Of a stretch of 64,000 nt of DNA, positions 1-64,000 are shown piece by piece (within the stretch, counting starts at the first letter, position 1; every line of letters begins with the position of its first letter). The stretch is taken from contig NZ_CP108882.1 of NCBI RefSeq assembly GCF_036347055.1, positions 2,369,001 through 2,433,000 of the forward strand, in the 5' to 3' direction. Under the pieces are notes generated by a model. That model had not been told where the DNA came from, did not search any database, and saw only the letters and a list, made by a program, of their open reading frames with translations. Position numbers and translations under genes: made by a program. The DNA is from Streptomyces sp. NBC_00820 (GTDB taxonomy: Bacteria > Actinomycetota > Actinomycetes > Streptomycetales > Streptomycetaceae).

Positions 1-2
1 AC

Positions 3-527
3 CCGCAGGCCCCCAAGGGCAGGCCCACGCCGAAGCGCAGTGAGGCCCAGTCCCAGCGCCGCAGTGTCGCCAACACCCCGACGTCCCGCAAGGACGCCGG
101 CAAACGCCAGCGCGAGGAGCGCCGGCTGGCGATGGAGCGTCAGCGCCAGGCCCTGGCCAGCGGTGACGAGCGCTATCTGCCGGTCCGCGACAAGGGCCCG
201 GTCCGCAAGTTCGCCCGTGACTGGATCGACTCGCGCCTCAACGTGGCGGAGTTCTTCCTGCCGATGGCCGCGGTGATCCTCGTGCTCACCGTGGTGAAGG
301 TGCCCTCGATCCAGACCATCGCGCTGCTGCTGTGGCTCATCGTGATCGTGGGAATCGTGCTGGACTCGGTCTTCAGCGGTCTCCGTCTGAAGAAGAGGCT
401 GGCCGAGCGCTTCCCCGGCCAGACCAAGAACACGCGGGGCGCGGTCGCCTACGCCCTGATGCGTTCCCTCCAGATGCGCCGGCTCCGGCTGCCGAAGCCG
501 CAGGTCAAGCGCGGAGAGCGGCCCTGA
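3..527 (+). CDS. DUF3043 family membrane protein (5' end outside window)
   Basis: The reading frame is open from the first bases of the window, so the true start lies upstream. The visible N-terminal part is basic and charged (KGRPTPKRSEAQ, then many Arg/Lys/Glu). Two hydrophobic helices follow (around EFFLPMAAVILVLTVV and IQTIALLLWLIVIVGIVL), then a basic C-terminal tail. This charged-linker plus two-helix pattern is that of the actinobacterial DUF3043 family, whose role is unknown. It is probably an inner-membrane protein with a cytoplasmic basic head. The stop codon overlaps the proposed CTG start of the methyltransferase downstream, which suggests one transcript and coupled translation. 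Confidence 0.85.
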   Translation, partial: PQAPKGRPTPKRSEAQSQRRSVANTPTSRKDAGKRQREERRLAMERQRQALASGDERYLPVRDKGPVRKFARDWIDSRLNVAEFFLPMAAVILVLTVVKVPSIQTIALLLWLIVIVGIVLDSVFSGLRLKKRLAERFPGQTKNTRGAVAYALMRSLQMRRLRLPKPQVKRGERP

Positions 528-1393
528 GCGCAGACGCGATCACCGGGGGGACGGCCGCGGCCTGGCTGAACAAGCTGGGCAGGCTGCGTGATGTCGTACG
601 CCGGGAACTGGTGTCCCGGCAGCTCGACGAGCAGATAGCCGGGCACTTCCCGGTCGGTCAGCGGCTGCGGGTGCTCGACGTGGGCATGGGCCAGGGCACG
701 CAGGCCCTGCGGCTGGCCCGGCTCGGTCACCAGGTGACCGGGGTCGAGCGGGACGCCACGATGATCGAGGCCGCCCGGCAGGCCCTCGCCCGGGAGCCGG
801 AGGGCATCCGCGAGCGGGTCCGGCTGGTGGAGGGCGATGGCCAGGACACCGGCGTGCACTTCCTGCCCGGCAGCTTCAACGTGGTGCTCTGCCACGGCGT
901 ACTGATGTACGTGGAGGAGCCCGACCCGCTGGTGGCCGGGCTGGCCCGGATGCTCGCGCCGGGCGGCCTGCTGTCGCTGCTGGTGCGCAACGGCGACGGG
1001 CTCGCGATGCGGGCGGGGCTGTCCGGGGACTGGGCGGCCGCGCTGGCCGCGTTCGACTCCACCGCGTACCTCCCCCATGCCCGGACGGGCTCAGACGACT
1101 TGGACGACTCGGTCGACCCGGTCGACCCGGACGACCCGGACGGGGAGACCCCCGTCCGCCTCGGCCCGGACGTACGGGCCGACCGGCTCGCGACGCTCAC
1201 CGCCACGCTCGCCGGCATCGCCGCCCCGCTGCGCGCCTGGTACGGCGTACGGGTCTTCACCGACACGGCGGCGGACGACGCGGAGATCCCGGACGACCTG
1301 GAGACGCTGCTGGCGGTGGAGGAGCGGGCCGGGCGGACGGACCCGTACCGGGGAGTCGCGGCGCTGCTGCACCTGTGCGGCGTACGGGGCTGA
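524..1393 (+). CDS. Class I SAM-dependent methyltransferase with likely CTG start
   Basis: Predicted 289-residue methyltransferase. The SAM-binding motif I is VLDVGMGQGTQ at about residues 50-60, and acidic motif II follows (VTGVERD). The substrate is unknown. The family-like sequence begins LSADAITGGTAAAW immediately at the stop of the upstream gene. No ATG, GTG or TTG lies in frame at that point, and the only candidate is CTG at 524. It overlaps the upstream stop as CTGA and is preceded by a purine-rich GGAGAG at about 513-518. Starting at a later GTG would remove conserved N-terminal sequence. The C-terminal third contains an Asp/Pro-rich low-complexity insert (DDLDDSVDPVDPDDPDGE). Start codon choice is inference. 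Confidence 0.8.
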   Translation: MSADAITGGTAAAWLNKLGRLRDVVRRELVSRQLDEQIAGHFPVGQRLRVLDVGMGQGTQALRLARLGHQVTGVERDATMIEAARQALAREPEGIRERVRLVEGDGQDTGVHFLPGSFNVVLCHGVLMYVEEPDPLVAGLARMLAPGGLLSLLVRNGDGLAMRAGLSGDWAAALAAFDSTAYLPHARTGSDDLDDSVDPVDPDDPDGETPVRLGPDVRADRLATLTATLAGIAAPLRAWYGVRVFTDTAADDAEIPDDLETLLAVEERAGRTDPYRGVAALLHLCGVRG

Positions 1394-1575
1394 GGCCCGC
1401 ACTGGCCCGCGACGCACGACTGAGGCCGCGTCGGCCCGCGACGCACGGCTGATTCCGTCCGGCCCGCGACGCACGGCCCGGCCGCGTCGGCCCGCAGCGC
1501 ACAGCTGATTCCGTCCGGCCCGGAACACACGGCTGCCCCGGTCCGGCACGGAGGCCGGCCCCGTCCGGTGTGGAG
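1394..1575. repeat. GC-rich imperfect direct repeats after methyltransferase gene
   Basis: Between the methyltransferase stop and the protease start are repeated phrases such as GGCCCGCGACGCACGGC and CTGATTCCGTCCGGCCC. They are arranged as about five diverged units of roughly 30 bases. No coding potential is supported. This looks like a local Streptomyces intergenic expansion. Confidence 0.55.
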
Positions 1576-1643
1576 TGACCGGCCGAGCCCGTTCGGGCGT
1601 ATACGGCGGGCTCGGACATTCCCCTCGAAGCGACACTCGGGGC

Positions 1644-2714
1644 ATGGACCCTTCCCGTACCCGTTCCCTCACCAGGGGTGCCCCGGTCGCCGTGCTCGCG
1701 TGCGCCGCCGTCCTCCTCGGCGGCTGCTCCGAGCCGGCGGCGCCCGCGAAGAAGGACACCGCGACCACCCGGGCCACGCTGCCGATGGCCGCGGAGGACC
1801 TGCAGAACCGGTACCAGAAGGTGATCAAGGAGGTCCTGCCGTCGGTCGTGCAGATCCAGGCGAGCCATGACCTCGGCTCCGGAGTGGTGTACGACGAGCA
1901 GGGCCACATCGTGACGAACGCGCACGTGGTCGGCCCGGAGAAGACCTTCCAGGTGACCACGGCCAACAGCGAGGAGCCGCTCAGGGCCGCCCTGGTCTAC
2001 TCCTACCCGGAGCAGGACCTCGCGGTGATCAAGCTGGACAGGGTGCCGCCCGGGCTGAAGCCCGCGGCGTTCGGGGACTCCGAGAAGGTGGCGGTCGGCC
2101 AGATCGTGCTGGCCATGGGCTCTCCCCTGGGGCTGTCGTCCAGCGTGACGCAGGGCATCGTGTCGGCGACCGGACGGACCGTCAGCGAGGGCGACGCCGG
2201 CGGCGGCACGGGCGCCACCATCGCCAACATGGTGCAGACCTCGGCGGCCATCAACCCCGGCAACAGCGGGGGCGCGCTGGTCAACCTCGACGGGCAGGTC
2301 ATCGGCATCCCGACGCTGGCCGCCGCGGATCCCGTCCTCGGCGGCAGCGCGGCGCCCGGCATCGGGTTCGCCATCCCGGCCTCGATGGTGCGCACGGTCG
2401 CCGACCAGATCGTCAGGACCGGCAAGGTCGTCGACTCGGGCCGGGCCGCGCTCGGCATCACCGCGCGCACGGTCGTCGACGACCTCTACCACCCGGCCGG
2501 TGCCGCGGTGGTCACCGTCACCCCCGGCGGCCCGGCCGACAAGGCGGGGCTGCGGCCGGGCGACGTGATCACCAGGCTGGGCGGCGACAAGGTCGCCACG
2601 ACCACGAGCCTCTCCGAGGCGTTGGCCGGGGCCAAGCCCGGGCAGCGGACGACGGTGACGTTCCTGCGCGACGACCAGGAGCGCACGGCCGAGGTGGCAC
2701 TGGGCGAGCAGTGA
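1644..2714 (+). CDS. Lipoprotein S1C (HtrA/DegP-type) serine protease with PDZ domain
   Basis: Predicted 356-residue extracytoplasmic quality-control protease. ATG at 1644 is preferred because it directly precedes a lipoprotein signal peptide with lipobox LLGGC (Cys28), so the protein should be anchored to the outer face of the membrane. The trypsin-fold triad is visible: His94 in TNAHVVG, Asp125 in DLAVIKLD and Ser208 in NPGNSGGAL. A PDZ domain spans about residues 265-350 (GLRPGDVITRLGG). Length is normal for a one-PDZ HtrA. It stands alone; the next gene is on the opposite strand. Substrate unknown. Confidence 0.93.
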   Translation: MDPSRTRSLTRGAPVAVLACAAVLLGGCSEPAAPAKKDTATTRATLPMAAEDLQNRYQKVIKEVLPSVVQIQASHDLGSGVVYDEQGHIVTNAHVVGPEKTFQVTTANSEEPLRAALVYSYPEQDLAVIKLDRVPPGLKPAAFGDSEKVAVGQIVLAMGSPLGLSSSVTQGIVSATGRTVSEGDAGGGTGATIANMVQTSAAINPGNSGGALVNLDGQVIGIPTLAAADPVLGGSAAPGIGFAIPASMVRTVADQIVRTGKVVDSGRAALGITARTVVDDLYHPAGAAVVTVTPGGPADKAGLRPGDVITRLGGDKVATTTSLSEALAGAKPGQRTTVTFLRDDQERTAEVALGEQ

Positions 2715-2762
2715 GCCGCGCGAAGCGGGGAAGCGGGGATGCGCGAGGGCGCAGGGTGCCGG

Positions 2763-2808
2763 GGGGTGAGGGAGTGAGGAGGGCGGGCCTCCTCGCCTCC
2801 CTCCCCGT
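2763..2808. terminator. Bidirectional stem-loop between convergent genes
   Basis: A purine-rich arm (GTGAGGGAGTGAGGAGG) and a complementary pyrimidine arm (CCTCCTCGCCTCCCTCC) flank a short GCGGG loop between the protease gene and the convergent small gene. The stem is long with minor mismatches. It could end transcription from both sides. Confidence 0.5.
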
Positions 2809-2815
2809 GGCGGGG

Positions 2816-3028
2816 CTACTCCGCGTCGGCGTGCAGGCTCATCGGGCCGTAGATCTCGGTGCCGTCGTCGAACAGCCGCACCTGGTCCGCGCCGCCCTCC
2901 AGCAGCGCCTTCCACTCCTCGCCGATCCAGGACTCGGCGTCCCCCTGCGTGGTGAACTCCTCGGGCTGCACCGCGGGCTGGACCTCCGTCCCGTCGGCCT
3001 TCTCGAACCGCCACGTCCATGCCGCCAT
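2816..3028 (-). CDS. Small conserved Streptomyces protein (70 aa)
   Basis: A 70-residue acidic protein beginning MAAWTWRFEKADGTEV. Its body alternates hydrophobic and acidic residues and ends FDDGTEIYGPMSLHADAE. It has no signal peptide or membrane segment and is probably cytoplasmic. Its composition differs from the surrounding antisense frames, and ATG at 3028 follows a GGAGG-like site, so I treat it as real. It is divergent from cobU and convergent with the protease. Function unknown. Confidence 0.75.
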   Translation of the reverse strand: MAAWTWRFEKADGTEVQPAVQPEEFTTQGDAESWIGEEWKALLEGGADQVRLFDDGTEIYGPMSLHADAE

Positions 3029-3187
3029 GTGGGCCTCCTTCGATCCAACGCCTGTGCGCAGGGTATGCGCTCCACCGGGTCCGCCGTCAGAGGTGGTGGA
3101 TCAACCGAGGCCGCCCGGCGGAGCCGCGTACCGGTGCCGTCCCGCTCCCCTTAGGGCGCGGCAGAGGAGCGGCGCCTGCGAGAACAG

Positions 3188-4405
3188 GTGAAAATCGGTC
3201 CCGTGGAAGTGACTCTGCTCGGTACTGGTGCCCCCATGGGACTGCCCCGCCCCGGCTGTCCCTGTGCTGTCTGCGCGACCGCGCTCGGGCCCGACGCGCG
3301 GGCGGCCACCGCGTTGCTCGTGGACGGGACGCTGCTGCTCGATCTGACGCCCGGGGCGGCGTTCGCGGCGGCGCGGGCAGGGCATTCGCTGGGCGGGGTA
3401 CGGCAGGTGCTGCTGTCGCATCCGCACGACGGGCCGCCCGTGGAGGTGCCGGCCGGGCTGCCGCAGCCCGGCCGGGTGCCGGACGGGCGCGAGTTGGCGC
3501 TGCTGACGGGGCATCGGGTGCGGGCGGTGGCGATGGACGCGGGCGGCACCGGGTACGCGGTGACCGGGCCCGACGGGCAGCGACTGCTGTACCTGCCGCC
3601 GGGCGGGGCTCCGGCGGGCCTGGAGGAGGGGACCGCGGAGTCGTACGACATGGTGCTCGCCGACGTCGTGGGGCGCCCGGACGCGCTGGCGCGACTGCGG
3701 GCGGTCGGTTCCGTCGGGCCGACCACGGACGTCGTCGCCGTCCACCTCGACCACGACGTGCCGCAGGGCGCGGAGTCGCGGCGCCGGCTCGCCGCCGCGG
3801 GGGCACGGGCGGTGCCGGACGGTACGACGCTGGTGGTGGGGGCGTACGAGGATGTGCCGGACGTGCCGCGCCGGACGCTGGTGCTGGGTGGGGCGCGGTC
3901 GGGGAAGTCGGTCGAGGCCGAGCGGCGCCTGGAGGCCTTCCCGGACGTGCTGTACGTGGCGACCGGCGGGACGCGGGGCGGGGACACGGAGTGGGCGGCC
4001 CGGGTGGCCACGCACCGGGAGCGGCGGCCGGGGTCGTGGCGTACGACGGAGACGACCGATCTCGTGCCGCTGCTGGCCGAGGAGGGGCCGCCGCTGCTCA
4101 TCGACTGCCTGTCGCTGTGGCTGACGGACGTGATGGACTCGGTCGGGGCGTGGGACGACGCGGAGTGGGCGGGCGGCGGTGAGAAGGCGCTGCGCGAGCG
4201 GGTGCGGGAGTTGACGTCCGCTGTGCGCGGGGCTCGGCGGACCGTGGTGGCCGTGTCCAACGAGGTCGGGTCCGGGATCGTCCCGGCCACCGCGTCCGGG
4301 CGGCGGTACCGGGATGAACTGGGGCGGCTGAACGCGACGTTCGCGGGTGAGTGTGAGCAGGTTCTGCTGGTGGTGGCGGGCCAGGCGGTGGTGTTGCGGG
4401 GCTGA
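3188..4405 (+). CDS. cobU: Adenosylcobinamide kinase/guanylyltransferase fused to a PhnP-like metallo-hydrolase-type domain
   Basis: The C-terminal half (about residues 229-405) is CobU, which phosphorylates adenosylcobinamide and transfers GMP in cobalamin nucleotide-loop assembly. It has the P-loop GGARSGKS at 234-241 and the family motif NEVGSGIVP. The N-terminal 220 residues begin LLGTGAPMGLPRPGCPCAVC, the signature opening of PhnP/metallo-beta-lactamase-fold hydrolases with metal-type cysteines. The expected HxHxDH metal motif is degenerate (HPHDGPP at 78-84). GTG at 3188 follows GAACAG and is the first start compatible with the PhnP-like opening. CobU alone is about 180 residues, so this is a true fusion. 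cobT and cobS lie within 7 kb. Confidence 0.93.
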   Translation: MKIGPVEVTLLGTGAPMGLPRPGCPCAVCATALGPDARAATALLVDGTLLLDLTPGAAFAAARAGHSLGGVRQVLLSHPHDGPPVEVPAGLPQPGRVPDGRELALLTGHRVRAVAMDAGGTGYAVTGPDGQRLLYLPPGGAPAGLEEGTAESYDMVLADVVGRPDALARLRAVGSVGPTTDVVAVHLDHDVPQGAESRRRLAAAGARAVPDGTTLVVGAYEDVPDVPRRTLVLGGARSGKSVEAERRLEAFPDVLYVATGGTRGGDTEWAARVATHRERRPGSWRTTETTDLVPLLAEEGPPLLIDCLSLWLTDVMDSVGAWDDAEWAGGGEKALRERVRELTSAVRGARRTVVAVSNEVGSGIVPATASGRRYRDELGRLNATFAGECEQVLLVVAGQAVVLRG

Positions 4406-4439
4406 GGATTGCGGTTGGCGGTTGGCGGTTGGCGGTGCG

Positions 4440-4800
4440 GTCGTCTGCCGGGTGCGGGTGGTCTGTGGCTGGTCGCGCAGTTCCCCGCGCCCCTGAGGGG
4501 TGACCGTGCGGTCGGCTGTGGGGGCGGCGTCGGTTGTGGCGGTGGATCGGGCCGTGCTCCCGTGCGGGTGGTCTGTGGCTGGTCGCGCAGTTCCCCGCGC
4601 CCCTGAGGGGTGGCAGTGCCGTTGGCTGTGGGGGCGGCGTCGGTTGTGGCGGTGGATCGGGCCGTGCTCCCGTGCGGGTGCGTGGGGGCTGGGCGCGCAG
4701 TTCCTCGCGCCCCTGAGGGGTGACCGTGCCGTTGGCTGTGGGGGCGGATCGGTTCGTGTGGGCGGGGCTGCGGTGGTTTTTAGGGGCGCGGGGAACTGCG
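4440..4800. repeat. 110-base tandem repeats carrying the common Streptomyces GC-rich element
   Basis: The phrase GTGCGGGTGGTCTGTGGC or its variant starts at 4452, 4562 and 4672, an exact 110-base period. Each unit contains GCGCAGTTCCCCGCGCCCCT followed by GAGGGGTG. The same core appears inverted at about 4784-4803 (GGGGCGCGGGGAACTGCGCG), so the array can fold back on itself. A short run of GGTTGGC heptamers precedes it. This fills the 440-base gap between the convergent cobU and methyltransferase genes. No gene is supported inside it. Confidence 0.85.
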
Positions 4801-4844
4801 CGACCGGCCACAGCGTGCCCGCGCCCGGGCGACGTACCGCGGGG

Positions 4845-5813
4845 TCATCCCTCCCTACGTGCCACGAGGCGATACGTGTTGGAGAGGCGGGTGCGGCGGG
4901 CGATCGGGGCCAGGGTGTGGTCCAGGGCCGAGGCCGCCGCCAGGGCAGGCGTGGCCAGCCGGCGCAGGACGGGCGGGAGGTCGGTCAGGGCCAGGGCGAG
5001 GGCCGCCGACAGGTCGGACGGGAGGTGCGGGGCCCCGCGGTCGGTGGAGACGACCGTGCAGCCCTGTGCCTCCAGTTCCGCGCGGAGGTTGGCCAGCGGC
5101 ATCAGATGGAGGTGCCGGGGCCGGCCGTGCGGCAGCCACCACCTGCCGAGGAGCGCCGCGAACGCGCAGTCCGGGTCGGGGACTTCGACGACCAGGTGAC
5201 CGCCGGGGCGCAGCACGGCGAGCGCGGCCCTGAGTTCGGCGCGCGGATCGGGGACGTGCGCGAGGTGGTGGAACATGCTGAGCACGTCGTAACGGGCCCG
5301 CAGCCGCTCCACCGTCCCCGGGGTGGTCAGCCGGCCGCGGTGGGCCTCCTCGACGCGCCCCTCGACCAGCGCCCGGACCACGTTGGCCGACGCGTCCAGT
5401 CCGTCGAAGCTGGTGTACGGGAAGTACTCCTTGGCCGCCTCGGGGAAGCGGGCGTGCCCGGTGCCCACGTCCAGCCAGCTCTCCGGGTCGGCCGGCACCG
5501 TCAGGGCCCTGGCGGTGGCCCGGTGCCGGCGGCGGACCGCGCGGGCGGACAGCAGCCGCCCGGTGAACTGTTCGTGCCGCTCGTGGAAGTCCCGGTGGTG
5601 GACGGCGAGGCCCTCCGCGGTGGGCCGGGGGTTCTGGAAGGCGTGCCCGCAGTCGCCGCACTCGTCCAGGACGAAGGTGCCCGGCCGGCCCCCCAGTGGG
5701 TCCGGAGCGCGCAGCCGGGTACGCAGCCGCGGGGAACCGCACCAGGGGCAATCCGCCCGGCGTGGTTCCAGATAGGGGTCGGTGACCTGTGAGGTGAGGG
5801 CCGAGGACGACAT
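4845..5813 (-). CDS. SAM-dependent methyltransferase with N-terminal zinc ribbon
   Basis: Predicted 322-residue protein. The N-terminus carries a CPWC...CGDC pair (Cys22/25 and Cys52/55) that should bind zinc. It is followed by a class I methyltransferase domain with motif I LDVGTGH at 114-120 and a Methyltransf_23-like core (LRPGGHLVVEVPDPD). The layout is that of methyltransferases acting on sugar or natural-product substrates; the actual substrate is unknown. ATG at 5813 is chosen over 5834 because AGGGAG lies seven bases upstream of it. It is divergent from cobT. Confidence 0.85.
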   Translation of the reverse strand: MSSSALTSQVTDPYLEPRRADCPWCGSPRLRTRLRAPDPLGGRPGTFVLDECGDCGHAFQNPRPTAEGLAVHHRDFHERHEQFTGRLLSARAVRRRHRATARALTVPADPESWLDVGTGHARFPEAAKEYFPYTSFDGLDASANVVRALVEGRVEEAHRGRLTTPGTVERLRARYDVLSMFHHLAHVPDPRAELRAALAVLRPGGHLVVEVPDPDCAFAALLGRWWLPHGRPRHLHLMPLANLRAELEAQGCTVVSTDRGAPHLPSDLSAALALALTDLPPVLRRLATPALAAASALDHTLAPIARRTRLSNTYRLVARREG

Positions 5814-5946
5814 GGGCGGCTCCCTGTGCGACATTCCGCTGCGAACCGGAACGTATGGGATACCGATCTTGGGTGCAAAGACGCCATGCGGATGTGCTGC
5901 CGGTGTGGCGCGGACGCGTCCGGGGGCTGGCGGTACTGTTCCGCGA

Positions 5947-7101
5947 ATGAGCAGGATTGATCTCGACGACTTCTCCGATCTGATCGAGCGCCCGGACGGC
6001 GGCGTACGCCGTGAGGCCGAGGCCCGGCGGGAGCGCCAGGTCGTGCCGCCCGGGTCACTGGGGCGCCTCGACGAGCTGGGCGAGTGGCTGGCCGCCGCAC
6101 AGGGCGTCGTACCGGTACGGCCGGTCGAACGGCCGCGGGTGATCCTCTTCGCCGGCGATCACGGGATCGCCGGACTCGACGTCTCCGCGCGGCCCGCGGG
6201 CGGCGCCGCGGAGCTGGTGCGGGCGGTGCTGGAGGGCGGCAGCCCGGTGTCGGTGCTCGCGCGGCGGCTGGAAGTGCCGGTGCGGGTCGTGGACATGGCC
6301 CTGGACTGCCCGTCGGACGCCTTCCCCGAGGATGTCGTACGGCACCGCGTACGGCGCGGCAGCGGCCGTATCGACATCGAGGACGCGCTGACCCTGGAGG
6401 AGGCCGAGGCCGCCTTCCTGGCGGGTGTCGCCGTCGCCGACGAGGAGGCCGACTCGGGGACGGACCTGGTGGTGCTCGGCGATGTGAGCGTGGGCGGGAC
6501 GACGGCCGCGGCGGTGCTGGTCGCCGCGCTGTGCGGGACCGACGCGTCGGTGGTGACCGGGCGCGGCGGGCTCGCGATCGACGACCTGGCGTGGATGCGC
6601 AAGTGCGCGGCGATCCGGGACGCGCTGCGCCGGGCCCGGCCGGTGCTCGGGGACCAGATGGAGCTGCTCGCCACCGTGGGCGGGGCGGACCTGGCGGCCA
6701 TGACCGGGTTCCTGCTGCAGTGCGCGGTACGGAAGCTGCCGGTGATCCTCGACGGGGTCGTGGCCGCCGCGTGCGCGCTGGTCGCCCAGCGGGTCGCCTT
6801 CCGGGCGCCGGACTGGTGGCTGGCGGGGCACGGCAGCGGGGAGCCGGGCCAGGCGAAGGCCCTGGACCGGATGGCCCTGGAGCCGCTGCTGGATCAGGGC
6901 GTGAAGGTCGGCGAGGGCGTGGGTGCGCTGCTCGCACTGCCCCTGGTCCGCGCCGCCGCCGCACTGGCCGCCGAGCTGCCCGAGAAGGCCGAGAAGGCCG
7001 AGAGGGCCGACGCTGAGGTCGAGGCCGGGCCCGAGGTCGAGGCCGAGAAGGGCACCGACGCGGAAGCGGAGGAACGCGCGACCGAGCCGGAAGAGGCGTA
7101 G
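5947..7101 (+). CDS. cobT: Nicotinate-nucleotide-dimethylbenzimidazole phosphoribosyltransferase
   Basis: CobT makes alpha-ribazole 5'-phosphate from nicotinate mononucleotide and dimethylbenzimidazole, the lower-ligand branch of cobalamin synthesis. The sequence shows the CobT hallmarks VPPGSLGRLDELGEWLA, FAGDHGIAGLDVS and the C-terminal VGEGVGA, whose Glu (E323) corresponds to the catalytic base. ATG at 5947 directly precedes family-like sequence. After the catalytic core there is a 35-residue Ala/Glu/Lys tail (EKAEKAERADAEVEAG), probably disordered and dispensable. The partners cobU and cobS lie nearby. No cobalamin riboswitch is evident in the leader. Confidence 0.95.
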   Translation: MSRIDLDDFSDLIERPDGGVRREAEARRERQVVPPGSLGRLDELGEWLAAAQGVVPVRPVERPRVILFAGDHGIAGLDVSARPAGGAAELVRAVLEGGSPVSVLARRLEVPVRVVDMALDCPSDAFPEDVVRHRVRRGSGRIDIEDALTLEEAEAAFLAGVAVADEEADSGTDLVVLGDVSVGGTTAAAVLVAALCGTDASVVTGRGGLAIDDLAWMRKCAAIRDALRRARPVLGDQMELLATVGGADLAAMTGFLLQCAVRKLPVILDGVVAAACALVAQRVAFRAPDWWLAGHGSGEPGQAKALDRMALEPLLDQGVKVGEGVGALLALPLVRAAAALAAELPEKAEKAERADAEVEAGPEVEAEKGTDAEAEERATEPEEA

Positions 7102-7154
7102 CCGAACCGGAGCGCGCGACCGAGGCGGAGCACGCGGCCTGGGCGGAGCACGCG

Positions 7155-7270
7155 GCCGGTCATGACCGGCGGTCCGGTCGCCGCCGGCTGCACCAGTCGC
7201 CGCCGGCGGTCCGCCCGCCCCGCGCCGCCCGGTGCCGACCGCTGCCGACCGCTGCCGACCGCTGCCGCCG
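7155..7270. repeat. Perfect 16-base palindrome and decamer repeats downstream of cobT
   Basis: GCCGGTCATGACCGGC (7155-7170) is a perfect palindrome. It is followed within 70 bases by three or more copies of CGACCGCTGC. The palindrome could be a terminator stem without a loop or a protein-binding site. The decamers are simple repeats. The interval between cobT and the next gene is otherwise featureless. Confidence 0.45.
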
Positions 7271-7359
7271 CGGCGGAAACGTGCGCGGACATGCGCCTGG
7301 CAGGCCCGCCGCCCCGAATAGCGCGGTTCGCGACTGAGGCGCCCATATGATCCTCCCCC

Positions 7360-9150
7360 ATGGGAGATGCCCGAATTGTCGTGGAACAGCAGGCCGCGCC
7401 GGGGCGGCGGTCCAGCGGGGCCTCCCGTCGGGCCGCCGCGTTCGCCGTCTGGTATCTGCGGGCCGTCACGTTCGTCAACTTCCTCAGCGCGGTGTGGGTG
7501 TCGCTGGGCCAGGACGTGCGCCGGCACAACCAGGAAGACCTCTTCACGCCGTACCTGCTGACGGCGGGCTTCGCCTCGGGCGTGTTCACCGCGTTCCTGG
7601 CGATCACGATGCGCCGCCGCAAACGGGCCGCGTGGATTCTCAACCTGGTGCTGAGCGGCCTGTTCCTGGCTCTGTTCGCCTTCGCGATGGCGTTCCCGGA
7701 GATCCGGCGGTACGCGCAGAACTGGATCTCGCTGGTGCTGACGGCCGCCTTCGTGGCCGCGCTGCTGGCCGGGCGCCAGGAGTTCTACGCCAAGGGCGAC
7801 CGGTCCAACCCGCGGCTCGCCGCCACCGTGGCCGTCGTCGGCGGTCTCGCCGCGTCGCTGCTGGCCGCGCTGGTGGTGACGGTCACCAACCAGGCGCCGG
7901 ACGCGGCCCGTTCGACGTTCCTGGAACGCTGGCACTACGGCACCCTGCGTCTGGTGTCGGTGGCCGCCGACGAGTCCCGCTTCCCCGGGATCGACCCGCC
8001 CAACTGGGCCAACGTGGCCGTCAACGTCCTCAGTACGGCCCTGCTCCTCGCCGTCCTGTACGCCGCCTTCCGCTCCCGGCGTGCCGTCGACCCGCTCACC
8101 GAGGACGACGAGAAGCGGCTGCGGACGCTGCTGGACGGGCACGGCGAGCGGGACTCGCTCGGCTACTTCGCGCTGCGCCGGGAGAAGAGCGTGGTGTGGT
8201 CCCCCACCGGCAAGGCGGCGGTCGCCTACCGGGTGGTCGGCGGGGTGAGCCTGGCCTCCGGGGACCCGCTGGGCGACCCGGAGGCGTGGCCCGGGGCGAT
8301 CGTGCCGTGGCTCGCCGAGGCGCGGGCGCACGGGTGGATCCCGGCCGTGATGGGGGCGAGCGAGGAAGCGGGGACCATCTACGCCCGGCACGGTCTGGAC
8401 GCGCTGGAACTCGGTGACGAGGCGATCGTGGAGGTCGCCGAGTTCACGCTGGAGGGACGGGCGATGCGCACCGTCCGGCAGGCGTACAACCGGGTGAAAC
8501 GGGCCGGGTACCAGGTGCGGATCCGGCGCCACACGGACATCCCGGCGGACGAGATGGCGTACCTGATCGAGCGTGCGGACGACTGGCGGGACGGGGCGAC
8601 CGAGCGCGGGTTCAGCATGGCGCTCGGCCGGCTCGGGGACCCCGCGGACGGGCAGTGCGTGATGCTGGAGTGCACCGACGCCGACGGCAGACTGCGGGCG
8701 CTGCTGTCCTTCGTGCCGTGGGGGCCGCACGGGCTGTCCCTGGACCTGATGCGCCGGGACCGGGACTCCGACAACGGGCTGATGGAGTTCATGGTCCTCG
8801 ACCTGCTGCGGCGCGCCGGGGAGATCGGCGTCACGCAGGTCTCGCTCAACTTCGCGATGTTCCGGTCCGTCTTCGAACGCGGGGCGCGTCTCGGCGCGGG
8901 TCCGGTGCTGCGGCTGTGGCGGTCGCTGCTCAGCTTCTTCTCCCGCTGGTGGCAGATCGAGTCGCTGTACCGGGCCAACGCCAAGTACCGGCCCATCTGG
9001 GAGCCGCGGTTCCTGCTCTTCGAGAAGAGCGCGGACCTGCCGCGCATCGGGCTCGCCTCGGCGCGCGCGGAGGGCTTCCTGGCGACGGGACCCGTGGCAC
9101 CGGGGCTGCCGAAGTGGCTGCACCGCAGGCATCTGGACACGCACCGATAG
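7360..9150 (+). CDS. MprF-type aminoacyl-phosphatidylglycerol synthase (DUF2156/LPG_synthase_C)
   Basis: Predicted 596-residue membrane protein. About six transmembrane helices fill the first 260 residues, including FVNFLSAVWVSL, YLLTAGFASGVFTAFLAI, LVLSGLFLALFAFAMAF and LAATVAVVGGLAASLLAAL. A cytoplasmic GNAT-like LPG-synthase domain follows (RREKSVVWSPTGKAAVAYRV, GASEEAGTIYARHGLDALELG, LSFVPWGPHGLSLDLMRRD). Enzymes of this class transfer an amino acid from aminoacyl-tRNA to phosphatidylglycerol, reducing surface charge. The membrane part is shorter than in full MprF flippase-synthases. ATG at 7360 has a weak upstream site. A rhomboid-like membrane gene follows 10 bases downstream, so they are probably co-transcribed. 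Confidence 0.88.
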   Translation: MGDARIVVEQQAAPGRRSSGASRRAAAFAVWYLRAVTFVNFLSAVWVSLGQDVRRHNQEDLFTPYLLTAGFASGVFTAFLAITMRRRKRAAWILNLVLSGLFLALFAFAMAFPEIRRYAQNWISLVLTAAFVAALLAGRQEFYAKGDRSNPRLAATVAVVGGLAASLLAALVVTVTNQAPDAARSTFLERWHYGTLRLVSVAADESRFPGIDPPNWANVAVNVLSTALLLAVLYAAFRSRRAVDPLTEDDEKRLRTLLDGHGERDSLGYFALRREKSVVWSPTGKAAVAYRVVGGVSLASGDPLGDPEAWPGAIVPWLAEARAHGWIPAVMGASEEAGTIYARHGLDALELGDEAIVEVAEFTLEGRAMRTVRQAYNRVKRAGYQVRIRRHTDIPADEMAYLIERADDWRDGATERGFSMALGRLGDPADGQCVMLECTDADGRLRALLSFVPWGPHGLSLDLMRRDRDSDNGLMEFMVLDLLRRAGEIGVTQVSLNFAMFRSVFERGARLGAGPVLRLWRSLLSFFSRWWQIESLYRANAKYRPIWEPRFLLFEKSADLPRIGLASARAEGFLATGPVAPGLPKWLHRRHLDTHR

Positions 9151-9160
9151 GGAGTGCCCG

Positions 9161-9946
9161 ATGAACAGGTTCGCCCGCTGGGCCCGCGAGGAGTGGGGGC
9201 CGCTGTACGACGCCGTGCGCGAGCCTCTCCTGAAGCGGGGTCCCAGGGCGGTGCCCATGACCCTCGCCGCGGTGTGTCTGACCGCCGTCCTGCAGTACGT
9301 GCAGAACCAGCCGTGGGGGTTCGGGTTCGTCCAGGATGCGGGCGCCGTACGCGCCCAGGACCCGCTGTGGCCGGCCCTGTTGCGCACCCCCCTCTCCCTG
9401 TACGTGCCGGCGCTGGACCTGCCGGTATGGGGGGCGCTGGCGCAGATCCTGTTCGTGTTCGGGATCGCCGAGGCGTGCCTGGGCTGGTGGCGGACCCTGG
9501 GCATCGCCTACGTCGCCACGCTCGCCGGGACGCTGTACGCGCGCGTCGGCGTCGCGCTCGGCCCGCACGCCCCGTTCGGCCTGCCCGCCACCGACACCCA
9601 GGTGGTGGACACCGGACCGTCCGCGGCCGTGGTGGCCCTCGCCGTGTTCGTGGCCTGGCGGTACGGCGCCTACGTCACCACGGGTGCCGTCACCGCCGCG
9701 ATGGCGGCGGAGCTGCTGTTCAAGGACAACCTGGCGGGCAAGGAGCACCTGGCCGCGCTGATGGCCGTCGGAACGCTGTGCCTGGTGACGGCGGTGCGGC
9801 AGCGGCACGGGCCCGGACACCGGCGGTGGGACCGGCACCGGCACGGGTACCCGGTGCGGCACGGCGGGACCGGGTCGCGGCTCGCTCAGTGGCGGCCGGG
9901 CAGCCGGGCCGGGCGCGGGTCGGGCCTGCCGCCGATCCAGTCCTGA
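9161..9946 (+). CDS. Rhomboid-like integral membrane protein
   Basis: A 261-residue protein with about five or six transmembrane segments: TLAAVCLTAVLQYV, LPVWGALAQILFVFGIAEA, TLGIAYVATLAGTLYARV, SAAVVALAVFVAWRYGAYV and LAALMAVGTLCLVTAV. It contains DTGPSAAVVAL, which resembles the GxS region of rhomboid proteases, but I see no clear catalytic His, so it may be a pseudo-protease. The hydrophilic C-terminus is His/Arg/Gly-rich. It starts 10 bases after the MprF-type gene with GGGAGTGCCCG as the ribosome-binding region. Its last 61 bases overlap the convergent gene. Function unknown; a role with the lipid-modifying neighbour is inference. Confidence 0.75.
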   Translation: MNRFARWAREEWGPLYDAVREPLLKRGPRAVPMTLAAVCLTAVLQYVQNQPWGFGFVQDAGAVRAQDPLWPALLRTPLSLYVPALDLPVWGALAQILFVFGIAEACLGWWRTLGIAYVATLAGTLYARVGVALGPHAPFGLPATDTQVVDTGPSAAVVALAVFVAWRYGAYVTTGAVTAAMAAELLFKDNLAGKEHLAALMAVGTLCLVTAVRQRHGPGHRRWDRHRHGYPVRHGGTGSRLAQWRPGSRAGRGSGLPPIQS

Positions 9947-10650
9947 ACGGCGCGTCTGGGCCCGGCCCAGCGCCGGTCGTGGTGGTAGGCGCGCAGGGCG
10001 GACCGGGCGCGGGCGCGGGGGCGGCGGCCGTAGAAGCGGCGGGCCCACAGGGAGCCGGGGCGGGCGAGGCGGGCCGCGCCGACGAGCGCGAGCAGGGGCA
10101 CGACCGTCCCGAAGATCGCGATGCGGACCTTGCCCTTGCTCAGGGCGACGAGCGAGAAGACGAAGTTCGCGACGAGCGTGACGATGACACCGCCCCGGTC
10201 CTGGAGTTCCTCCTGGGTCAGGTCGTTGACGCCGAACGGGGAGAAGCCGGCCAGCAGCAGGCCGACCAGGGCGGCGGTGAGCGCGACGACCTCGACGCTC
10301 TTGCGGCCCTCCTCGCTCCAGTAGACGTCGTCCAGGTGCAGGATCAGCGCGAACTCGTCCAGGACCAGCCCGGCGCCGATGCCGAACACGACGGCCGCGA
10401 TGGCCCCGCCGGCGCCGTGCCGGTCGCTGGCGACCGCGCCGAAGCCGCCGACGACCGTGAGGACGACCCCCGGCACCACGTGGTGGATGTGCAGTCCGCC
10501 CGCCTTGACGTTGCCGAACGGGCCCTTGCCCGCCCGGATCAGACGCGTGATGACCCGGGTGACGACGAAGGTGAGCACGAAGGCGGCGAGGGCCAGCAAC
10601 AGCGGGAGCTTGCCCGGTTCCAGGATGTTCCGCTCCCACCAGTGCCCCAT
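9886..10650 (-). CDS. Conserved integral membrane protein with HIHHVVPG motif
   Basis: A 254-residue protein with five or six helices: LPLLLALAAFVLTFVVTRVI, VVPGVVLTVVGGFGAVA, AIAAVVFGIGAGLVLDEFAL, VEVVALTAALVGLLLAGF, GGVIVTLVANFVFSLVAL and IAIFGTVVPLLALVGAARL. The HIHH cluster and the buried acidic pair DEFALILHLDDVYW may bind metal, but no enzyme family can be named. ATG at 10650 is divergent from cobS. The C-terminal basic tail overlaps the rhomboid-like gene by 61 bases in antisense, so one of the two ends may be misassigned. Confidence 0.8.
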   Translation of the reverse strand: MGHWWERNILEPGKLPLLLALAAFVLTFVVTRVITRLIRAGKGPFGNVKAGGLHIHHVVPGVVLTVVGGFGAVASDRHGAGGAIAAVVFGIGAGLVLDEFALILHLDDVYWSEEGRKSVEVVALTAALVGLLLAGFSPFGVNDLTQEELQDRGGVIVTLVANFVFSLVALSKGKVRIAIFGTVVPLLALVGAARLARPGSLWARRFYGRRPRARARSALRAYHHDRRWAGPRRAVQDWIGGRPDPRPARLPGRH

Positions 10651-10710
10651 GTGCGCACTTTATCCCCGGCTGGATCAGGTGGCCTCGCGAGCGCCGGGTA
10701 ACCTGCGCCG

Positions 10711-11496
10711 ATGCTCAGGACCTCCCCTCTCGACGGACTCCGCTTCGCCTTCGGCACCCTCACCGTGCTGCCCGTACGGGTACGCCGCTGGGACCGCGAG
10801 GCCGCACGCGGGGGCATGCTGACCGCCCCGGTGGCCGGACTGGTCGTCGGCGGCGCGGCGGCCGGCCTCGGGCTGCTGCTCCTGTTCCTGGGCGCCGGTC
10901 CGCTGCTCGCCGCCGTCGCCTCGGTCGCCGTACCCGCCGCGCTCACCCGGGGCCTGCACCTCGACGGGCTCGCCGACACCGCCGACGGGCTGGGCAGCGG
11001 GAAGCCGGCGGAGGACGCGCTGCGGATCATGAAGCAGTCGGACATCGGTCCGTTCGGGGTGATCACGCTGATGCTGACCCTGCTGGCCCAGGTCGCCGTG
11101 CTGGCGCAGCTGTACGACGGCTCCTGGGCGCGGGGCGCGCTCGCGGCGGTGACTTCGGCGGTCGCCGCCCGGCTGGCGCTCACCCTGGCCGCGCGCGCCG
11201 GAGTGCCGGCCGCCCGGCCCGAGGGGCTGGGGGCCGCGGTCGCCGGAGTGGTGCCGGTGCCGGGCGCGCTGGCCGTCGCGGCCGCCGTCACCCTCCTCGC
11301 GGCCGCCTGGGGCACGGTCTTCGGCCCCTACGGCCCGCCGCACACGGCGGCCGCGGTGCTGCTGGCCCTCGCCGCCGCCGAACTCCTGCTGCGCCGCTGC
11401 GTCCACCGCTTCGGCGGGGTCACCGGCGACGTCTTCGGCGCCCTCGCGGAGACGGCGGCGACGACGGCGCTGGTGGTGCTGGCGCTGGGTGGCTGA
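10711..11496 (+). CDS. cobS: Adenosylcobinamide-GDP ribazoletransferase (cobalamin synthase)
   Basis: CobS joins adenosylcobinamide-GDP with alpha-ribazole phosphate in the membrane, the last joining step of cobalamin synthesis. The 261-residue polytopic protein carries the metal-binding family motif RGLHLDGLADTADGLG at about residues 82-97, then KQSDIGPFGVITLMLTLL. Several Ala/Leu-rich helices follow. It begins MLRTSPLDGLRFAFGTLTVLPV, typical for the family. Together with CobU and CobT this completes nucleotide-loop assembly in the region, although the three genes are not one operon. Confidence 0.95.
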   Translation: MLRTSPLDGLRFAFGTLTVLPVRVRRWDREAARGGMLTAPVAGLVVGGAAAGLGLLLLFLGAGPLLAAVASVAVPAALTRGLHLDGLADTADGLGSGKPAEDALRIMKQSDIGPFGVITLMLTLLAQVAVLAQLYDGSWARGALAAVTSAVAARLALTLAARAGVPAARPEGLGAAVAGVVPVPGALAVAAAVTLLAAAWGTVFGPYGPPHTAAAVLLALAAAELLLRRCVHRFGGVTGDVFGALAETAATTALVVLALGG

Positions 11497-11621
11497 ACCG
11501 GCCTCACAGATCCCGTTCGGGGGCGCAATTCCGTAGGCACCGTTCCGGGTTGCGGTTCCGGGTCGCAGGGAGGCGGGTTGTCCCTCCCCGACTCCGGGCG
11601 GTCCGGGCGGCCGCGTCCGCC

Positions 11622-12275
11622 TCAGGGTGCGGGCGGGCCCACGCCGTGGGGCAGTGTGCCCCAGGGGTGGGCGCCCGCTCCCGGCACCGCGCAGTGCACG
11701 GCCGCGCCCCGCACCCGGGCCCCCTCCGCCACGTCGGCGCCGGGCGGGACGTCGTACACCAGATGGCACAGCCGCACGCCCGACGGGTAGCGCCGGGGCC
11801 GCGCGGGGGTGCTCCGGTACGCCGGCCAGGGGCCCTCGAAGGTGACCAGGAGGTCGGCGAGGGCCGCGTACGCCGGGTGCGGCGGAGTGCCGTGGTTGAA
11901 CGCGAGCGTGCCGCAGCCGAGGGTCCGGGCGGCCGCCGCCAGCCGCTCGTAGTACGGCAACTCGTCTGCCCCGGAGGACACTTGGTCCAGGAAGGCGCCC
12001 TGCGTTCCGTACCACTCGCGGTGGGTTCTCATCTCGCGTACGACGTCGTCGTGGGGCCGTGTGCCGTAGCCGGTGTCGGTGTAGCCGAGCAGCGTGACGC
12101 CCGCGCGCCGCAGCCGGACTGCGGTCGCGGCGAAGGCCTCGTCCGGGCGTTCGCCGGGGCCACTGGCCGGGTTGAGAACGACGCCGTACAGACGCGGCGC
12201 GGCCGCGAGGATCGCCGCCCACTCGGCCGGGCGGACCGACGGATGCTCGTAGTACGGGACCAGCAAGCTGTTCAT
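11622..12275 (-). CDS. Spherulin-4 (GH135-type) family protein
   Basis: Predicted 217-residue TIM-barrel-like protein of the spherulin-4 family, which includes the fungal GH135 endo-alpha-1,4-galactosaminidases Sph3 and Ega3. Recognisable segments are LLVPYYEHPS, GVVLNPASGPGERPD, GVTLLGYTDTGYG, GAFLDQVSSGAD, LAFNHGT and VTFEGPW. At the position where fungal enzymes have an acidic pair, this protein has Asp97-Gln98, so activity may be altered. A candidate second acid is Glu147. No signal peptide is visible, which is odd for a polysaccharide hydrolase. ATG at 12275 overlaps the upstream stop as ATGA, giving tight coupling to the membrane protein gene. Confidence 0.85.
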   Translation of the reverse strand: MNSLLVPYYEHPSVRPAEWAAILAAAPRLYGVVLNPASGPGERPDEAFAATAVRLRRAGVTLLGYTDTGYGTRPHDDVVREMRTHREWYGTQGAFLDQVSSGADELPYYERLAAAARTLGCGTLAFNHGTPPHPAYAALADLLVTFEGPWPAYRSTPARPRRYPSGVRLCHLVYDVPPGADVAEGARVRGAAVHCAVPGAGAHPWGTLPHGVGPPAP

Positions 12276-13930
12276 CGGTGCGCCGTCGCCCTTCCCAGCA
12301 GGCCCCGGGCCAGGGCGACCTGGACGGTGGCCGCGGCCGCGTACACGGCGAGGCCGACGAGGCGCGGATCGCCCGCGTGGGTGAGCAGCGCCAGCGTCTG
12401 GGCGAGGGCCGCGGCACAGCACACCGCGGCGGCACCGAGCACGGCACCGAAGGACTGGAGCAGCAGCCCGGTCCACAGCACCACACCGAGCGCGAGCAGC
12501 CCGGCAAGGCGGACACCGGTCGGCAGGGGGGAATGCGGCCAGGACGCGGCGGCGACCACGGCCAGGACGAGCAGGGCGGCCAGGTAGCCGAAGAGGCAGC
12601 GGGCCAGAGTGCGGCCCAGGGTCCGGCGGAACGTCCGCGCCGTCCCGCTCGCCCGCAGGGCGGCCAGGCCTCCGCTGCGGAAGCGGTACAGCAGCCATTC
12701 GGCGGGCCCCATGCTGAGCGTGAGCGCCACGGCCTCCGGCGCGGCGACCGCGCTGCGCTCCGCCCCGGTCAGGACGTCACCGAGGCCCGCGTACAGCACG
12801 AGGACACCGCTGCCGAGCCCGAAGACCGCGTAAGGCAGGGAGGACAGCAGCCGGGGACCCGGCCCCCCGCCCCGCACCGGCCTGACGGCGGGGAGCAGCG
12901 CGGTGACCGGCGCGGCGAGAACCCCGGCCCACCGCCTGACGAACGGCCCCGGCCGGGGTGCGGCGCAGCTTTCGGGGGTCCGGCTCGGGGTGGGGGGCGC
13001 GCCGAGGCGGCCGAAGGGAAGCAGGGCGGTGAGGCCGGCCGGCCAGTGCCCCGTGGGGCGGGGTGCGGTGGGGCGGGCGGTCCGGGGGCCGGCGCCCGGT
13101 CTGCGCAGCGCCGGGGCGACTTCGAGGAAGCCGAGGGTGGCGACGGCGGCGGTGGAGGTCACCAGGAGGAGCAGGCGGGGCTGGTCCGGGAGCGGGTGGG
13201 CCAGGGCGAGGAGGGCGCCTGCCGTCAGCGGGGTCAGGGCGGCCAGGAGGGCCCGCTCGCGGCCCATGACCAGCAGGACCCCGGAGGCGCCCAGGTAGCA
13301 GGACTGGCCGGCGGCGAACGCCGCGGCGGCCGGGTGGGCGGCGCCCCCCACGGGGAGGGCGGCCAGGGCGCCGAGCAGCATGCCCGCCGGGGTGCCGACG
13401 AGCAGGCAGCGGCGGGCCGCCGGGCGGTCGCCGAGGCCCAGCCAGGCGTAGGCGCGGTGGGCCAGACCCTGGTTCCAGGCCCAGCCGCACAGCGCGCTCG
13501 CCAGCAGGGTGAGGGTTCCAGCCGGCAGGTCGAAGGCGTCGCGCGGGCCGGCGAGCAGCGGGGCGCCCAGCACGTAGGCGAAGCCGGGGAGCGCGAAGAC
13601 CAGGCCGCGCAGCAGGCAGCCGAGGAGACCGGCCCGCCAGGGGTCGGCGGGTGTGCCCTCGGGCTCGGGGTGGCGGCGCGGGATGCGGTCGTACAACTCC
13701 TCTGCGAGGGCGAAGGAGTTGAGGACGCCGTAGCGCTCGCGTATCTGGTCGTCCGAGAGGCCGTCGGACTCCAGCAGGGCCGCCACCTCGTCGGGGTGGA
13801 CGGCGGCGGATACGAACGTGTCGAGTTCGCGGGCCAGTTCGTCGATCGGGTCGGGCCGCTCCGGGTCCGGGCGCCGCCGCTGGTGCGGGATGCCCGGCAG
13901 GGTGGCGGGCGTGCGCAGATCCTCGCTCAC
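12272..13930 (-). CDS. Polytopic membrane protein of the exopolysaccharide operon
   Basis: A 552-residue protein. Roughly 100 hydrophilic residues (HPDEVAALLESDGLSDDQIRERYGV) precede ten or more hydrophobic segments, split by Pro/Arg-rich loops near residues 275-340. I recognise no family. By position, between a PelF-like glycosyltransferase and a spherulin-type hydrolase, it is a candidate polymer export or scaffold component. That role is inference. GTG at 13930 overlaps the glycosyltransferase stop as GTGA, and its own stop overlaps the next start as ATGA. The three genes are therefore translationally coupled. Confidence 0.8.
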   Translation of the reverse strand: MSEDLRTPATLPGIPHQRRRPDPERPDPIDELARELDTFVSAAVHPDEVAALLESDGLSDDQIRERYGVLNSFALAEELYDRIPRRHPEPEGTPADPWRAGLLGCLLRGLVFALPGFAYVLGAPLLAGPRDAFDLPAGTLTLLASALCGWAWNQGLAHRAYAWLGLGDRPAARRCLLVGTPAGMLLGALAALPVGGAAHPAAAAFAAGQSCYLGASGVLLVMGRERALLAALTPLTAGALLALAHPLPDQPRLLLLVTSTAAVATLGFLEVAPALRRPGAGPRTARPTAPRPTGHWPAGLTALLPFGRLGAPPTPSRTPESCAAPRPGPFVRRWAGVLAAPVTALLPAVRPVRGGGPGPRLLSSLPYAVFGLGSGVLVLYAGLGDVLTGAERSAVAAPEAVALTLSMGPAEWLLYRFRSGGLAALRASGTARTFRRTLGRTLARCLFGYLAALLVLAVVAAASWPHSPLPTGVRLAGLLALGVVLWTGLLLQSFGAVLGAAAVCCAAALAQTLALLTHAGDPRLVGLAVYAAAATVQVALARGLLGRATAHR

Positions 13931-15447
13931 CAGCCGGTCCCGTCCGTCGCGACCGCCGCGTACCAGGGGTCGCGCAGTTCGGCGGTCCAGTCGTCGACCG
14001 TCTCGACGGTGGGCTCGTAGACCTCGGGAAGGCCGGCGAGTTCCTGGTAGATGGTGCGGAAGTTGTCGACCGAGCGGCGCAGGGTGAACCGGTCGATCAC
14101 GCGCTGTCGGGCCGACTCCCCCAGCCCCAGGCGCCGTTCGTCGTCCCGGAGCAGGGTCAGGGCGGCGGCGGCCATCTTCTCCGGTTCGCGCGGCGGGACG
14201 ACGAGGCCGGTGTCGCCGACGGCCTCGCGGACCCCGCCGACGTCGGTCGAGACGGTCGTACGGCCGCAGGACATGGCCTCGATGATCGAGAACGGGAAGC
14301 CCTCTGAGATGGAGGAGAGCAGCACGAGGTGGCCGGCCGCGTAGGCGCGCCAGACCTCGGTGATGCGGCCCTCGAAGGTGACGCCGTCACGGACGCCGAG
14401 TTCGGCGGCGAGTTTCTCCAGGCGGGTGGCGTAGGCCTCGCCGCCGGGCGGGACCGGGCCGAACAACCGCAGCCTGGTCGCGGGGAGTTCGGCGCGGACG
14501 AGGGCGTAGGCGCGCAGCAGGGTCTCCAGGTCCTTGATGGGGTCGACGCGGCCGCACCAGGTCAGGGTGGGCACGTCCGGCTCGGGGCCCGCGTGCGGGA
14601 AGGCGTGCGGGTCGACGCCGTTGTAGACCGTGCGGATGCGGCCGGCGTCGGCGCCGCCGCGCTCCTCCCAGCGGCGGTTGTACTGGTTGCAGGGGGTGAT
14701 CAGGTCGGCGGCGCGGTAGCCGTGGGAGTTCAGCGCGCGGTAGAAGCCGAGCAGGAACGCCTTCACGGGCCAGCGGTGTCCGTCGCCCAGCTGCCCCAGA
14801 TAGCGTTCGCGCAGGTAGATGCCGTGCTCGGTGAGCAGGAACGGCACTCCGTCGAGGTGGTGCGCGGCGAGCGCGGGCAGGGTCGCCAGGCCGCTGCTGA
14901 CGGCGTGCGCCACCGAGTCCTCGGGGATGCGCACACTCAGCGGGCGCAGGGCGTGTTCGAGCAGGTCGGCGGCGGTGAGGGCGTCGTGCACGGTCGGGCG
15001 GGCCGCGGCCGTCGACAGGTGCGGCATGGTCCAGATCCACTGCAGCGAGCGCAGCGCCTGTTCGGTGCGCAGGGCGGCCGGCAGCCATCCCGCACGGGCG
15101 ATGCGGGCGAGTTCGCCCAGCGCGCCGCCGAAGTCGCAGCGGGACTCGGGGTCCAGAAAGGACAGCAGGAGACGCTCGTAGGCGTCGGTGAAGCGGCGCC
15201 GGGCCCTGCCGTAGGGGGCGCGGGCGCGGCCGGGGCGCGGGCCCCAGGTGGGCACGGTGGTGTGCCGGCGGACGTTCGGCGGCAGCTCCCAGGTCACGGG
15301 TTCGCGGCCGCTGCCGGTGAGTGAGACGAGATGGAAGCTCACCTCCGGCATGCCCTTGACGAGCTGGTCGCACCAGGTGCTGACCCCGCCGTGGACGTGC
15401 GGGTAGGTGCCTTCGGTGAGCATGGTGACGTGACGGCCGGTGCGCAT
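13927..15447 (-). CDS. PelF-like GT4 glycosyltransferase
   Basis: Predicted 506-residue cytoplasmic GT-B glycosyltransferase. The N-terminus (MLTEGTYPHVHGGVSTWCDQL) and the middle segment (LLTEHGIYLRERYL) are characteristic of PelF, the synthase-type GT4 enzyme of Pel polysaccharide. The C-terminal donor domain has VYNGVD, WCGRVDPIKDLETLLRA and the EX7E motif in SEGFPFSIIEAMSCG. ATG at 15447 follows AGGGGGGAT about 11 bases upstream. Longer in-frame extensions enter the foldback element and look non-coding. It is the first gene of a three-gene coupled group downstream of the Agd3-like gene. Donor sugar not determinable here; UDP-hexosamine is a reasonable guess. Confidence 0.9.
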   Translation of the reverse strand: MRTGRHVTMLTEGTYPHVHGGVSTWCDQLVKGMPEVSFHLVSLTGSGREPVTWELPPNVRRHTTVPTWGPRPGRARAPYGRARRRFTDAYERLLLSFLDPESRCDFGGALGELARIARAGWLPAALRTEQALRSLQWIWTMPHLSTAAARPTVHDALTAADLLEHALRPLSVRIPEDSVAHAVSSGLATLPALAAHHLDGVPFLLTEHGIYLRERYLGQLGDGHRWPVKAFLLGFYRALNSHGYRAADLITPCNQYNRRWEERGGADAGRIRTVYNGVDPHAFPHAGPEPDVPTLTWCGRVDPIKDLETLLRAYALVRAELPATRLRLFGPVPPGGEAYATRLEKLAAELGVRDGVTFEGRITEVWRAYAAGHLVLLSSISEGFPFSIIEAMSCGRTTVSTDVGGVREAVGDTGLVVPPREPEKMAAAALTLLRDDERRLGLGESARQRVIDRFTLRRSVDNFRTIYQELAGLPEVYEPTVETVDDWTAELRDPWYAAVATDGTGW

Positions 15448-15524
15448 GCTTGCGCGGATCCCCCCTGTGATGCGGATGACATGCGGGAACTGCGGCCCGG
15501 AACCCGGCTGTGGGTCCGCCGGGT

Positions 15525-15679
15525 CGTGTCCGACGATTCGCCTCGGATCAGCGGGCGGCGTCCGGTGCGTGCGTCGCAGGGCGGAGGATCGCCCGCGTAC
15601 TGGACGTACGCGGGCGATCCGGCAACGCGGCGAGGTGCCGTGCCGGGCGTCGCCCGCCCGGCGGGAGTCGTCGGACACG
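15525..15679. mobile_element. Foldback (MITE-like) element, copy B
   Basis: A 155-base element with 12-base terminal inverted repeats (CGTGTCCGACGA and its complement). Inside is a perfect 15-base stem at 15586-15600 and 15606-15620 (GGATCGCCCGCGTAC) around a TGGAC loop. The outer inner arms also pair, largely through G-U-compatible changes. The core closely matches the element at 29027-29194 in the same orientation, although the terminal repeats differ. It lies between the Agd3-like gene and the glycosyltransferase gene and could act as a terminator or a processing signal. Confidence 0.7.
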
Positions 15680-15744
15680 GCCCGGGGCCGGACGCGCGGT
15701 TCCCCGGCGCCCCTCAGGGCACTGTCGGTGCTGCCCGTCGGCCG

Positions 15745-17781
15745 CTACGGCAGCTTGAGCGTGAGTGCGGACTGCAGGGTGCCCGGCGTTCCCCAGGCCG
15801 AGCGCAGGCCCGCGTACGACGTCCCGAACGCGCTGGAGGTGAGCAGGAACTGCTGCTTGGTGCCCTCGGGCACCGTGACCGGGATCTGGGTGCCGGACGG
15901 CGCGGTGACCGTGACGGTGTTGCCGATGCGGTAGGCGGTGACCTTGCCGCCGTCCAGCGCCGCCTGCCACTTGGCCCGGTTCTGCAGTTCGGCGCCGATG
16001 GCGCTCTGGCGCAGGTTGACGATCGGGGTGTTGGCCGCGAACAGCGCCTGGTAGTCGGCGAGGACACGGTCCAGGACCGGGTAGAGGAGGCGGTCCTCGG
16101 CCAGGTTGGACTGGTGGGCGTAGTGCGGGCGCGGATCGTTGCTCAGCACGTGCCCGAGGTCGGTGTGGGCCTCGGTGGGCACGATGTGGCCGGTGAAACC
16201 GGTGTCCGTGTCCAGCGGTGCGCCGAGGCAGGTCGAGGTCGCGTTGTTCTCGCAGATCCCGCTGCCGCCGTCGGCCTCGGAGGTGTAGATCCAGTTGTAC
16301 TCGTCGGCCATCTCGGCCTTGGTGCCCACGTTGTAGTACACGTTCATCGGGTACCGCGGCACGGTCAGCGTGCTGCTGCCAACGGTCCGCTGCTCGGATT
16401 CGCGGGAGTTGTCCGAGGCGGTCCACTTCACGCCGTTGGAAGCCAGGGCGGGCCCGAGGTTGGGGTTGTCCTGCGGCTGCTGCGGGAGGGTCTTCAGCCC
16501 GGAGTGCTCACCGGTGACCAGTTCGCTGCGGTCCAGGGAAAGTCCGTGCTGGGAGGCCCAGTTGTTGTTGTTCGAGATCTCCCCGGAGATGTCGGAGCGG
16601 CTCACCCACTTCGTCGAGCCGTCGGGGTTCTTCGCGCAGGCCCACGGCACGGTCGAGGTGTCCTGGACGCAGCCGAGGAACATGTGGGTGTAAGTGTGGT
16701 TCACCCAGCGGTACTTGGCCTTGTCCTTGAGGAGCTGGTCGGCCAGCGCGTCGGTGCCGCCGTGCTCGCTCTTCCACTCCTCGCCGGCGCCCGCGTTGAA
16801 GACCATGTCCAGGGTGAGGCCGTGGCTCTGCTGCCACGCGGCCGCGTACTGGGCGTCGGCCGGTGTCATCCGGATCGGCGTCTCGGTGTCGTCACCGCCG
16901 CCCGCGCAGTCGATGTCCCCGGGCGTGCAGTTGCGGGCGGCGTCCCAGCGGGCGTCGGGGGCGAAGACGTCGTCCACGTGGACGGCGAAGTAGTTGCGGG
17001 CCTGCCCGAGGTGCACACCCTGGGTCAGCCACTCCACGATGCCGCGCGCCAGCACCCGGAACTGCTGCTGGTACTGGTTGTAGGCGAAGGTCACCACCAG
17101 TTCGCGGCGCCCGTCGTGGGCGTACTCGCCGAGCAGGCTGCCGTTGCCCGTGCCGCCCGGCACGGGGGCGTCGACATAGCTGGTGTAGCCGGTGCGGGGC
17201 TGGGCTATGAAGCCGTAACTCTCCTGGACCGAGGGCGAGTTGTCCTCGAAGGAGAAGCCGCCGGCCAGGTATCCGAAGGGGCCCGCCCGGCCGGCCGTGC
17301 TGACGGTGGCCGGACGTCCGTCGAGGCCACCCGCGTAGCCGTTGCTGTCGGTGTAGTCGAGGCCGACCTCGGGGTGCGCCCAGGTGTAGGCGTCGACCTG
17401 CGGGATGCCGTACGTCTTCTCGTACGCCTCCAGGGCCGTCTGCTCGGCGGATCCGGCGCCGAACGGGGCCTCGTTCGGCAGCACCACGCCCTGGAACTTG
17501 GCGCGGGGCCGCCCGCCGACCGTGTCGCTCAGGAAGGCGGCGTTGATGGCGGGGCGACCGGAGTCGCCCAGGTCGACCCGGGTGTACGGGATGCCCTCGC
17601 TCCGCAGCTGCGCGGCGATCGCGCCGACGGAGCCGCCGTCGTCGTCGACCACGAGGACCCTGAGGTCGACGCGTGGGTCCGTCGCGGCCGAGGCCGCGGG
17701 CGCGGCGATCCCCAGGCTGATCAGAGCGGCCGCCGTCGCCGTGACCGTCACGGTTCTCCGGCGGTGCGCGCGATAACTCAT
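15745..17781 (-). CDS. Secreted Agd3-like exopolysaccharide deacetylase (CE18-type)
   Basis: Predicted 678-residue secreted protein. A signal peptide (HRRRTVTVTATAAALISLGI, cleavage near ASAATD) starts at ATG 17781, which follows GGGGAGG eight bases upstream. An N-terminal carbohydrate-binding-like domain (RVLVVDDDGG, FQGVVLPNEAPFG) precedes a NodB-type deacetylase domain. That domain has the double Asp of motif 1 in YFAVHVDDVFAPD (Asp270-271) and the metal-binding His pair in VNHTYTHMF (His362, His366). A C-terminal beta domain follows. This architecture matches Agd3, the fungal galactosaminogalactan N-deacetylase. It is the first gene of the minus-strand exopolysaccharide set. Confidence 0.87.
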   Translation of the reverse strand: MSYRAHRRRTVTVTATAAALISLGIAAPAASAATDPRVDLRVLVVDDDGGSVGAIAAQLRSEGIPYTRVDLGDSGRPAINAAFLSDTVGGRPRAKFQGVVLPNEAPFGAGSAEQTALEAYEKTYGIPQVDAYTWAHPEVGLDYTDSNGYAGGLDGRPATVSTAGRAGPFGYLAGGFSFEDNSPSVQESYGFIAQPRTGYTSYVDAPVPGGTGNGSLLGEYAHDGRRELVVTFAYNQYQQQFRVLARGIVEWLTQGVHLGQARNYFAVHVDDVFAPDARWDAARNCTPGDIDCAGGGDDTETPIRMTPADAQYAAAWQQSHGLTLDMVFNAGAGEEWKSEHGGTDALADQLLKDKAKYRWVNHTYTHMFLGCVQDTSTVPWACAKNPDGSTKWVSRSDISGEISNNNNWASQHGLSLDRSELVTGEHSGLKTLPQQPQDNPNLGPALASNGVKWTASDNSRESEQRTVGSSTLTVPRYPMNVYYNVGTKAEMADEYNWIYTSEADGGSGICENNATSTCLGAPLDTDTGFTGHIVPTEAHTDLGHVLSNDPRPHYAHQSNLAEDRLLYPVLDRVLADYQALFAANTPIVNLRQSAIGAELQNRAKWQAALDGGKVTAYRIGNTVTVTAPSGTQIPVTVPEGTKQQFLLTSSAFGTSYAGLRSAWGTPGTLQSALTLKLP

Positions 17782-18162
17782 GTCTGGTTCCTCCCCCCAG
17801 AAGATCCTCTGCGGTGAATCCACGGAGGATCTGTGGAAATCATGCGTTTCGGCGGACAACCAACCCACCGGAACCCGACGAGTGTGGCTCAGGTCACTGA
17901 GGCGCAGGGGGCGGAAGTGGCCATGACGCCACGGACAGGTGAACGTCCGTAGGAATGAGCGAACGGTCACACGCGCGTAGTCTCGTCCCGGGTGTTCGCC
18001 GACACGGTGAAGGCCCCGGTTGCCACCTGCCCCAAGGCATGGACCTAGGGTCGGCTCTCGGGCCCGGTCGACCCACCCCGCGCGATCCCGGTCGCTCCGT
18101 CAGGACGACCGAGGATCACAACGGCCACAGCAACTTCACATCGGAAGCGAGATTTCACCACC

Positions 18163-19695
18163 GTGACTGCTCTGACTCTCAGCACCGCCGCGGCGCCCGG
18201 CCTGCGGGCCGACGCGATCGTCGTCGGTGTCGCCAAGGGCTCGGCGTCCAAGTCTGGGGACCTTGTCGTCGCGCCAGGCGCCGAGGCCGTGGACCACGCG
18301 TACGACGGCAGGCTCGCCGGCCTCCTGGAGACCCTCGGCGCCTCGGGTGCCGAGGGCGAGCTGACGAAGCTGCCCGCCCCGGCCGGCTTCAAGGCACCGC
18401 TCGTGGTGGCGGTGGGCCTGGGCGCGGAGCCCGGCGAGGACGCCGGGTACGACACCGAGGCGCTGCGCAGGGCCGCCGGTGTGGCCGCGCGTGCCCTGGC
18501 CGGCTCGAAGAAGGCCGCGTTCGCGCTGCCCGTCGAGGACTCCGGTGCCGTCGGCGCGATCGCCGAGGGCGTGCTGCTCGGCGCCTACGCCTTCGACGCG
18601 TACAAGGAGGGCGACGCCAAGGCCAAGAACGGCAAGGCGCCGCTGGGCGAGGCCGCGCTGCTCGGCGGCAAGCCGCGCGACGCCGCCCACAAGGACGCCC
18701 TGGCCCGGGCCGTCGCGGTCGCCGAGGAGCTGAACCGCGCCCGCGACCTGGTCAACACCCCGCCGAACGACCTCACCCCGGAGGCGTTCGCCGCCGTCGC
18801 CCAGGCCGCGGCCAAGGAGCACGGCATCAAGGTGCAGGTGCTCGACGACAAGGCGCTGACCAAGGGCGGCTACGGCGGCATCCTCGGCGTCGGCGGTGGC
18901 TCGGAGGCCAAGCCGCGCCTGGTCAAGCTGTCGTACACGCACCCGGAGGCGGACAAGCACCTCGCCTTCGTCGGCAAGGGCATCACCTACGACTCGGGCG
19001 GCATCTCCCTCAAGCCGGCCGGCCACAACGAGACGATGAAGTGCGACATGGCCGGTGCCGCCGCCGTGTTCGCGGCGGTCGTCGCCGCGGCGCGGATCGG
19101 CCTGAAGGTCAACGTCACCGGCTGGCTGGCGCTGGCCGAGAACATGCCGTCCGGCTCCGCCGTGCGCCCGGGTGACGTGCTGCGCATGTTCAGCGGCAAG
19201 ACCGTCGAGGTCCTCAACACCGACGCCGAGGGCCGGCTGGTGCTCGCGGACGCGCTGTGGGCGGCCTCCGCGGAGGAGCCGGACGCGATCGTGGACGTCG
19301 CCACGCTGACCGGCGCGATGATGCTGGCGCTGGGCAGCCGGACGTTCGGTGTCATGGCGAACGACGACGCGTTCCGCACCGCCCTGCACGAGGCGGCCGA
19401 GGAGGTCGGCGAGCCGGCGTGGCCGATGCCGCTGCCGGAGCACCTGCGCAAGGGCATGGACTCCTCCGTCGCCGACATCGCGAACATGGGTGAGCGGATG
19501 GGCGGCGGCCTGGTCGCCGGTCTGTTCCTGCGCGAGTTCGTCGCCGACGGGATCACGTGGGCGCACCTGGACATCGCCGGCCCCGCCTTCAACGAGGGCG
19601 GCGCCTTCGGCTACACGCCCAAGGGCGGTACGGGTACGGCTGTGCGGACGCTGGTGCGCCTCGCCGAACTGACGGCCGCGGGCGAGCTGGGCTGA
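18163..19695 (+). CDS. pepA: Leucyl aminopeptidase (M17 family)
   Basis: Cytoplasmic dimetal aminopeptidase of 510 residues that removes N-terminal amino acids during peptide turnover. The M17 signature NTDAEGRL is at residues 352-359. The other metal-site segments GKGITYDSGGISLKP and MKCDMAGAAAV are intact, and the length is normal. GTG at 18163 is chosen because the sequence that follows (TALTLSTAAAPGLRADAIVVG) is family-like. It is divergent from the Agd3-like gene and upstream of lpdA, the usual Streptomyces arrangement. A strong stem-loop follows it. Confidence 0.96.
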   Translation: MTALTLSTAAAPGLRADAIVVGVAKGSASKSGDLVVAPGAEAVDHAYDGRLAGLLETLGASGAEGELTKLPAPAGFKAPLVVAVGLGAEPGEDAGYDTEALRRAAGVAARALAGSKKAAFALPVEDSGAVGAIAEGVLLGAYAFDAYKEGDAKAKNGKAPLGEAALLGGKPRDAAHKDALARAVAVAEELNRARDLVNTPPNDLTPEAFAAVAQAAAKEHGIKVQVLDDKALTKGGYGGILGVGGGSEAKPRLVKLSYTHPEADKHLAFVGKGITYDSGGISLKPAGHNETMKCDMAGAAAVFAAVVAAARIGLKVNVTGWLALAENMPSGSAVRPGDVLRMFSGKTVEVLNTDAEGRLVLADALWAASAEEPDAIVDVATLTGAMMLALGSRTFGVMANDDAFRTALHEAAEEVGEPAWPMPLPEHLRKGMDSSVADIANMGERMGGGLVAGLFLREFVADGITWAHLDIAGPAFNEGGAFGYTPKGGTGTAVRTLVRLAELTAAGELG

Positions 19696-19726
19696 GTCCC
19701 GTCCCTCCGGGGTTCCTTCCGTAGTA

Positions 19727-19773
19727 CCGCGGGGGCGCGGGGGCTGGTCACACAGCTCCCCGCGCCCCCGCGG
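19727..19773 (+). terminator. Strong hairpin terminator after pepA
   Basis: Sixteen-base perfect arms CCGCGGGGGCGCGGGG (19727-19742) and their complement (19758-19773) flank a 15-base loop, 30 bases after the pepA stop. No U-tract is present, as is common in Streptomyces. The stem resembles the GC-rich repeat seen near 4.7 kb. Confidence 0.75.
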
Positions 19774-20017
19774 GTGCGCCGTCGCCCGTCTCCGCCGCAG
19801 GCGGGCGCGGACCGCGCCGCTTTGGGGTGCCGCCCTCCGCGAACGTGGGACGCGTCTCACACCCCAGCCCGGCGTCTCGCACCCCTCGAACAAGTGCAAA
19901 GATGGAGCCCGGCAGGACAGGGCCCCATCCGAGGGCCGAAGCATCAAGCGGCCGGACACCAGCCGCCTGCCGGTCAGCGAAGACCGGCGTACGGCGCACA
20001 TGCATGGAGGACGTGAC

Positions 20018-21406
20018 GTGGCGAACGACGCCAGCACCGTTTTCGACCTAGTGATCCTCGGCGGTGGCAGCGGTGGTTACGCCGCGGCCCTGCGCGGAGC
20101 GCAGCTGGGCCTGGACGTCGCCCTGATCGAGAAGGACAAGGTCGGCGGCACCTGCCTGCACCGGGGCTGCATCCCCACCAAGGCGCTGCTGCACGCCGGT
20201 GAGATCGCCGACCAGGCCCGCGAGAGCGAGCAGTTCGGCGTGAAGGCCACCTTCGAGGGCATCGACGTCCCGGCCGTCCACAAGTACAAGGACGACGTGA
20301 TCTCGGGCCTGTACAAGGGTCTCCAGGGTCTGATCGCCTCGCGCAAGGTCACGTACATCGAGGGTGAGGGCCGGCTGTCCTCCCCCACTTCCGTGGACGT
20401 GAACGGTCAGCGGATCCAGGGCCGCCACGTCCTGCTGGCGACCGGCTCGGTGCCGAAGTCCCTGCCCGGCCTGGCGATCGACGGCGATCGCATCATCTCC
20501 TCCGACCACGCCCTCGTCCTGGACCGCGTGCCGAAGTCCGCGATCATCCTGGGCGGCGGCGTCATCGGCGTCGAGTTCGCCTCGGCGTGGAAGTCCTTCG
20601 GTTCGGACGTCACGGTCATCGAGGGCCTGAAGCACCTGGTGCCGGTCGAGGACGAGAACTCCTCCAAGCTGCTGGAGCGCGCCTTCCGCAAGCGTGGCAT
20701 CAAGTTCAACCTGGGCACCTTCTTCGAGAAGGCCGAGTACACCCAGGACGGCGTGAAGGTCACCCTGGCCGACGGCAAGGTGTTCGAGGCCGAGGTCCTG
20801 CTGGTGGCCGTCGGCCGCGGCCCGGTCTCGCAGGGCCTGGGCTACGAGGAGGCCGGGGTCGCCATGGACCGCGGTTACGTCCTCGTCGACGAGTACATGC
20901 GCACCAACGTTCCGACCATCTCCGCCGTCGGTGACCTCGTCCCGACCCTCCAGCTCGCCCACGTCGGCTTCGCCGAGGGCATCCTGGTGGCGGAGCGTCT
21001 GGCCGGTCTGAAGACCGTCCCGATCGACTACGACGGTGTCCCGCGGGTGACGTACTGCCACCCCGAGGTCGCCTCCGTGGGCATCACCGAGGCCAAGGCC
21101 AAGGAGATCTACGGCGCGGACAAGGTCGTCGCTCTGAAGTACAACCTCGCGGGCAACGGCAAGAGCAAGATCCTGAAGACCGCGGGCGAGATCAAGCTCG
21201 TCCAGGTCAAGGACGGTGCCGTGGTCGGCGTCCACATGGTCGGCGACCGCATGGGCGAGCAGGTCGGCGAGGCCCAGCTGATCTACAACTGGGAGGCGCT
21301 GCCGGCCGAGGTCGCGCAGCTCATCCACGCCCACCCGACGCAGAACGAGGCACTCGGCGAGGCGCACCTGGCGCTGGCCGGCAAGCCGCTGCACTCCCAC
21401 GACTGA
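20018..21406 (+). CDS. lpdA: Dihydrolipoyl dehydrogenase (E3)
   Basis: Flavoprotein E3 that reoxidises dihydrolipoyl groups of the pyruvate and 2-oxoglutarate dehydrogenase complexes. In 462 residues it shows the FAD motif GGGSGG (15-20), the redox disulfide GGTCLHRGCIPTK (Cys46, Cys51), the NAD motif ILGGGVIGVEFAS and the C-terminal catalytic segment HAHPTQNE. GTG at 20018 is chosen because GGAGG ends seven bases upstream; the in-frame ATG at 20000 lacks such a site. The E2 gene starts 60 bases downstream, so these two are an operon. Confidence 0.96.
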   Translation: MANDASTVFDLVILGGGSGGYAAALRGAQLGLDVALIEKDKVGGTCLHRGCIPTKALLHAGEIADQARESEQFGVKATFEGIDVPAVHKYKDDVISGLYKGLQGLIASRKVTYIEGEGRLSSPTSVDVNGQRIQGRHVLLATGSVPKSLPGLAIDGDRIISSDHALVLDRVPKSAIILGGGVIGVEFASAWKSFGSDVTVIEGLKHLVPVEDENSSKLLERAFRKRGIKFNLGTFFEKAEYTQDGVKVTLADGKVFEAEVLLVAVGRGPVSQGLGYEEAGVAMDRGYVLVDEYMRTNVPTISAVGDLVPTLQLAHVGFAEGILVAERLAGLKTVPIDYDGVPRVTYCHPEVASVGITEAKAKEIYGADKVVALKYNLAGNGKSKILKTAGEIKLVQVKDGAVVGVHMVGDRMGEQVGEAQLIYNWEALPAEVAQLIHAHPTQNEALGEAHLALAGKPLHSHD

Positions 21407-21466
21407 CCTCCGGTCACGGGCGCGACGACACAGACTTCCGCAATTCGTTAAGGAGCAACCGAAACC

Positions 21467-23281
21467 ATGCCGGTTTCCGTAACCCTTCCGGCGCTCGGTG
21501 AGAGCGTCACCGAGGGCACCGTCACCCGCTGGCTGAAGGCCGAGGGCGAGCGCGTCGAGGCCGACGAGCCGCTGCTCGAGGTCTCGACCGACAAGGTCGA
21601 CACCGAGATCCCCTCCCCCGTCGCCGGCGTGCTGGCCTCCATCAAGGTCGCCGAGGACGAGACCGTCGAGGTCGGCGCCGAGCTGGCGCTCATCGACGAC
21701 GGCACGGGTGCGCCCGCTGCCGCCGAGGCCCCGGCTCCGGTGGCCGAGCCCGCCCCCGCTCCGGCCGCCGAGGCCCCCGCGGCTCCGGCCGCCCCGGCCC
21801 CCGTCGCCGAGGCCCCGGCTGTGACTGCCGCAGGCCCTGCCGGTGGCGCCCAGGGCACGGACGTGGTCCTGCCCGCGCTCGGTGAGTCCGTCACCGAGGG
21901 CACCGTCACCCGCTGGCTGAAGTCGGTCGGCGACTCCGTCGAGGCCGACGAGCCGCTGCTCGAGGTCTCCACGGACAAGGTCGACACCGAGATCCCGGCG
22001 CCCGCCTCGGGCGTGCTGCTGGAGATCGTGGTCGCCGAGGACGAGACCGCCGAGGTCGGCGCCAAGCTCGCCGTCATCGGTGCCGCCGGTGCCGCCCCGG
22101 CCGCCGCTCCGGCGCCCGCCGCCCCGGCGCCCGCCGCCGAGGCCCCGGCCGCCCCCGCGGCTCCCGCGGCCCCCGCCGTCCAGGCTCCGGCTCCGGTCGC
22201 CCCGGCGCCCGCTGCCCCGGCCCCCGCGCCGGCCCCGGTCGCCGCCGCTCCGGCCCCGGTCGCCGCCGCTCCGGCTCCGGCCGCTCCGGCGCCCGCTCCG
22301 GTCGCCCCTGCCGCCCCGGCTCCGGCCGCCGCGCAGGCGACCGACGAGGGTGCCTACGTCACCCCGCTGGTGCGCAAGCTCGCCGCCGAGAACGGCGTCG
22401 ACCTGGCCACCGTCACGGGCACCGGCGTCGGCGGTCGTATCCGCAAGCAGGACGTCATCACCGCCGCGGAGGCCGCGAAGGCCGCCGCCGCGCCGGCTCC
22501 GGCCGCCGCGCCCGCCGCCGCCCCCGCCGCGAAGAAGACCCCCACCCTGGAGGTCTCCCCGCTGCGTGGCCAGACCGTCAAGATGCCCCGCATCCGCAAG
22601 GTCATCGGCGACAACATGGTCAAGGCGCTGCACGAGCAGGCCCAGCTGTCGTCGGTCGTCGAGGTCGACGTCACGCGCCTGATGCGGCTGCGCGCCAAGG
22701 CGAAGGACTCCTTCGCGGCCCGTGAGGGCGTCAAGCTCTCCCCGATGCCGTTCTTCGTCAAGGCCGCCGCGCAGGCGCTGAAGGCCCACCCGGTCATCAA
22801 CGCCAAGATCAACGAGGCCGAGGGCACGATCACCTACTTCGACACCGAGAACGTCGGTATCGCGGTGGACTCCGAGAAGGGCCTGATGACCCCGGTCATC
22901 AAGCACGCGGGCGACCTCAACATCGCCGGCATCGCGAAGGCCACGGCGGAGCTGGCCGGCAAGGTCCGCGCCAACAAGATCACCCCGGACGAGCTGTCCG
23001 GCGGGACCTTCACCATCTCCAACACCGGTTCGCGTGGCGCCCTGTTCGACACGATCATCGTGCCGCCGGGCCAGGTCGCGATCCTCGGCATCGGTGCCAC
23101 GGTCAAGCGTCCGGCCGTCATCGAGACCGAGGAGGGCACGGTCATCGGCGTCCGCGACATGACCTACCTGACCCTCTCCTACGACCACCGTCTGGTCGAC
23201 GGCGCCGACGCGGCCCGTTACCTGACGGCCGTCAAGGAGATCCTGGAGGCGGGTGAGTTCGAGGTCGAGCTCGGCCTCTGA
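21467..23281 (+). CDS. sucB: Dihydrolipoamide acyltransferase E2 (annotated class sucB; probable shared PDH/ODH E2)
   Basis: A 604-residue E2. It has two lipoyl domains with lipoylation lysines in STDKVDTE (Lys43 and Lys171), separated by long Ala/Pro linkers. A peripheral-subunit-binding domain lies at about 295-335 ([23 protein letters not shown]), and the catalytic domain ends with [11 protein letters not shown] (His574). Family naming is usually succinyltransferase. In actinobacteria, however, this two-lipoyl E2 type (DlaT in Mycobacterium) serves pyruvate dehydrogenase, and aceE lies just downstream. Linker regions are repetitive at the DNA level and prone to indels. ATG at 21467 follows AAGGAG. 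Confidence 0.93.
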
Positions 23282-23301
23282 ACTCTCTGATCGGCCAGTA
23301 C

Positions 23302-23336
23302 GGTGCCCCGTCCGGAACTTCTCCGGGCGGGGCACC
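23302..23336 (+). terminator. Terminator after E2 gene
   Basis: Fifteen-base arms (GGTGCCCCGTCCGGA at 23302-23316 and a complement with one G-T pair at 23322-23336) around an ACTTC loop, 20 bases past the stop. Confidence 0.75.
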
Positions 23337-23514
23337 GCGCGTTGGGGCGCGGTACCGGAGGGCGCGGGGCGCATCGGCGTACGGCTCCTGGACGCCTGCA
23401 CCGGCAACCCCGTGTGCGCCTCGTCTCACCTGCGCGAAAGCCCCCTCACTCACCGTCCCGAACCTCCCGACGGCCGTATTGTCTACACGTCAAAGTCCTC
23501 CCGAAGGAGCCCTC

Positions 23515-24138
23515 ATGACCGCGCCCGTCGTCCACTCGCTGCGCGAACAGATCCGCGAGCACATCGTGGAGGGGATCGTCAGCGGGCGCTGGCAGCCGGG
23601 CGAGCGCATCGTGGAGCGGCGGATCGCGACCGAGCTCGAGGTCAGCCAGACGCCGGTGCGGGAGGCGCTGCGCGAGCTGGAGACACTCCGCCTGATCGAG
23701 TCCGCCCCGAACAAGGGCGTACGGGTGCGCAACCTGACCGCGGCCGACCTGGAGGAGAGCTACCCGGTCCGTGCGGGCCTGGAGGCCATCGCGGCGGAGC
23801 TGGCGGCCGAACGCCTCGCGGAGGACTGCTCGGCCCTGGAACCGCACGTCCTGGCCCTGTACGAGGCCGACCGCCGGTCCGACGGCACGGGCCAGGTCCG
23901 CCACACGGTGGGCTTCCACCGCGAGATGGTCCGCGCGGCGGGCAACTCGGTGCTGCTGCACACCTGGGAGGGCCTGGGCATCGAGGTGTTCACGGCGCTG
24001 TCCATCCGCTGGCTGGGCACGGTGCAGCAGTCGTACGCGGAGGAGCACGAGGAGCTGGTGCAGGCCTTCAAGCGCCGGGACCCGCGGATCGCGGAGCTGG
24101 TGAAGGCACACGTCCTGGGCTGCGCGCCGCGCGCCTGA
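23515..24138 (+). CDS. GntR/FadR-type (FCD domain) transcriptional regulator
   Basis: A 207-residue DNA-binding regulator. The N-terminal winged helix (LREQIREHIVEGIVSGRWQPGERI, VSQTPVREALRELE) is typical of GntR. The all-helical FCD effector domain follows (YPVRAGLEAIAAELAAERL, GFHREMVRAAGNSVLL). FCD regulators usually sense carboxylic acids. ATG at 23515 has GAAGGAG six bases upstream. An in-frame TTG at 23479 lacks a site. Its position between E2 and aceE makes it a candidate regulator of pyruvate dehydrogenase expression; that link is inference. Confidence 0.92.
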   Translation: MTAPVVHSLREQIREHIVEGIVSGRWQPGERIVERRIATELEVSQTPVREALRELETLRLIESAPNKGVRVRNLTAADLEESYPVRAGLEAIAAELAAERLAEDCSALEPHVLALYEADRRSDGTGQVRHTVGFHREMVRAAGNSVLLHTWEGLGIEVFTALSIRWLGTVQQSYAEEHEELVQAFKRRDPRIAELVKAHVLGCAPRA

Positions 24139-24365
24139 CACACCGCCGCACCCGCACCGCCGTACCGCCGCGCGCCTGACACACCGCAGCACCGCCGCGC
24201 GGCCGCACCGCCGCACCCGCACCGCCCCACCCGGGCGTCCCGGTGCACCCGAGCATCCCGGTGCTCACCTGCGAAAACCTGGGCCAGACGCGGCACCCGG
24301 TGCCCATTTCCAAGGCACGGGGTGCCTACTTTCTGACAATCGGGGAGTTTTACCCCTCACTCCTT

Positions 24366-24382
24366 TGATCGATCATCGATCA
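24366..24382. promoter_or_regulatory. Perfect 17-base palindrome upstream of aceE
   Basis: TGATCGATCATCGATCA is a perfect inverted repeat about one central C, placed 146 bases before the aceE start in a 389-base gap. The gap is unusually AT-rich here (GGGAGTTTTACCCCTCACTC lies just upstream). The site is a strong operator candidate for the GntR regulator encoded immediately upstream or for another carbon regulator. Confidence 0.6.
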
Positions 24383-24527
24383 GGGAGTTACAGTCGCCGA
24401 CGGACACGCGACGGGGTCGCAGATCGACACCGCCACCGAAGTCCGCTGCCCTGTCCTGCCAAAGACCAAGGGCAACCCTGAACCCTTAACGACGAGGGAA
24501 CCCCCTTCGACTGAGGAAGGCGGCGAC

Positions 24528-27239
24528 ATGACCGACCCCCACGCCATCCAGCCGAGCGCGCTGGACCAGCTCCCGGACCGCGACCCGGAGGAGACCGCCG
24601 AATGGCAGGCCTCCCTGGACGCCGTCGCGCGTGAGGCTGGCCCGCACCGCGCCGCGTACCTGATGCGGCGCACGCTGGAGCGGGCCGAGGCGGGCGGCGT
24701 CGCGCTGCCGAAGCTCCTCGAGACCGACTACGTCAACTCCATCCCCACCGCCGCCGAGACGGCTGTTCCCGGTGACGAGGCCATGGAGGCCCGGATCACC
24801 GCGTGGAACCGCTGGAACGCGGCCGCGATGGTGACCCGTGGCAGCAAGTACGGCGTCGGCGGCCACATCGCCACCTTCGCCTCCGCGGCCTGGCTGTACG
24901 AGACGGGCTTCAACCACTTCTTCAAGGGCAAGGAGTCCCCGGACGCCGCGGGCTCCGGCGACCAGCTCTACATCCAGGGCCACGCCTCCCCCGGCATCTA
25001 CGCCCGCGCCTTCCTCGACGGCCGGCTCAACGAGCAGCACCTGGACAACTTCCGCCAGGAGGCGGGCGGAGGCGGCCTGCCGTCGTACCCGCACCCGCGC
25101 CGGCTGCCCTGGCTGTGGGAGTTCCCGACGGTGTCCATGGGCCTCGGCCCGCTGTCGGCGATCTACCAGGCGCGCTTCAACCGCTACCTGACCAACCGCG
25201 CCATCAAGGACGTCTCCGCCTCGCACGTGTGGGCGTTCCTCGGCGACGGCGAGATGGACGAGCCGGAGTCGACGGCGGCCCTCGCGCTCGCCGCCCGTGA
25301 GGAGCTGGACAACCTCACCTTCGTCATCAACTGCAACCTGCAGCGCCTCGACGGCCCGGTCCGCGCCAACTTCAAGATCGTGCAGGAGCTGGAGGCCCAG
25401 TTCCGCGGCGCCGGCTGGAACGTCATCAAGACGCTGTGGGGTTCGGCCTGGGACGAGCTGTTCCAGCTGGACACCACGGGCGCGCTGGTGCGCCGCCTGC
25501 GCCAGGTGCCGGACGCGCAGATCCAGACGTACCAGACCCGCGACGCCGCCTACATCCGCCAGGACTTCTTCGGTGCCGACCCGGCGCTGGTGGAGATGGC
25601 GAAGCTGCTGAGCGACGACAAGATCTTCGAGTGCTTCCACCTCTCGCGCGGCGGTCACGAGGCGCGCAAGGTCTACGCCGCCTACAAGGCCGCCGTCGAG
25701 CACAAGGGCGCGCCGACCGTGATCCTGGCCCAGACGGTCAAGGGCCACACCCTGGGCGACGGCTTCGCGTCGAAGAACGCCAACCACCAGATGAAGAAGC
25801 TCTCGGTGGACGAGTTCAAGGCGATGCGTGACCTGCTGGAGCTGCCGATCGCGGACAGCGCGTTCGCCGACGGCCAGGTTCCCTACGGCCACCCCGGCGC
25901 CGACTCCCCCGAGGTCCGCTACCTCCAGGAGCGTCGCGCGGCCCTCGGCGGCCCGGCCCCGTCGCGTCGCGTGCACCCGCTCGCGCCGCTGCCGGCTCCG
26001 GCCGAGAAGGCCTTCGCCGCCTTCGACAAGGGCTCCGGCTCGCAGAACATGGCGACGACGATGGCCTTCGTCCGCCTGGTCAAGGACCTGGTCCGCGACA
26101 AGGAGACCGGCAAGCGCTGGGTGCCGATCGTCCCCGACGAGGCGCGCACCTTCGGCATGGAGTCGCTCTTCCCGTCCCTCGGCATCTACTCGCCCAAGGG
26201 CCAGACGTACGAGCCGGTCGACCGCGACCAGCTGATGTACTACAAGGAAGCCAAGAACGGCCAGATCCTCAACGAGGGGATCACCGAGGCCGGCTCGATG
26301 GCCGACTTCATCGCCGCGTCCACCGCGTACTCCACGCACGGCGAAGCGATGATCCCGTTCTACATCTTCTACTCGATGTTCGGCTGGCAGCGCACGGCCG
26401 ACCAGATGTGGCAGCTCGGCGACCAGCTCGGCCGCGGCTTCCTCGTCGGCGCGACGGCGGGCCGTACGACCCTGACGGGCGAGGGCCTCCAGCACGCCGA
26501 CGGCCACTCCCCGGTGATCGCGGCCACCAACCCGGCCGCCCTCACCTACGACCCGGCGTTCGCCTACGAGATCGGCGTGATCGTCCGCGAGGGCCTGCGC
26601 CGCATGTACGGCGAGGCGAAGCCGGGCGAGGACCAGGACGTCTTCTACTACCTGACGGTCTACAACGAGCCGCTGCCGCAGCCGGCCAAGCCGGCCGGCC
26701 TCGGTATCGACGAGGGCATCGTCAAGGGCCTGTACCGCTTCAACACGGCCGAGTCGGCGGGCGTCAGCCCCGCTGCCAACGCCCCGCGCATCCAGCTGCT
26801 GGGCTCCGGCACGGCGATCCACTGGGCGCTGGACGCGCAGAAGCTGCTCGCCGAGGACTGGGGCGTGGCCGCCGACGTGTGGTCCGCGACCTCGTGGTCG
26901 GAGCTGCGCCGCGACGCGATGGAGGCCGACGCGGCCATCCTGCGCGGCGAGGAGCGCGTGCCCTACGTCCGCCAGGCCCTGCAGGGCGCCGAGGGCCCGG
27001 TCCTCGCGGTCTCCGACTACATGCGCCAGGTCCCGGACCAGATCGCGCAGTGGGTCGAGCAGGACTGGTCCTCGCTGGGCGCCGACGGCTTCGGCCTGTC
27101 CGACACCCGTGACGCCGCCCGCCGCCACTTCGGTGTCGACGCGCAGTCGATCGTCGTCGCGGCCCTGGCCCAGCTCGCCAGGCGCGGCGAGGTCCAGGCG
27201 ACCGCGGTGAAGGAAGCCCGGGAGAAGTACGGCCTGTAG
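24528..27239 (+). CDS. aceE: Pyruvate dehydrogenase E1 component, homodimeric type
   Basis: A 903-residue thiamine-diphosphate enzyme that decarboxylates pyruvate and acetylates the lipoyl group of E2, feeding acetyl-CoA into the TCA cycle. The thiamine-diphosphate motif starts GDGEMDEPES and ends near VINCN. Other family blocks are GGHIATFASAAWLYETGF, QGHASPGIYARAFL and FYIFYSMFGWQRTADQ. Length matches the alpha2 AceE family. ATG at 24528 follows AGGAAGGCGGCG. It has its own long leader with a palindrome, and a terminator follows 20 bases after the stop. Confidence 0.97.
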   Translation: MTDPHAIQPSALDQLPDRDPEETAEWQASLDAVAREAGPHRAAYLMRRTLERAEAGGVALPKLLETDYVNSIPTAAETAVPGDEAMEARITAWNRWNAAAMVTRGSKYGVGGHIATFASAAWLYETGFNHFFKGKESPDAAGSGDQLYIQGHASPGIYARAFLDGRLNEQHLDNFRQEAGGGGLPSYPHPRRLPWLWEFPTVSMGLGPLSAIYQARFNRYLTNRAIKDVSASHVWAFLGDGEMDEPESTAALALAAREELDNLTFVINCNLQRLDGPVRANFKIVQELEAQFRGAGWNVIKTLWGSAWDELFQLDTTGALVRRLRQVPDAQIQTYQTRDAAYIRQDFFGADPALVEMAKLLSDDKIFECFHLSRGGHEARKVYAAYKAAVEHKGAPTVILAQTVKGHTLGDGFASKNANHQMKKLSVDEFKAMRDLLELPIADSAFADGQVPYGHPGADSPEVRYLQERRAALGGPAPSRRVHPLAPLPAPAEKAFAAFDKGSGSQNMATTMAFVRLVKDLVRDKETGKRWVPIVPDEARTFGMESLFPSLGIYSPKGQTYEPVDRDQLMYYKEAKNGQILNEGITEAGSMADFIAASTAYSTHGEAMIPFYIFYSMFGWQRTADQMWQLGDQLGRGFLVGATAGRTTLTGEGLQHADGHSPVIAATNPAALTYDPAFAYEIGVIVREGLRRMYGEAKPGEDQDVFYYLTVYNEPLPQPAKPAGLGIDEGIVKGLYRFNTAESAGVSPAANAPRIQLLGSGTAIHWALDAQKLLAEDWGVAADVWSATSWSELRRDAMEADAAILRGEERVPYVRQALQGAEGPVLAVSDYMRQVPDQIAQWVEQDWSSLGADGFGLSDTRDAARRHFGVDAQSIVVAALAQLARRGEVQATAVKEAREKYGL

Positions 27240-27258
27240 GTCATCCAGGTTCTGTGAG

Positions 27259-27288
27259 GAAGGGGTACGGCAGCCGCCGTGCCCCTTC
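27259..27288 (+). terminator. Terminator after aceE
   Basis: Thirteen-base arms GAAGGGGTACGGC (27259-27271) and GCCGTGCCCCTTC (27276-27288), one G-U pair, AGCC loop, followed by TTCG. Placed 20 bases past the aceE stop. Confidence 0.75.
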
Positions 27289-27328
27289 TTCGTGTGCTCT
27301 GTCAGTGGCCCCCGGCATGATGAGGGGC

Positions 27329-28312
27329 ATGCGTGCGGCCCGGCTCATCAAGATGGTGCTCCTCCTGCAGTCCCGCCCCTCCATGACCGCCGCCGAGCTG
27401 GCGCGGGAGCTGGAGGTGTCGGAGCGGACGGTGACCCGGGACGCGCAGGCGCTGTCGGAGGCGGGCGTGCCGGTGTACGCGGACCGGGGGCGGGCCGGCG
27501 GGTACCGGCTGGTCGGCGGGTACCGGACGCGGCTGACGGGGCTGGCGCGCGGCGAGGCCGAGGCGCTGTTCCTGAGCGGGGTGCCCGGAGCGCTCAGGGA
27601 GATGGGGCTTCAGGACGCGGCCTCCGTGGCCCGGCTGAAGGTGTCGGCCGCGCTGCTGCCGTCCCTGCGGGACGCCCCGGACAGTGCCGCCCGGCGGTTC
27701 CATCTGGACGCGCCCGCCTGGTTTCGGGAGCCGGAGCCGCCGGCGCTGCTGCCCGTGGTCGCCGAGGCGGTGTGGGACGACCGGCCGGTCCGCGCCGGGT
27801 ACCGGCGGGCGGACGGTGTCGTGGAGCGGGAGCTGGAGCCGTACGGGCTCGTGCTGAAGGCGGGCGTCTGGTACCTGTGCGCGCGGGTGGCCGGCGACGG
27901 TGCCTTCCGGACCTACCGGATCGACCGGTTCGCCTCGGTCACCCCCGTGGACGGGCGCTTCGACCGCGACCCGGGCTTCGACCTGCCCGCCCACTGGGCC
28001 GAGCGGGCGGAGGCGTTCGCCCGCTCCATCCTGCGCGCCGAGGCCGTCGTACGGCTCTCCCCCGAGGGGGTGCGCGCGCTGCCGTACGCCCTCGATCCGC
28101 TCTCCGCGCGTGAGGCGCTGGCGGGCGCGGGCGAGCCGGACGTCCGGGGGTGGGTGACGGTGACCGTCCCGGTGGAGTCGGAGGAGGTCGCGCACACGCA
28201 GCTCAGGGCGCTGGGGCCGGAGGCGGAGGTGGTGGCGCCGGCCGGTCTGCGGGAGCGGTTCGCCCGGGACGCGGCCCGGACGGCGGCGCTGTACGGACAT
28301 ACGGCCACCTGA
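27329..28312 (+). CDS. WYL-domain transcriptional regulator (DeoR/YafY type)
   Basis: About 327 residues. An N-terminal helix-turn-helix (MTAAELARELEVSERTVTRD) is followed by a WYL domain (YGLVLKAGVWYLCARVAG, FRTYRIDRFASV), which senses nucleic acid or small-molecule signals. A C-terminal WCX-like domain ends the protein. ATG at 27329 gives the usual start MRAARLIKM; ATG at 27317 or 27320 is also possible, and the AGGGG just before 27329 is too close to be ideal. It stands alone after the aceE terminator. Target genes unknown. Confidence 0.87.
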   Translation: MRAARLIKMVLLLQSRPSMTAAELARELEVSERTVTRDAQALSEAGVPVYADRGRAGGYRLVGGYRTRLTGLARGEAEALFLSGVPGALREMGLQDAASVARLKVSAALLPSLRDAPDSAARRFHLDAPAWFREPEPPALLPVVAEAVWDDRPVRAGYRRADGVVERELEPYGLVLKAGVWYLCARVAGDGAFRTYRIDRFASVTPVDGRFDRDPGFDLPAHWAERAEAFARSILRAEAVVRLSPEGVRALPYALDPLSAREALAGAGEPDVRGWVTVTVPVESEEVAHTQLRALGPEAEVVAPAGLRERFARDAARTAALYGHTAT

Positions 28313-28414
28313 CATACGGGCGTACGGCCACCGGTCGGGCGGTCCACCCTCCTGATAACGATCCGCCGTACTCCGCGTGCGGCGGATCGTTAGAGGCCCG
28401 ATGCTTGACCCGTG

Positions 28415-28933
28415 ATGGACGAGACGGAGTTCTGGGAGCTCATCGACGCCACCCGCGAGGCCGCCGAGGGCGACCCCGAGGAGCAGGCCGACCTGCTCGT
28501 GGACCGGCTGCTCCAGCTGGATCCGGAGATGGTCCTGGACTTCGCCCGTCACTTCGAGGCCCGCTACAACCGCGCCTACCGCTGGGATCTGTGGGGCGCC
28601 GCCTGGGCGCTGCTGGACGGGGCCAGCGACGACGCGTTCGACTTCTTCCGGTGCTGGCTGATCGGTCAGGGCCGGGAGGTCTTCGAGGGCGCCCTGCACG
28701 ACCCGGACTCCCTGGCCGATCTGCTGGACGAGTTCGACGAGGAGATCGACGGCGACGGCGAGGAGCTGGGCTACGCGGCCGACGAGGCCTACGAGCAGCT
28801 GACCGGCGTGGTCGCCCCCGACCTGGGCATCGCCCCGGCCCCGGCCGAGCCCGCGGGCGCCCCGGTCGACTTCGAGGACGACACGGTCCTCGCCGGGCGC
28901 TACCCGAGGCTCTGGGAACGGTTCAAGGACTGA
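28415..28933 (+). CDS. DUF4240 domain protein
   Basis: A 172-residue acidic cytoplasmic protein. It opens MDETEFWELIDATREAAEGD and contains RAYRWDLWGAAWALLDGASDDAFDFFRCWL, the hallmark of DUF4240. An Ala/Pro linker precedes a short C-terminus. Function is unknown; related domains occur in stand-alone and toxin-immunity-like contexts. ATG at 28415 is preferred, with an overlapping GTG at 28412. It is followed by the foldback element at 29.0 kb. Confidence 0.85.
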   Translation: MDETEFWELIDATREAAEGDPEEQADLLVDRLLQLDPEMVLDFARHFEARYNRAYRWDLWGAAWALLDGASDDAFDFFRCWLIGQGREVFEGALHDPDSLADLLDEFDEEIDGDGEELGYAADEAYEQLTGVVAPDLGIAPAPAEPAGAPVDFEDDTVLAGRYPRLWERFKD

Positions 28934-29026
28934 CATGGGCTCCACGCCGCGGACACCGGCGGTGGGAGGGCGTGCGGGACGGGCGCGGCGGGACCTCGCG
29001 GACACGCGGCCTCACATGCGTTGCAC

Positions 29027-29194
29027 CTAGGGGGTGTCGTTTGGATCAGGTCGGATCAGGCCGCGGCGTCCGGTGCGGTGCCTCGCAAGGCGGAGGATCT
29101 GCCGCGTACCGGACGTACTCGGCTGATCCGACAACGCGGCGAGGTGCCGTGCCGGGCGTCGCGGACCCGAGCTGATCCAAACGACACCCCCTAG
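29027..29194. mobile_element. Foldback (MITE-like) element, copy A
   Basis: A 168-base element bounded by 23-base perfect terminal inverted repeats that start CTAGGGGGTGTCGTTTGG (29027 onward) and end at 29194. Inner arms form a hairpin around CGGAC, with a stem equivalent to copy B at 15586-15620. Long outer arms pair with only transition changes, so the RNA form would be nearly fully paired. There is no coding content. The right end contains the TAG stop codon of the amidase gene. Confidence 0.8.
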
Positions 29195-30018
29195 CGTTTG
29201 CCGGTCGGGGGCCGGCCCTGCAGGCGGGCGGCCGACTGTCTGATCTCGGGGAGGCGGGCGGTCAGGGCGGCGCCGGGGCAGCTGGTCATGAACCCCTGGT
29301 CGTGGCCGGCCACGACGGGAAGGCTGGCGGCGCTGCCGGCGTGGTAGCGGCTGAGGCCGTTGCTGGAGACCAGACGGACGCGGGCGCGCGGGTCGACGCC
29401 GGCGAGGCCGAGCTTCCAGGCGGCGACGGCGGCGATCGCGTCGGTCATGGCCCGGGGGACGGGGACCCCGGCGGTGAAGGTGCCCAGCGCGGCGATGCCG
29501 GCGGTGCGATGGTTGAAGCCCTGGGTGTGGGCGCCGGTGACGGGCCGCTCGGCACCGCCGGCACGGCCCTCGTAGATGGTGCCGCAGCGGTCGACGAGGA
29601 AGTTGTAGCCGATGTCGTCCCAGTTCCGGGCGCCGGTCTGGCCCGAGTACAGGTCGCGGATGATGCGCGGGGCGTCGGCGCAGTCGTAGCCGTTGGGCGA
29701 GTCCGTGTGGTGGATGAAGACGGCGACCACCTTGTCGTCGTAGCGCGGGGGCGGCTGGGTGCGCCCGGTGGTGCCGTCCAGCCAGGCGGTGCGGGGCACC
29801 ATGGCCGGCCGGGCCGCGCGGTGCGCCGGCCCGGTGCGGACGGGGGCCTGCTGGGCGAGCGGGACGCTGCCGCCGCGTTCGACGCCCTGGGCGCACAGCA
29901 GCAGCGCGAGCACCGCGGCGATCGGGGGCAGCGAGCCGAGCAGGACCAGGACGGCGTCGGGAAGGGCCACGGCTCGCCGCTTCCATGCCCGTGGCCCACG
30001 GAGACGGAAAAAACGCAT
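29191..30018 (-). CDS. Membrane-anchored N-acetylmuramoyl-L-alanine amidase (PGRP type)
   Basis: Predicted 275-residue peptidoglycan amidase. One N-terminal transmembrane anchor (about residues 20-44, DAVLVLLGSLPPIAAVLALL) is followed by a PGRP/amidase_2 domain. Zinc-ligand segments are VFIHHTDSPNGY, AGHDQGF and the final MTSCPG. GYNFLVDRCGTIYEGR is the conserved core. It would cleave the amide between muramic acid and the stem peptide outside the cell. ATG at 30018 is chosen because upstream sequence is not family-like. The stop codon lies within the terminal repeat of the foldback element, so the present C-terminus (RPPTGKR) may be insertion-derived. Confidence 0.88.
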   Translation of the reverse strand: MRFFRLRGPRAWKRRAVALPDAVLVLLGSLPPIAAVLALLLCAQGVERGGSVPLAQQAPVRTGPAHRAARPAMVPRTAWLDGTTGRTQPPPRYDDKVVAVFIHHTDSPNGYDCADAPRIIRDLYSGQTGARNWDDIGYNFLVDRCGTIYEGRAGGAERPVTGAHTQGFNHRTAGIAALGTFTAGVPVPRAMTDAIAAVAAWKLGLAGVDPRARVRLVSSNGLSRYHAGSAASLPVVAGHDQGFMTSCPGAALTARLPEIRQSAARLQGRPPTGKR

Positions 30019-30227
30019 GGTGTCACTGTCGGACCGGGCCGGCCCGTCCGCGACGTGTGTTGTGCCACCTGGCGGAACCATCGTCCCGGTCCGGGACGTT
30101 TCTGGGGGTACACGCACGGCGCCGCGCGGCGCGTGGTCCGCTTCTCCCGGGTGGCCCCGTCCGTGCGTGTGACTGATCATCGGGCCTGTCCCGCCCGTAC
30201 TGGGGAGCCCTGGAGAAAGGCGGCTTC

Positions 30228-31421
30228 GTGGACCTGCTCGACCTCATGCTTGTGCTGGTGGCCCTCGTGTACGCGGCGGCCGGGTACCGGCGCGGCCTGG
30301 TGGCCGGATGCGTGTCGCTGGCCGGGTTCGTGGGCGGCGCGGTCGTCGGGGTGTGGGCGCTGCCCTGGGTGACCGGGCTGGTGTCGCGCGGTTCGGCGGC
30401 GGCGACGGTGCTGGCGATCCTGACCGTGCTGGTGCCCGGCATGGTGGGGCACGAGCTGGCCGGCCGGCTTTCGCTGCGGCTGCGCAGCGAGCTGGACCGC
30501 GAGGGCCGGGGCCCACTGCGGGTGGCGGACGGGATCGGGGGCGCGGCGGCCAACTCGGTGGCGGTGCTGATCGTGGCCTGGGTCGCGGCGAGCGTGCTGG
30601 GCGCGGCTCCCTCGCAGACCCTGACGACGCAGATCCGGAACTCGGCGCTGCTGGGCGCGGTGCAGGAGAGGATGCCGCAGACGACGCCCGCGTGGTTCTC
30701 GCGGGCCACGTCCGCGCTGACCGACGCGGGGTTCCCGCAGGTCTTCAACCCGTTCGAGAACGAGTCGACGGCTCAGGTGGCGGAGCCGTCGGGCGACAGC
30801 GTCACCGCGGACGCGAAGCGCGCGGCGCAGCGCAGCACGGTGAAGATCGAGGGCGCCTCCGGCAGCGAGGGCCGCGAGGGCAGCGGTTTCGTGTACGCGC
30901 CGGGGCATGTGATGACGAACGCGCACGTGGTGGCCGGCATCGACAACCCGAGCGTGCGGGTGGGCGGGGTGGGGCGGTCGTACGGGGCGCGGGTGGTGCT
31001 CTTCGACCCGGACCGGGACGTGGCGGTGCTGTACGTGCCCCGGCTGCGCGCGCCGGTGCTGCGTTTCGACGGCGGCGCGCGGCGCGGGGACACGGCGGTG
31101 GTCGCGGGCTACCCGGAGAACGGGAACCTGAACCTGCAGGCGGCGACGGTCGCGAACCGGGTGCGGGCGACCGGCCAGAACATCTACAACGACGGCACGG
31201 TCACCCGCGAGATCTACGCGATCCGCTCGAAGGTCCTGCCCGGCAACTCCGGCGGCCCGCTGCTGGCCACCGACGGCCGGGTGTACGGCGTGGTCTTCGC
31301 CCGCTCCACCTCGGACTCCGAGACGGGGTACGCGCTGACGGCGCAGGAGGTGAAGGGCGACGCCTCGCGGGGTGCCGGGGCGACGGCGGCGGTGGACACG
31401 GGCGAGCTGGCGTCCTCGTGA
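30228..31421 (+). CDS. MarP-like membrane serine protease (CvpA plus trypsin-like)
   Basis: A 397-residue protein. Four transmembrane helices in the first 125 residues form a CvpA-like domain (MDLLDLMLVLVALVYAAAGY, VADGIGGAAANSVAVLIVAW). An extracellular chymotrypsin-like protease follows, with triad His233 (TNAHVV), Asp264 (DVAVLYV) and Ser341 (PGNSGGP). In Mycobacterium the same architecture (MarP) protects against acid and oxidative stress and processes a peptidoglycan hydrolase. The divergent neighbour here is a peptidoglycan amidase, a suggestive pairing. GTG at 30228 follows GGAGAAAGG. Confidence 0.92.
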   Translation: MDLLDLMLVLVALVYAAAGYRRGLVAGCVSLAGFVGGAVVGVWALPWVTGLVSRGSAAATVLAILTVLVPGMVGHELAGRLSLRLRSELDREGRGPLRVADGIGGAAANSVAVLIVAWVAASVLGAAPSQTLTTQIRNSALLGAVQERMPQTTPAWFSRATSALTDAGFPQVFNPFENESTAQVAEPSGDSVTADAKRAAQRSTVKIEGASGSEGREGSGFVYAPGHVMTNAHVVAGIDNPSVRVGGVGRSYGARVVLFDPDRDVAVLYVPRLRAPVLRFDGGARRGDTAVVAGYPENGNLNLQAATVANRVRATGQNIYNDGTVTREIYAIRSKVLPGNSGGPLLATDGRVYGVVFARSTSDSETGYALTAQEVKGDASRGAGATAAVDTGELASS

Positions 31422-31433
31422 GGGGTCAGCCGC

Positions 31434-31922
31434 TCACAGCGGGCGGCCCATGAGCACGTCGTCGACGTACGTCCCCCCGATCAGGAACTCCTCCGGAAGT
31501 ACGCCCTCGACCTCGAACCCCTCGGCCGTGTAGAGCCCGCGGGCCGGGGTGTTGTGCCCGAGCACGCGCAGGGTGATGCGCCGGGCGCCCTGCTCGCGGG
31601 CGCTGTCGATCGCGGCCCGGACCAGTGCGCGTCCCACACCGTGTCCGCGGGCCTCGCGGGCGACGGCGATGCCCTGGATCTGCCGTACGTGCGCGCTCGC
31701 GGGGAACGGCGTGGGTTGAGCGAGCCGGACGTAACCGGCGATCCGGCCGTCCAGCTCGGCGACGAGGCAGCCGTGCACGGGATACCGGTCGCCGAAGAAG
31801 GGCCGGTACGGCGGCTGCGGCTCGGGCGTCACCTCGTGCAGGGTGGACCAGGCGGCGCGGTCGAGGGCGCCCAGTTCCTCGCCGTCCTCGGGCCGGGCGG
31901 TGCGTATGTGCGGTTGCGGCAT
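31434..31922 (-). CDS. GNAT family N-acetyltransferase
   Basis: A 162-residue single-domain acetyltransferase. The acetyl-CoA-binding motif A is IQGIAVAREARGHGVGRALV (R/Q-x-x-G-x-G/A form), and the family C-terminus GLYTAEGFEVEGVL is present. Substrate unknown. ATG at 31922 is used; a GTG three codons upstream is possible. It is convergent with the MarP-like gene with a 12-base gap and divergent from the TIGR01777 gene. Confidence 0.88.
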   Translation of the reverse strand: MPQPHIRTARPEDGEELGALDRAAWSTLHEVTPEPQPPYRPFFGDRYPVHGCLVAELDGRIAGYVRLAQPTPFPASAHVRQIQGIAVAREARGHGVGRALVRAAIDSAREQGARRITLRVLGHNTPARGLYTAEGFEVEGVLPEEFLIGGTYVDDVLMGRPL

Positions 31923-32003
31923 GCGGTGCACCTTAGGGCGACAGGCCCGGACACCTCACCTGGTTTACCCGGTTCTCGCAGGTCGGACCCGCATGCTGGG
32001 CGC

Positions 32004-32900
32004 ATGGAACATTCCCGAATCGCCGTGGCCGGCTCGTCCGGTCTGATCGGCAGTGCCCTCGTACGGTCCCTGCTCGCCGACGGGCACGAGGTGGTACGCC
32101 TGGTGCGGCGCGAGCCGCGTGGCGCGGACGAGGTCCGCTGGGACCCCGCGCGCGGTCAGGTGGACGCGCCGGGGCTGGCCGGCTGTGACGTGGTGGTCAA
32201 TCTGGCCGGGGCCGGGGTGGGCGACCGGCGCTGGACGCCGGAGTACAAGCGGCTGATCCGGGACAGCCGGGTGCTCGGCACGGCGACGCTGGCGAAGGCG
32301 GTGGCGGAGCTGCCCGAGCCGCCGCGGGTCTTCGTGAACGGCAGCGCGATCGGCTACTACGGCGACACGGGCGACCGGATCGTGGACGAGGACTCCCCGG
32401 CCGGGCAGGGGTTCCTGCCTTCGGTGTGCGTGGAGTGGGAGGCGGCCGCGGGGCCGGTGCGGGAGGCGGGCGTACGGACTGTGTTCGCGCGCACCGGGCT
32501 GGTGGTGGCCCGTGAGGGCGGTGCCTGGGGGCGGATGTTCCCCCTGTTCAAGGCGGGGCTCGGGGGGCGGCTGGGCAACGGGCGGCAGTACTGGTCGTAC
32601 ATCGCGCTGCACGACGAGGTCGCCGCGATCCGGCATCTCGTCGAGCACGACACCCTGGTCGGGCCGTTCGACCTGACCGCGCCGGAGCCGCTGACGAACA
32701 ACGAGATCACCGAGGCGATGGGGCGGGTGCTGCACCGGCCGACGCCGTTCCCGGTGCCGGCGGCGGTGCTGCGGGTGGCGCTGGGCGAGATGGCCGGGGA
32801 CGTGCTGGGCAGTCAGCGGGCGGTGCCGAAGCGGCTGCTGGAGTCCGGGTTCACGTTCAGGTACCCGGGGATCGACGAGGCGATCCGCGCCGCGGAGTGA
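32004..32900 (+). CDS. TIGR01777/YfcH-type SDR epimerase
   Basis: A 298-residue extended short-chain dehydrogenase/reductase. The Rossmann motif is AVAGSSGLIGSAL, followed by the family signature VVNLAGAGVGDRRW. The catalytic segment is FVNGSAIGYYGDTGD (Tyr-containing), and the C-terminal DUF1731 region includes VLGSQRAVPKRLLESGFTF. This family has no assigned substrate in bacteria. ATG at 32004 is the only start consistent with the Rossmann fold; longer in-frame extensions are not family-like. Confidence 0.9.
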   Translation: MEHSRIAVAGSSGLIGSALVRSLLADGHEVVRLVRREPRGADEVRWDPARGQVDAPGLAGCDVVVNLAGAGVGDRRWTPEYKRLIRDSRVLGTATLAKAVAELPEPPRVFVNGSAIGYYGDTGDRIVDEDSPAGQGFLPSVCVEWEAAAGPVREAGVRTVFARTGLVVAREGGAWGRMFPLFKAGLGGRLGNGRQYWSYIALHDEVAAIRHLVEHDTLVGPFDLTAPEPLTNNEITEAMGRVLHRPTPFPVPAAVLRVALGEMAGDVLGSQRAVPKRLLESGFTFRYPGIDEAIRAAE

Positions 32901-33112
32901 CCGGGGTCGCACGCCCGACTGCCCTCGCATGGGCGTAGTTGAGAGAGCTGCGAACACATGTGACCGTATGCGACCTCCATGCGACCGTGCCCTGTTGATG
33001 CGCGACTGTTCCTGGCCGATCACCGGCCTAACCTCGTCCCGAACCCGGGTATCCCCGGAGCCTGTTGGGGGCATGACGTCTCCACCGGCCGCGCAACCAC
33101 AGGAGGGGCCTC

Positions 33113-34477
33113 GTGCTTGAGCCCACGAACCAGGTGGACGTCGTCATCGTGGGAGCCGGGATCGCCGGACTCTCGGCGGCTCATCGGCTCACCAGCGCAG
33201 GAGTAACGACCGCAGTCCTGGAGGCCGCCCCTTACGCGGGCGGCCGTATGTCGACCGAGAAGGTCGACGGCTTCCGGCTCGACCGCATCGGACAGCTGCT
33301 GTCCACGTCCTACCCCGAACTCCGGCTGACCCCGGGGCTCGGCTCGCTCGCCCTGCGCCGCTTCGCGCCGGGCGTCCTGCTGCACCGCGACGGGCGCAGG
33401 CATCGTACGGGCGCCCCGGCGGTCGGGGGGAGCGCACGGGGCGCACTGCATGTGGTGCGCGCCCTGGCGAGCGCCCCCAGGGGGCCGGGCGGCTCCCCGG
33501 GGCGCACGGGCGCGCCGGTGGGCGGCGCCGTGGACCAGGCCCGGCTCGGTGCCGCGCTGGGCCGGATCGCCGCCACCCCGGTCGAACGGCTGCTGGCCCG
33601 CCCGGAGTCGCCCGCCGCGCAGGCGCTCGCGGCCCGCGGGGTGCCCGCCCGCACCATCGACGGCTTCCTGCGCCCGCTGCTCGCCGCACTGCTGTGCGAC
33701 CCGGAGCTGACCACGTCCAGCCGGTGCGCCGACCTGGCGCTGCACGCGTTCGCGAGCGGGCGGCTGTGCGTGCCGGAGGGGGGTGCCGACGCGCTCCCGG
33801 AGCTGCTGGCCGCCTCGCTGCCGGCCGGCACCGTGCGCACCGGGGTGCGGGTCACCTCCGTGTCCACCACCGCGGTGAGCACCGCCGAGCACGGCGAGAT
33901 CCGCTGCCGCGCGGTGCTGCTGGCGACCGACGCGCGGGCGGCGGCCGAGCTGCTGCCGGGCCTGCGGGTGCCGGACTTCCATCCGGTGACCGTGGTCCAC
34001 CACACGACGGACGATCCGGACCCGGCGCTGTCGACGGGGACCTCGCTCCTGCTGGACGCCGACCGGGGCGGTCCGGTCGCGCACACGGCGGTGCTCAGCA
34101 ACGTCGATCCGAGCCGGGCGCCCGGCGGGCGCGTGCTGGTCTCCTCGACCGTGCTGGGCACCCCGCCCGACGACCTCGACACCGCCGTCCGCAGCCACCT
34201 CTCCCGCCTCTACGGCACCTCGACGCGCCGCTGGGAGACGCTGGCCGTGCACCACACGCCGGAGGCGGTGCCCGCCATGCGGCCCCCGCACGACCTGCGC
34301 CGCCCGGTGCGCCTCCTGGCCGGCCTGTACGTCTGCGGCGACCACCGCGACACCAGCACCGTCCAGGGCGCCCTCCACTCGGCCCACCGCGCCGCCGCGG
34401 CCGTCCTGCGGGACCTGGGGGCCACAGGCTCGATGCACAGGTCCGACCCACCCCAGAGGCTGCCCCGAGCAGCCTGA
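33113..34477 (+). CDS. FAD-dependent amine oxidase/phytoene desaturase-like oxidoreductase
   Basis: A 454-residue flavoprotein. The dinucleotide motif is VIVGAGIAGLSAAHRL, followed by the FAD-contact segment LEAAPYAGGRMSTEKVDGF. A C-terminal FAD segment reads LAGLYVCGDHRDTSTVQGAL. This layout fits the amine oxidase/protoporphyrinogen oxidase superfamily. The substrate is not predictable. Residues 90-150 hold a Gly/Ala/Pro-rich stretch that may be a flexible loop. GTG at 33113 follows ACAGGAGGGG. Confidence 0.87.
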   Translation: MLEPTNQVDVVIVGAGIAGLSAAHRLTSAGVTTAVLEAAPYAGGRMSTEKVDGFRLDRIGQLLSTSYPELRLTPGLGSLALRRFAPGVLLHRDGRRHRTGAPAVGGSARGALHVVRALASAPRGPGGSPGRTGAPVGGAVDQARLGAALGRIAATPVERLLARPESPAAQALAARGVPARTIDGFLRPLLAALLCDPELTTSSRCADLALHAFASGRLCVPEGGADALPELLAASLPAGTVRTGVRVTSVSTTAVSTAEHGEIRCRAVLLATDARAAAELLPGLRVPDFHPVTVVHHTTDDPDPALSTGTSLLLDADRGGPVAHTAVLSNVDPSRAPGGRVLVSSTVLGTPPDDLDTAVRSHLSRLYGTSTRRWETLAVHHTPEAVPAMRPPHDLRRPVRLLAGLYVCGDHRDTSTVQGALHSAHRAAAAVLRDLGATGSMHRSDPPQRLPRAA

Positions 34478-34537
34478 GGCCGCCTCCGGCGTGGGGTGCG
34501 GGCCCGCGTCCGCGGGCGGGGCGGGGTCACGGGCGGT

Positions 34538-34860
34538 GTGACAACGCCGTCGGCGTACGGGCGAGCCGGGGTCCCGGGCGGGCCAGGGACGCAGACGGCG
34601 TGAGGACGCCGCTGGCGTAACGGGCGAGCCGGAGTCCCCGGCAGGCCAAGGACGCGGGCGACGTGAGAACGCCGTCGGCGTACGGGCGGGCCGGGGTCGC
34701 AGGCTGCGCCAGGGACGCAGACGGCAGTGAGGACGCCGCTGGCGTAACGCGCGGGCCGGGAGCGCAGGCGACGTGAGGACGCCGTCGGCGCACGGGCGAG
34801 CCGGGGTCCCGGCCGGGCCAGGCGGCGCAGTCGACGTGAGAACGCCGTCGGCGCACGGGC
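34538..34860. repeat. Six-unit tandem repeat of about 63 bases
   Basis: The phrase GTGAGNACGCCGTCGGCG or its variant GCTGGCG recurs with the shared ACGCC at 34544, 34606, 34669, 34733, 34779 and 34842. Spacings are 62, 63, 64, 46 and 63 bases. The unit continues TACGGGCGAGCCGGGGTC. Spacing is not a constant multiple of three, which argues against coding. It sits in the 628-base gap between two convergent genes, with no other supported feature except the heptamer array. Confidence 0.8.
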
Positions 34861-35038
34861 GAGCCCAGGTCGCAGGCGGGAGCGCGGGCGGGGCGTCGTC
34901 GCGTCGCGCCCGCGCCTCCGGCTCGCCGGGCCCCCGGCCTCGCCACGCCACGACGCCGCCGGGTCCGGCCCCGCGCCGCCTCGCCACGACCGGCGGGCGC
35001 AGTCCAGCCGCATGCGGCGCGGGGTGCGGCAGCGCTCG

Positions 35039-35105
<67 letters not shown>

Positions 35106-35110
<5 letters not shown>

Positions 35111-36617
35111 CCAGTGCGGCCACCTTGTCGCGGTAGCCGCGTGCGGGGGCCGCGTCCTTGTAGGGCTCCAGGCGGCGTTCGAAGTCCTTGACGTACTCGA
35201 CGGCGCGGACCGAGCGCATCTCGACGGCCTGGGCGGCCGCCTCCGCGGCGAGGGCGCAGGCCTGGTCGAGTTCGCCGAGGCCGAGGCGGGCGGTGGCGAG
35301 GACGACGCGGCAGAAGAGGCGGCTGCGGGCGTGGACGGGGGCGCGCAGCTGCAGCGAGCGTTCCGCGTGCTGGGCGGCGGCGCGGTACTGCTGGAGGTCC
35401 CGGTGGCAGTGCCCCAGCTCGTCGGCGAGCTGTGCCTCGTCGAAGAAGTGCGCCCAGTGCGGCACGTCGTCCCCGGGCCGGGCCGCCTCCAGCGCGCGCT
35501 CGGCCCGCACCAGTGCGCCCGTGCACGCCCGCACCTCACCGAGGACGCCGTGCGCCCGCGCCTCGGCGGCGTGCAGCAGCGCCTGCACGACCGGCGGCGC
35601 GCCGGTGCCGACCCCCTGCTGCGCGACCCGGGTGAGCTGCACGGCCTCCCTGCCGTGCCCGAGGTAGACGGCCTGGCGGCTCATGGTGACCAGGACGTAG
35701 GACCCGTAGGCGCGGTCCCCGGCCGCCTGGGCGAGCCGCAGGGCCTGGACGAAGTAGCGCTGGGCCAGTCCGTGCGCGGCGATGTCGTACGACGTCCAGC
35801 CCGCGAGCCGGGTGAGATCGGCGGCCGCGGCGAACAGCCGGCGACCGGTCTGCTCGCCGTAGACACCGCGCAGCATCGGCTCGCACTCGTGCTCCAGGTA
35901 GCGCACGAGGGCCTGGCGCGCATGTCCGCCGCCGTACTGGTCGTCGAGGGTGCGGAACAGTTCCCCGACCGAGCGCAGCGCCGCGATGTCGCCGCCGCTC
36001 ACCCGGTGCCCCGGCACCCGCTCGGCGTGGCCGCGGGGGCGGGGCGGGACCGGCGCGGCGACGGGCGCGAACCGGTCCTCGGCCCTGCCCGCGGGGCGGC
36101 CCGGTACCGGGACGGCGGACTCGGCGCCGGGGCGGACCTGCGCGGGCACCCGGGCCAGGGCCTCGCGGGCCACCTTGTCGTCGGGCCTGCCGATCAGCCA
36201 GTCCCGGCTGGGCACGACGAGGCCCGCCGGGGTGAAGGCGATCTTGCGCAGCTCGGCATGGCTGCCGGAGTCCTTGCGCCACAGTCCGCCGACGATGTCG
36301 ACGGCCTCCTCCGGGGTGGCCGCGAACTCCAGCCCGGCGTACACCGGCGCGCACGCGTCCAGTCCGAGATCCTGTGCCGTGAGCCGGCGCCCGAGCCGGC
36401 GGGTGAAGACCTCGGCGATGAGGGCGGGGGTCGTCCCCCGGGGCTGCTGTCCTCGCAGCCAGCGGGTGACCGAGGTCTTGTCATATCTGAGGTCCAGCCC
36501 GTGCTCCAGACCGAGCTGGTCGACGCGACGGGCCAGACCCGCGTTGGAGAACCCCGCCTCCGCGATGAGCGTGGCGAGCTGGCGGTTGGGGGTGCGCTGC
36601 GCGGGTCGGTCCGTCAT
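35106..36617 (-). CDS. TPR-containing transcriptional regulator (NsdA-like architecture)
   Basis: A 503-residue protein. The N-terminal helix-turn-helix-like region ([42 protein letters not shown]) is followed by a long helical repeat region ([40 protein letters not shown]) of TPR type. This is the architecture of Streptomyces developmental regulators such as NsdA, though I do not claim orthology. A Pro/Arg-rich linker lies near residues 165-220. ATG at 36617 follows AGGAGA. It is divergent from lipB across a 266-base promoter region. Confidence 0.83.
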
Positions 36618-36883
36618 CTGCGGTGCGGTCTCCTGCCTACCAGGCCTCTGAGGTGCCGGGATTGCCTGTGAGCAGCCCATTCGGCCTCACGAACGGCGCG
36701 AATGTAGCGGAGAGTGAGCAGGTCATCGCACACTTCGACAGGCATTCATCCGATCGTGTGAGGATTGCCCGCGCGGCTGACGTACTCCGGTCGGACGTAC
36801 AGTGGCGTGGGCGCGATACGTGCCTGACACAACCGTCACGGGGAGACCCGGGATGCCGCGGGATGCCAAGGGAGGCGCTTGCC

Positions 36884-37681
36884 GTGAGTGAGCTGCGGTT
36901 CGTTCGCATGGGGTTCGGCGCGGACGCCGTCGACTACCAGGAGGCGTGGGACGAACAGCGCCGGGTGCACGCGGCCCGGTTCACCGACGAGGTTCCCGAC
37001 ACCGTGCTGCTCCTGGAACACCCCCCGGTGTACACGGCGGGCCGTCGCACCGAGGACAGCGAGCGTCCGCTGGACGGCACCCCCGTCGTCGACGTGGACC
37101 GCGGCGGCAAGATCACCTGGCACGGCCCCGGCCAGCTCGTCGGCTACCCGATCCAGAAGCTCCCGCGCCCCGTGGACGTCGTCGCGCACGTGCGCCGGCT
37201 GGAGGAGGCGCTGATCCGCACCTGCGCGGAGTACGGCGTCGAGACCACCCGGGTCGAGGGCCGCAGCGGGGTGTGGGTGCTCGGCGACCCGGTCGAGCGG
37301 CGGCCGGCCCTCGGCGGGCTGTCCCTGGACTTCGACCCGCGGCTGAACGACGAGGAGTTCGACCCCCGGCTCAACGGTCCGGAGTACGCCCCGTCCAACG
37401 CCGGCCAGCGCCGCGAGGACCGCAAGATCGCCGCGATCGGCATCCGCGTCGCCAAGGGCGTCACGATGCACGGCTTCTCCTTCAACGTGAACCCGGACAA
37501 CCGCTGGTTCGACCGGATCATCCCGTGCGGCATCCGCGACGCGGGCGTCGCCTCCCTGGCGAACGAACTGGGCCGGGACATCACGGTCGAGGACGTCCTG
37601 CCGGTGATCGAGCGGCACCTGAAGGACGTGCTGGAGAACGCGGACCTGAAGCCGCGTGTGATCGAGAAGGCGTCGGCCTGA
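36884..37681 (+). CDS. lipB: Octanoyl-[ACP]:protein N-octanoyltransferase
   Basis: LipB moves octanoate from acyl carrier protein to lipoyl domains, the first step of de novo lipoate attachment. The 265-residue protein shows the family core [33 protein letters not shown] and the catalytic segment [13 protein letters not shown] with its Cys; the partner Lys is in RKIAAIG. GTG at 36884 is selected because GGAGG ends eight bases upstream. lipA follows 136 bases later. The targets in this window are the two lipoyl domains of the E2 gene at 21.5 kb. Confidence 0.96.
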
Positions 37682-37817
37682 TCACACCCCCCGATCAGGG
37701 GAATGCGCCCTGCGGCCGGCGGGTTGGTCTCTCCGGTAGGGCTCAGTTACCACGGGCGTACCCTGGTGTACGCCGAAGAATCGAAGACTACTCAAAGCAA
37801 TCAGCAGGGAGCCGGTC

Positions 37818-38783
37818 GTGTCCGCAGTCGCACCCGACGGACGCAAGATGCTGCGCCTGGAGGTCCGCAACAGCCAGACCCCCATCGAGCGCAAGCCCGA
37901 GTGGATCAAGACCCGGGCGAAAATGGGTCCCGAGTACACGAAGATGCAGAACCTCGTGAAGGGCGAGGGCCTGCACACGGTGTGCCAGGAAGCCGGTTGC
38001 CCCAACATCTACGAGTGCTGGGAGGACCGCGAGGCGACCTTCCTCATCGGTGGCGACCAGTGCACCCGGCGCTGTGACTTCTGCCAGATCGACACGGGCA
38101 AGCCCGAGGCGCTGGACCGTGACGAGCCGCGCCGCGTGGGCGAGTCCGTGGTCACCATGGACCTGAACTACGCCACCATCACCGGCGTCGCCCGCGACGA
38201 CCTGGAGGACGGCGGCGCCTGGCTGTACGCCGAGACCGTGCGCCAGATCCACGCGCAGACGGCGGGCCGCGAGGCCGGTCGCACCAAGGTCGAGCTGCTG
38301 GCCCCCGACTTCAACGCGGTCCCGGAGCTGCTCGCGGAGGTCTTCGCCTCGCGCCCCGAGGTCTTCGCGCACAACGTCGAGACCGTGCCCCGGATCTTCA
38401 AGCGGATCCGTCCCGGCTTCCGCTACGAGCGCTCGCTGAAGGTCATCACCGAGGCCCGCGACTTCGGCCTGGTCACCAAGTCCAACCTGATCCTCGGCAT
38501 GGGCGAGACCCGCGAGGAGGTCAGCGAGGCGCTCCAGCAGCTGCACGAGGCCGGCTGCGAGCTGATCACCATCACCCAGTACCTGCGCCCCTCCGTGCGC
38601 CACCACCCCGTCGAGCGCTGGGTGAAGCCGCAGGAGTTCGTGGAGCTGAAGGAGGAGGCCGAGGAGATCGGCTTCTCCGGCGTGATGTCCGGCCCGCTGG
38701 TCCGCTCCTCGTACCGCGCCGGCCGCCTGTACCAGATGGCCATCGAGAAGCGCGGCTCGTACGTCGCCTCCCAGGCGGTGTGA
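37818..38783 (+). CDS. lipA: Lipoyl synthase (radical SAM)
   Basis: LipA inserts two sulfurs into the octanoyl chain bound to E2 using two [4Fe-4S] clusters. Both cysteine motifs are intact in the 321-residue protein. The auxiliary cluster uses Cys56, Cys61 and Cys67 ([12 protein letters not shown]). The radical-SAM cluster uses Cys82, Cys86 and Cys89 (CTRRCDFC). The C-terminal RSSY motif (VRSSYRAG) is present. GTG at 37818 follows CAGGGAG. The leader contains GGCGTAC-N6-GTACGCC, an inverted repeat at about 37757-37776 that may be regulatory. Confidence 0.97.
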
Positions 38784-38935
38784 GCAAGGGCGCGAGCCAA
38801 GCGTGTGAATTCACGCACAAGGTGCTACCGGCCGGTATTGGCCGAGTCGACGCGGTCCTGACAGTCCCCCCTGATGAGGGCGACGCCAGGGCCGCGTCGG
38901 CGTTCGCGGGTGCCGTATCGGGGCTTCACCGACGT

Positions 38936-38964
38936 TTGACCGGTCGGTCACGCCCTGGTAACAC
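38936..38964 (+). promoter_or_regulatory. Candidate vegetative promoter
   Basis: TTGACC (38936-38941), 17-base spacer, TAACAC (38959-38964), about 70 bases upstream of the next small gene. This fits the consensus of the principal Streptomyces sigma factor. Confidence 0.4.
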
Positions 38965-39031
38965 CGAACAGTGACCCTGGAATCACGTCACATCACGTCA
39001 CGTACGTCCGCACCGGAGGAGGCTCCCGACC

Positions 39032-39229
39032 ATGCAGGCCGCGCCCGTTCGCGCCACCGCCATCCCGTCCTTCACCGACGCCATCCGTGCCGTCGAGTCG
39101 CTGCTGATGAGCGGCGGCCAGCGCACCGCCCGCCGCAACGCCTGGACCTCCGTGCTGGAGGACCGCCGCCGCGCCAAGGACAGGGTCGAGGCGCAGCGCG
39201 TGCTGGACCAGGCGGCCACGCGCCCCTGA
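39032..39229 (+). CDS. Small conserved Streptomyces protein (65 aa)
   Basis: A 65-residue basic, helical protein (MQAAPVRATAIPSFTDAI, LMSGGQRTARRNAW, VLEDRRRAKDRVEAQR). GGAGGAGG precedes ATG at 39032 by eight bases. It lies between lipA and the DUF4191 gene in the same orientation. No domain is recognised. The run of Arg/Lys suggests nucleic-acid or membrane surface contact, but that is speculation. Confidence 0.75.
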   Translation: MQAAPVRATAIPSFTDAIRAVESLLMSGGQRTARRNAWTSVLEDRRRAKDRVEAQRVLDQAATRP

Positions 39230-39326
39230 CCCCCTCCCCCCCTCCGCCGGCCCGACCGTTCCCCTCCGCCGGCCCGACCGGGCACTGCCGTCGTCCGCGC
39301 TCCCGGGGCCACGTAGACTTCCAGAC

Positions 39327-40028
39327 ATGGCGAGGAAGGAAACAGCGGCGGACGCCGCTAACGCAGGGCGACTGAAGCAGATCGCTCTCACGTACAAGAT
39401 GACCCGCAAGGCCGACAAGACGATCGGTCTTGTACTCGCGGCCGTCGGCATCGGCACGTTCGGTGTCCTCCTCGCGATCGGCTTCTTGATCGGCCACCCG
39501 TGGTACCTCGGTGTCCTGGGCGTGCTGCTCGGTCTGCTGGCCGCGGCGATCACGTTCGGCCGCAGGGCCGAGCGGGCCGCGTTCGGGCAGATGGAGGGCC
39601 AGCCGGGCGCCGCAGCGGCCGTGCTGGACAACATCGGCCGGGGCTGGACGACCACCCCCGCGGTCGCGATGAACCGCAGCCAGGACGTGGTGCACCGCGC
39701 GGTCGGCAAGGCCGGCATCGTGCTGGTGGCCGAGGGCAACCCGAACCGGGTGAAGAGCCTGCTTGCGGCCGAGAAGAAGAAGATGAACCGCATCGTGACG
39801 GACGTCCCCGTGCACGACGTGATCGTGGGCACCGGCGACGGCCAGATCGCGCTGAAGAAGCTGCGCACCACCATGCTGAAGTACCCGCGCGTGCTGACCG
39901 GCCCCCAGGTGACCACCACCAACGACCGGCTGCGCGCCATGGGCGATCTCATGACCAACATGCCGCTGCCGAAGGGCCCGATGCCCAAGGGCATGCGGAT
40001 GCCGAAGGGCGGCGGCAAGGCCCGCTGA
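39327..40028 (+). CDS. DUF4191 family membrane protein
   Basis: A 233-residue protein. A cytoplasmic N-terminus leads to two adjacent transmembrane helices (IGLVLAAVGIGTFGVLLAIG and GVLGVLLGLLAAAITFG). A soluble domain follows, with GIVLVAEGNPNRVKSLLAAEKKKMNRI, characteristic of DUF4191. The C-terminus is rich in Pro/Lys/Gly/Met. Function unknown. A strong hairpin follows the stop. Confidence 0.9.
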   Translation: MARKETAADAANAGRLKQIALTYKMTRKADKTIGLVLAAVGIGTFGVLLAIGFLIGHPWYLGVLGVLLGLLAAAITFGRRAERAAFGQMEGQPGAAAAVLDNIGRGWTTTPAVAMNRSQDVVHRAVGKAGIVLVAEGNPNRVKSLLAAEKKKMNRIVTDVPVHDVIVGTGDGQIALKKLRTTMLKYPRVLTGPQVTTTNDRLRAMGDLMTNMPLPKGPMPKGMRMPKGGGKAR

Positions 40029-40040
40029 CCTCACTCCTAC

Positions 40041-40093
40041 GCGTACGACGAAGGGGCGCCCGGAATCACTCCGGGCGCCCCTTCGTCGTACGC
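40041..40093 (+). terminator. Very strong perfect hairpin
   Basis: Two 24-base perfect arms (40041-40064 and 40070-40093; core AAGGGGCGCCCGGA) around an ATCAC loop, 13 bases after the DUF4191 stop. Partial copies of the outer stem sequence CGTCGTACGCG recur just downstream. It probably acts for both flanking convergent genes. Confidence 0.88.
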
Positions 40094-40209
40094 GCGTCTT
40101 CGTCGTACGCGCGCCGACCCGTCGTACGCGGGGCCGACGCTTTGGGTGCCGTGGGCGCTGTGGCGCTGTGGGTGCCATGGGCGCCGTGGTCGCTGTGGCG
40201 CTGTGGGCG

Positions 40210-40677
40210 CTAGATGCGGACCTCGACGGTCTGGGCGAGTCGGTCGTGCAGGCCGCGGCCGTCCCGGTCCCAGACCAGGGCGGGGATCGCGAGGCAGAGC
40301 AGGACCGTGCGCAGCAGGGCGCGCAGCGGGTTCACGACGCCCGTCCGCAGGGCCACGACCCGGATGCCGAAGAGGCGCTTGCCCGGGGTGAAGCCGAGGG
40401 TGCCGACCGTCAGGGCGCTCATCACGAGGAAGACGAGCAGCGCCCAGTTGCTGGTGGCGGGGCTGTTGCCATGGGTGATCAGGCCGTATGCGATCAGCAC
40501 GCACAGTCCCCAGTCCACGGCCAGCGCGCCGAGCCGCCGGCCGGGCCGTGCGATCGAGTTCGGGCCCTCTTCCGGCAGACCGAGCTGCTCCCCCCGGTAC
40601 CCGAAGTCGGCACCGGCGTCTTCCATCGCCGCGCGCGGCCCGGAAAGCCACGATCCGATTGCTTGCCTGTTGTCCAC
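40210..40677 (-). CDS. RDD family membrane protein
   Basis: A 155-residue protein. About 45 soluble residues precede an RDD domain with two or three helices (RLGALAVDWGLCVLIAYGLI, WALLVFLVMSALTVGTLGF, LLRTVLLCLAIPALVWD). The Arg and two Asp positions that define the family are visible (RRLGALAVDW and RDGRGLHDRL). The role is unknown, possibly transport. GTG at 40677. It is divergent from glnA. Confidence 0.9.
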   Translation of the reverse strand: MDNRQAIGSWLSGPRAAMEDAGADFGYRGEQLGLPEEGPNSIARPGRRLGALAVDWGLCVLIAYGLITHGNSPATSNWALLVFLVMSALTVGTLGFTPGKRLFGIRVVALRTGVVNPLRALLRTVLLCLAIPALVWDRDGRGLHDRLAQTVEVRI

Positions 40678-40752
40678 CCGTCCACGGTACTGCGCCCGGA
40701 TTCGGGCAGGGCGCGGAGGGGTGTGTCGGGGCTAGGGTGGACGGGTAGCCGG

Positions 40753-40790
40753 TTAACTTCTGCGAAACAAATGGGTCACGCTCGAGAAAC
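40753..40790 (+). promoter_or_regulatory. GlnR double operator at the glnA promoter
   Basis: Four boxes with exact six-base spacing: TTAAC (40753-40757), GAAAC (40764-40768), GTCAC (40775-40779) and GAAAC (40786-40790). This is the established GlnR a-site/b-site arrangement of Streptomyces nitrogen genes, including glnA. It lies 98 bases before the glnA start. GlnR should activate glnA under nitrogen limitation. Confidence 0.88.
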
Positions 40791-40887
40791 CACCCATCCC
40801 TAGGGTCGGCACGAGCGTGTGCCCCCGCACTGGCCGCACGAACGATCTACCACCCCGGCGCCGACGGTCGGGAGTAGGAGGAGCTGG

Positions 40888-42297
40888 ATGTTCCAGAACG
40901 CCGACGAGGCCAAGAAGTTCATCGCGGACGAGGACGTCAAGTTCGTCGACGTCAGGTTCTGCGACCTGCCGGGCGTCATGCAGCACTTCACGGTGCCCGT
41001 CGATGCGTTCGACCCGGACGAGGAGCTGGCCTTCGACGGATCGTCGATCCGCGGCTTCCAGGCCATCCACGAGTCCGACATGGCCCTGCGCGCCGACCTG
41101 TCGACGGCCCGGATGGACCCGTTCCGCCGGGACAAGACGCTGAACGTCAACTTCTTCATCCACGACCCGATCACGGGCGAGCAGTACTCCCGTGACCCGC
41201 GCAACGTGGCGCGGAAGGCGGAGGCGTACCTCGCGTCCACCGGTATCGCCGACACCGCGTACTTCGGCCCCGAGGCCGAGTTCTACGTGTTCGACAGCGT
41301 GCGCTTCAAGACCGCCGAGAACGAGGCGTTCTACCACATCGACTCCGAGGCCGGCGCCTGGAACACCGGCGCCATCGAGGACAACCGCGGTTACAAGGTC
41401 CGCTACAAGGGCGGCTACTTCCCGGTCCCGCCGGTCGACCACTTCGCCGACCTGCGCGCCGAGATCTCCCTGGAGCTGGAGCGCTCCGGCCTGAAGGTCG
41501 AGCGCCAGCACCACGAGGTGGGCACCGCCGGCCAGGCCGAGATCAACTACAAGTTCAACACGCTGCTCGCCGCGGCCGACGACCTCCAGCTCTTCAAGTA
41601 CATCGTGAAGAACGTCGCCTGGCGCAACGGCAAGACGGCGACCTTCATGCCGAAGCCGATCTTCGGCGACAACGGCTCGGGCATGCACGTGCACCAGTCG
41701 CTGTGGGCGGGCGGCGCCCCGCTCTTCTACGACGAGGCCGGTTACGCGGGCCTGTCGGACATGGCCCGCTACTACATCGGCGGCATCCTCAAGCACGCCC
41801 CGTCGCTGCTGGCGTTCACCAACCCGACGGTGAACTCCTACCACCGCCTGGTTCCGGGCTTCGAGGCGCCGATCAACATGGTGTACTCGCAGCGCAACCG
41901 CTCCGCGGCCATGCGTATCCCGATCACCGGCTCGAACCCGAAGGCCAAGCGCGTCGAGTTCCGTGCCCCGGACTCCTCCGGCAACCCGTACCTGGCCTTC
42001 TCCGCACTGCTCCTCGCGGGTCTGGACGGCGTCAAGAACAAGATCGAGCCGGCCGAGCCGATCGACAAGGACCTGTACGAGCTGGCTCCGGAGGAGCACG
42101 CGAACGTCGCCCAGGTCCCGACCTCGCTCGGTGCGGTCCTCGACCGCCTGGAGGCGGACCACGAGTTCCTCCTCCAGGGCGACGTGTTCACGCCGGACCT
42201 GATCGAGACGTGGATCGACTACAAGCGCACCAACGAGATCGCCCCGCTCCAGCTGCGTCCGCACCCGCACGAGTTCGAGCTGTACTACGACGTCTGA
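40888..42297 (+). CDS. glnA: Glutamine synthetase, type I
   Basis: GlnA makes glutamine from glutamate, ammonium and ATP as a cytoplasmic dodecamer. The 469-residue protein has the type I blocks [47 protein letters not shown] and [10 protein letters not shown]. The adenylylation site Tyr397 sits in [10 protein letters not shown], so the enzyme can be switched off by GlnE. ATG at 40888 follows GGAGGAGC. A GlnR double box is upstream and a terminator is directly downstream. It marks the right edge of the conserved core region in this window. Confidence 0.98.
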
Positions 42298-42305
42298 TCC
42301 GCACA

Positions 42306-42341
42306 GGTGGTGTGCCCCCGACAGCAGGGGGGCACACCACC
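42306..42341 (+). terminator. glnA terminator
   Basis: Fourteen-base perfect arms GGTGGTGTGCCCCC (42306-42319) and its complement (42328-42341) around an eight-base loop, nine bases after the glnA stop. Confidence 0.9.
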
Positions 42342-42641
42342 GTAAGGCCGCGCTGACCTGCGGATTTACCGCTTCATGGCTCACCAGTGATCACCGTTGG
42401 TTTTCAGCATCTTGTGCAACGCAAGTGCAAGATGATCTTGAACGCCTGACACCCCATCAGCAATGCCAGATCTCAAACGGCGGTCACACGCAGTGATGGT
42501 GAATCCGTTCGGCCATCGCCGCGAGGGCGATGCCTGCACCCTCTCGCTCGAAACGGCGTAGGCCTCCTGGCGCCAGTCGGTGAAGACCATCGCGACCGCG
42601 TGTACAGCCGTTCGTGGCCCCTGTGGCTTAGAGTCAGCCGA
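42342..42641. other. Left edge of accessory region; 38-base methyltransferase-gene fragment
   Basis: Positions 42565-42602 are identical over 38 bases, in the same orientation, to 53419-53456 inside the DNA methyltransferase gene. Read on the minus strand they encode HAVAMVFTDWRQ. The flanks on both sides are unrelated to that gene. The rest of this gap between the glnA terminator and the first accessory gene shows no supported gene. Base composition drops in GC compared with the core side. Confidence 0.8.
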
Positions 42642-43169
42642 ATGGATCAGGGGTGGGCGGCCCTCTTGGGCGCCGCGATCGGAGTAGTCGGCACGACCGC
42701 AGCGTCGGCGCTGACTGGTTGGGCAGGTCGACGACAAGTCCAGACACAGCAGGCGGGCGAGCACGCCCGTTGGCGCAAGCAAGGACAAAGGGAAACGTAC
42801 GCCGCCTTCCTCACCACCGTCGAACAGATCAGGGAACACAGCCACCGGGGCGACGTAGAGTTCGCACGAATTGAACAGGCGAACCGTGCCAGCGACGAAC
42901 TCAACGAATTGGTGGACGCGGTGAACCGCACCCTGTCAATGGTCATCGTGGAGGGACCTGAATCCGTCGTGAGAACGGCCGAGGAGCTCCAAGAGACCTC
43001 GTGTGAGGTCGCGGGCAGGGCGATGGACATCCTCTCGGCGCGTCGGAACGGCGCCGATGTATCCCAGCTGCGCCAGGATCTGGCGGAGGCGCAATCCTGG
43101 CTCGATAGGGGGATCACTGCCTACGCCAAGGCGGTGCGCACCGTCCTTGACCAGCCTCCGAGCACGTAG
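42642..43169 (+). CDS. Hypothetical single-pass membrane protein
   Basis: A 175-residue protein. One N-terminal helix (WAALLGAAIGVVGTTAASAL) is followed by a charged, mostly helical cytoplasmic region (QAGEHARWRKQGQRETYAAF, ARIEQANRASDELNELVDAV), perhaps a coiled coil. Similar short anchored proteins are common in Streptomyces and on mobile elements; none has a known role. ATG at 42642 is chosen because the preceding in-frame sequence is not membrane-like. It is the first intact gene of the island. Confidence 0.75.
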   Translation: MDQGWAALLGAAIGVVGTTAASALTGWAGRRQVQTQQAGEHARWRKQGQRETYAAFLTTVEQIREHSHRGDVEFARIEQANRASDELNELVDAVNRTLSMVIVEGPESVVRTAEELQETSCEVAGRAMDILSARRNGADVSQLRQDLAEAQSWLDRGITAYAKAVRTVLDQPPST

Positions 43170-43475
43170 CAGCGTTTTCTCCCCCGATACGGTCGAAGTC
43201 GTGTCCGGGGCACGTCGGGTTGGTCACCCGTAGGCGTGCGCCGGTTAATCGCGCGCGACTCTTAGCCGTCGAACACGTGCCGCGCGCCGGGGCCGCCATC
43301 ATCTGCGGGCGACGACAAGGCGGAGTGCCTGCGCCACACGTCCCTTGGCCGATACCCGCCGGAGCACCTCGAGCCCCGTCTCCCGAGTACGGGAGCCAAG
43401 CAGCAGGAAGGACCCAGGAGACGGCGTTTGGCCGCGACCGCGCCGTCTGCCCCGAACCACCCGGACTCGCTCGGG

Positions 43476-44177
43476 TCAGAAACCTGCGTGAAAGAAGTTG
43501 TCGTCCGCCTCCTCGTCGAGGCCGAGTTCGGCGGCGGTGAAGGGCTCGCCCAGGTCGGGCATCGCAAAGAGGGAGCCCACACTGCTGGCGCTGTTGATGA
43601 ACCTCACAAACCGGTCGACAGGCCTGTGCAGCTGCTCCTTTTCGAGCGAGGCACGACAGGTGCGGCAGCGCCAAGGCCGCCCGAGGGTCGTCCATTGGGC
43701 CCGCGTACACCCCGGGCACTTCACGAAGTAGGTGGACGGCCCGAACGGGGTCTCCCAGTTGGCGTACCCGCTGCGGGGCCGGTGCCCGATCTCCGTCCGA
43801 TCAGAGGCCAGCGATGGTCTACCGATGAGGAGGAACTCGCCGCCCGGCCACCGGCAGACGCAGTTGACCTCGCATCGACATGCGCGAGCCTGGGCCAGCT
43901 CCTTCGCCTTCTCGGTACGCGGCACTCCTGGGCCTTTAACTTCGATCCAGGTACCGAGTTCGGGCAGCCAGAAGTCGGGGATGTAGAGGGCGCCGGAGTC
44001 CAGGGTGATCGTCTCGGGTTCGTACTGCCACTGGATGTCGTAGTTGTCGAGAGTGGCAGCCCAGTCGGCTTCGAGCCGTGACCGAAACGTCGTGTCGCCG
44101 TAGCGGGTGGGGACCGCATCTATGGACGGGCCGGGACTCTCGGGGGCGTCGTTCACACACAGCTCCTGTCTGGACAT
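43476..44177 (-). CDS. Predicted PD-(D/E)XK nuclease-like protein with zinc ribbon
   Basis: A 233-residue protein. The segment FRSRLEADWAATLDNYDIQW, then QYEPETITLDSGALYIPDFW and WIEVKGPG, gives a credible PD-(D/E)XK core with Glu36, Asp68 and Glu79-x-Lys81. This domain resembles nuclease-like proteins of phages and mobile elements. The C-terminal half has CPGC and CRTC pairs that should bind zinc, plus a Cys-rich CRCEVNCVC stretch. It could be a defence or element-maintenance nuclease; no partner gene is obvious. ATG at 44177. Confidence 0.75.
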   Translation of the reverse strand: MSRQELCVNDAPESPGPSIDAVPTRYGDTTFRSRLEADWAATLDNYDIQWQYEPETITLDSGALYIPDFWLPELGTWIEVKGPGVPRTEKAKELAQARACRCEVNCVCRWPGGEFLLIGRPSLASDRTEIGHRPRSGYANWETPFGPSTYFVKCPGCTRAQWTTLGRPWRCRTCRASLEKEQLHRPVDRFVRFINSASSVGSLFAMPDLGEPFTAAELGLDEEADDNFFHAGF

Positions 44178-44439
44178 CTACGGCGGGCACCGATTATGCC
44201 CGGCGACAGAAATGAACGAAATGGCCACCCTGGTGGGTCCACCGGCAGCGACAGCGGACCGCCGCCACCTTGCGCTACGTGTTCACTACGGGACAGGCCA
44301 ACGCTTCCGACAGCGCGTGCTCGACTCGCTGAGCGCTTTCAACGTTGCCACTGATCGAGTGACGGGGACGGCATCCCGCAGCGCACAAACCTCGGTGCCG
44401 TCGAGAGAGGCGGTCACGGGCAAGGCGGTCTGAACTGGC
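44178..44439. other. Non-coding gap between nuclease-like gene and IS-damaged region
   Basis: About 260 bases with no open frame of convincing composition on either strand. It presumably contains the promoter of the nuclease-like gene at its left end. Confidence 0.4.
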
Positions 44440-44625
44440 TTACGCGGTGGATCCGGGCTTGTAGTCCTGGAGAAATGCCGGCGCGACCAGTCGTTGCCGC
44501 TCCAGCAGCTCAGGCAGCTCCCGTGCGAGTTTGGGGTGGGCCTGCTTCCACTGGGGCGAATGCGCCACGAACTCCCGGCTGTTGAACACGGTGAACCGGT
44601 TGATGGCGGCCACGTCCAGGCGGGA
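44440..44625 (-). pseudogene. C-terminal remnant of an unknown protein cut by an IS element
   Basis: On the minus strand a coherent frame reads [20 protein letters not shown], then QWKQAHPKLARELPELLERQ and ends LVAPAFLQDYKPGSTA before a TAA at 44440-44442. An in-frame TGA lies just upstream, near the IS5-type sequence at about 44.64 kb. The protein-like composition, and the abrupt loss of the N-terminus, suggest a gene truncated by insertion. The family is not recognised. Confidence 0.5.
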
Positions 44626-44756
44626 CGAGCGACCTCATCCACCCGGAAAAGATCACTGGAGAGCGGTGTGCTGGGAAACTAGCCCGCACCGTTCGGGAAG
44701 GGGCCGTCGGAAAAGGACCCGGGCCACGGGCACCTCGTCGGCGGCCTACTTCACTC

Positions 44757-45434
44757 CGCCGGTGGCAACGGGACGGTACCTGGCACCGGGTCCTCACCCG
44801 GCTCCAGTCCCTGGCCGATGCGAAAGGCGGGATCACGTGGGAGCTGAACGTCGACTCCACGGTGTGCCGTGCTCATCAGCATGCGGCCGGGGCCCGGAAG
44901 CAGGGTGACCTGCAGAAGGAACCGCCGGGCGGCGTGTTCACCGAGCCCCTTGATCACGGGCTGGGCCGCTCACGCGGCGGGTTCACCACCAAGCTGCACC
45001 TGGCGGTCGAGCAGGGCCAAAAGCCCATGTCGATCGTGGTGACGGCAGGGCAGCGCGGCGACTCGCCGCAGTTCGAAACTGTGCTGGATAGAGTCCGCGT
45101 GCCCCGCCTCGGGCCGGGCCGACCGCGCGTCCGCCCCGATCGCGTGCGCGCTGACAAGGCGTACGCCTCCCGCGAGAACCGCGCCTACCTGCGCCGCCGC
45201 GGGATCCGCCGCACCATCCCCGACAAGGCCGACCAGGCACGCAACCGCCAGAAGCGAGGCTCCCACGGTGGCCGGCCACCGCATTTCGACCCAGTCGACT
45301 ACCGCGAGCGTCACGCGGTCGAGTGCGGGATCAACCGCCTCAAGCGCCACCGGGCGGTGGCCACCCGCTACGACAAGCTCGCGGTCCGCTTTGAAGCCAC
45401 GGTCCTCGTCGCGGCCATCAACGAGTGGTTGTGA
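44757..45434 (+). pseudogene. IS5-family transposase, 5'-truncated
   Basis: The frame reads [98 protein letters not shown] and ends [10 protein letters not shown]. These are the DDE catalytic blocks of an IS5-group (IS427-like) transposase: Asp in VDST, Asp in ADKAY, Glu in VECG. The first 60 to 80 residues are missing or frameshifted upstream of 44757. It is unlikely to be active. A second, more decayed relative lies at 48.35-48.70 kb on the other strand. Confidence 0.85.
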
Positions 45435-45447
45435 TCAGTACACGTCG

Positions 45448-45867
45448 CTACAGCTCGTAGTCCTGGGCCAGTTCCTCCCAGCGAATGCTGCGAAGCGCAA
45501 GGTCAGGATCCTCACCCGCCGGGACCTCCGGTGCTGGCTGGAACCAGGCGACGATGAGGGTGGAGCCGTCCATTGCCGTATCGAGCGCCGTGGAGTTGAA
45601 GACACCGACGCAAGCCACGGAAGGCAGCACCTCAACGGGACCGAAGGCGCCGGCGGTCTCGTCCGGGTACTCGCGGGAGGGCGGAACGAGATGGACCGGC
45701 GTGGAGGGAAACGCGCGTTCGGCCTGCCGCTGGAGCCAACTGACCTTCAGGTCGTTGATGCGCTTGCACGGGTAGCCCTCCAGCATCCCGCCGTAGGTCG
45801 AAGACATCCGTAGCTCGGTGAGCCGGATCGAACGACCGGACGAGAGGACTATGTGACCCAGTGACAT
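45448..45867 (-). CDS. Hypothetical protein (139 aa)
   Basis: A 139-residue soluble protein starting MSLGHIVLSSGRSIRLTELR and containing GGMLEGYPCKRINDLKVSWL. It ends SIRWEELAQDYEL. The composition is protein-like and the start is clear. No domain is recognised. It lies 13 bases from the truncated transposase, convergent with it, and may have been carried with the IS-flanked segment. Confidence 0.7.
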   Translation of the reverse strand: MSLGHIVLSSGRSIRLTELRMSSTYGGMLEGYPCKRINDLKVSWLQRQAERAFPSTPVHLVPPSREYPDETAGAFGPVEVLPSVACVGVFNSTALDTAMDGSTLIVAWFQPAPEVPAGEDPDLALRSIRWEELAQDYEL

Positions 45868-45968
45868 GCCGACACCCTATGCGCACGATTCACTTCCGAT
45901 GCACGGCCTAGCAGCCGCGCTCTCCACACGACCTCAAGGCTCCAGGGCCAAGTCGCCTTGGATCGCCA

Positions 45969-47000
45969 TCAGTTGATGCTTCTCGGGCTGGTGATGCCCG
46001 CGCTTCTGGGCTGGTCGGGAAGTCCGGGTGCGGCTACCGGGGCGGTGCGGGATTTTGTTCCGTGGGGGGGTTGGCCAGCGGGCGCGTGGGGGTGGTGGGT
46101 GGCTTGAGCTGGACGGGCCGAGGCGAACACAGCAGCGAGCTGGTCGTGGAGCGACGCTGCGAAGGGGTGGGCATCGCGGCGCGGTGTGATCGTGTAGATA
46201 CCGCGGGTCGGGGGGTCTGTAAGGCCGACTGCGGTGACATCGGCCCGTAGCGCGCTCGTCAGCACTCCGGGGATCAATGCGATGGCATGACCAGTGGCGA
46301 CCAGGGCCAGCTTGCCGGGCAGATCGGCCGCGGTGAGGTCGATGCGGGCGCTGATCCCGGCGCGGGCGGCGTGCTGGCGAAGGAGCGCTGCAGAGCCCTC
46401 GTTGTCCTCGGCCCAGGTCTCGTCGGCCAGCGCCTCAATGCGCACCGGCCCGCTCCCGGCCTGCGGATGGCCGGCGGGCAGGACGATGACCATCTTGTCC
46501 AGCCCGAGGAACCGCCGGTCGACCCGCGGGTCGACGGCCAGCCCTGGCGGAGCGTCGGTGACGACGGCGATGTCGAGATCACCGGCGATCACTCGGCCGT
46601 GCAGCTGTGCGCTCAGGCCGGGGAGCAGGCTCCACCGGGTGGATGCGACCTGCCTCAGCAGGCCCCGGATGGCCTCAGGGACGATTCCCGCGGCGAGAGA
46701 CGGTGTCGCGCCGATGGCCAGGGGACGATCACACACTCCGTCGCGAACGTCTCGTACCGCGCGAACGGCGCGGTCGGCCTCGTTGAGCGTGGCCAGGGCA
46801 TGGCGCCGAAACACCTCACCGGCCGGTGTCGGGCGCACCCCGCGCGCATGACGCTCCACCAGAGGCACGCCGAGTTGCCGCTCCAGCCCGGCGATCTGCC
46901 GGGAGACGGCCGACTGCGTGTGATTGAGCTCGGCTGCCGCCGCCGACAGCGATCCGACCCGGCACACAGTCACGAAGGCCCGCCACACAGTCAGATCCAT
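45969..47000 (-). CDS. LysR family transcriptional regulator
   Basis: A 343-residue regulator. The N-terminal winged helix (MDLTVWRAFVTVCRVGSLSA, AELNHTQSAVSRQIAGLERQLG) precedes a periplasmic-binding-like effector domain (LAIGATPSLAAGIVPEAIR, GDLDIAVVTDAPPG). The C-terminal 40 residues are Pro/His/Arg-rich and probably unstructured. ATG at 47000. It is divergent from the oxidoreductase gene with a LysR-type inverted repeat between them, so it most likely controls that gene and itself. Confidence 0.92.
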   Translation of the reverse strand: MDLTVWRAFVTVCRVGSLSAAAAELNHTQSAVSRQIAGLERQLGVPLVERHARGVRPTPAGEVFRRHALATLNEADRAVRAVRDVRDGVCDRPLAIGATPSLAAGIVPEAIRGLLRQVASTRWSLLPGLSAQLHGRVIAGDLDIAVVTDAPPGLAVDPRVDRRFLGLDKMVIVLPAGHPQAGSGPVRIEALADETWAEDNEGSAALLRQHAARAGISARIDLTAADLPGKLALVATGHAIALIPGVLTSALRADVTAVGLTDPPTRGIYTITPRRDAHPFAASLHDQLAAVFASARPAQATHHPHAPAGQPPHGTKSRTAPVAAPGLPDQPRSAGITSPRSIN

Positions 47001-47044
47001 GGCGGCAGTATGCCCAGTTGGTATGCGGGCCTCGCAGGGCGGGC

Positions 47045-47068
47045 ATGCGAAATCTGCGCTTGTCGCAT
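47045..47068. promoter_or_regulatory. LysR-type operator between divergent genes
   Basis: ATGCGA-N12-TCGCAT, a dyad of the T-N11-A class used by LysR regulators, sits in the 95-base gap between lysR (47000) and the oxidoreductase start (47096). Confidence 0.6.
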
Positions 47069-47095
47069 CCATCGCGGTGCACCACTGTGGCGCGC

Positions 47096-48253
47096 ATGAC
47101 CACACCGCACACGATCGCCGTCCTCGGCCTGGGGCGCATGGGCGGCGCCATCGCGACACGCCTGGCCGCCCAGGACTGGGACGTCGTCGGCTGGACACGC
47201 TCAGGGCGCACATCGATCACCGTCAAGACGACCGACGACCCGAACGAGGCTGTGGCGCAGGCCGACCTCGTCCTCCTGGCACTGTCCGACGGACCGGCCT
47301 GCCAGCAGGTCCTCGATGACGTCCGTGACTCACTGCGAACGGACGCGATCGTGCTCAACACCAGCACCATCGCCCCCGCCGAAGCATCGATACTGGCCCG
47401 GCAACTCGGCCAGTCCTACGTCCACGCGCCCCTGCTCGGCTCGGTGCCGGCTGCCGCCGCCGGCACCCTCCAGATCCTCGCCGCCGCCGACCAGAACGCA
47501 CTCGACCGAGTTCGACCGGTTCTGGAAACGCTGGGCACCGTCCGGCGCGTGGACGACGCATCCACCGCCGCAGCGCTCAAGCTGATCGCCAACAGCAGCC
47601 TCGCCGGCGCCGTCCTCGCACTGCGTGACTCACTGCGGCAGGCCGACGCCCTCGCCCTGCCCCGTACCCAGACGCTGGACATCCTCGAACTCGGCCAGCT
47701 CGGCGGCCTCGTGGCCCGCAAGCGACACTTCCTCCTCGGCGACCCAACAGCTGCCGCAGCCGAATTCACGATCGGTGCGCTGGCCAAGGACATGGCACTG
47801 CTGGCCGCCGCGTCGGACACCCCTTTGCGCAGCGCAACGGGCCTGGCCGACACCCCTGCCACCCACGAGGCCGACATCGCCGTCGCCGCCACGGTCCCCG
47901 CCGTGAACGACGCCGTACTCGAACCGCTCCGCGCCTACATCCGCGGACACGCCACCGGCGACCCCACCCACTTCCGCGACGCGTTCCTGCCCACCGCCCA
48001 CATCGAAGGGATCCGAGACGGCGCATTCATCTCCTGGCCCCTGGACGAGTACTGCACCCTCTTCCAAGGCCAGCCGGCCCCGGACGAACCGACCCGCACC
48101 CGCCACATCGACGCCATCGACGTCCACGGCACCGTCGCGACCGCCACCATGACGCTCTCGCACGGCGCAGACACCTTCACCGACATCTTCCTGCTGATCC
48201 GCGCCGACGGCGGCTGGCGCATCGCCAACAAGGCGTATCACCGCAACTCCTGA
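47096..48253 (+). CDS. Beta-hydroxyacid-dehydrogenase-like protein fused to an NTF2-like domain
   Basis: A 385-residue fusion. Residues 1 to about 260 are a 6-phosphogluconate/3-hydroxyisobutyrate dehydrogenase-type protein with NAD(P) motif LGLGRMGGAIA. Further family blocks are NTSTIAPAEASILARQLG, VHAPLLGSVPAAAAGTLQIL and KLIANSSLAGAVLALRDSL (with the catalytic-type Lys). The last 115 residues (AYIRGHATGDPTHFRDAFLP, ISWPLDEYCTLFQG, FLLIRADGGWRIANKAYHR) form an NTF2/SnoaL-like fold of the lumazine-binding-2 type. The substrate is unknown. Probably LysR-controlled. Confidence 0.88.
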   Translation: MTTPHTIAVLGLGRMGGAIATRLAAQDWDVVGWTRSGRTSITVKTTDDPNEAVAQADLVLLALSDGPACQQVLDDVRDSLRTDAIVLNTSTIAPAEASILARQLGQSYVHAPLLGSVPAAAAGTLQILAAADQNALDRVRPVLETLGTVRRVDDASTAAALKLIANSSLAGAVLALRDSLRQADALALPRTQTLDILELGQLGGLVARKRHFLLGDPTAAAAEFTIGALAKDMALLAAASDTPLRSATGLADTPATHEADIAVAATVPAVNDAVLEPLRAYIRGHATGDPTHFRDAFLPTAHIEGIRDGAFISWPLDEYCTLFQGQPAPDEPTRTRHIDAIDVHGTVATATMTLSHGADTFTDIFLLIRADGGWRIANKAYHRNS

Positions 48254-48349
48254 GAGCGGGAACCGATCCGTGTCCCCGGGGAAACGATCACCATGCACAC
48301 GGGGAACGATCTTCAGAGCCTCTTGTTGCCGCACGTCACGTGTACTCGT

Positions 48350-48697
48350 GAACACCCCAATCGACATGGGCTTCTGCCCCTGCTCGACCGCGAGATGGAC
48401 CTTGGTAATCAGCCCGCCTCGCGAGCGACCGAGACCGTGGTCTCCGGCTCGACCTCAATGCCGCCGGGCGGCTCCTTCTGAAGATCCCCCTTGTGACGGC
48501 TCCGGCGGCGTGCTGGTGGGCGCGGTAGATCGTCGAGTCGACCGTATGCCGTCGATCAGCTGCCGCCTCGGCCATATCGGCGGCCGGCCAGGCTTCGTCA
48601 ACGGCTCCAGCCTGGCCCACTGCTCGTCCGTCAGATCTCCACGCGCCACAGCACGTGATCATTCCACGACCAAGATCGACTTTCGTAACACGCCCTA
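48350..48697 (-). pseudogene. Decayed IS5-family transposase with internal deletion and intact end
   Basis: On the minus strand, MARGDLTDEQWARLEPLTKP (a normal IS5-group N-terminus) runs on to WPRRQLIDGIR, then after a deletion and frame change to [15 protein letters not shown] and [12 protein letters not shown]. The middle of the gene is lost and the 3' end stops near [14 protein letters not shown]. The sequence is related to the copy at 44.76 kb. The outer end near 48697 starts GGGCGTGTTACGAAAG, a plausible terminal repeat. Not functional. Confidence 0.8.
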
Positions 48698-49522
48698 GGT
48701 TGCCGCTTCCTCCGCGGGCCCCCTGGCGCTCAAGGAGCCATACACCTCGTGCACGCTGTCGTCCGACTGGACCAAGACTCCGACGTCGAGCTTGCCCTTG
48801 AGCCATGAAGTCGCGAAGGCCAACCCGCAGCCGGTGTCGTACGGTGTCGGCTCACTGTTGCTGGCCCAGCGGACGTAGGTGGGCGGCTTCTGGTCGAGGA
48901 TCAGGATCGTTGGGTACCCGGCGGCCTGGGCGCGGGCCAGCTGAACCTGAAGCTTCTTTTCGACCGAGTGGGAGAAGCGAAATCCCTCCTCGATCTTTGG
49001 GTCGTGGTAGCTCAGTAGGACGCGGCGTCCTTCCCCGAAGCAGGAACCTGGCCCCTGCCAGGTGATGCCGACCTCGGAGTCGAACCACTGACCCGACGCA
49101 CGGAAGGCAGAGACCACTGCGCGGTCGTAGATGTTGTCCTGGTACTCGCGCATCAGGGCTTTCCACTGCTTGCTCGTGTGTCGATGCGACCTGACGAACG
49201 GCTTGCAGCCGACCATCACCGCCCGGCCCACCTTGGCAGCTAGGTCTTCCAGGCGCGGGAGGAGATTGTCCTCCAGGTCCTTCATGGCTGCTGGGATCCG
49301 AGGATCAAACTTTTTGGAGGCCAGGGTGATGTCCGCTGCCCATGTACGGGAGGTGCCATCCTCGGCGACTTCGATGAGGGCATCTACCGCCAGGGCGTGC
49401 TTCTCCACGTCTGGGCGACCCACCACTCTGAGCGTGCGATGCTCGTTGCTCAGCCCGTCGCAGACGAGCTTGAGTACCGCGTCCTCACGCTCCAGAGCTT
49501 CATCCTTCGGCATGGCGCTCAT
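48695..49522 (-). CDS. Hypothetical protein (275 aa)
   Basis: A 275-residue soluble protein: KDEALEREDAVLKLVCDGLS, KHALAVDALIEVAEDG, AADITLASKKFDPRI, AAGYPTILILDQKPPTYVRW. No family is recognised. The alternation of acidic and hydrophobic residues in the N-terminal third, with D...E and ADI segments, is faintly reminiscent of nuclease-like folds, but I cannot show an active site. Its TAG stop coincides with the outer end of the decayed IS copy, so the original C-terminus may have been lost. Confidence 0.7.
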   Translation of the reverse strand: MSAMPKDEALEREDAVLKLVCDGLSNEHRTLRVVGRPDVEKHALAVDALIEVAEDGTSRTWAADITLASKKFDPRIPAAMKDLEDNLLPRLEDLAAKVGRAVMVGCKPFVRSHRHTSKQWKALMREYQDNIYDRAVVSAFRASGQWFDSEVGITWQGPGSCFGEGRRVLLSYHDPKIEEGFRFSHSVEKKLQVQLARAQAAGYPTILILDQKPPTYVRWASNSEPTPYDTGCGLAFATSWLKGKLDVGVLVQSDDSVHEVYGSLSARGPAEEAAT

Positions 49523-49603
49523 AGTGACGGATGGCGCGGGAGGCGAGCGAGCACATCTTTAAACTCGCAGCCCAGCGTGCATTGAACGCCGGGGACCCTC
49601 TAG

Positions 49604-50512
49604 TCAGAGGGACATCCCGCCCCAGATCTCATTGATCTCGTCCTCGCTGGGCTCGTACCCCTCCGGGTAAGCCGCATCGGCACGCTGTTGGGCGGCCTCG
49701 GCCTCATCGCGGACGGCACGCTGTAGACGGCTCAGCAGCGCGACCGCGGCTTCGTCAGTAGTTGGGTCGACGATGTCGCGAGTGCGGGCGGTGTCCCAGT
49801 CGACGACCTTCAGCGCGATGGACACCAGCAGGCGAGCCTCCTCGACGGTAATACCCCAGACGTCGTCGTCGACGACGGCGGCATTGATCAGCCGAGTACG
49901 GATACCCCGCGCATTCTCCCAGCCGCGCCAAACACCTTCCTGCAGGTCTGCCTCACTACCTCGACGGATTCCCTGTATTAGCGGAGGGTAGGCCAGCACG
50001 AGTTCGGTTGCCGCTCGCCATTCGCGGACTGTCGCCGGGACCCGGGCCTCACGAATAATCCGCGAGCGCAGCGTCTGCACGTGCCATCGTCGAGATCTAG
50101 TACGATTGTCCACCGCAACACAATCTGGACAAAGCGGCGGACCAGGCCGGGCTGGCGGCTGCCAAGATCGACTCGTTCGCAGAAGCTCCACCCCGCATTC
50201 GGCACAGAGGATCCCGGCAGGCGCCGGACCTATCGTGGCCAGCATGTCGTTCAGGGTGAGGCCGGCCGCCTGGGCCAAGGCTCGGCCGTGAATCCCGGGC
50301 TGCTGCCAGTACAGATGCCTCAGAACCGTGATCAGCTCTGGGGCATGGGAAGCCTCCACCCCATCACGAAGACGCTGGACCTGCTCCATGACGCCCTGCC
50401 GGCACAGCACGAGACGCTGCTCGGCCTCTGCGAGGGCGACCTCGGCTTCAGTGAAGTCTCGAACTGACTTCAGAACGTGGTCCAGGATGTCGGGCAGTTT
50501 GTCCTCGCTCAC
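49604..50512 (-). CDS. Hypothetical protein with zinc-ribbon-like cysteines
   Basis: A 302-residue protein. The N-terminal 55 residues form a likely coiled coil (SVRDFTEAEVALAEAEQRLV). CAEC and CPDC pairs (in GILCAECGVELL and PLCPDCVAVD) follow, consistent with one zinc site. The rest is helical (ARGIRTRLINAAVVDDDVWG, AEAAQQRADAAYPEGYEPSE). No domain is recognised. GTG at 50512. It is followed on the same strand by the 275-residue hypothetical gene and preceded by the DUF6082-like gene, so these may form one transcript. Confidence 0.7.
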   Translation of the reverse strand: MSEDKLPDILDHVLKSVRDFTEAEVALAEAEQRLVLCRQGVMEQVQRLRDGVEASHAPELITVLRHLYWQQPGIHGRALAQAAGLTLNDMLATIGPAPAGILCAECGVELLRTSRSWQPPARPGPPLCPDCVAVDNRTRSRRWHVQTLRSRIIREARVPATVREWRAATELVLAYPPLIQGIRRGSEADLQEGVWRGWENARGIRTRLINAAVVDDDVWGITVEEARLLVSIALKVVDWDTARTRDIVDPTTDEAAVALLSRLQRAVRDEAEAAQQRADAAYPEGYEPSEDEINEIWGGMSL

Positions 50513-50547
50513 GCCGAACAGCTTAAGCTGCAGGCCAGAGCACGCCT

Positions 50548-51210
50548 TCAGGGGCAGTCCAATCGATCTTGGAACTCGACGACAGCAAGCGCCGGCCCTG
50601 CCGCTACAGCCGCCTGGTAGCAGTCATCAACCAGGCGGACGAACGCACGGTCGCGGCGATCACCGGACTCCATGGTTCGGCGCCAGCCAGGCCCTTCGCA
50701 TTCCCACTGTTCACGTGCGATCTCGCCGGCGAAGTGTCCGTCGAGCTTCACGGCAAGCTTCTCGACGGACAGGTGGCCGACACGGAAGCGCTGCAGCAAC
50801 TCACCAAGAGCGAGTGACGTGATCAGATGCTGCTGATGCCGCTTCAACGTGATCGGCGCAACAGGCGGTGACCACGCCTGGAGTAAATCCGGGTTACTCA
50901 GCGCGAGTGCCACGAGCTGGAGATGGCTGTCTCGAATCGCCTGCTCGTTACTCGCACGAACCTGGCGAACTTGGTAGAGGAGCGAGAAAGCCACTCCTGC
51001 CAGAGCAACGGCCGAGAGGACGACGGACGCGGCGCCATATGCCTGGCTGATGGCGCTGAGCTTCCCCCAGTCGGTGTTCGCGGGGGCCACTGCGGCCAGC
51101 ACGAACGGCATGGATGCGATCAGACCCAGCAGGCCGAGTCCGAGCAGTCCATACGCGAGGGCCAGATGCCCTTTCCGTGCATATCCGCCCCTATTTCCGT
51201 CGGTCGCCAC
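50548..51210 (-). CDS. DUF6082-like membrane protein
   Basis: A 220-residue protein. Two transmembrane helices (LALAYGLLGLGLLGLIASMP and AASVVLSAVALAGVAFSLLY) are followed by the family-like QVRQVRASNEQAIRDSHLQL and ALSNPDLLQAW. This matches the DUF6082 pattern I remember from Streptomyces. Function unknown. GTG at 51210 is chosen because AGGGGGG precedes it. A longer frame opening at TTG 51276 has no site. Confidence 0.72.
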   Translation of the reverse strand: MATDGNRGGYARKGHLALAYGLLGLGLLGLIASMPFVLAAVAPANTDWGKLSAISQAYGAASVVLSAVALAGVAFSLLYQVRQVRASNEQAIRDSHLQLVALALSNPDLLQAWSPPVAPITLKRHQQHLITSLALGELLQRFRVGHLSVEKLAVKLDGHFAGEIAREQWECEGPGWRRTMESGDRRDRAFVRLVDDCYQAAVAAGPALAVVEFQDRLDCP

Positions 51211-51948
51211 GCGCCCCCCTAGGACCCCGAATACCGATTCGCTGACCAGGATGAAGCTCGCATTGGCACCCGACAAGGGGGCACACGGTCCGGCCGGTCA
51301 CCTACTGGCGGTCCCTCCTGGAGGTCGGGGCGCCGGTCAGTGACCGCCAGGAACGCGCGATGAGCGCTCGCAGTTATCGAGAAGTGAGCCATGCCGCGAG
51401 CCCGCTACCCACGGTTGTAGCAAAGGAGGCCACCAGCCAGCCGGGAAATCGTTGAATCGTCAACTGGAGCCCTCCGCAGCGTAGTTCGAACTGCGGGGGA
51501 CGGTCTGTTCTGGCGGTTCGAGGCATGCCCCCCATTCAGCCGCATGCCGGGCTGACATCGCTACACCAAGCCTTCCCCACTTCACCCCACTTCAATATGG
51601 CCACACCCATACCACATAATGAACAGCATTGCCATATGGCATCAATGATATCTAATCACCCCATTGGGGCCGCTCGTTATTACCACGCGACAGAACCCAC
51701 CGCTACTCCGAACGCTCCCCCACTTCGCCCCACTTCCTCGGACTCAGGGGAAGTCGTCATAGCCGAGAAGGCCGGTTTCCGTGCCCTGCGCCCAACCGTC
51801 GGGAGATAGGAAGGCGCGTGGCCCAGCCGAGTCCACGAGGCGAGTCGGAAGGGCTTGGGCGAGAAACATCTATTGCTCGTCGGCCACGGGAATACCTCCG
51901 TGGTCTTGTTGATTACTTCCCTGTGCTGATCGTAAGAGGGGGATGTGC
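51211..51948. other. AT-enriched non-coding region with short direct repeats and palindromes
   Basis: A 738-base gap. CCCCACTTC occurs as two tandem pairs with a 10-base period, at 51575/51585 and at 51718/51728, 143 bases apart. Between them lie the palindromes TGCCATATGGCA (51630-51641) and CCCCATTGGGG (51659-51669) and the most AT-rich stretch of the window. This looks like a control region, possibly a promoter with iterated operator or an old origin or integration segment. No gene is supported. Confidence 0.55.
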
Positions 51949-52887
51949 GTGACCGACCTGATGCTGTTCCGGCAGGATGCCGATGGCCGGGACGTCGAGC
52001 TTCGGAGCTCGACGGTGGCACTGGAGGTCGAGCTGCAACGTCGCGTTGAGGCTGGGATGGAGTCGATGCTCGGCATTCGCTTCCTGGCTTCCGAATACCC
52101 GACGGGACCGTGGCATCGGGGTCGGATCGACACGCTTGGGCTTGATGAGAACAACGTCCCGGTGGTGATCGAGTACAAGAAGGGGGCGGACAGCGGGGTC
52201 ATGTCGCAGGCCGCCTCCTATCTGTCGTGGCTGGACTCGGCGCACCACGAGTTCGAGGCCCTGGTCAAGCAGAGGTTGGGTGTCGAAGCCTCGCGGGTGA
52301 TCGACTGGCGGAATCCACGAATCGTCTGCATCGCGGCCGGCTTCTCCCACCATGACCGCGTTGCCGTTCACCGACTGCACGAGCGCGTCGACCTGGTGCG
52401 CTACCGCATCTTCGACGGCGGGCTGCTGAGCCTGCAGCTGGTGGAATCCGTATCGGCATCGCCCCCTATCGCTCCGACTCGACGTCAGCAGCGAGAGCGG
52501 GACGAGCCAGCCTGCATCGGCGAAAGCGAGAAGCAGCTTCCGGCTCGCACGGCTCAGGTCGTGGTTCCAGAGTGCCTGCGTGACCTGTACTCGGAGTTGG
52601 ACGAGGCCCTCACTGCGTGGGATGAGGTCGAGGTGGCACCGCTGGCGCACTACATCGCGTATCGGCGGATGGTGAATCTCGCGTCGGTGATCTTCCGGCC
52701 GAAGCACAAGACGATCCTGGCCTACCTCAGAGTCGACCCGGATACGGTCGAGTTGGAGGAGGGCTTCACCCGCGACATGCGCGGCGTGGGTCATCTCGGT
52801 ACGGGTGACCTGCAGGTGCGCATCGCCTCGGCCGCCGACTTGGAGAAGGCGTCACCGTTGATACGTCGGGCGTTCGAGGCGTCCTGA
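51949..52887 (+). CDS. Predicted endonuclease-like protein with C-terminal DUF5655 domain
   Basis: A 312-residue protein. The N-terminal domain has GRIDTLGLDENNVPVVIEYK, which gives Asp61 and Glu75-x-Lys77 of a restriction-endonuclease-like (DUF91/NucS-type) fold. The C-terminal domain (YIAYRRMVNLASVIFRPKHK, GFTRDMRGVGHLGTGDLQVR, ASPLIRRAFEAS) is DUF5655. Such proteins are found beside DNA-processing genes. GTG at 51949 is used because GAGGGGG lies six bases upstream; ATG at 51943 is too close. It converges with a DNA methyltransferase across a shared terminator. Confidence 0.85.
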   Translation: MTDLMLFRQDADGRDVELRSSTVALEVELQRRVEAGMESMLGIRFLASEYPTGPWHRGRIDTLGLDENNVPVVIEYKKGADSGVMSQAASYLSWLDSAHHEFEALVKQRLGVEASRVIDWRNPRIVCIAAGFSHHDRVAVHRLHERVDLVRYRIFDGGLLSLQLVESVSASPPIAPTRRQQRERDEPACIGESEKQLPARTAQVVVPECLRDLYSELDEALTAWDEVEVAPLAHYIAYRRMVNLASVIFRPKHKTILAYLRVDPDTVELEEGFTRDMRGVGHLGTGDLQVRIASAADLEKASPLIRRAFEAS

Positions 52888-52900
52888 GCGCTTACAGCGA

Positions 52901-52933
52901 AGGGCGGTTGGAGCATGGTGCTCCAACCGCCCT
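52901..52933. terminator. Bidirectional terminator between nuclease-like and methyltransferase genes
   Basis: Fifteen-base perfect arms AGGGCGGTTGGAGCA (52901-52915) and complement (52919-52933), TGG loop, followed by TTTGTT on the plus strand. Confidence 0.88.
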
Positions 52934-52976
52934 TTGTTCGTGGCCGGTCTTCTGGCCGGTCTCGGTGGTCTCATGT

Positions 52977-53723
52977 TCACTCCGCAGGTCCGGCGAGGTC
53001 GAAGTCGTTCTGCGTGAGCTCTGCCTGGAGCCGCTGCTCGGCGACCTCGGCGTAGTGCGAGGACAGCTCGACGCCCACGAAGTGCCGGCCCTCGCGCAGG
53101 GCGGCCACTCCCGTGGAGCCGCTGCCGGTGAAGGGGTCGAGGACGGTGCCGCCTTCGGGGCAGACCTGTACGAGCTGCTGCATGACCTCGACGGGCTTCT
53201 GGGTGATGTGGACCCGGTCCTTGCGGGGCTGCGAGGCGATGTAGTGGCCGGGCAGGTAGAGGTCGCGGGTGTTGTCGAGGGAGCCCTTGACGCCCCAGAC
53301 GATGAACTCGGAGTCCTGCTTTGGGCCGCCCTTGCGGGGGCGGCTGGCGGGCTTGATCCACGGGATGGTGCCGGACCAGGTCCATCCGGCCATCTGCAGG
53401 GCGTCGGTGGTGGTCGGTTCCTGGCGCCAGTCGGTGAAGACCATCGCGACCGCGTGCTCGGTGGACGCCCGGTATGCCTCGGTGAGGAGGTCGGTCAGCC
53501 AGCTGCGGTAGGACCGCTGGTCACGGTTCTCGCCGGGGAAGTTCTGCAGGTCGTGCGCGGAATTGCTGGTGACGTACTTGGCACGGGCGGTACGGGCGGT
53601 GCGGTCCGAGCTGGTGCGTCCGCCGGAGTTGTACGGGGGGTCGGTGATGACGGCGTTGACGCTCTCGTCCGGGAGGGACTTCAGGACGGTGAGGGCGTCG
53701 CCTCGGTGCAGCGTGTAGCTCAT
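52977..53723 (-). CDS. DNA methyltransferase, beta class (N6-adenine or N4-cytosine)
   Basis: A 248-residue methyltransferase. The catalytic motif IV DPPY is at residues 28-31. The SAM-binding motif I DPFTGSGST is near 196-204 in the C-terminal part, the order that defines the beta class. The target-recognition region lies between them. The length is short, as in phage and mobile-element enzymes. ATG at 53723 follows GAAAGAGG. It could protect the element's DNA or pair with the convergent nuclease-like protein. A 38-base piece of this gene is duplicated at 42565. Confidence 0.92.
   Translation of the reverse strand: MSYTLHRGDALTVLKSLPDESVNAVITDPPYNSGGRTSSDRTARTARAKYVTSNSAHDLQNFPGENRDQRSYRSWLTDLLTEAYRASTEHAVAMVFTDWRQEPTTTDALQMAGWTWSGTIPWIKPASRPRKGGPKQDSEFIVWGVKGSLDNTRDLYLPGHYIASQPRKDRVHITQKPVEVMQQLVQVCPEGGTVLDPFTGSGSTGVAALREGRHFVGVELSSHYAEVAEQRLQAELTQNDFDLAGPAE
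53419..53456 (+). repeat. Right copy of the 38-base direct repeat
   Basis: Identical to 42565-42602 and inside the methyltransferase gene (about residues 90-102). The two copies bracket 10.8 kb of patchwork DNA. Confidence 0.85.
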
Positions 53724-54305
53724 GTGCGGGGCCTCTTTCAGGGCAGGGCGCGACAACGAAACCCCCCTCCGAGGACGTTCAACAACGGCCTTTCGGGGCG
53801 GGGTTGTGCTGGACGTTAACCGTCTTTTCCGGCCGCACCTAATAAGCCGTTTCAGGATCCGAAGGCAGATGTGGCCGTCGTTTGGTGCGGCCGGAATCCC
53901 CGTCTACTGTCTCGCCTTGTCACCGGGAAGGAGCACCGCTCCCCCCTGCTGACCTGTGCTGATCCGTGGGGACGCGTTCAAATGCGCTGCGCGGATGGCT
54001 CATCAACTTTTCATTCTCGAAGGCCGTGAGGAGACCGGTGCATCGCCTGAGATTACGAGCGCGGCTGGCTGCCGCGTTTGACCCCAGACCGGCGTCCGGG
54101 AACGACCAACTCCTGTAATGCCGGGCCGCCCTGAGAGGTGGATTCATGTCGGCGTGGTGCCGGCGGCTTTGCACGAGAAGCCGGCACCGCGTCCCCTCCT
54201 ACGAACACAAGGAGCCGCTGCGATGCAGCATGCCCTGATTCGCCCCCGACCGGACCCGACTCCGTCGGACGGCCTTGGTCGACGTCCGGGTGATGGGCGG
54301 AGGCA
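53724..54305. other. Regulatory gap upstream of the conjugation module
   Basis: About 580 bases without a convincing gene. A stem with arms GTGCCGGC and GCCGGCAC lies near 54160-54190 and could be a leader hairpin. A short plus-strand frame from about 54118 to the first conjugation gene is possible but unsupported. This gap is the natural place for the module's promoter and possibly a transfer origin. I see no match to the c-di-AMP riboswitch that often precedes wall-hydrolase genes. Confidence 0.45.
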
Positions 54306-55433
54306 ATGAAGAAGACGACCGGAGCGGTCGTCGGTCTTTTCGCTGCCGGTCCGCTGCTGCTGGCGATTCCGATCCTGACCATCGGTGCCGGGAGCGCTTC
54401 GGCCTCCTGCTCGAACGGCGGCACACAGGCCGTGGACGGTGCGGTGGTTGCCGCTCAGGTGAAGGCAATCCTGGGCGGCGGCAGCGGCAAGGGGACGGTG
54501 TCCGTTCCGGGGCTGAGCGACCCGTCGGAGCAGGTCCCGAACGCCAAGACCATTCAGGCCACTGGCGTCGCAATGAACATTCCGGCTCGCGGACAGATCG
54601 TGGCGCTGGCCACCGCTCTGCAGGAGAGCGGCCTGCGCAACCTCACCTACGGCGACCGGGACAGCCTGGGCCTGTTCCAGCAGCGTCCGTCACAGGGCTG
54701 GGGCACCGCGAACGAGATCCTCGACCCGGTACACGCCTCGACCAAGTTCTACGAGACACTGCAGAAGGTCTCGGGTTGGCAGTCGCTGTCTGTCGCCCAG
54801 GCCGCCCAGGCGGTGCAGCGCTCCGGCTATCCGGGGGCGTACGCGAAGTGGGAGCCACTGGCGACCGCCCTGCAGCAGGCCCTCGATCCGCTGTTGAAGA
54901 AGACGGCCGACGCCTCGTGGTCCGCTTCGGACGGCACCGTCCCGAGCAGCGCGGTCGGTTGTACGAGCGGTGGGGATGGGACCGTCTTCGGCACCATTCC
55001 GCCTGGTGCGGTGCCGGCCGGATACAAGATCCCGGCGGATGCTTCGTCGACGGTCCAGACGGCGATCCGCTGGGCGCTCGGCCAGCTCAAGACGCCGTAT
55101 CAGTGGGGTGGGAGCTGCACCGATTCCCACGGGAGCGATCCCATGGGCCGCTGCGACTGCTCTTCTCTGATGCAGCAGTCCTACAAGGCGGCCGGTGTCA
55201 GTCTGCCGCGGACGACGTACACGCAGGTCAAGGCGGGCAAGCCGGTATCGGTCGATGCTCTTCGGCCGGGTGATCTCGTCTTCACCGAGGGGACGGCCGC
55301 GGTCCCCGAGCATGTCGGGATGTTCATCGGCCAGGGCTTGATCATCAATGCTCCGCACACCGGTGACGTGGTCCGTATCGCGACCCTCGCGTCCTGGAAG
55401 TCGCAGATCCTCGCTGGCCGCCGAGTCGTCTGA
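54306..55433 (+). CDS. Secreted two-domain wall hydrolase (lysozyme-like plus NlpC/P60), VirB1-like
   Basis: A 375-residue protein with signal peptide (KKTTGAVVGLFAAGPLLLAI). A transglycosylase/lysozyme-like domain has Glu107 in ALQESGLRN and DSLGLFQQRPSQGWG. A C-terminal NlpC/P60 endopeptidase has Cys285 in CDCSSL and His in PEHVGMFIG and NAPHTGDVV. It would open peptidoglycan for the conjugation channel, as VirB1 and related Gram-positive proteins do. ATG at 54306 follows GGCGGAGG. First gene of a plus-strand run of at least eleven genes. Confidence 0.93.
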   Translation: MKKTTGAVVGLFAAGPLLLAIPILTIGAGSASASCSNGGTQAVDGAVVAAQVKAILGGGSGKGTVSVPGLSDPSEQVPNAKTIQATGVAMNIPARGQIVALATALQESGLRNLTYGDRDSLGLFQQRPSQGWGTANEILDPVHASTKFYETLQKVSGWQSLSVAQAAQAVQRSGYPGAYAKWEPLATALQQALDPLLKKTADASWSASDGTVPSSAVGCTSGGDGTVFGTIPPGAVPAGYKIPADASSTVQTAIRWALGQLKTPYQWGGSCTDSHGSDPMGRCDCSSLMQQSYKAAGVSLPRTTYTQVKAGKPVSVDALRPGDLVFTEGTAAVPEHVGMFIGQGLIINAPHTGDVVRIATLASWKSQILAGRRVV

Positions 55434-55518
55434 CCGGCGCTTCCTTTCCCTCTCTTCCTCGCACCACCGCCCTGTCCTCTCGGGCTTTGGCGCGCACTTA
55501 ATCGAACTGGAGTTCAAC

Positions 55519-55827
55519 ATGTCTCTTGCCACCAAGGCTGTCCTGCTCGCCTACGACCCGGGCATCAAGCCGAACGAGGGCGGCCTGCCGGGTCTCTCGG
55601 TCCTGAAGCAGGTGATGGGGTCCATCAACCTCTTTGGGCTCGTGGCCGTGGTCGGCGCGCTCGCCGTCAGCGCCGCGGTGTGGGCCTGGGGTCATCACTC
55701 CGGCGGTCACCAGGCCGAGGCCAACGGCAAGAAGGGCGTGATGGTCAGCGCCGGCGCGGCCCTTCTGATGGGAGCGGCGAACGGTGTGGTCGCGTTCTTC
55801 AGCACGCTGGGAACGAAGGTCCACTGA
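55519..55827 (+). CDS. Small two-helix membrane protein (DUF6112-like, pilin-like)
   Basis: A 102-residue protein starting MSLATKAVLLAYDPGIKPNE. It has two helices (LFGLVAVVGALAVSAAVWAW and VMVSAGAALLMGAANGVVAF) joined by a His/Gly/Lys loop. The size and topology match the VirB2/TrbC-like components and the DUF6112 family that accompany actinobacterial conjugation genes. ATG at 55519. Its stop overlaps the next start (TGATG), so translation is coupled. Confidence 0.8.
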   Translation: MSLATKAVLLAYDPGIKPNEGGLPGLSVLKQVMGSINLFGLVAVVGALAVSAAVWAWGHHSGGHQAEANGKKGVMVSAGAALLMGAANGVVAFFSTLGTKVH

Positions 55828-56516
55828 TGCCGGCCCACTCGGCCCACCCCGGCGGCGCATCTCGCGTGCGCCGCCGGGCGTTGCTCGGTACCGCCGTCCT
55901 GGTGGTGCTCGTCGCCCTCGCCGGCCTCGCCGCCTACCTCACACGCGACGGCAGGACTCCCGCCAAAGCCGCCACTCATGCAACGGGTGCAACGGCCCCC
56001 TCGGAGCGACCGGCTTCGCCGCCCGCATCGCCATCATCGAGTACACACCATCACGCTCTTCCCGGGCCGCCCCGCACGCACAACCCGATCGCCTTCGGGA
56101 AGGCTGCGGCTGCGGCTCTGTGGTCGTACGACACACGGGCCTACTCGCAGACCAAGCTGCGCGGCGCGCTGCACGGTTGGCTGACTCCGGAAGCCAAGTA
56201 CGCCGATGCGGCTTCGGTGGACGCGCTGGTTCCGTCGCCGGTGCTGTGGAAGGAGATGGCCGCCAACGGTCAGTTCGCCACCGCCACCGTGCACGAGGGT
56301 CACTTCCCCGATGCGTTCACCCGGGCGCTTCAGGAGGACCCCGGCGCGATCGCCACGGCGTACGTCTACGCGGTGACGGTCTCCGGGAAGCAGTCGATCG
56401 CCTGGAAGGGCTCGCCGGCCGGAGGCGCGGAGAGCCGCGTGATCACCCTCGCGGTGCAGTGCCGCCCCTCCCATCCCTGCGCTCTGGCCGGTGTCATGCC
56501 GGCCGTCGCGCCCTGA
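55827..56516 (+). CDS. VirB8/TcpC-like membrane protein
   Basis: A 229-residue protein. One N-terminal helix (ALLGTAVLVVLVALAGLAAY) is followed by a Thr/Pro/Ser-rich spacer. The extracytoplasmic domain (FGKAAAAALWSYDTRAYSQT, VLWKEMAANGQFATATVHEG) has the size and single-anchor plan of VirB8/TcpC scaffold proteins. Assignment rests on topology and context. ATG at 55827 overlaps the previous stop. The upstream in-frame region is not protein-like. Confidence 0.72.
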   Translation: MPAHSAHPGGASRVRRRALLGTAVLVVLVALAGLAAYLTRDGRTPAKAATHATGATAPSERPASPPASPSSSTHHHALPGPPRTHNPIAFGKAAAAALWSYDTRAYSQTKLRGALHGWLTPEAKYADAASVDALVPSPVLWKEMAANGQFATATVHEGHFPDAFTRALQEDPGAIATAYVYAVTVSGKQSIAWKGSPAGGAESRVITLAVQCRPSHPCALAGVMPAVAP

Positions 56517-56543
56517 CCACAACCTGAGAAAGGAGGCAGTGCC

Positions 56544-57929
56544 ATGGCAGTGTGCGACTTGCCATTGATGGACAAGGTGTGCGGCGCCGTTGACTTCGCC
56601 GCCAACCCTGCCGGAACGGTGACGGACGGCATCGGAGCGTGGATCGCGAAGTCGGCGGGTGAACTGGCTGCCAGCGCCGCCGATCTCGCTGCGAAGGCCG
56701 TGGACAAGACCACGGCCATCGATCTCAACGCCGGTTGGTTCCGGGACAACTACGAGCTGCTGTTGCCCATCGGCCTCGCGCTGACCGTCGGCACGTTCTG
56801 CCTCCAGTTGATGCTCGCGGCCTGGCGCCGGGACGAGCGCGCCCTGGCCCAGGCAGCGATCGGCACCATGACCGGCGTGCTGTTCAGCTTCTGCGCCGTC
56901 ACCTTCACCTCCGTCGCCATCACCGTGGTCGACGCCCTGTCCGACGGCCTGTTTCAAGCAGCCAACAGCTCCGTCGACGACGCGATCCGTCGCGTGGTCA
57001 GGGTCAACGAGCTGGGGGCGATGTTCGGGCTGGGCTGGTGTGTTCCCGCCCTGGTCGCCATCGGATGTGCCATCGGCGCGTTCCTGTACTGGGGCGTCAT
57101 GGTGGCCCGCAAGGTCGGTGTCCTGATCATGGTCGCTCTCGCCGTCTTCGCTGGGGCCGGTGGCGGCTGGGAGGTCGCCAAGCGCTGGCGGCGCGGCTGG
57201 ATCGAAGCCACCGCCACCCTGGTCGTCTCGAAACTCCTGATGACGGTCGTTTTCCTGATCGGCGTCTCGGCGATGGGCAAGTCGGATCCTCACGACGGCA
57301 TGTCCGCCCTGTCCGACGCGATGGCCGGCATCGTCGTGATGGTCCTGGTCCTGCTCTGCCCCTACGCCACCTATAAGTTCGTCCACTGGGCGACGGACGG
57401 TGGCGGTCACGACGACATGCACCGCACTGGCATCGCGGGTTTGGCGGTCGCCGCTGGGGCCGCGAAGACCGCGGGCAGCATGGCGATGCGGATGGGCACC
57501 GGAACGCCGGCTCCGCAGGGTCCGAGCCAGGTTCCCGGCGCGGGCAGCGATGGTGTCGCCTCCGGCATCAACCCCTCCGGGGGCGCCCTCAGCAAGGAGG
57601 GGATCAACGCCGGAGCGCCCAAGCCCCAAACCCATTTCCGGTATGGCCAGGATCCGAACGCCTCCGGCGACATGGGGCAGCCGCTGATCCAGCGTCCGGG
57701 CATCCCGCCGCTGATCACCCGCCCCAGCGAGGCCCAAGGGGCAGGTCCTGAAGCGGGAACACCCGGCGCGAGCGGCAGCTTCGCTGTCCAGCCCGTGGGT
57801 GTCTCCGTCCCCGGCAGCAGCGCAACCCTCACCAGTTCCGCACCACCGGCCACGTCTGATCCTGCAGCGACCGGTTCACCCACTCCGGCGAGCTGGATAT
57901 ATCCCTCCCAGCCACCGTCGACGCCCTGA
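56544..57929 (+). CDS. VirB6/TrbL-like channel protein
   Basis: A 461-residue protein with an N-terminal helical region and five or six transmembrane helices: LLLPIGLALTVGTFCLQLML, AIGTMTGVLFSFCAVTFTSV, WCVPALVAIGCAIGAFLYWG, VGVLIMVALAVFAGAGG and ALSDAMAGIVVMVLVLLCPY. A Pro/Ser/Gly-rich tail of about 160 residues follows. This is the VirB6/TrbL plan, the inner-membrane translocation channel component. ATG at 56544 follows AAAGGAGG. It sits directly between the VirB8-like gene and the SCO6880-type gene. Confidence 0.88.
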   Translation: MAVCDLPLMDKVCGAVDFAANPAGTVTDGIGAWIAKSAGELAASAADLAAKAVDKTTAIDLNAGWFRDNYELLLPIGLALTVGTFCLQLMLAAWRRDERALAQAAIGTMTGVLFSFCAVTFTSVAITVVDALSDGLFQAANSSVDDAIRRVVRVNELGAMFGLGWCVPALVAIGCAIGAFLYWGVMVARKVGVLIMVALAVFAGAGGGWEVAKRWRRGWIEATATLVVSKLLMTVVFLIGVSAMGKSDPHDGMSALSDAMAGIVVMVLVLLCPYATYKFVHWATDGGGHDDMHRTGIAGLAVAAGAAKTAGSMAMRMGTGTPAPQGPSQVPGAGSDGVASGINPSGGALSKEGINAGAPKPQTHFRYGQDPNASGDMGQPLIQRPGIPPLITRPSEAQGAGPEAGTPGASGSFAVQPVGVSVPGSSATLTSSAPPATSDPAATGSPTPASWIYPSQPPSTP

Positions 57930-58074
57930 CACCTCCGGCCTTGGGGGCGGGCCGCTCACCGCGGCCCCCCCCTCCCCCACCCGCCGATCACCTGGAGAGG
58001 AGTCCTCCGATGACCTGCAGAAGAACGCCACGTGCTCCGCCCCTTTCGTTCCCTCCGCTCTCCCTGGATTCGCC

Positions 58075-59541
58075 ATGTCTGACACGTCCAAGGCCGTCGC
58101 GCCGACCGTGAAGTTCCCGCACCGCAGCAGGCGCGGCATCCTGCTCGGCCTGACCGCCCCGCAGCTGATCGCCGTGGGCCTCACCGGCCTGCTGCTGCTC
58201 GCCGTGATCCTTGCCCGCGGCGTGGTCGGCGCCCTCGAACTCATCCCGCTGTGGGCCGCCATCGCCTCCGTGGTGTTCGTTCGTTATCGCGGTCGCTCTC
58301 TGGCCGACTGGGCTCCGATCGTGACCCGGTACGTCCTGCGCCGGATGCGGGGCCAGTTGATCTGGCTCGTCCGCCCCTCCCGCCGGCCGGTCCGCGAAGG
58401 GCTCCTCCACCTGCCCGGCACCGCGGCGAGTCTGCGCGTGGTCACCGCCCCGGACGGCCGTTACGGCGCGGTCCACAACCCTCACACCGGCACCCTGACC
58501 GCCGTCGTGAAGGTCTCCTCCCGCGCCTACGCCCTGCTCGACGCCGGCACCCAGAGTGCCAACGTCTCCGGCTGGGGCCGCGCCCTGGCCGCGCTCGCCC
58601 GTACCGGCCAGGTCGCCCGAATCCAGGTGATCGAGCGCACCGTCCCCGACTCCGGTGACGCGCTGCGCCGGTACTGGGAAGAGCACGGCCACCCCGAGGC
58701 TCCGGTGGCGGGCGCCATCTACAGCGAGCTGATCCAGAGCGCGGGTCCGGCGGCGGCGCCGCACGAGGCGTACGTCGCGGTGTCCCTGGACACCAAGGCC
58801 GCCCGCCGCCTCATCAACCAGGCCGGCGGCGGCCTGACCGGCGCCTTCGCCGTCCTCACGCAGCTGACCTCGACCTTCGAACAGGCCGCACGGACCGCCG
58901 GGCTCAACCCCACCGGCTGGCTCACCGCGCGCGAGATCGCGGCCGTCGTACGCACCGCCTACGACCCCCAGGCCCTCGCGGCGCTGGATCGTTGGTCATC
59001 CGCGGGTCGTCCCGAGGCGGATCCGGGCGCTGCGGGGCCGGTGGTGGTGGTTGAGAAGGCGGATCACATCGCGACCGACTCTGCCGTCCATGCCACGTAC
59101 TGGATCGAGAACTGGCCGAGGATCGAGACGTCGGCGGGGTTCCTGCACCAGCTGCTGTTCACCGCCGGGGTGCGCCGGACGCTGTCGCTGTCGTACGAGC
59201 CCAAGGGGCTGGATGCCGCGCTGCGCGATGTACAGCGCAAGAAGGCCAGCGTCATCGCGGACGCCGCCGAGCGAGCACGGCGCGGGCAGGTGGACTCCGA
59301 GGCGGACTCGATCGAGTACCAGGACATCAAGTCCCGTGAGCGGCAGCTCATCGCGGGGCACGCGGATGTCGCGCTGACCGGTCTGCTGACCGTCTCGGCC
59401 GACTCGGAGGAGGAGCTGCGGTCGGCCTGTGCGGTCGTGGAGACCGCCGCGGTCGGCGCTCAGCTCGACCTGCGGCCGCTGACCTGGCAGCAGGCCGAGG
59501 CGTTCACCGCCGCCGCCATGCCGCTCGCCCTCGCCGTCTGA
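58075..59541 (+). CDS. SCO6880-family conjugation protein (PrgI/VirB4 N-terminal-like)
   Basis: A 488-residue protein. Two helices (LTAPQLIAVGLTGLLLLAVI and LELIPLWAAIASVVFVRYRG) are followed by a soluble region matching the SCO6880 family of actinobacterial type IV secretion-like systems (WGRALAALARTGQVARIQVI, RRLINQAGGGLTGAFAVLTQ, ADSEEELRSACAVVETAAVG). It has no Walker A motif; the ATPase core is in the gene two positions downstream. ATG at 58075 follows a weak site. The preceding in-frame extension is Pro-rich and unlikely. Confidence 0.87.
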   Translation: MSDTSKAVAPTVKFPHRSRRGILLGLTAPQLIAVGLTGLLLLAVILARGVVGALELIPLWAAIASVVFVRYRGRSLADWAPIVTRYVLRRMRGQLIWLVRPSRRPVREGLLHLPGTAASLRVVTAPDGRYGAVHNPHTGTLTAVVKVSSRAYALLDAGTQSANVSGWGRALAALARTGQVARIQVIERTVPDSGDALRRYWEEHGHPEAPVAGAIYSELIQSAGPAAAPHEAYVAVSLDTKAARRLINQAGGGLTGAFAVLTQLTSTFEQAARTAGLNPTGWLTAREIAAVVRTAYDPQALAALDRWSSAGRPEADPGAAGPVVVVEKADHIATDSAVHATYWIENWPRIETSAGFLHQLLFTAGVRRTLSLSYEPKGLDAALRDVQRKKASVIADAAERARRGQVDSEADSIEYQDIKSRERQLIAGHADVALTGLLTVSADSEEELRSACAVVETAAVGAQLDLRPLTWQQAEAFTAAAMPLALAV

Positions 59542-59578
59542 CCCCGGCCACTCCCGTTTCCTCGAAGGAGCTGCCTTC

Positions 59579-60034
59579 ATGTCCCGCACCGTCCGTCCGG
59601 CCGCCGAGCAGGACTTCGTGCCCTTCGCCACCGCCGCGCTCGACTTCCACCGGGCCCTCAACATTCCCGGCGGGCCCCTGGTCACCACCCGGGCCGAGCT
59701 GGACGCCCTGCACTCCCACCTGGTGTCGCTGCATGGCCTGCTCGACGCCCATCTCGCCCGCACCGGCCGCCTCGTGCCGATCGAGGGCGACCATCTGCGC
59801 GCCACCGGTATCCGGATCTGGCAGGCCGCCGACCACGTCCACGCCGCCTACCACGCGGCACCCCGGCCGGGCACCGGTGACGTGCCCGAGCGCGAAGCCT
59901 GCCGGTCCGGGCTGCCCGAGGGCGCGCCGGAGCTGTCGATCTGCCAGCGCCACCAGCGCACCGCCCGCCTGGTCCGGCGCCGCACCACACCGGCCGACCT
60001 GCACGCGCCGTTCACCGGCCTCATCCGCCACTGA
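59579..60034 (+). CDS. Hypothetical conjugation-module protein (DUF6238-like)
   Basis: A 151-residue soluble, helical protein (FVPFATAALDFHRALNIPGG, LDALHSHLVSLHGLLDAHLA, GIRIWQAADHVHAAYHAA). It ends in a basic His/Arg segment with CQRHQRTARLVRRRTTP. From memory this fits DUF6238, found between the SCO6880-type and ATPase genes of Streptomyces elements. Histidine-rich surface helices are notable. ATG at 59579 follows GAAGGAG. Confidence 0.75.
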   Translation: MSRTVRPAAEQDFVPFATAALDFHRALNIPGGPLVTTRAELDALHSHLVSLHGLLDAHLARTGRLVPIEGDHLRATGIRIWQAADHVHAAYHAAPRPGTGDVPEREACRSGLPEGAPELSICQRHQRTARLVRRRTTPADLHAPFTGLIRH

Positions 60035-60060
60035 CCCCGCCCCTGTCCGGAGAAACGTTC

Positions 60061-61632
60061 ATGTCTCGCCATCGCGCCAGCGCCTCCCCCGTCTTCGTCC
60101 CCCGCAAGGCCTCCCGTTCCCAGCAGCGGGCCGCCCGCGCCGACTTCGCCGCAGCCCGCCGCCAGGCCCGCGTGGCCGGCGCGCCCGCGAAGCGACGCGC
60201 CGAGGACTCACTCGACCCGGAACTCGTGCCGACCTACCCGCCGACCGGACGCCCCGGTGCGGCCTCGGCCCGCGGGGGCAAGCTGGGGTTGCCCCCGCAC
60301 CGGATGACCACCGCGACCGTCAGCGGCGCCTACCCGTTCCTCGCGGAGGGCGGGCTCGGCCCGGCGGGCATCTTCATCGGCCGTGACGTCCACGCGGAGG
60401 CCGCGTTCTGCTACGACCCGTTCTCCCTCTACAGCAGTGGCCGGATCGAGGGCTTTACCAATCCCAACGCTGTGCTCGCCGGGATCATCGGCATGGGAAA
60501 GTCGGCGCTCGCGAAGTCGATCGCCACCCGGGCGATCGCCCACGGCTACCGGATCTACGTGCCGTGTGACCCGAAGGGTGAGTGGACGGCCGTCGCGCAG
60601 GCGCTCGGCGGTTACAGCATCGCGCTGGGACCGGGCCTCCCGGGCCGGCTGAACCCGCTGGACGCTCCGGCCCGCCCCGCCTCGGTGAGCGAGGCCGACT
60701 GGTCCACCGAGGTCCGCAAGCGCCGCCTGCTGCTCCTGGCCGGCCTCGCGCGCACCGTGCTCAAGCGCGATCTGCTGCCCATGGAGCACACAGCCCTTGA
60801 TCTCGCGCTCGACCTGGTCGTCGCCGAGGCCGACGCCTTCGGCACGGTGCCCCTGCTCGGCCAGATCGCGCACGTCCTCGGTTCGCCCCAGCGTCTCGAT
60901 CAGGCTCTCGGCGACCGGAGCGGGCACATGGGCGCCGCCGCTCAGGACCTCGCGCACGCCCTGCGGCGTCTCGTGCACGGTGACCTGAGTGGCATGTTCG
61001 ATGCTCCCTCGACGGTCGCCTTCGACCCGAGGACGCCCATGCTGTCCATCGACCTGTCCCGCCTCGGCGGCTCCGGCGACGACACCGCTCTCGTCCTGGC
61101 GATGACCTGCGCGAGCGCGTGGATGGAGTCCGCGCTCGCCGACCCCGATGGCGGCCGACGCTGGGTCATCTACGACGAGGCGTGGCGCGTGATGCGGCAC
61201 GTCGGTCTCCTGGAGCGGATGCAGAGTCAGTGGAAGCTCTCCCGTGGCCTTGGCATCGCCAACCTGATGATCATTCACCGGCTCAGTGATCTGCTCAGCG
61301 CCGGTGATGCCGGCTCGCGCGGCCGGGTGCTGGCCGAGGGCCTTCTCGCCGACTGCTCCACCCGCATCATCTACCGCCAGGAGCCGGACCAGCTCGCCGC
61401 CGCAGCCTCGCTGCTGGGCCTTACCGGCGTCGAAACTCAGGCCGTGTCCGCCCTGACCAAGGGCCGTGGTCTGTGGAAAGTCGCAGGCCGAAGCTTCATC
61501 ACGCAACACATCCTCCACCCCGCCGAACGTGAACTCTTCGACACCGACGCCCGCATGTCGGCCAAAAGCGCCGAGTTCACGAAAACTGAAGTGCCTTTGC
61601 TGCCTCTCCGGCTCCGTGAGGTGCAGCGATGA
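60061..61632 (+). CDS. VirB4/TraC-like conjugation ATPase
   Basis: A 523-residue ATPase. A basic N-terminal tail (about 45 residues, Arg/Ala-rich) precedes the P-loop GIIGMGKS at 141-148. Walker B is WVIYDEAWRVM (Asp372, Glu373). VirB4-type blocks include FSLYSSGRIEGFTNPNAVLA, IYVPCDPKGEWTAVAQALGG, MIIHRLSDLLSAGDAGSRGR and DCSTRIIYRQEPDQL. It would power substrate transfer or pilus assembly. ATG at 60061. Its stop overlaps the next small frame as ATGA. Confidence 0.92.
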   Translation: MSRHRASASPVFVPRKASRSQQRAARADFAAARRQARVAGAPAKRRAEDSLDPELVPTYPPTGRPGAASARGGKLGLPPHRMTTATVSGAYPFLAEGGLGPAGIFIGRDVHAEAAFCYDPFSLYSSGRIEGFTNPNAVLAGIIGMGKSALAKSIATRAIAHGYRIYVPCDPKGEWTAVAQALGGYSIALGPGLPGRLNPLDAPARPASVSEADWSTEVRKRRLLLLAGLARTVLKRDLLPMEHTALDLALDLVVAEADAFGTVPLLGQIAHVLGSPQRLDQALGDRSGHMGAAAQDLAHALRRLVHGDLSGMFDAPSTVAFDPRTPMLSIDLSRLGGSGDDTALVLAMTCASAWMESALADPDGGRRWVIYDEAWRVMRHVGLLERMQSQWKLSRGLGIANLMIIHRLSDLLSAGDAGSRGRVLAEGLLADCSTRIIYRQEPDQLAAAASLLGLTGVETQAVSALTKGRGLWKVAGRSFITQHILHPAERELFDTDARMSAKSAEFTKTEVPLLPLRLREVQR

Positions 61633-61832
61633 GTGCAGGTGAGGTCCCGAGTTCCCGTGAGCTACCACTCGGAGTCGGTATCGGGGTCGGCCTTCGCGAG
61701 GGCCAGGGTCTAGCGCATGGCTGCGTCGATTCCTCAAACTCACGCATCGAGGGCGGACATCCCATGCCACCTGGCCTGCAGCCCACTCCCACTACCCCAC
61801 CCCTGAACGAACTCAGCGGCCTACAGACATGA
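61629..61832 (+). CDS. Possible small coupled protein (67 aa)
   Basis: A 67-residue frame beginning MSAGEVPSSRELPLGVGIGV, with ATGA overlaps at both ends (with the ATPase stop and the next start). That arrangement suggests it is translated in series. The sequence is Gly/Pro-rich without a recognisable domain, so it may be only a coupling leader. Confidence 0.4.
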   Translation: MSAGEVPSSRELPLGVGIGVGLREGQGLAHGCVDSSNSRIEGGHPMPPGLQPTPTTPPLNELSGLQT

Positions 61833-62545
61833 CGGAACCAGCACGCATGCCCACCTCCCCCGACTCCAATCCTGCAGCGCGCAGCCAACCACCTTTCGCC
61901 GACGACCCCATGCCGTGGCAGGCACGCGTCGAGGCGCTGGCCTCTGCCGCCGAGGCAATCAGGCAGGCATCTGATGCCTGGGATGCGATCTCGGACTCCT
62001 TCTGCGACCACGACGGCTGGCCCATCGACGAGCAGGGCTACGAGGACGGCAAGGTCGCCCGCGACGCCGCCGCGTGGGGGCACGTCGAGGTGTTCCTCGC
62101 GCACGGCCCCGAGGTCCTGGCCGGGATCCGGGGGGCCACCGAAGGCACCGATTACGTCGAAGGGCCGATCAGCGAAGACCTGCGCCGGCTGCGGGGAATC
62201 GACACCGTCCTCGAACGAGCAGGTCAGATCCGCCACGAGTGGGATCAGGTCCTGGCCCTCATGGAGGGTTCACAGCCCGGATCCCGCGAGCTCTACGCGA
62301 GTCAGGCGTACGAGATCCGAAACGCCGAAGGATGGCACTACGCCGACGAGTTGTCCTACCAAGGCCCGGCGCTCGCTCGCGCAGCTGGTTACTTGGCGGA
62401 CCGGATCGACGGCGTTCAGCCCGCCTCAGCCGATCGTGTCCACGCAGCCCTCGCCCGATCGGTCTCCCTCAACCGCGGAAAACCGTCGGCCGCGCCCCCG
62501 CCGCCGACCGTGTCGAACGCGTCAGGTCCGCGACGTTCCCGCTGA
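61829..62545 (+). CDS. Hypothetical protein (238 aa)
   Basis: A 238-residue soluble protein, largely helical and acidic (WQARVEALASAAEAIRQASD, AWDAISDSFCDHDGWPIDEQ, GYEDGKVARDAAAWGHVEVF). It ends in a Pro/Arg tail. No domain is recognised. ATG at 61829 overlaps the preceding stop as ATGA. It is part of the plus-strand transfer module. Confidence 0.7.
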   Translation: MTEPARMPTSPDSNPAARSQPPFADDPMPWQARVEALASAAEAIRQASDAWDAISDSFCDHDGWPIDEQGYEDGKVARDAAAWGHVEVFLAHGPEVLAGIRGATEGTDYVEGPISEDLRRLRGIDTVLERAGQIRHEWDQVLALMEGSQPGSRELYASQAYEIRNAEGWHYADELSYQGPALARAAGYLADRIDGVQPASADRVHAALARSVSLNRGKPSAAPPPPTVSNASGPRRSR

Positions 62546-62621
62546 CGCCCTTAGCACCGAACTCCGGCGAGGCCAAAGGGCTCCATCCGCGGATCCTCAT
62601 CGAACACCACCATCCCCAACA

Positions 62622-62659
62622 GCCCCGCGGCTTCGGCTTTCGCCGGTAAGCGGCGGGGC
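62622..62659. terminator. Stem-loop within the transfer module
   Basis: Arms GCCCCGCGGCTT (62622-62633) and AAGCGGCGGGGC (62648-62659), one mismatch, 14-base loop. It lies 18 bases before the next start, so it may be an attenuator or mRNA stabiliser rather than a full terminator. Confidence 0.45.
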
Positions 62660-62677
62660 ACTCCGCACGGAGAGCAC

Positions 62678-63307
62678 ATGCAACCCGATCAGCGCCTGGC
62701 CGTCCTCCAGCGCGAGGACCCACACGCCACCGCGCGCAGCAACGAAGCTGTTGCCCAACAGGCAGTTACTGACACGCCGGAGCGGGAGCACGGGTACGCC
62801 CACCTTCTCGCGCCGCTTCGGCAGCGCGGTCTGGAGTGCACGGTCGAGTACGGCCTCAGCGACTACATCGTCCGCGCCGAACTTCCCGACGGCAGCACGG
62901 TGATCGTCTCCCCGCCCCAGGAGCCTCCCACCGACCATCCTCCTGGATACCCCGAGAGCTGGTTGGTGACCCACGGACATCCTGACGACCCCGCGGTCCA
63001 CGAAGTGATCTACGACTCAGAGTTCGGCGGCCCTGACGCCCGGCACGGGGGCAGCATCACGCACCTGCTCACCGCCATCAACGCACGTCTGGATCAGCAA
63101 GGTGGGCCTCCTCGATCGGACCCCCTGGGTGATGACGTGGCCGAGCGCCGCAGCGACCCCGGCGGGGTCCAGTCGCAACGAGTCGGGGCCGCTCGCACTG
63201 TTTCGCCAGCCATACGGCGCGCAGCCCCGGCGGCACGGCCAGAACCCCCAGTGGCACGCCCGGCCGTGCTTTCCCTCCCCCGCCCCTCGTCCGTACCCGG
63301 TCGCTGA
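62678..63307 (+). CDS. Hypothetical DUF317-like protein
   Basis: A 209-residue protein. The central part (YAHLLAPLRQRGLECTVEYG, YIVRAELPDGSTVIVSPPQE, WLVTHGHPDDPAVHEVIYDS) resembles the short alpha/beta repeat proteins (DUF317 type) of Streptomyces conjugative elements. The C-terminal 70 residues are Pro/Arg-rich. ATG at 62678 follows GGAGAGC. Assignment to DUF317 is tentative. Confidence 0.65.
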   Translation: MQPDQRLAVLQREDPHATARSNEAVAQQAVTDTPEREHGYAHLLAPLRQRGLECTVEYGLSDYIVRAELPDGSTVIVSPPQEPPTDHPPGYPESWLVTHGHPDDPAVHEVIYDSEFGGPDARHGGSITHLLTAINARLDQQGGPPRSDPLGDDVAERRSDPGGVQSQRVGAARTVSPAIRRAAPAARPEPPVARPAVLSLPRPSSVPGR

Positions 63308-63329
63308 CCACCCCACCTGGGAGCCAGCC

Positions 63330-64000
63330 ATGTCCCACAGCAGAACCGTCCGCACGCTCACCGCACTTCTCGCCGTTCCCGTACCGGATGGATCCGCCGT
63401 GCCCGCTTCCGATCACGACTCACTCCCCGACGTCGCCATCGGCCACCACCCCGACTTCGGCATCGTCGCCGCCAACCCCAAACAACTGGTCGCTAGCGCC
63501 TGGATGTTGACCAGGCTCGACTTTCAACCGGTACCAGGTCATCCGACGCTGTACGCGCTGAGCGACCAGCACCGTGACGGGCCGGCCCGCGCTGTGCGGG
63601 CTGCCGCCCTGCTGCGCCGGATCAACTACCAGGTAGACGTCGACGTCGCTCTCGATCCGTCGCCACCCCCCGCCCCGGATCGGCCTCACCGCCCACGCCC
63701 GGGAAGGGCCCCGGATGTCGCGTTCGCTGAGCACCCGCATCTCGGTGTGGTCGCGGCCACCGACGAATACTCCTCCGCTATCGGATCGCTCATCCTGGAG
63801 GAGCACGGCTGGCGGCACAACTCGAGCCTGGACATCTACACCCTGCCCATCACGATCGACCGCGACAACGCACTCGGCAAGGTCGCGGCGGCCACGGTGT
63901 CGATGCACCGGTCCGATCTCCAGGTGGCCGTCCAGCCCCGGCTCGCTCAGGACGTCGCCACGCGCCACACCGCACGTCCCGAGCACCGGCACAGCGTCAC
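63330..64000 (+). CDS. Protein with tandem internal domain duplication (3' end outside window)
   Basis: The frame opens at ATG 63330 (MSHSRTVRTLTALLAVPVPD), is preceded by GGGAGCC, and has no stop before the window ends. At least 223 residues are present. Two diverged repeats of about 75 residues are visible: one from PDVAIGHHPDFGIVAANP to QVDVDVAL, the other from PDVAFAEHPHLGVVAATD to QVAVQPRL. Both share DVA...HP..G.VAA at the start and a Q-V-x-V end. A Pro/Arg linker separates them. No known family is recognised; it may belong to the short alpha/beta proteins seen in the preceding gene. Confidence 0.7.
   Translation, partial: MSHSRTVRTLTALLAVPVPDGSAVPASDHDSLPDVAIGHHPDFGIVAANPKQLVASAWMLTRLDFQPVPGHPTLYALSDQHRDGPARAVRAAALLRRINYQVDVDVALDPSPPPAPDRPHRPRPGRAPDVAFAEHPHLGVVAATDEYSSAIGSLILEEHGWRHNSSLDIYTLPITIDRDNALGKVAAATVSMHRSDLQVAVQPRLAQDVATRHTARPEHRHSV

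Follow-up and report, generated by a model that had tools for sequence, protein, structure and literature searches.

Systems close to the locus described here include the fungal galactosaminogalactan (GAG) cluster, comprising uge3, gtb3, agd3, ega3 and sph3, and the Gram-positive pel operon of Bacillus cereus, pelDEADAFG (PMC7112168, PMC13254593). Both Agd3 and B. cereus PelADA deacetylate α-1,4-GalNAc, and PelF polymerizes Pel from UDP-GalNAc (PMC7229062, PMC13254593); PelADA, a functionally similar deacetylase, is now placed in CE26 (PMC13254593). Agd3 homologues were reported from 45 bacterial species by Bamford et al. in 2020, and 30 of the 35 homologues in their tree are encoded within or close to operons of carbohydrate-active enzymes (PMC7229062). 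In Streptomyces, MatAB is linked to the surface polysaccharide PNAG and to hyphal aggregation (PMC5972031), and decades-old reports of a Streptomyces griseus endo-galactosaminidase and of galactosamine in Streptomyces walls are cited in PMC7229062. The presumed machinery for a GAG- or Pel-like cationic polymer in a filamentous actinomycete is identified here. We found no experiment on these Streptomyces proteins in the open-licence PMC literature searched.

Results

The window, a 64,000-nucleotide stretch of the 8.1 Mb, single-contig genome of Streptomyces sp. NBC_00820, contains four collinear minus-strand genes at 11622..17781 (locus A), bounded by two plus-strand genes, the convergent cobS (10711..11496) and the divergent pepA, which encodes a leucine aminopeptidase (18163..19695). 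The first gene (15745..17781; ATG at 17781, stop at 15745) encodes a 678-residue Agd3-like secreted polysaccharide deacetylase of the CBM87 plus CE18 type. It is followed by a gene for a PelF-like GT4 glycosyltransferase (13927..15447), starting at ATG 15447 with an RBS-like sequence and having an alternative GTG at 15678, by a gene for a 552-residue polytopic membrane protein and putative polymer exporter (12272..13930; GTG 13930), and by a gene for a 217-residue spherulin-4 or GH135-type TIM barrel (11622..12275; ATG 12275). The last three genes are joined by overlaps of stop and start codons, GTGA at 13927..13930 and ATGA at 12272..12275, just as an earlier note on this DNA had described. 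That note had also proposed a single four-gene operon. The genes are indeed collinear, but 297 nt lie between agd3 and the ATG of the transferase gene, and they contain a perfect 15-bp GC-rich hairpin (15586..15620, minus strand) that resembles a terminator, suggesting that the arrangement may be 1+3, with agd3 as its own transcription unit.

The agd3-like, transferase and membrane genes passed a simple screen of GC content by codon position. The spherulin-4 gene was missing from the screen's list, probably because its open frame (11622-12698) includes out-of-frame sequence of the preceding gene: the frame stays open upstream to ATG 12698, and the extra stretch is Arg/Pro-rich and overlaps the membrane gene. 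Elsewhere in the window, 7360-9150 carries an LPG_synthase_C and tRNA-synt_2_TM region and encodes a lysyl-phosphatidylglycerol-synthase-like membrane protein.

The Agd3-like protein has a Sec-type signal peptide, judged by eye. Its match to the Pfam model Agd3_CE (PF25115) scored 25.6 bits (E 7.4e-06), slightly below the cut-off of 27.6; the newer model PF25115.2 was precomputed for this protein. PDB searches with the single sequence (phmmer) and with a narrow profile (A2) gave no matches. A further profile (A3) retrieved Agd3 itself, 6NWZ, with an E value of 2.5e-17, the next row being heparan N-deacetylase/N-sulfotransferase at 0.33, and 6NWZ was also the top structural row for a low-confidence structure model of the protein. 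Among ten diverse Agd3-like sequences, D270 and D271 (CM1, DD), H362 and H366 (CM2, HxxxH) and H556 (CM4) were invariant, and R476 (CM3, Arg) was kept in nine. The profile comparison aligns Agd3 with the regions of CM1, CM3 and CM4; CM2 was assigned by motif alone. By family, the protein would be a CE18-type deacetylase acting on an α-1,4-GalNAc-type polymer.

The transferase scored 190.3 bits against PF11997 and 166.8 bits against the NCBIfam PelF model (NF038011, cut-off 100), and has an EX7E motif at residues 382-390 (SEGFPFSIIE from 381). The spherulin-4 protein matched PF12138 with 102.2 bits (cut-off 30.2, E 4.3e-29); its relative with known structure is the spherulin-4 5c5g (E 3.5e-09), with whose Asp and Glu its D97 and E147 align (FFDE/FEA). 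These results uphold the relationships first proposed for the three proteins, to CE18/CBM87, PelF-like GT4 and GH135, together with the HVDD (268-271) and HTYTH (362-366) motifs of the deacetylase, both at the positions given.

We take the catalytic Asp of Sph3 to be Asp166. The catalytic pair is printed as Asp196/Glu222 in PMC12054363, which identifies 5c5g as Aspergillus clavatus Sph3. D97 and E147 were kept in all 62 A-type spherulins, the window's included, and the residue after the catalytic Asp was Gln in all 62, as against Glu in Sph3. Both catalytic residues were likewise kept in nine of nine spherulins closest to that of a second locus, B, and in eight spherulins of a third type, C, the Asp was kept in six and the Glu in none. 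The phrase 'spherulation-specific family' proteins occurs in a paper on Atacama soil viruses (PMC8269230).

Judged by eye and by hydropathy, the window's spherulin-4 has no recognisable signal peptide or membrane anchor, and its start coincides with the first barrel strand. When the start codons of relatives were picked nearest the expected place and localisation was judged in the same way, 3 of 78 spherulins had a strongly hydrophobic segment close to the start, each time inside the barrel. Because signal-like starts are missing and the rare hydrophobic stretches fall within the barrel, the operon spherulin-4 proteins are probably cytosolic, which speaks against the trimming of polymer outside the cell that had been assigned to this protein. 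The location is not general to the spherulin-4 family, since a genome of another family encodes, near its operon, a second spherulin-4 whose start resembles a signal peptide (L160, 6704-7951). A likelier outside enzyme is the GH114 lipoprotein of most relatives, which is missing at the window locus.

The membrane protein has an N-terminal helical domain (residues ~28-82) followed by 12 TM helices arranged 6+6. This short domain carries no Pfam name and is the portion of the exporter that identifies all three locus types in sequence searches. The predicted fold was MATE/MOP, with 12 TM helices in two bundles; 49 of the 50 structural matches listed were described as MATE, MOP, WzxE or MurJ, and the remaining one, 5c6n, was described merely as 'protein A'. 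No family scored above its cut-off, ABC2_membrane (E 0.052) being the only weak match, and the PelG Pfam model gave no match. In the whole genome no protein exceeded the PelG (PF16933) cut-off of 29, the best match, 28.8 bits, lying elsewhere, and hhalign of the membrane protein against a PelG alignment of just two sequences gave a Prob of 0.7% and an E value of 0.08. The proposed mirroring of Pel is limited to PelF and the predicted MOP-fold exporter, with no PelG match over the cut-off in this genome. As for the proposed role, the predicted fold suits export, and the protein could export the polymer chain. MOP folds also flip lipid-linked sugars. It is conceivable, and in our view quite unlikely, that the product is a lipid-linked or wall-attached glycan instead of a free exopolysaccharide, the GT4 enzyme building on a lipid carrier and the MOP protein flipping the resulting lipid-linked chain, which would then be passed to the cell wall.

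Conservation was examined by scanning contigs with an alignment of close Agd3 relatives, which found 265 encoding stretches. We analysed the best 80. As 79 of these carry Streptomyces in their titles, the counts below apply to locus A within its own genus. In these 80, pepA invariably precedes agd3. After exclusion of ten loci where the contig ends too soon, 70 remained, and cobS follows in 67. After agd3, 42 loci have the transferase, exporter, spherulin and GH114 genes, in that order in all 42; 14 have the window's arrangement, lacking GH114; five have transferase, exporter and GH114, three transferase and exporter alone, one GH114 alone and five nothing. All four genes are therefore kept in 56 of 70 loci, and the deacetylase, transferase and membrane genes in 64, confirming the linkage. 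The transferase and exporter genes are jointly present in those 64 and jointly absent in the other six, never apart. GH114, scored with one query protein, was present in 48 loci, with PF03537 confirmed for two (299 and 292 bits); its place corresponds to the gap before cobS (11497..11621), where the window has none. The only GH114 match of the window's own genome (G000:C1:7436156-7436764) lies far from loci A, B and C. In one locus (L062) GH114 directly follows agd3 without transferase and exporter, both enzymes having been retained after loss of the synthase.

As these six loci show, agd3 is sometimes retained where the synthase pair is missing, alone in five and with GH114 in one, which would fit a secreted deacetylase (with GH114 where present) that mainly alters the GAG or Pel of other organisms, for example in fungal biofilms. 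However, the synthase pair adjoins agd3 in the other 64, and all six exceptional genomes have another exporter of the family, five full-length and one partial. Five of these exporters fall within the B band, compared with exporters in 8 of 19 same-genus genomes, type being assigned by score only. The presence of other exporters is itself a weak point, because 17 of the 19 same-genus genomes have some family exporter. We consider a role on foreign polymers highly improbable.

The own genome contains two paralogous loci. Locus B (C1 ~506,500-515,400; L034 8556-17366) comprises agd3, GT, exporter, LegB-like dehydratase, nucleotidyltransferase, SDR and spherulin-4 genes. Locus C (C1 ~5,307,400-5,312,900; L045 8356-13877) comprises GT, exporter-like, SDR and spherulin-4 genes; it adjoins moeZ, neither agd3 nor GH114 was seen there, and the catalytic Glu of its spherulin-4 is replaced. 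Exporters were surveyed in 196 genomes of the class, requested at >=90% completeness, and typed by the band in which their score fell. An A-type match occurred in 7 of the 19 same-genus genomes listed, a B-type match in 8 and a C-type match, the commonest, in 16, and 17 had at least one; neighbourhoods were read for 5 of 7, 6 of 8 and 8 of 16 matches, respectively. Outside the genus, exporter matches were rare, being seen in 6 of 177 genomes and weak in two of these. The four non-genus loci read (L158-L161) all have an agd3-like gene, which in L160 is on the opposite strand, and three each have GT, spherulin-4 and GH114. The one without GT, L161, is a short contig, and neither spherulin-4 nor GH114 was seen at L158.

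The sugar genes of locus B bear on the identity of the monomer. Its LegB-like 4,6-dehydratase scored 448.3 bits, slightly under the cut-off of 475, and proteins sharing 86-91% identity with it are encoded at five similar loci of other same-genus genomes. Its sugar-1-phosphate nucleotidyltransferase scored 138 bits against a mannose-1-phosphate guanylyltransferase model (cut-off 440) and matched 7d72 with E 2.3e-29. A Thr-Ser-Glu-Tyr-Gly motif, which marks dehydratases, was present in 7 of the 9 SDR proteins examined, namely six Streptomyces ones and that of L159; the exceptions were the L158 SDR, which could not be clearly assigned to either type, and that of L160, a GalE (334.7 bits, over the cut-off of 262.3). 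The LegB-like proteins suggest that the sister polymer made by locus B contains a 6-deoxy sugar, which makes the locus a candidate for synthesis of a 6-deoxyhexosamine polymer. Homology alone cannot identify the monomer, because locus B has these genes while its transferase is 63% identical to that of locus A. The same machinery might thus use another HexNAc, such as 6-deoxy-HexNAc (FucNAc or QuiNAc), in B and perhaps in A, an alternative that we rate as a minority possibility. Against it, locus A has no such sugar genes and is present in a genome without a B-type match (G245); the SDRs of L160 and L158 do not conform, and the assignment of locus B's second SDR is uncertain, with galE, far under cut-off, as its best NCBIfam match and GDP-6-deoxy-mannose reductase as just one of several PDB matches. 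Moreover, galactosamine polymers are the substrates of the GH114, GH135 and CE18 enzymes characterised so far (PMC12054363, PMC7229062). The galactosamine-type polymer first proposed has in its favour the kinship of CE18, PelF and GH135, which is of families only, and the GalE encoded at the non-Streptomyces locus L160; on the other side stand the LegB-like 6-deoxy-sugar genes of a paralogous locus.

Discussion

The evidence comprises gene anatomy, family kinship, catalytic-residue conservation, co-conservation and one predicted fold; locus A is real, conserved and probably functional. We favour, with reasonable though far from complete confidence, a small, synthase-dependent system for a GAG/Pel-like exopolysaccharide. 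Judged from sequence, its product is most likely a synthase-dependent, partly deacetylated hexosamine polymer, of GalN type by family kinship.

We infer the substrate, reactions, locations, coupling and physiological role as follows. The PelF-like GT4 enzyme would polymerize an N-acetylhexosamine, most likely from UDP-GalNAc, on the inner side of the membrane, and the MATE/MOP-fold protein would pass the chain outward, its N-terminal helical domain perhaps serving for docking. Outside, the secreted Agd3-like enzyme, whose gene may be transcribed on its own, would strip N-acetyl groups to give a cationic, adhesive polymer. The translationally coupled GH135-type enzyme would act intracellularly, probably cutting stalled or mis-exported chain beside the synthase, and the GH114 lipoprotein of most relatives, absent from the window strain's locus, would probably act at the outer face.

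A more speculative extension, which we hold to be doubtful, is that a Streptomyces cell runs up to three parallel minimal machines, each of PelF, MOP exporter and intracellular GH135. Locus A would then make a deacetylated GalN polymer; B a deacetylated 6-deoxy-hexosamine polymer, for example of fucosamine, with a new cationic chemistry; and C an undeacetylated glycan with GH135 as a non-catalytic partner. The N-terminal domain of the exporter would replace PelD/PelE, and the chain would be edited by cytosolic GH135. As a source of new polymer chemistry, locus B would be a candidate. Because locus A keeps its genomic position across the genus, it is straightforward to knock out, and a role in hyphal aggregation, if true, would bear on industrial morphology.

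Compared with the fungal GAG cluster, locus A has homologues of Agd3 and Sph3 (GH135), and the loci of relatives add one of GH114, the Ega3 family. In contrast to the fungal use of Gtb3, a PelF-like GT4 enzyme is paired here with a separate predicted MOP-fold protein, and the GH135 protein has no recognisable signal peptide or anchor, an intracellular GH135 being without counterpart in the fungal model. The five GAG functions (epimerase, synthase, CE18, GH114 and GH135) do not occur together, as neither an epimerase nor GH114 is among the four window genes. With the Gram-positive Pel operon the locus shares a PelF-type transferase, a predicted exporter and an extracellular deacetylase bearing a carbohydrate-binding domain at its N terminus (PMC7112168, PMC13254593). 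It differs in that the deacetylase profile finds Agd3 and the membrane protein lacks a PelG Pfam match, and no PelD or PelE is recognisable among the four window genes. The MatAB polymer, PNAG, differs from the one proposed here (PMC5972031).

The operons of Bamford et al. are the nearest counterparts, combining an Agd3 homologue, a cytoplasmic glycosyltransferase and a multi-spanning membrane protein, with spherulin-4 in some Actinobacteria and with GH114, which the window locus lacks (PMC7229062). Since operons of like make-up were reported in 2020, the claim of the earlier note that the combination is little described falls. Section 13 of PMC7229062 leaves the fold of the membrane protein unnamed. 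What is added to the 2020 outline is the exporter's predicted fold, an apparently intracellular GH135 protein and parallel, paralogous loci with different sugar genes.
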